Positions 1 to 11,211 of a stretch of DNA of 11,211 bases are shown here, piece by piece. The translations under genes were made by a program, and so were the position numbers. The notes beneath the pieces are model-generated. The model ran no database searches. It had not been told where the DNA came from and saw nothing but the letters and a program-made list of their open reading frames with translations. This DNA comes from Chloroflexi bacterium RIFCSPLOWO2_02_FULL_71_16 (lineage in GTDB: Bacteria; Chloroflexota; Limnocylindria; P2-11E). Each line of letters starts with the position of its first letter. Within the stretch, counting starts at the first letter, position 1. The stretch covers positions 6,161 to 17,371 of the forward strand of contig MGON01000124.1 of assembly GCA_001795345.1 (NCBI GenBank). Reading direction: 5' to 3'.

Positions 1-1431
1 CGGTCCGACCTCTGGATCCCGGCATTCGCGATGGCGTTCGCCGCGTTCGTCGCGGTCCGGACCGAGGAAGAGGTCGCGGCGTTCGACGTGCTCGCCGCGC
101 TGACCCTGCTGCTGGCGACGACGGCCTCCCTGCGAGGGCTTCGCGTGACGCGCCTCCCCTTCCTCGGTCTTCTCGCCGAAGCGTGGCGGACGGCGACGGG
201 CACGCTGTGGCGTGCGGCCCCGCTCCTCCGCCCTGCCACCCAGGGTCTTCCCGTCGGGCGCAGCCGCCGCGTGGTCCCCTATCTCGGCGGGCTCCTGCTG
301 GCCGTGCCGTTCCTCTTCGTGTTCGTCGCCCTGTTCACGTCCGCCGATCCGGTGTTCAAGCTCTGGTGGGAGACCGTCATCGACCTCGGCGAGTGGGGCG
401 AGCGCCTCGCAGCCGCCAGAGACCGCGCGATCATCGTCACCATCGGGGCTTGGCTCGCTGGCGGCGCGCTGGCAGCTCTCGACCGCGGACACGCAGCCGC
501 CTCGCGTCCCGGCCACGGGCCGCTCAGTGCCAGCGCCGCGACGGCGTTCCTAGCCGCCCTCGTCCTCCTGTTCGTCGCGTTCGTGACGATCCAGGTCACC
601 TATCTCTTCGGCGGGCGGGACACGCTCGAGGCGGTGGACATGACCTACAGCGAGTACGCCCGACGCGGGTTCTTCGAGCTGGTCATGGTCGCGAGCATCG
701 TCGCCGCGACGCTGTTCGTGCTCGACCTGACGGTCGATCGGCGCGCCCGCGCGTATGTCGTCGGGGGGCTCGCCCTCCTCCTGCTGACGGGCGTGATCCT
801 CGCGTCGGCGCTCTACCGGCTCGACCTATACCAGCAGGCTTACGGCTGGTCGGAGCTGCGGCTCTACGCGTTCGCGCTGCTCGTGACGGTCGCCGCGGCG
901 CTGGTCCTCATCGGGTGGGCCATCGCCGCCGGCCGGATGACCTTCGCGCTCCAGCCGATCGTGTTCGTGGGCTTTGGAGTGGCTCTGCTGGTGAATGCCG
1001 TGGGGCCGGCCGGCTTCATCGCGCGCGCCAACGTGTCGCGTCTCTCGGATGCGTCCGCGCCCGTGGATCCGAGCAACGGAGCGCGGGCCCGGGGATTCGA
1101 CCAGTGGTACGCCGTCAGCCTCGGCGAGGGCGCTCTGCCGGACCTGGTCGCGGCGCGCGCGGCGCTGCCGGAGACGCAGCGCTTCTGCCTCGACGCGGTC
1201 CTGTACTGGCGCTACTCGTACCGGGTCGCAGCCGGAGCTGGCCAGGATCCTTCGGTGGCCCCGTCGTGGCAGAGCTGGAACCTGGATCGCGAGCGAGCGC
1301 GAGTCGCGCTCGCGTCGCTCAAAGAGGAGGTCTTCGCGGAGATCGGCGATCCGGCCGACAGCACGGCCGCGCAGGCGCTGCGGGACCGGTTCCACCTCGA
1401 CTGCATGCAGGTGAGGCCGCCGGCGCCCTAA
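1..1431 (+). CDS. DUF4173 family polytopic membrane protein, 5' end outside the window
   Basis: The frame is open from base 1 and the first ATG is at 31, but codons before it continue without a stop (RSDLWIPAFA), so the protein probably begins upstream. From the ATG there are 466 residues with about eight hydrophobic helices (near 20-35, 83-102, 133-150, 168-193, 213-232, 242-261, 277-299 and 305-325), then a soluble tail. The stretch TYSEYARRGFFEL at about 205-217, YGWSELRLYA at 271-280 and the C-terminal part with Asn-Val-Ser-Arg followed by WYAVSLGEGALPDL resemble the DUF4173 (DUF4153-like) family as I know it. The family has no firm biochemical role; it is an integral membrane protein. 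The gene ends convergently to purH, 75 bp away, over a hairpin-rich spacer. Family assignment is fairly sure, function unknown. Confidence 0.75.
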   Translation, partial: RSDLWIPAFAMAFAAFVAVRTEEEVAAFDVLAALTLLLATTASLRGLRVTRLPFLGLLAEAWRTATGTLWRAAPLLRPATQGLPVGRSRRVVPYLGGLLLAVPFLFVFVALFTSADPVFKLWWETVIDLGEWGERLAAARDRAIIVTIGAWLAGGALAALDRGHAAASRPGHGPLSASAATAFLAALVLLFVAFVTIQVTYLFGGRDTLEAVDMTYSEYARRGFFELVMVASIVAATLFVLDLTVDRRARAYVVGGLALLLLTGVILASALYRLDLYQQAYGWSELRLYAFALLVTVAAALVLIGWAIAAGRMTFALQPIVFVGFGVALLVNAVGPAGFIARANVSRLSDASAPVDPSNGARARGFDQWYAVSLGEGALPDLVAARAALPETQRFCLDAVLYWRYSYRVAAGAGQDPSVAPSWQSWNLDRERARVALASLKEEVFAEIGDPADSTAAQALRDRFHLDCMQVRPPAP

Positions 1432-1436
1432 AGCTA

Positions 1437-1467
1437 GTGTTTGTATGCGCTTCGCTCATACAAACAC
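1437..1467. terminator. Hairpin 1 in the convergent DUF4173/purH spacer
   Basis: Perfect 11-bp inverted repeat: gtgtttgtatg at 1437-1447 pairs with catacaaacac at 1457-1467 around a 9-nt loop. It lies 5 bp after the stop of the upstream gene and between two convergent genes, so it is probably part of a bidirectional terminator. No clear U-tract follows on the plus strand, so classic intrinsic termination is not proven. Confidence 0.5.
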
Positions 1468-1473
1468 GTCGTC

Positions 1474-1504
1474 GCCGCGCCCGAGCGCAAGCGCTCGGCG
1501 CGGC
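1474..1504. terminator. Hairpin 2, very GC-rich, in the convergent spacer
   Basis: The left arm gccgcgcccgagcgc (1474-1488) pairs with gcgctcggcgcggc (1491-1504) over 14 bp with one bulged C and a tight AA turn. It sits immediately beyond the purH stop on the minus strand, as expected of a terminator stem for purH, and also backs up hairpin 1 for plus-strand transcripts. It is the strongest stem in the window by inspection. Confidence 0.5.
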
Positions 1505-1506
1505 TC

Positions 1507-3042
1507 CTAGTGTTTGTAGTGCCTTCTTCCCGTGAAGAGCATCGCCATGCGATAGCGGTTCGCGGTCTCGATCATCATCTGGTCGCGCACCGAGCCTCCC
1601 GGCTGGATCAGCGCGGTGACACCCGCGCGAGCGGCGACCTCGATCCCGTCGGGGAACGGGAAGTACGCGTCGGAGGCCATCACCGAGAGCCGCGCGTTCT
1701 CGCCGGCCTTGCGGACCGCGGTCTCGACCGCCGAGACGCGTGAGACCTGGCCCGGGCCGATCCCCACCGTCATGAGCCCCTTCACCAGCACGATCCCGCT
1801 CGAGCTCACGTGGCGCACGACGCGCCAGGCGAAGATGAGGTCGGTCAGCTCCTCGAGGGTCGGGTGACGCTCCGTGACCGGCTTGAAGTTGCTCTCGTCG
1901 GCAACGGTGTCGTCCGCCGTCTGCACCAGCATGCCGCCGGCGACGCGGGCGAAGTCGAGCGGGCCCGGCTTCGAGCGGTCGCGTGCGGGAGACGACGCCG
2001 GCGCGCGGAAGATCTCGATGTCCTGGCGCTTGAGGAGCGCGAGCGCCTCCTCGTCGAAGCCCGGGGCGACGATGGCCTCGTAGAAGGTGTCCTGCAGCGC
2101 GTGCGCGAGCGCGCGATCGACCGGCCGGTTCGCGCCGAGGATCCCGCCGAAGGCGGCGACGGAGTCGGCGCGGAACGCGCTCCGGTAGGCGCGAACGATC
2201 TCCGGGTCCGAGGCGACGGCCACGGGGTTGTTGCGCTTGGAGATGGCGACGGTCGGCTGCCGGAAGTCGCTCACGATCCGCCAGGCCGCGTTCAGGTCGG
2301 TGAGGTTGTTGAAGCTCGGCGCCTTCCCGTGCAGCTGCTCCATCCCGGTGATCGCGCCGTTCTCGCCGCGCACCGCGTAGAAGGCGGCCTGCTGGTGCGG
2401 GTTCTCGCCGTAGCGCAGGTCGCGGACCTTGCGCATGGCGATGAGCAGCTCGTCGGGGAAGCACACGCCCGCCTCCGCGTAGAGGCGCGAGGTGATGGCG
2501 GCGTCGTAGCTGGCGGTGTGCGCGTAGGCCTCGGCCGCGAGCTCGCGGCGGGTCTCGGGATCGAGCGTGCCGCGCTCGCGGAGCTCCTCCAGGACCGGGG
2601 CGTACCGCTCGGGGCGCGCGACGACGATGACGTCGTCATGGTTCTTGGCGGCGGCGCGCAGGAGCGTGACGCCGCCGATGTCCACCTTCTCCATGAGCTC
2701 GACGCCCGAGAGGCCCTGCGTAGCCGCGTCCCGGAACGGGTAGAGGTTCACCGCGACGAGGTCGATCGGCACGATCCCCTCGCGCTCCAGCTCCGCGCGG
2801 TGCTGCGCGTTCGACCGGCGAGCGAGGATGCCGGCGTGGATCTTCGGATGGAGTGTCTTCACCCTGCCACCGAGGAGCTGAGCCTGGCCGGTGACCTCCT
2901 CGACGGAGAGCGCGTCGATGCCTTCGCTCACCAGGAGCGCTCGGGTGCCGTCCGTGGCTATGAGCTCCCATCCCAGCTCGCGCAGGCCGTGCGCGAACGG
3001 AACGAGGCCATTTGGATCTGAGACAGAGAGCAGGGCTCGCAC
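1507..3042 (-). CDS. purH: Bifunctional AICAR transformylase / IMP cyclohydrolase PurH
   Basis: 511 residues, the usual length for PurH, the enzyme of the last two steps of purine synthesis: AICAR plus 10-formyl-tetrahydrofolate to FAICAR, then ring closure to IMP. The MGS-like cyclohydrolase domain (about 1-190) keeps Arg60 and Lys62 in GGRVKTLHPKIHAGIL, Tyr101 in NLYPF, Asp121 in EKVDIGG and Lys133. The transformylase domain (about 200-511) shows LRYGENPHQ (209-217), FNNLTDL, AAFGGI (296-301), APGFDEEAL, ASDAYFPFPDG and the family ending FTGRRHYKH. Oddly, the catalytic Lys-His pair is Lys269-Arg270 (SKRNNPVAVA), and the usual Lys-Ser-Asn motif is Ser-Ser-Ser (HVSSSGIV, 411-418). The start is GTG at 3042 with AGGGGAG (3046-3052) just upstream. 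Identity is certain; the efficiency of the transformylase half is open. Confidence 0.96.
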   Translation of the reverse strand: MRALLSVSDPNGLVPFAHGLRELGWELIATDGTRALLVSEGIDALSVEEVTGQAQLLGGRVKTLHPKIHAGILARRSNAQHRAELEREGIVPIDLVAVNLYPFRDAATQGLSGVELMEKVDIGGVTLLRAAAKNHDDVIVVARPERYAPVLEELRERGTLDPETRRELAAEAYAHTASYDAAITSRLYAEAGVCFPDELLIAMRKVRDLRYGENPHQQAAFYAVRGENGAITGMEQLHGKAPSFNNLTDLNAAWRIVSDFRQPTVAISKRNNPVAVASDPEIVRAYRSAFRADSVAAFGGILGANRPVDRALAHALQDTFYEAIVAPGFDEEALALLKRQDIEIFRAPASSPARDRSKPGPLDFARVAGGMLVQTADDTVADESNFKPVTERHPTLEELTDLIFAWRVVRHVSSSGIVLVKGLMTVGIGPGQVSRVSAVETAVRKAGENARLSVMASDAYFPFPDGIEVAARAGVTALIQPGGSVRDQMMIETANRYRMAMLFTGRRHYKH

Positions 3043-3088
3043 GTTCTCCCCTGTTGCTCGGTGTGGCGAACGATGCGGAAAGCGACGG

Positions 3089-3094
3089 TAGTAT
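3089..3094 (+). promoter_or_regulatory. Candidate -10 hexamer TAGTAT for a leaderless transcript
   Basis: TAGTAT ends 9 bp before the GTG at 3104 in an otherwise GC-rich 61-bp divergent gap, and no Shine-Dalgarno precedes the GTG. This spacing fits transcription starting at or next to the start codon. No convincing -35 was found; inference from position and composition. Confidence 0.4.
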
Positions 3095-3103
3095 AGCCAT
3101 CCC

Positions 3104-3508
3104 GTGCCGCTCGGACTCGATCATTTCCTCAGGCGCCTCAGCGATCCGTTCGACACGGAGTCGCGCTTCTATTGGCCGCTCGCGATCGCCGTGTTCGCGG
3201 CGATCGTCGCCAACACGGTCTGGTACTACTGGCGACCCGACCACGAGCGGCCGTCCCCGACCGAGACGGCGCTGCGGCCGTGGGTCTACTGGGTCAACGT
3301 CATCTTCTGCATCTGGTACCTGGTCCTGCTCATCGCCAAGGTGCCCTTCTACTGGTTCGCGGGGTCGCTGCTCGTGAACATCGCGTCGATCCTGTTCCTG
3401 TACGCGTACTGGCTGCCGCCGCGGGACGCCGCATGGGAGCGCGAGCTGCGCCGGCTCAAGTACATCCCCGAGGCGGAGCGCCGGCAGCGCCGGCGGAGGC
3501 GCCGCTAG
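3104..3508 (+). CDS. Small three-helix membrane protein with Arg-rich tail, unknown function
   Basis: 134 residues from a GTG. Three hydrophobic helices are visible at about 24-42, 60-79 and 83-103, rich in Trp and Tyr, joined by a short polar loop (RPDHERPSPTET, 44-55). The C-terminus is cytoplasm-like and strongly basic, ending in a run of arginines (129-134). I do not recognise the family. It is transcribed divergently from purH, 61 bp away, with no Shine-Dalgarno and a TAGTAT hexamer just upstream, so a leaderless message is plausible. Its stop codon overlaps that of the convergent acylphosphatase gene by 4 bp. Coding status is supported by the clean membrane topology and tight packing; the role is not inferable. 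Confidence 0.75.
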   Translation: MPLGLDHFLRRLSDPFDTESRFYWPLAIAVFAAIVANTVWYYWRPDHERPSPTETALRPWVYWVNVIFCIWYLVLLIAKVPFYWFAGSLLVNIASILFLYAYWLPPRDAAWERELRRLKYIPEAERRQRRRRRR

Positions 3509-3798
3509 CCCTCCTCGGGACCCCAGCTGATCCTGAAGTCCCGGAAGCGCGCGTCCCCATCCAGATCCACGGCCTCGACCCGCTCCACGTCCGCGAGACG
3601 AGGGCCGTGGCCGAGCCACTCGCGGAGCCGATCGAGCGCAGCGCCCTCCCCCTCGGCCACGCACTCGACCGCGCCGTCGCTGCGATTCCATACGCGGCCC
3701 GTCAGGCCCAGCCGCCTGGCGTGATCGGCGGCGGTCGCCCGGAAGTTCACGCCCTGCACCATCCCGCGGACCACGAAGCGCCGTCGTGCCAGCGTCAG
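3505..3798 (-). CDS. acyP: Acylphosphatase, probable CTG start overlapping the polX stop
   Basis: About 97 residues, the normal size of this small alpha/beta enzyme, which hydrolyses acyl phosphates to a carboxylate and phosphate. The signature GMVQGVNFR is at residues 12-20, with the phosphate-binding Arg20, and WNRSDGAVE carries the catalytic Asn. The C-terminus FRDFRISW matches the last strand. The start is a puzzle: GTG at 3774 would cut off the first beta strand, and GTG at 3942 would add 48 residues of unrelated sequence lying inside polX. CTG at 3798 gives MTLARRRFVVRG, exactly the usual lead into the signature; it overlaps the polX TGA as CTGA and has GAAGG a few bases upstream. Translational coupling to polX is likely. 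The gene ends tail-to-tail on the plus-strand membrane protein gene, sharing CTAG. Confidence 0.88.
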   Translation of the reverse strand: MTLARRRFVVRGMVQGVNFRATAADHARRLGLTGRVWNRSDGAVECVAEGEGAALDRLREWLGHGPRLADVERVEAVDLDGDARFRDFRISWGPEEG

Positions 3799-5546
3799 CC
3801 CTTGCCTTCGAGATGCCGGCGCAGCTCGGTCAGCGCCATCGTGTTCTGCACGCTCTCCTTGGTCGCCCAGCCGCGGCGGGCGGTCGCGACCGCGTACTCC
3901 ATCTGGTCGAGCTCCTCGATCGCGTGCGCGTCGGAGTTGCACACCAGCATGGCGCCGACCTCCATGGCCCGGCGCACCGCGATGTCCGAGAGGTCGAGCC
4001 GCTCCGGCCCGCCGTTCACCTCGAGCCGCGTCTTCGTCCGGACCGCCGCCTGGATGACGGCCTCGAGGTCCACCTCGTAGGCATCGCGCTTCTCCAGGAG
4101 CCGGCCCGTGGGATGCGAGATCGCGTTCACGCGCGGGTGCTCCATCGCGCCGAGGATCCGCTTGGTCATGACGTCGCGGGCCTGGGCGAACGACGAGTGC
4201 ACCGACGCCGTCACCACCTCGAACATACCGAGGAGACGGTCGTCGTAGTCCAGCTTGCCGCTCGCGCGGATGTCCGTCTCGCTCCCGATGAGGACGCGGA
4301 ACGGCGCCAGACGCCGGTTGACGGCCTCGATCTCGACGTTCCGCGCCCTGATGCGGTCCTCGGTCAGGCCCTTCGTCATGCCCAGGGCGACCGAGTGGTC
4401 CGTGAGCGCGATGTACTCGTAGCCCTTGCCGCGGGCGCGCTCCGCCATCTCGGCGACGGTGTCGCGACCGTCGGACCAGCTCGTGTGAGCGTGGAGGTCG
4501 CCCCTGATGTCACCGAGCTCCACGAGATCGGGCAGCTCGTGGGCGACCGCCGCCTCGATCTCACCGCGGTCCTCCCGAAGCTCGGGCGCGATCCAGTCCA
4601 TGCCGAGCGCCGCGTAGACATCCTCCTCGGTCCGCGACGCGATGGGCGTGCCGTCCTTCTCCTCGCCGACGCGGTAGAGGCCGTACTCGTTCAGCAGCAG
4701 CTTCTTCTTTAGAGCGAGCCCGCGGAGGTGGACGTTGTGGGCCTTCGAGCCGGTGAAGTACACGAGGGCGGCGCCGTACGAGGCCGGCGGTACGACGCGC
4801 AGGTCCAGCTGCAGGCCGCGCTCGACGACGACCGACGACCTCGTGTCGCCCCGCGCGATCACGCGCTCGACCCCGGGCGCCGCCACGAACGCTTCCATGA
4901 TCGGGCCGGCGGCGTCGGCTGCCACGACGATGTCGACGTCGCCGATCGTCTCGCGCCAGCGCCGCACGCTCCCCGCGACCACCATCTGCGGCGGGTCGCA
5001 GCGCTCCCGCAGCCACGCGACCATCTCGGCCGCGGCGGCGCGCGCGTCGACGACGAGCGCCCGGCCGGTCCGCTGCCGCAGTGACCCGATCGCTTTCAGG
5101 ATGTTCTCTTCGGTCTTGGCCTGGAACTTCGGAAGCGTGCGGAGCCGTCCGGTCTTGGCCGCGGCCTCGAGCTCGTCGATCGTCGTGATCCCGAGCGTCT
5201 TGTGGATGGTCCTCGCGGTGGCCGGGCCCACGCCGGGGACCCGCAGCAGCATCAGCAGACCCGGCGGGACCTGCGCCTTCAGCTCCTCGTGACGCTTCGC
5301 GGTGCCGGTGGTGAGCAGCTGCTCGATCGCCTCGGCGATGGCCGGGCCGACCTTCGGGATCTCGCTGAGGCGCTTCTGCTCCATGAGGACGCGGAGCGGC
5401 TCGCGCAGGTCGCGGATGGCGCGAGCGGCAGCACGGAAGGTGACCGCGCGGAACGGGTTCTCGCCCTTCAGATCGCTGAGGTCACCGATCTCCTCGAGCA
5501 CGGCGGCCACCTGCTCGTTGTCGTGCGTGAGGGAGACGCGGGGCAC
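3795..5546 (-). CDS. polX: DNA polymerase/3'-5' exonuclease PolX (family X polymerase with PHP domain)
   Basis: 583 residues, typical for bacterial PolX, a gap-filling base-excision-repair polymerase. Order: N-terminal helical 8-kDa-like region (about 8-60) with helix-hairpin-helix motifs IPKVGPAIAEAI (63-74) and VPGVGPATARTI (103-114); nucleotidyltransferase palm with GSVRRWRETIGDVDIVV (192-208) giving Asp203 and Asp205, and the third carboxylate Asp248 in LQLDLRVV; YFTGSKAHN (263-271); then a C-terminal PHP metal site with DLHAHTSWSDG (Asp350, His352, His354), LTDHS (383-384), Glu423, His450, AISHP (His478) and NSDAH (Asp539, His541). All PHP ligands look intact, so exonuclease or AP-endonuclease activity is expected from the family. 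The start is GTG, without a Shine-Dalgarno, 6 bp after TATCGT. It precedes the acylphosphatase with a 4-bp overlap. Confidence 0.95.
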   Translation of the reverse strand: MPRVSLTHDNEQVAAVLEEIGDLSDLKGENPFRAVTFRAAARAIRDLREPLRVLMEQKRLSEIPKVGPAIAEAIEQLLTTGTAKRHEELKAQVPPGLLMLLRVPGVGPATARTIHKTLGITTIDELEAAAKTGRLRTLPKFQAKTEENILKAIGSLRQRTGRALVVDARAAAAEMVAWLRERCDPPQMVVAGSVRRWRETIGDVDIVVAADAAGPIMEAFVAAPGVERVIARGDTRSSVVVERGLQLDLRVVPPASYGAALVYFTGSKAHNVHLRGLALKKKLLLNEYGLYRVGEEKDGTPIASRTEEDVYAALGMDWIAPELREDRGEIEAAVAHELPDLVELGDIRGDLHAHTSWSDGRDTVAEMAERARGKGYEYIALTDHSVALGMTKGLTEDRIRARNVEIEAVNRRLAPFRVLIGSETDIRASGKLDYDDRLLGMFEVVTASVHSSFAQARDVMTKRILGAMEHPRVNAISHPTGRLLEKRDAYEVDLEAVIQAAVRTKTRLEVNGGPERLDLSDIAVRRAMEVGAMLVCNSDAHAIEELDQMEYAVATARRGWATKESVQNTMALTELRRHLEGKG

Positions 5547-5552
5547 ACGTGA

Positions 5553-5558
5553 ACGATA
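5553..5558 (-). promoter_or_regulatory. Candidate -10 hexamer TATCGT upstream of polX
   Basis: On the minus strand TATCGT is followed by six bases and then the polX GTG. It fits the TANNNT pattern, and with no Shine-Dalgarno present it suggests a leaderless polX message separate from the upstream regulator gene. No -35 was identified. Confidence 0.35.
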
Positions 5559-5560
5559 GG

Positions 5561-5595
5561 CCGAGCGAGGATCCGGCTTTGCCGGTCCGAGCGAG
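5561..5595. repeat. Hairpin flanked by 9-bp direct repeats ccgagcgag
   Basis: ccgagcgag occurs at 5561-5569 and 5587-5595. Between them ggatccggc-ttt-gccggtcc (5569-5588) folds into an 8-bp stem with one bulge. The element lies in the 123-bp spacer between the regulator stop and the polX start, followed by more gagcg-rich sequence up to 5670. It may be a small REP-like element or a terminator for the regulator gene. Confidence 0.4.
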
Positions 5596-5669
5596 TCAGG
5601 TAGTGATCGAGCGGAGCGAGGCGCCGCGGCGCGGCGATGCGAAGCGAGCCGAGTCGACGGCGCGAAAAG

Positions 5670-6980
5670 CTAGCGGGCGGCGGTCCCTCGGGCGAGCTCG
5701 AGCATCTCGAACGCCGCGTCGACCTCGCCGCGCGCGCGAAGCAGGTGCGCGTATTCGGCGGCCATGCCCGAGCGGTCGGCGAAGTCGCCGACCGAGGTGT
5801 ACAGGTCGAGGGAGCGGCGGTACGCCTTGTCCGCCTCGGAGGTCTTCCCGAGCGCCTCGTACGCGGCACCCGCGGCACCGAGTGCGTCGGCGCGCTGGAT
5901 CGCATCGGCCGACTCGTGGAGGATCTGCTCGGCGTGCTTGGCCATGCGCAGGGCCTCGTCGGCCCGGCCGTCCTTCAGCGCCACGCGCGCGAGGATCACC
6001 TCGGCGACGGCGGCCCAGTGCGCGTTCCCGACCTCGAGCGCCCGGCTCATCGCGCGCTCCGCCGATGCCTTCGCGGCAGCCATATCGCCGGTGTCGAACT
6101 GGACCGTCGCGATCGACTGCAGGGCGTTCAGCTCGAAGTCGATGTCGGCCACGCGCTGGAACAGGTCCAGGGCGCGGCGGTAGCTGCCGATAGCGGCGTC
6201 GAGCTCGCCGGAGTCGTAGTGAGTGGCGGCGATACCCATGAGCCCGCGGGCGGCGGTCGTGAGCTCGCTGGCGCGCGACGCGACGGCTAGGCCGGTCTCG
6301 TACGCGGTGATCGCCTTCGTCGTTCGGTTGAGCCGTCGATAGGCTGTGCCGAGCGCGACCGACACGCGCGAACGGAGTCGTGGCTCGACGACCTCGTACT
6401 TCTCCAGCATGTCGCGCGCGGCCTCGAGAGCTTCGACCGCGGCGACGAGCTGCCCGAGCTCTCCGTACGCGGTGCCCCGCAGGTACAGAAGCCCTCCCAC
6501 GAGGTTCGGCTCCGTGGCCGGGTCGACGAGCGACATCGCTTCCGACACGAGGGCGAACGTGCGCTCGAAACTGTGATCGGCCGATTCGGTGATGGCCTGC
6601 AGGTGCAAAAGGTGGGCGCGCTCGCGTGCCTCGGGCGAATGCTCGAGCGCGATCCCGACGTTCCGCCGGACCTCGGCCCAATCACGCCGCTCGGCGGCGG
6701 TCTCCGCGGCCAGCCGGTGGAAGGCCAGACGCTTGCCGGCGGCCAGAGGCTCATCGGCGATGAAGTAGTCGAGCGGCTTGCCGAGGCGCGAGGCGATCAC
6801 CTGCAGCGATCGGATGGACGGACGGACGATCCCGGACTCGAGCTGACTGATGAAGCCCTTGGTCAGCTCCTGGCCGGCCAGTTGAGCCTGGCTCAACCCA
6901 AGCTCCCGCCGGGCGGTCCGAACGCGCTCGCCGAGGGCAGCGGCCACCTTCGGGCGCTCGACCTGCTCGCTTATGCCCAT
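5670..6980 (-). CDS. XRE-family HTH regulator with C-terminal TPR repeats (RRNPP-like architecture)
   Basis: 436 residues from ATG at 6980, chosen because GGAGGG (6984-6989) lies 3-4 bp upstream; the open frame continues further but without homology. Residues about 14-73 form an XRE/Cro helix-turn-helix: the turn and recognition helix lie in LSQAQLAGQELTKGFISQLE (29-48), with SGIVRPSIRSLQVIASRLG after it. Residues about 85-436 are alpha-helical tetratricopeptide-like repeats rich in Ala, Leu, Tyr and Gly at repeat positions (for example RGTAYGELGQLVAAVEALE, GAAYEALGKTSEADKAYRRS). No membrane segment is present. One HTH plus a TPR array is the layout of the RRNPP peptide receptors (PlcR, NprR, PrgX, Rgg), in which TPRs bind an imported peptide; TPR regulators with other inputs also exist. 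It is divergent from a 58-aa secreted peptide gene 130 bp away, with an inverted repeat between. Regulator class is sure; peptide sensing is inference. Confidence 0.9.
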   Translation of the reverse strand: MGISEQVERPKVAAALGERVRTARRELGLSQAQLAGQELTKGFISQLESGIVRPSIRSLQVIASRLGKPLDYFIADEPLAAGKRLAFHRLAAETAAERRDWAEVRRNVGIALEHSPEARERAHLLHLQAITESADHSFERTFALVSEAMSLVDPATEPNLVGGLLYLRGTAYGELGQLVAAVEALEAARDMLEKYEVVEPRLRSRVSVALGTAYRRLNRTTKAITAYETGLAVASRASELTTAARGLMGIAATHYDSGELDAAIGSYRRALDLFQRVADIDFELNALQSIATVQFDTGDMAAAKASAERAMSRALEVGNAHWAAVAEVILARVALKDGRADEALRMAKHAEQILHESADAIQRADALGAAGAAYEALGKTSEADKAYRRSLDLYTSVGDFADRSGMAAEYAHLLRARGEVDAAFEMLELARGTAAR

Positions 6981-7015
6981 TGACCCTCCGTGGAGACGCG
7001 ATCGGAGACCATTTT

Positions 7016-7046
7016 GACAGGCGGAGCCCTTGCGGCAGCGCCTGTC
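7016..7046. promoter_or_regulatory. Inverted repeat gacaggcg-N15-cgcctgtc, candidate operator
   Basis: Perfect 8-bp arms at 7016-7023 and 7039-7046, centre to centre 23 bp or about two helical turns, in the divergent region between the HTH/TPR gene and the small peptide gene. This geometry suits a dimeric XRE regulator. The right arm falls within the candidate promoter of the peptide gene and the left arm covers the region expected to hold the regulator's promoter, so binding could control both. Confidence 0.5.
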
Positions 7047-7058
7047 TGGTCGTAATAA
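7030..7058 (+). promoter_or_regulatory. Candidate promoter TTGCGG-N17-TAATAA for the secreted peptide gene
   Basis: TTGCGG (7030-7035) and TAATAA (7053-7058) are 17 bp apart in the local AT-rich dip. A start near 7065 would leave a leader of about 45 nt before the Shine-Dalgarno. The match to the consensus is partial. A TTGACA at 7014-7019 has no partner -10 at a proper distance. Confidence 0.35.
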
Positions 7059-7110
7059 CAGGGCACACCTTAGCGTCACTGAACGGGCGCGGGAAGCGAG
7101 GGGGAGCGAA

Positions 7111-7287
7111 ATGACACGCATCAGACAGTGGGCGGTCGCGCTGGCGTTCGCGGCGGCGCTTGCCCTGTCCTTCTCCTCGCTCGCGTCGGTCGCTTCGGCT
7201 GACCCCGGCGACGGCGGCTTCAGCTCCCGGAGCGCCCGGCCAGCGATCTCGGCCCAGAGGGCCGACCCCGGGGACGGCGGCTGGTAG
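7111..7287 (+). CDS. 58-aa secreted peptide with duplicated ADPGDGG motif; candidate pro-peptide signal
   Basis: ATG at 7111 follows GAGGGGGAG (7098-7106) at good spacing. The N-terminus MTRIRQW is basic, residues 8-27 are hydrophobic (AVALAFAAALALSFSSLASV), and Ala-Ser-Ala at 28-30 is a fine signal peptidase I site, leaving a mature peptide of about 28 residues. That peptide begins DPGDGGF (31-37) and ends ADPGDGGW (51-58), so ADPGDGG is present twice (30-36 and 51-57), 21 residues apart, each followed by one aromatic residue; a Ser/Arg-rich linker joins them. No cysteine is present. I do not recognise a family. Size, signal peptide, motif at the very C-terminus and position divergent from an HTH/TPR regulator resemble RRNPP pro-peptides such as PapR. 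Alternatives are a Ca-binding or RiPP-type peptide; no modifying enzyme is nearby. Confidence 0.75.
   Translation: MTRIRQWAVALAFAAALALSFSSLASVASADPGDGGFSSRSARPAISAQRADPGDGGW
7198..7284 (+). repeat. Direct coding repeat encoding ADPGDGG(F/W)
   Basis: The 24-bp units 7198-7221 and 7261-7284 start 63 bp apart, both in frame, and match at 20 of 24 bases. Two of the four differences are synonymous third-position changes; the other two turn the last codon from Phe to Trp. This points to duplication followed by retention of the peptide motif. Confidence 0.8.
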
Positions 7288-7303
7288 CAGCGGCCCCCGC
7301 GTC

Positions 7304-7320
7304 GCGCCGGTAGCGCTTTT
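7304..7320 (+). terminator. Weak stem followed by TTTT after the peptide gene
   Basis: gcgc (7304-7307) pairs with gcgc (7313-7316) around a 5-nt loop, followed by TTTT (7317-7320). The stem is only 4 bp, so termination would be partial at best. Confidence 0.25.
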
Positions 7321-7322
7321 CG

Positions 7323-7328
7323 CATACT
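7323..7328 (+). promoter_or_regulatory. Candidate -10 hexamer CATACT before the 69-aa ORF
   Basis: CATACT lies 7 bp before the GTG at 7336, which lacks a Shine-Dalgarno. The arrangement repeats that seen before the gene at 3104 and before polX and suggests a leaderless transcript. No -35 was identified. Confidence 0.3.
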
Positions 7329-7335
7329 GAGCGGC

Positions 7336-7545
7336 GTGCCCGCCGCCATCTCGACCGACAGACGCCAGCTCATCGAGATCGGCGACAGGCGCTTCCTTTT
7401 CCAGCACGGCTACCGGTTCGGCAAGGTCACGTACATCACGCGCCTGCCGCTCGAGCGCAACATCTTCGTCTGGACCCCTGGACACCTGACGCCCGAAGAG
7501 GTGGAGACGGTCGTCCGCGGTGACAACCCCTGGATGCTGGAATAG
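7336..7545 (+). CDS. 69-aa hypothetical protein between the peptide gene and dtd
   Basis: GTG start at 7336, no Shine-Dalgarno, CATACT just upstream. The protein is soluble, with no signal peptide or membrane helix, and mixes beta-like segments (RRQLIEIGDRRFLFQHGYRF, KVTYITRL, NIFVWTPG) with a short acidic helix (LTPEEVETVVRG). I do not recognise the family. It ends 24 bp before dtd on the same strand, so the two may be co-transcribed. Composition and domain-like pattern make it likely to be coding, though the reverse strand is also open here. Confidence 0.6.
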   Translation: MPAAISTDRRQLIEIGDRRFLFQHGYRFGKVTYITRLPLERNIFVWTPGHLTPEEVETVVRGDNPWMLE

Positions 7546-7569
7546 GCGCGGGCTGAGCCGCCCCGTCGG

Positions 7570-8034
7570 ATGAGGGCCGTCGTCCAGCGCGTCCGGTCCG
7601 CGAGCGTGGACGTCGGCGAGGAGCGCATCGCGGCCATCGGCGCGGGGCTCGTGGTCCTCCTCGGCGTCGGCGCCGGCGATGCGCCCGAGGACGGCGAGCG
7701 CCTCGCGGCCAAGGTGGCCGGACTGCGGATCTTCGACGACGCGAACGGCAAGATGTCCGTTTCGCTCCCAGACACTGCGGGCGAGGTCCTGGTGGTGCCG
7801 CAGTTCACGCTCTACGGCGACGTCCGGCACGGCCGCCGGCCGGACTTCACGCGCGCGGCGCCGCCGGACAAGGGCGAGCGCCTCTACGACGCGTTCTGCG
7901 GCGCGCTCCGCGGGACCGGCCTCGCGGTCGCGACGGGCCGCTTCGGCGCGATGATGCGCGTCACGCTCGAAGGCGACGGCCCGGTCACCATCGTCGCGAC
8001 GACCGACGGCTGGGACGAGGCGGCCCTGCGCTAG
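7570..8034 (+). CDS. dtd: D-aminoacyl-tRNA deacylase (DTD)
   Basis: 154 residues, close to the family norm. DTD frees tRNA from wrongly attached D-amino acids (and glycine on tRNA-Ala) in the cytoplasm. The N-terminus [32 protein letters not shown] (47-62), [12 protein letters not shown] (88-99) and ATGRFGAMM are classic. The two signature motifs are altered: the usual SQFTLY is Pro77-Gln78-Phe79-Thr80, and the usual NxGPVT is GDGPVT (135-140). The Gly137-Pro138 pair, which provides the chiral-proofreading cis peptide, is kept. ATG at 7570 has only a weak upstream purine signal. It may be read with the 69-aa ORF 24 bp before it. It is convergent with the M28 peptidase gene. Confidence 0.95.
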
Positions 8035-8036
8035 AG

Positions 8037-8063
8037 GCGCATCAGCACCGGTGCGGATCGCGC
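8037..8063. terminator. Inverted repeat in the 30-bp convergent dtd/M28 spacer
   Basis: gcgcat (8037-8042) pairs with atcgcgc (8057-8063) with one bulged C, enclosing the palindrome gcaccggtgc (8045-8054). It occupies nearly the whole gap between two convergent stops, so a shared terminator is plausible. No T-tract is visible. Confidence 0.3.
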
Positions 8064-8064
8064 G

Positions 8065-9161
8065 TCACTCGAAGCGCGCGAGCTCGAGGGCCGTCGCCAG
8101 CGTCAGCTTCGCGGCCTTCAGCCAGAGGCCTTTGTTCGTGATCTTGTCCGGCGTGTCGTTGACCGTGTGGAAGAAGCCGTTACCGGGATAGGTCGCATCG
8201 GCCGGGCCATAGCGCTCCGTCAGCGTGACCGAGGGGATCCCGGCCGTCCCGAACGGCGCTGTGTCCAGGATGTACCGCCTCGGATCGTTCGCGAAGACCT
8301 CGACCAGCGACAGGCCGATCTGGTAGCGCTCGTTCACCGCCTTCACGCGGTCGCGTAGCTGGTCGGACTGCGGGCCGTACCAGATGAGGTCGAGGCGGTC
8401 CGCGATCGGGTTGAACCCGACCATGTCTATGTTCACGACGTAGGCGAACGGGTATGGCGGAGCCTCCTGCGACTCTGACTGAAGGTATGCGGCGCTTCCC
8501 TTGAAGAAGAGCTCTTCTCCGTCGAAGAACGCCAGGATGATGCGACCCTGAATGCACGCGCGGCTGGAGGCCAGTACCCGCGCGTATTCCAGCAGGGCCG
8601 CAGTTCCAGTCGCGTTGTCGTCCGCGCCGGGCGCGGGGTCAGCGGCCGGCCTCCAGCCGGGTGTTCGCACGGCGATGGAGTCGTAGTGGGCGGCCACAAG
8701 GACCCAGTCGTGGGTGACCACATCGGTATGACGACCCGGCTCGATCGTCACGAGGATGTTCGTCAGGGGGATCCCCTGATAGACGGTCTTGTGCTCGCTC
8801 ACGACGGCCTCCGGGATCGCCGCAAGCTGCTCCTTCACGTAGGCGATGGCCTGCGCGTGCCCCGGGTGCCGCGGATCGCGCGAGCCGAAGCTCGCGAGCG
8901 CCCGCATGTGGCGGTCGAGCTGTGCGGGATCGATCACGGCGATGGCGCCGCGGACGTGCTCCTCCGTACCGAACTTCTGACAGGGCGGAGCGGGCGTCGA
9001 TGGCGGGGTCGCCGGAGCGGTCGTGGTCGCGATCGTCACGGACTCGGCCGGCCCAGACGGCGACTGCGTCGCTGGCGCGGTCGGGCTTGCCGCGGGCGAT
9101 GCCGAGCCGAGGCACGACGTCGCGACGAGCAGGATCGCGAAGAGCGCGGCGAGACCGCGGG

Positions 9162-9165
<4 letters not shown>
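8065..9165 (-). CDS. M28-family zinc aminopeptidase, predicted lipoprotein, probable CTG start
   Basis: 366 residues if started at CTG 9165. The peptidase domain (about 70-366) has all M28 landmarks: His160 in AAHYDS, Asp182 in GADDNATG, Glu217-Glu218 in FDGEEL (general base and ligand), Asp247 in NIDMVGFN and His333 in HTVNDT, so a co-catalytic two-zinc exopeptidase is expected; substrate unknown. From CTG the N-terminus reads [20 protein letters not shown]: basic start, hydrophobic core, lipobox with Cys18. A Ser/Pro/Thr/Ala-rich tether follows (19-58). The first canonical start, GTG 9039, lies beyond this signal and would leave a cytoplasmic form with a disordered N-terminus. CTG overlaps the clpB stop as CTGA, implying translational coupling. 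Peptidase class is sure; the start is inference. Confidence 0.9.

Positions 9166-11211
<2,046 letters not shown>

Follow-up and report, generated by a model that had tools for sequence, protein, structure and literature searches.

The signature by which RRNPP_detector recognises peptide-pheromone systems, in the passages of the paper that define it, joins a receptor of 250-500 aa with TPRs to a propeptide of 10-100 aa across a gap of -60 to 400 bp (PMC10075063). In the same passages, Sec export of the propeptide, judged by SignalP, also belongs to the signature, as does the helix-turn-helix (HTH) family PF01381 where the receptor is a transcription factor (PMC10075063). That survey, by its own account of its scope, was limited to Firmicutes and viruses (PMC10075063), and a second one, in its account of distribution, places the genes in Firmicutes genera, all but one of them within Bacilli (PMC9765709). 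Propeptides that carry several copies of the pheromone are described for Rap and NprR in the relevant parts of two papers (PMC11343458, PMC9765709). Among the open-access PMC articles listed by our searches, none reports an RRNPP-like system in Chloroflexota; the one that contains both RRNPP and Chloroflexi is about Streptococcus parauberis (PMC13118402).

The gene pair described here lies in an 11,211-nucleotide stretch of DNA, the window, from Chloroflexi bacterium RIFCSPLOWO2_02_FULL_71_16 (contig MGON01000124.1). One gene, on the minus strand at 5670..6980 (ATG at 6980, stop at 5670), encodes an XRE-HTH/TPR regulator of 436 aa that we propose to be an intracellular receptor. The other, on the plus strand at 7111..7287 (ATG at 7111, stop at 7287), encodes an exported propeptide of 58 aa. 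The two are divergent across 130 bp (6981..7110), a candidate shared promoter/operator in which relatives hold a conserved element. An initial annotation, made from the sequence alone, had described this regulator, the gap, and the signal-peptide protein, and its coordinates and description are right; the high-GC lineage to which it assigned the locus is Chloroflexota. A gene for a PolX-like DNA polymerase (3795..5546, minus strand) forms the left border of the pair. A gene for a conserved 69-aa protein without a Pfam family (orf69; 7336..7545, plus strand) forms the right border, followed by the gene for D-Tyr-tRNA deacylase (dtd; 7570..8034, plus strand). We consider it probable that the pair is a two-gene peptide-signalling module, consisting of an RRNPP-like pheromone and its receptor outside Bacillota.

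The regulator falls within the RRNPP_detector receptor range, having 436 aa and matches to TPR_12 (9.7e-21), TPR_1, TPR_8, and TPR_2, all above the Pfam cut-off. Its HTH domain, at about residues 16-74 (6759..6935, minus strand), matches HTH_3 (PF01381), the family named in the signature, at residues 21-73 (5.9e-9), with a score of 36.3 bits versus a cut-off of 23. The AlphaFold2 model has a mean pLDDT of 91.4 and contains the HTH and nine TPR helix pairs, the latter spanning residues 81-431 (5688..6740, minus strand), where the Pfam TPR families also match. The neighbouring gene lies within the adjacency range of the signature, with 58 aa, 130 bp, and divergent orientation. Similarity to a reference receptor over at least 60% of both lengths, which is an extra characterisation step outside the signature, was not found among PDB chains. 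A single-sequence search of these chains matched PlcR in the HTH only (13-74, E 0.004). With a profile, the best 60 of 70 matches include RapJ (131-320), other Raps over similar stretches, PlcR (11-125, 2.3e-6), and ComR (11-69); no NprR chain is among the matches listed for the profile and single-sequence searches. In structure comparison, LGN, which is functionally unrelated, fits the regulator fold equally well as the Rap proteins. The concave TPR residues as a whole are not more conserved than the exposed ones (p=0.27, 0.18), and whole-groove conservation was therefore dropped as support for the receptor reading. The concave face is nearly invariant in TPR4 (mean entropy 0.18 versus 1.28 at exposed positions) and very variable in the preceding repeat (2.53 versus 0.85), so we make no general claim of groove conservation.

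The 58-aa protein, whose ATG is preceded by a Shine-Dalgarno-like GGGGGAG (7100..7106, plus strand), opens with a basic segment and a hydrophobic stretch, after which comes ASVASA, directly followed by DPGDGGF; DPGDGGW forms its last seven residues. Residues 1-30 (7111..7200, plus strand) are the predicted signal peptide, with the cut predicted after ASVASA by our own rule for n-, h-, and c-regions, used instead of SignalP. Translation places the first motif copy, DPGDGGF, at 7201..7221 and the second, DPGDGGW, at 7264..7284, both on the plus strand, confirming the mature part as first annotated, which starts with DPGDGGF after ASVASA and ends with ADPGDGGW. The self-repeat in this peptide is significant (p=0.0005, 2000 shuffles). 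All 26 genomic peptides at the pair locus (25 beside regulator orthologues and one remnant, in G021) satisfy the signal-peptide rule. At 24 other loci, which were weak chance matches of the peptide search and not a strictly random sample, four ORFs in 136,558 strand-bases pass it, or about 0.006 per 200-bp window.

Orthologues were sought in 101 genomes and then in 177 genomes of the class. The regulator is present in 24 of the 28 family genomes, the window's included, and in G028 of a sister family; the copy in G014 is cut by a contig end. A small signal-peptide gene adjoins every one of these orthologues (25/25), divergently and on the same contig in 24. In G017 the pair spans two contigs, and the peptide, at the end of the dtd-bearing contig, was matched through dtd. 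Two family genomes hold regulator fragments only, G015 at a contig end and G021 through decay. In G021, only residues 178-229 and 356-431 of the regulator were recovered, as two pieces, and the peptide ORF is short, with 39 codons and one EPGDPG. In genus g6, two genomes, G005 and G010, lack both regulator and peptide: the starts of polX and orf69-dtd are about 30 bp apart (their aligned parts are separated by 45-46 bp), which leaves no space for either gene. Loss of the pair from g6 and its never having been present would both account for this arrangement. In 12 close, non-independent pairs, dN/dS of the peptide gene is 0.16-0.51; the small gene is under purifying selection. The expectations that orthologues would have an adjoining small gene and that close relatives would keep it were thus borne out. 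The initial annotation had also expected this gene always to end in DPGDGG plus an aromatic residue, and here the gene is constant but the ending is not, with forms such as DPGDGAVP, DPKDGG, DPIDPG, EDPW, and DPGYPQ.

This variety affects how the peptides can be found. With the single peptide as query and E values of up to 1 allowed, 87 of 101 genomes gave matches; of the matches checked, those in G000, G007, G012, G014, G018, and G021 lie at the pair locus, and the others were treated as chance. A peptide profile run against 400 genomes of the phylum gave three matches, all within the window's family. Sequence search is therefore blind to diverged peptides, which are revealed by their position beside the regulator. 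Three paralogues of the regulator with 39-44% identity and upstream sequence present (L173, L174, and L175) have no such peptide, which indicates that the fold alone does not imply a peptide partner; for a further paralogue, L176, the upstream sequence is missing. L175 has a longer signal-like ORF, of 124 aa, that runs to the contig end. No such peptide was found beside two homologues of 28-30% identity (L029 and L030) either.

The two ends of the mature peptide were compared in a set drawn from protein searches for peptide relatives (12, then 120 of 138). The set comprises P0123-P0238, minus one sequence of 137 aa, plus the window peptide, giving 116 peptides, or 112 after removal of near-duplicates; because most of the search seeds were of DPGD type, the sample is skewed to that type. 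At least two copies of [DA]PxD occur in 71 of the 112 peptides (three to five in 10), and 41 lack them. The first and last copies have the same residue at position 3 in 69/71 peptides (shuffled mean 49.4), at position 5 in 66/71 (33.5), at position 6 in 65/71 (60.5), at position 7 in 52/71 (13.4), and at position 8 in 43/66 (10.9), with p=1e-4 at each position. A smaller copy-agreement test on 14 proteins gave p=5e-5. Copies of the types DPKD, DPND, DPFD, DPID, and DPLD are each paired with their own kind. DPSD is paired with DPSD in P0169 and P0184, and DPDD with DPDD in P0146; as exceptions, DPSD stands with DPGD in P0233 and DPDD with DPGD in P0145. The motif copies at both mature ends change in concert.

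Doubled units of other types are found at the genomic loci: DPGDGGGF twice (L003, L004), FPEDPW two or three times (L022-L025), EDPW twice (L020), and, also doubled, PEDPGFGG (L008, L013), PVDPGYPQ (L015), and FPSDPGEP (L017). In a self-repeat test that used a crude cut site, 15 of the 26 genomic peptides gave p<0.01 versus shuffles, one more gave p=0.037, and 10 were without a self-repeat. The repeats are short and rich in Gly, Pro, and Asp, as might result from recent internal duplication of a functionless low-complexity Gly/Pro region. This origin is largely refuted, and we give it almost no credence. Where residues are identical between copies, their codons differ in 32 of 95 comparisons (12 loci with DNA), so copy identity reflects more than recent copying. 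The dN/dS values are below 1, and the copies are fixed at both ends: in all 71 multi-copy peptides, copy 1 abuts an A-x-A-like site, and the last copy begins 7-11 residues before the C-terminus. Gene conversion with later drift may also have contributed to copy identity.

A change in the signal might be accompanied by a change in its receptor, as the initial annotation had anticipated for the TPR groove. For this comparison, 25 metagenomic regulators were matched to peptides by same-sized contig and common source label. Exact size matches join 26 peptides to these regulators (P0155 and P0189 share one), versus a mean of 1.46 and a maximum of 5 with shifted sizes; this mean implies that one or two of the metagenomic pairs are possibly false. 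Together with 24 genomic pairs (L021 was dropped as incomplete) they give 49 pairs, and the DPGD clade comprises 29, namely the 25 metagenomic pairs and L002-L005. Each variable regulator position was tested against peptide distance after overall regulator distance had been removed. Residue 285 ranks first in both sets, with a family-wise p of 0.011 for 29 pairs and 0.001 for 49 pairs. In the window this residue is Asn (codon at 6126..6128, minus strand), and it covaries with motif position 3. By register it is position 2 of TPR6, a canonical concave place, and Asn285 is expected on the concave face of TPR6.

Within the DPGD clade, Asn285 occurs in 26 of 29 receptors, and each partner peptide carries at least one copy with G at motif position 3. 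Among these Asn285 pairs, the first unit is irregular in P0022, where SPGDGG lies close to the end, and P0020 has APGD. The three non-Asn receptors pair Gln285 with DPND, Gly285 with DPID, and Arg285 with a peptide that lacks the motif. Outside the clade, Ser285 occurs with EDPW, EDPGF, and others; His285 with DPGDPG (L006, L007) and Asn285 with DPDDGG (L009) are exceptions to a strict Asn-DPGD rule. Over 121 regulators, residue 285 is N in 64, H in 25, S in 13, Q in 8, G in 7, R in 2, D in 1, and M in 1. Covariation across the whole groove is not significant in 24 pairs (p=0.41, 0.49), with p=0.048 for the full 49 pairs and p=0.16 for the 29 of the clade; given these weak or negative tests, it was dropped as main support. 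Regulator and peptide distances correlate with r=0.79 and 0.73 over all pairs and 0.31 inside the DPGD clade, a correlation that is due to shared ancestry. The anticipated covariation is thus seen at one site, residue 285, but not over the whole groove. It is suggestive, as it concerns one site and few events, the signal among the 29 pairs coming from the three non-Asn receptors, and the Mantel-type permutation leaves some ancestry effects.

Divergent regulators often control the neighbouring gene. The small protein could accordingly be a secreted effector (an antimicrobial, surface, or modified peptide) that the regulator controls while sensing something else. The intergenic region is compatible with such local control. 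ACCGAACTGACAG occurs once each in 8 of the 28 family genomes, in all 8 inside the regulator-peptide gap, and its backward control has zero occurrences in the 28. The exact ACCGAACTGACAG is missing from the other 20, including the window's own genome, where its counterpart is the variant TTTTGACAGGCG. This variant is part of a perfect inverted repeat, GACAGGCG-15 nt-CGCCTGTC (7016..7046), which overlaps the site of CTGACAG in relatives. Alignment of 22 gaps gave variants of ACCGAACTGACAG, with TAGACT ahead of the peptide in 16 of the 22. A shared palindromic operator was considered and rejected, since the window's inverted repeat is missing from the other 23 gaps examined, which have other short ones or none. 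An intergenic element unique to the locus fits local autoregulation, and the exact ACCGAACTGACAG pattern revealed no further targets in the 28 family genomes. A secreted effector is nonetheless unlikely in our judgement: it would not be expected to show concerted copies at two ends or covariation with a groove residue, and no modifying or transport genes were found among the nine window proteins scanned.

In the pheromone-receptor mechanism that we favour, Sec would export the 58-aa propeptide, and signal peptidase I would cleave it immediately ahead of the first DPGDGG copy. One or both of the acidic, Pro/Gly-rich peptides DPGDGGF and DPGDGGW would then be freed by additional proteolysis and taken up again by an oligopeptide ABC importer whose genes lie elsewhere. 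The adjacent regulator would bind a peptide in its TPR groove, which would alter its binding to DNA through the HTH. The first target would be the shared intergenic region, giving autoregulation, with perhaps other promoters too. The original proposal that ADPGDGG(F/W) is the signal and the regulator its receptor is supported by the conserved gene pair, the concerted copies, and residue 285; cleavage, re-import, binding, the effect on DNA, and the regulon are inferred. As first annotated, no peptide importer is encoded in the window, to judge from a Pfam scan of nine of its proteins. All 28 family genomes, including those that do not carry the pair, encode SBP_bac_5, the family to which the binding proteins of oligopeptide importers belong, and the window's genome (assembly of 1.93 Mb, 78% complete) has six matches; the means of oligopeptide import would thus appear to be at hand in the family.

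SBP_bac_5 is also a general nutrient importer family, and genomics cannot separate self-sensing from group sensing. The regulator might therefore be bound by the peptide within the producing cell, either ahead of export or in a role of sensing export or proteolysis, with no signal passing from cell to cell. We regard this as quite improbable, because the variety of motifs resembles specificity types, which would be more natural for exchange between cells. The proposed pheromone-receptor module is a candidate whose signal can be named, in a Chloroflexota lineage that is uncultured and represented here only by MAGs and metagenomes, so that synthetic heptapeptides could be used to test its cell-cell signalling. 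With its many pairs of receptor and peptide, the locus also forms a natural data set on the joint change of receptor and signal.

More distant regulators were found in seven genomes of a second family, f19, when 400 Chloroflexota genomes were searched, and a wider search of f19 gave 44 matches in 18/18 genomes, 30 of them with loci. A short peptide lies beside the regulator in 25 of these 30 loci, divergently in 17 (one of which, L206, was counted as L198) and co-directionally in eight. The rate of such ORFs at 24 control loci, which belong to the window's class and not to f19, is 0.007 per 250-bp window. The divergent precursors are about 26-30 aa long, for example MNRFVALLVAVAAVVLAVADTLPGGH, MPMYRMFAIIATVVAAVLAVADSLPGPR, and MQRLLMLLGAIAAFVLTTADIMPGWK, and have AD-x-LPG-type ends. 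The co-directional ORFs, which lie upstream, have AEVWPNP-like ends or contain IWPN twice. Both kinds occur within one genome in, for example, G338, G495, G268, G525, and G528. No candidate peptide was found in the scanned loci L218, L220, and L228; L221, with only 81 bp upstream, and L231, outside the scan, are the other loci without a counted peptide. A similar pair is present in G068, of the window's class, where the peptide of L172 ends in ADIWPTR. The short peptide of L027/L172 was counted only after the same kind had appeared elsewhere.

These observations incline us, with some reserve, to the view that RRNPP-like peptide languages have undergone a radiation of their own within Chloroflexota, in which receptor groove and signal change together. 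One order would contribute the multi-copy propeptides of DPxD, EDPW, and DPGF type, divergent from the receptor. The second family would contribute two or more receptor-partner types, one with divergent AD-x-LPG-x peptides and one with co-directional WPNP or repeated IWPN. If this is true, intracellular peptide-pheromone sensing would have a much greater age or mobility than its distribution in Bacillota suggests.

Among the known systems, AimR-AimP (arbitrium) is phage-borne. The pair described here differs in that no relative of the regulator was found in viral contigs: eight stretches fit a pattern, none of them encoding such a relative, and a structure search among viral models returned mostly generic TPR proteins. 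Rap-Phr systems include Phr3T/Phr105 with tandem pheromones; Rap itself lacks an HTH, according to the section that describes it (PMC9765709), whereas the regulator here has one. PlcR-PapR of the Bacillus cereus group is like the pair in joining an HTH-TPR regulator to an exported propeptide, and PapR7, given as ADLPFEF in the relevant part of its source (PMC6568020), loosely resembles the AD-x-LPG ends of the f19 peptides. NprR-NprX of Bacillus belongs to Bacillota, whereas the pair described here is from Chloroflexota and has a DPGDGG-type motif. In RRNPPA systems of Bacillales, as that section describes them, the pheromone gene lies immediately downstream of the receptor (PMC9765709), whereas here it is upstream and divergent. 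Because the pair differs in phylum, gene order, and motif, and descent is unproven by sequence, we call it RRNPP-like and claim no membership by descent. In its architecture, NprR-NprX is like the pair on three counts: an HTH with nine TPRs, an adjoining exported propeptide gene, and repeated mature peptides, which the part of the survey on NprR reports for 17/17 atypically large propeptides of that system (PMC9765709).

Positional entropy marks a variable concave stretch in the XRE-HTH/TPR regulator at residues 159-174 (window 6459-6506). In the TPR spanning residues 158-194, concave positions are far more variable than exposed ones (2.53 versus 0.85 bits), the reverse of the pattern in TPR4. 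The concave stretch of the 158-194 repeat is possibly a specificity region. Paralogous regulators at loci L173, L174, L176, and L175 (44, 43, 41, and 39% identity, respectively) mostly retain the TPR4-TPR5 groove residues examined, and all four carry Ala in place of Arg at residue 201. No peptide gene of the pair's type was found at the three of these paralogues with upstream sequence. In genome G018, paralogue L175 and the orthologous regulator lie tail to tail.

At locus L065 (G021:C21:11000-17256), two pieces of the regulator are left, and the adjoining small ORF retains only 39 codons; the pair has decayed jointly. The gene for a 69-aa protein without a Pfam family (window 7336-7545) adjoins dtd in all eight loci compared, with 52-80% identity, and this adjacency is kept even where the regulator-peptide pair is absent. 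The third gene after the peptide gene, on the opposite strand, encodes an M28-family peptidase (window 8065-9039), conceivably a peptide-processing or peptide-degrading enzyme.

Two metagenomic proteins, P0134 and P0229, carry DPGDGGID/DPGDGVID copies behind a different signal peptide (MKKITAFLLSL). One is encoded on a 63.9-kb contig, and both are perhaps from another lineage.

A second set of XRE-TPR regulators was observed in another Chloroflexota family (L193-L200 and L205-L232), with L172, from the window's own class, grouped with them. A short predicted exported peptide adjoins the regulator in 25 of 30 loci of that other family. One kind has AD-x-LPG-x ends and a gene divergent from the regulator; the other carries WPNP or a repeated IWPN and is encoded co-directionally with it.
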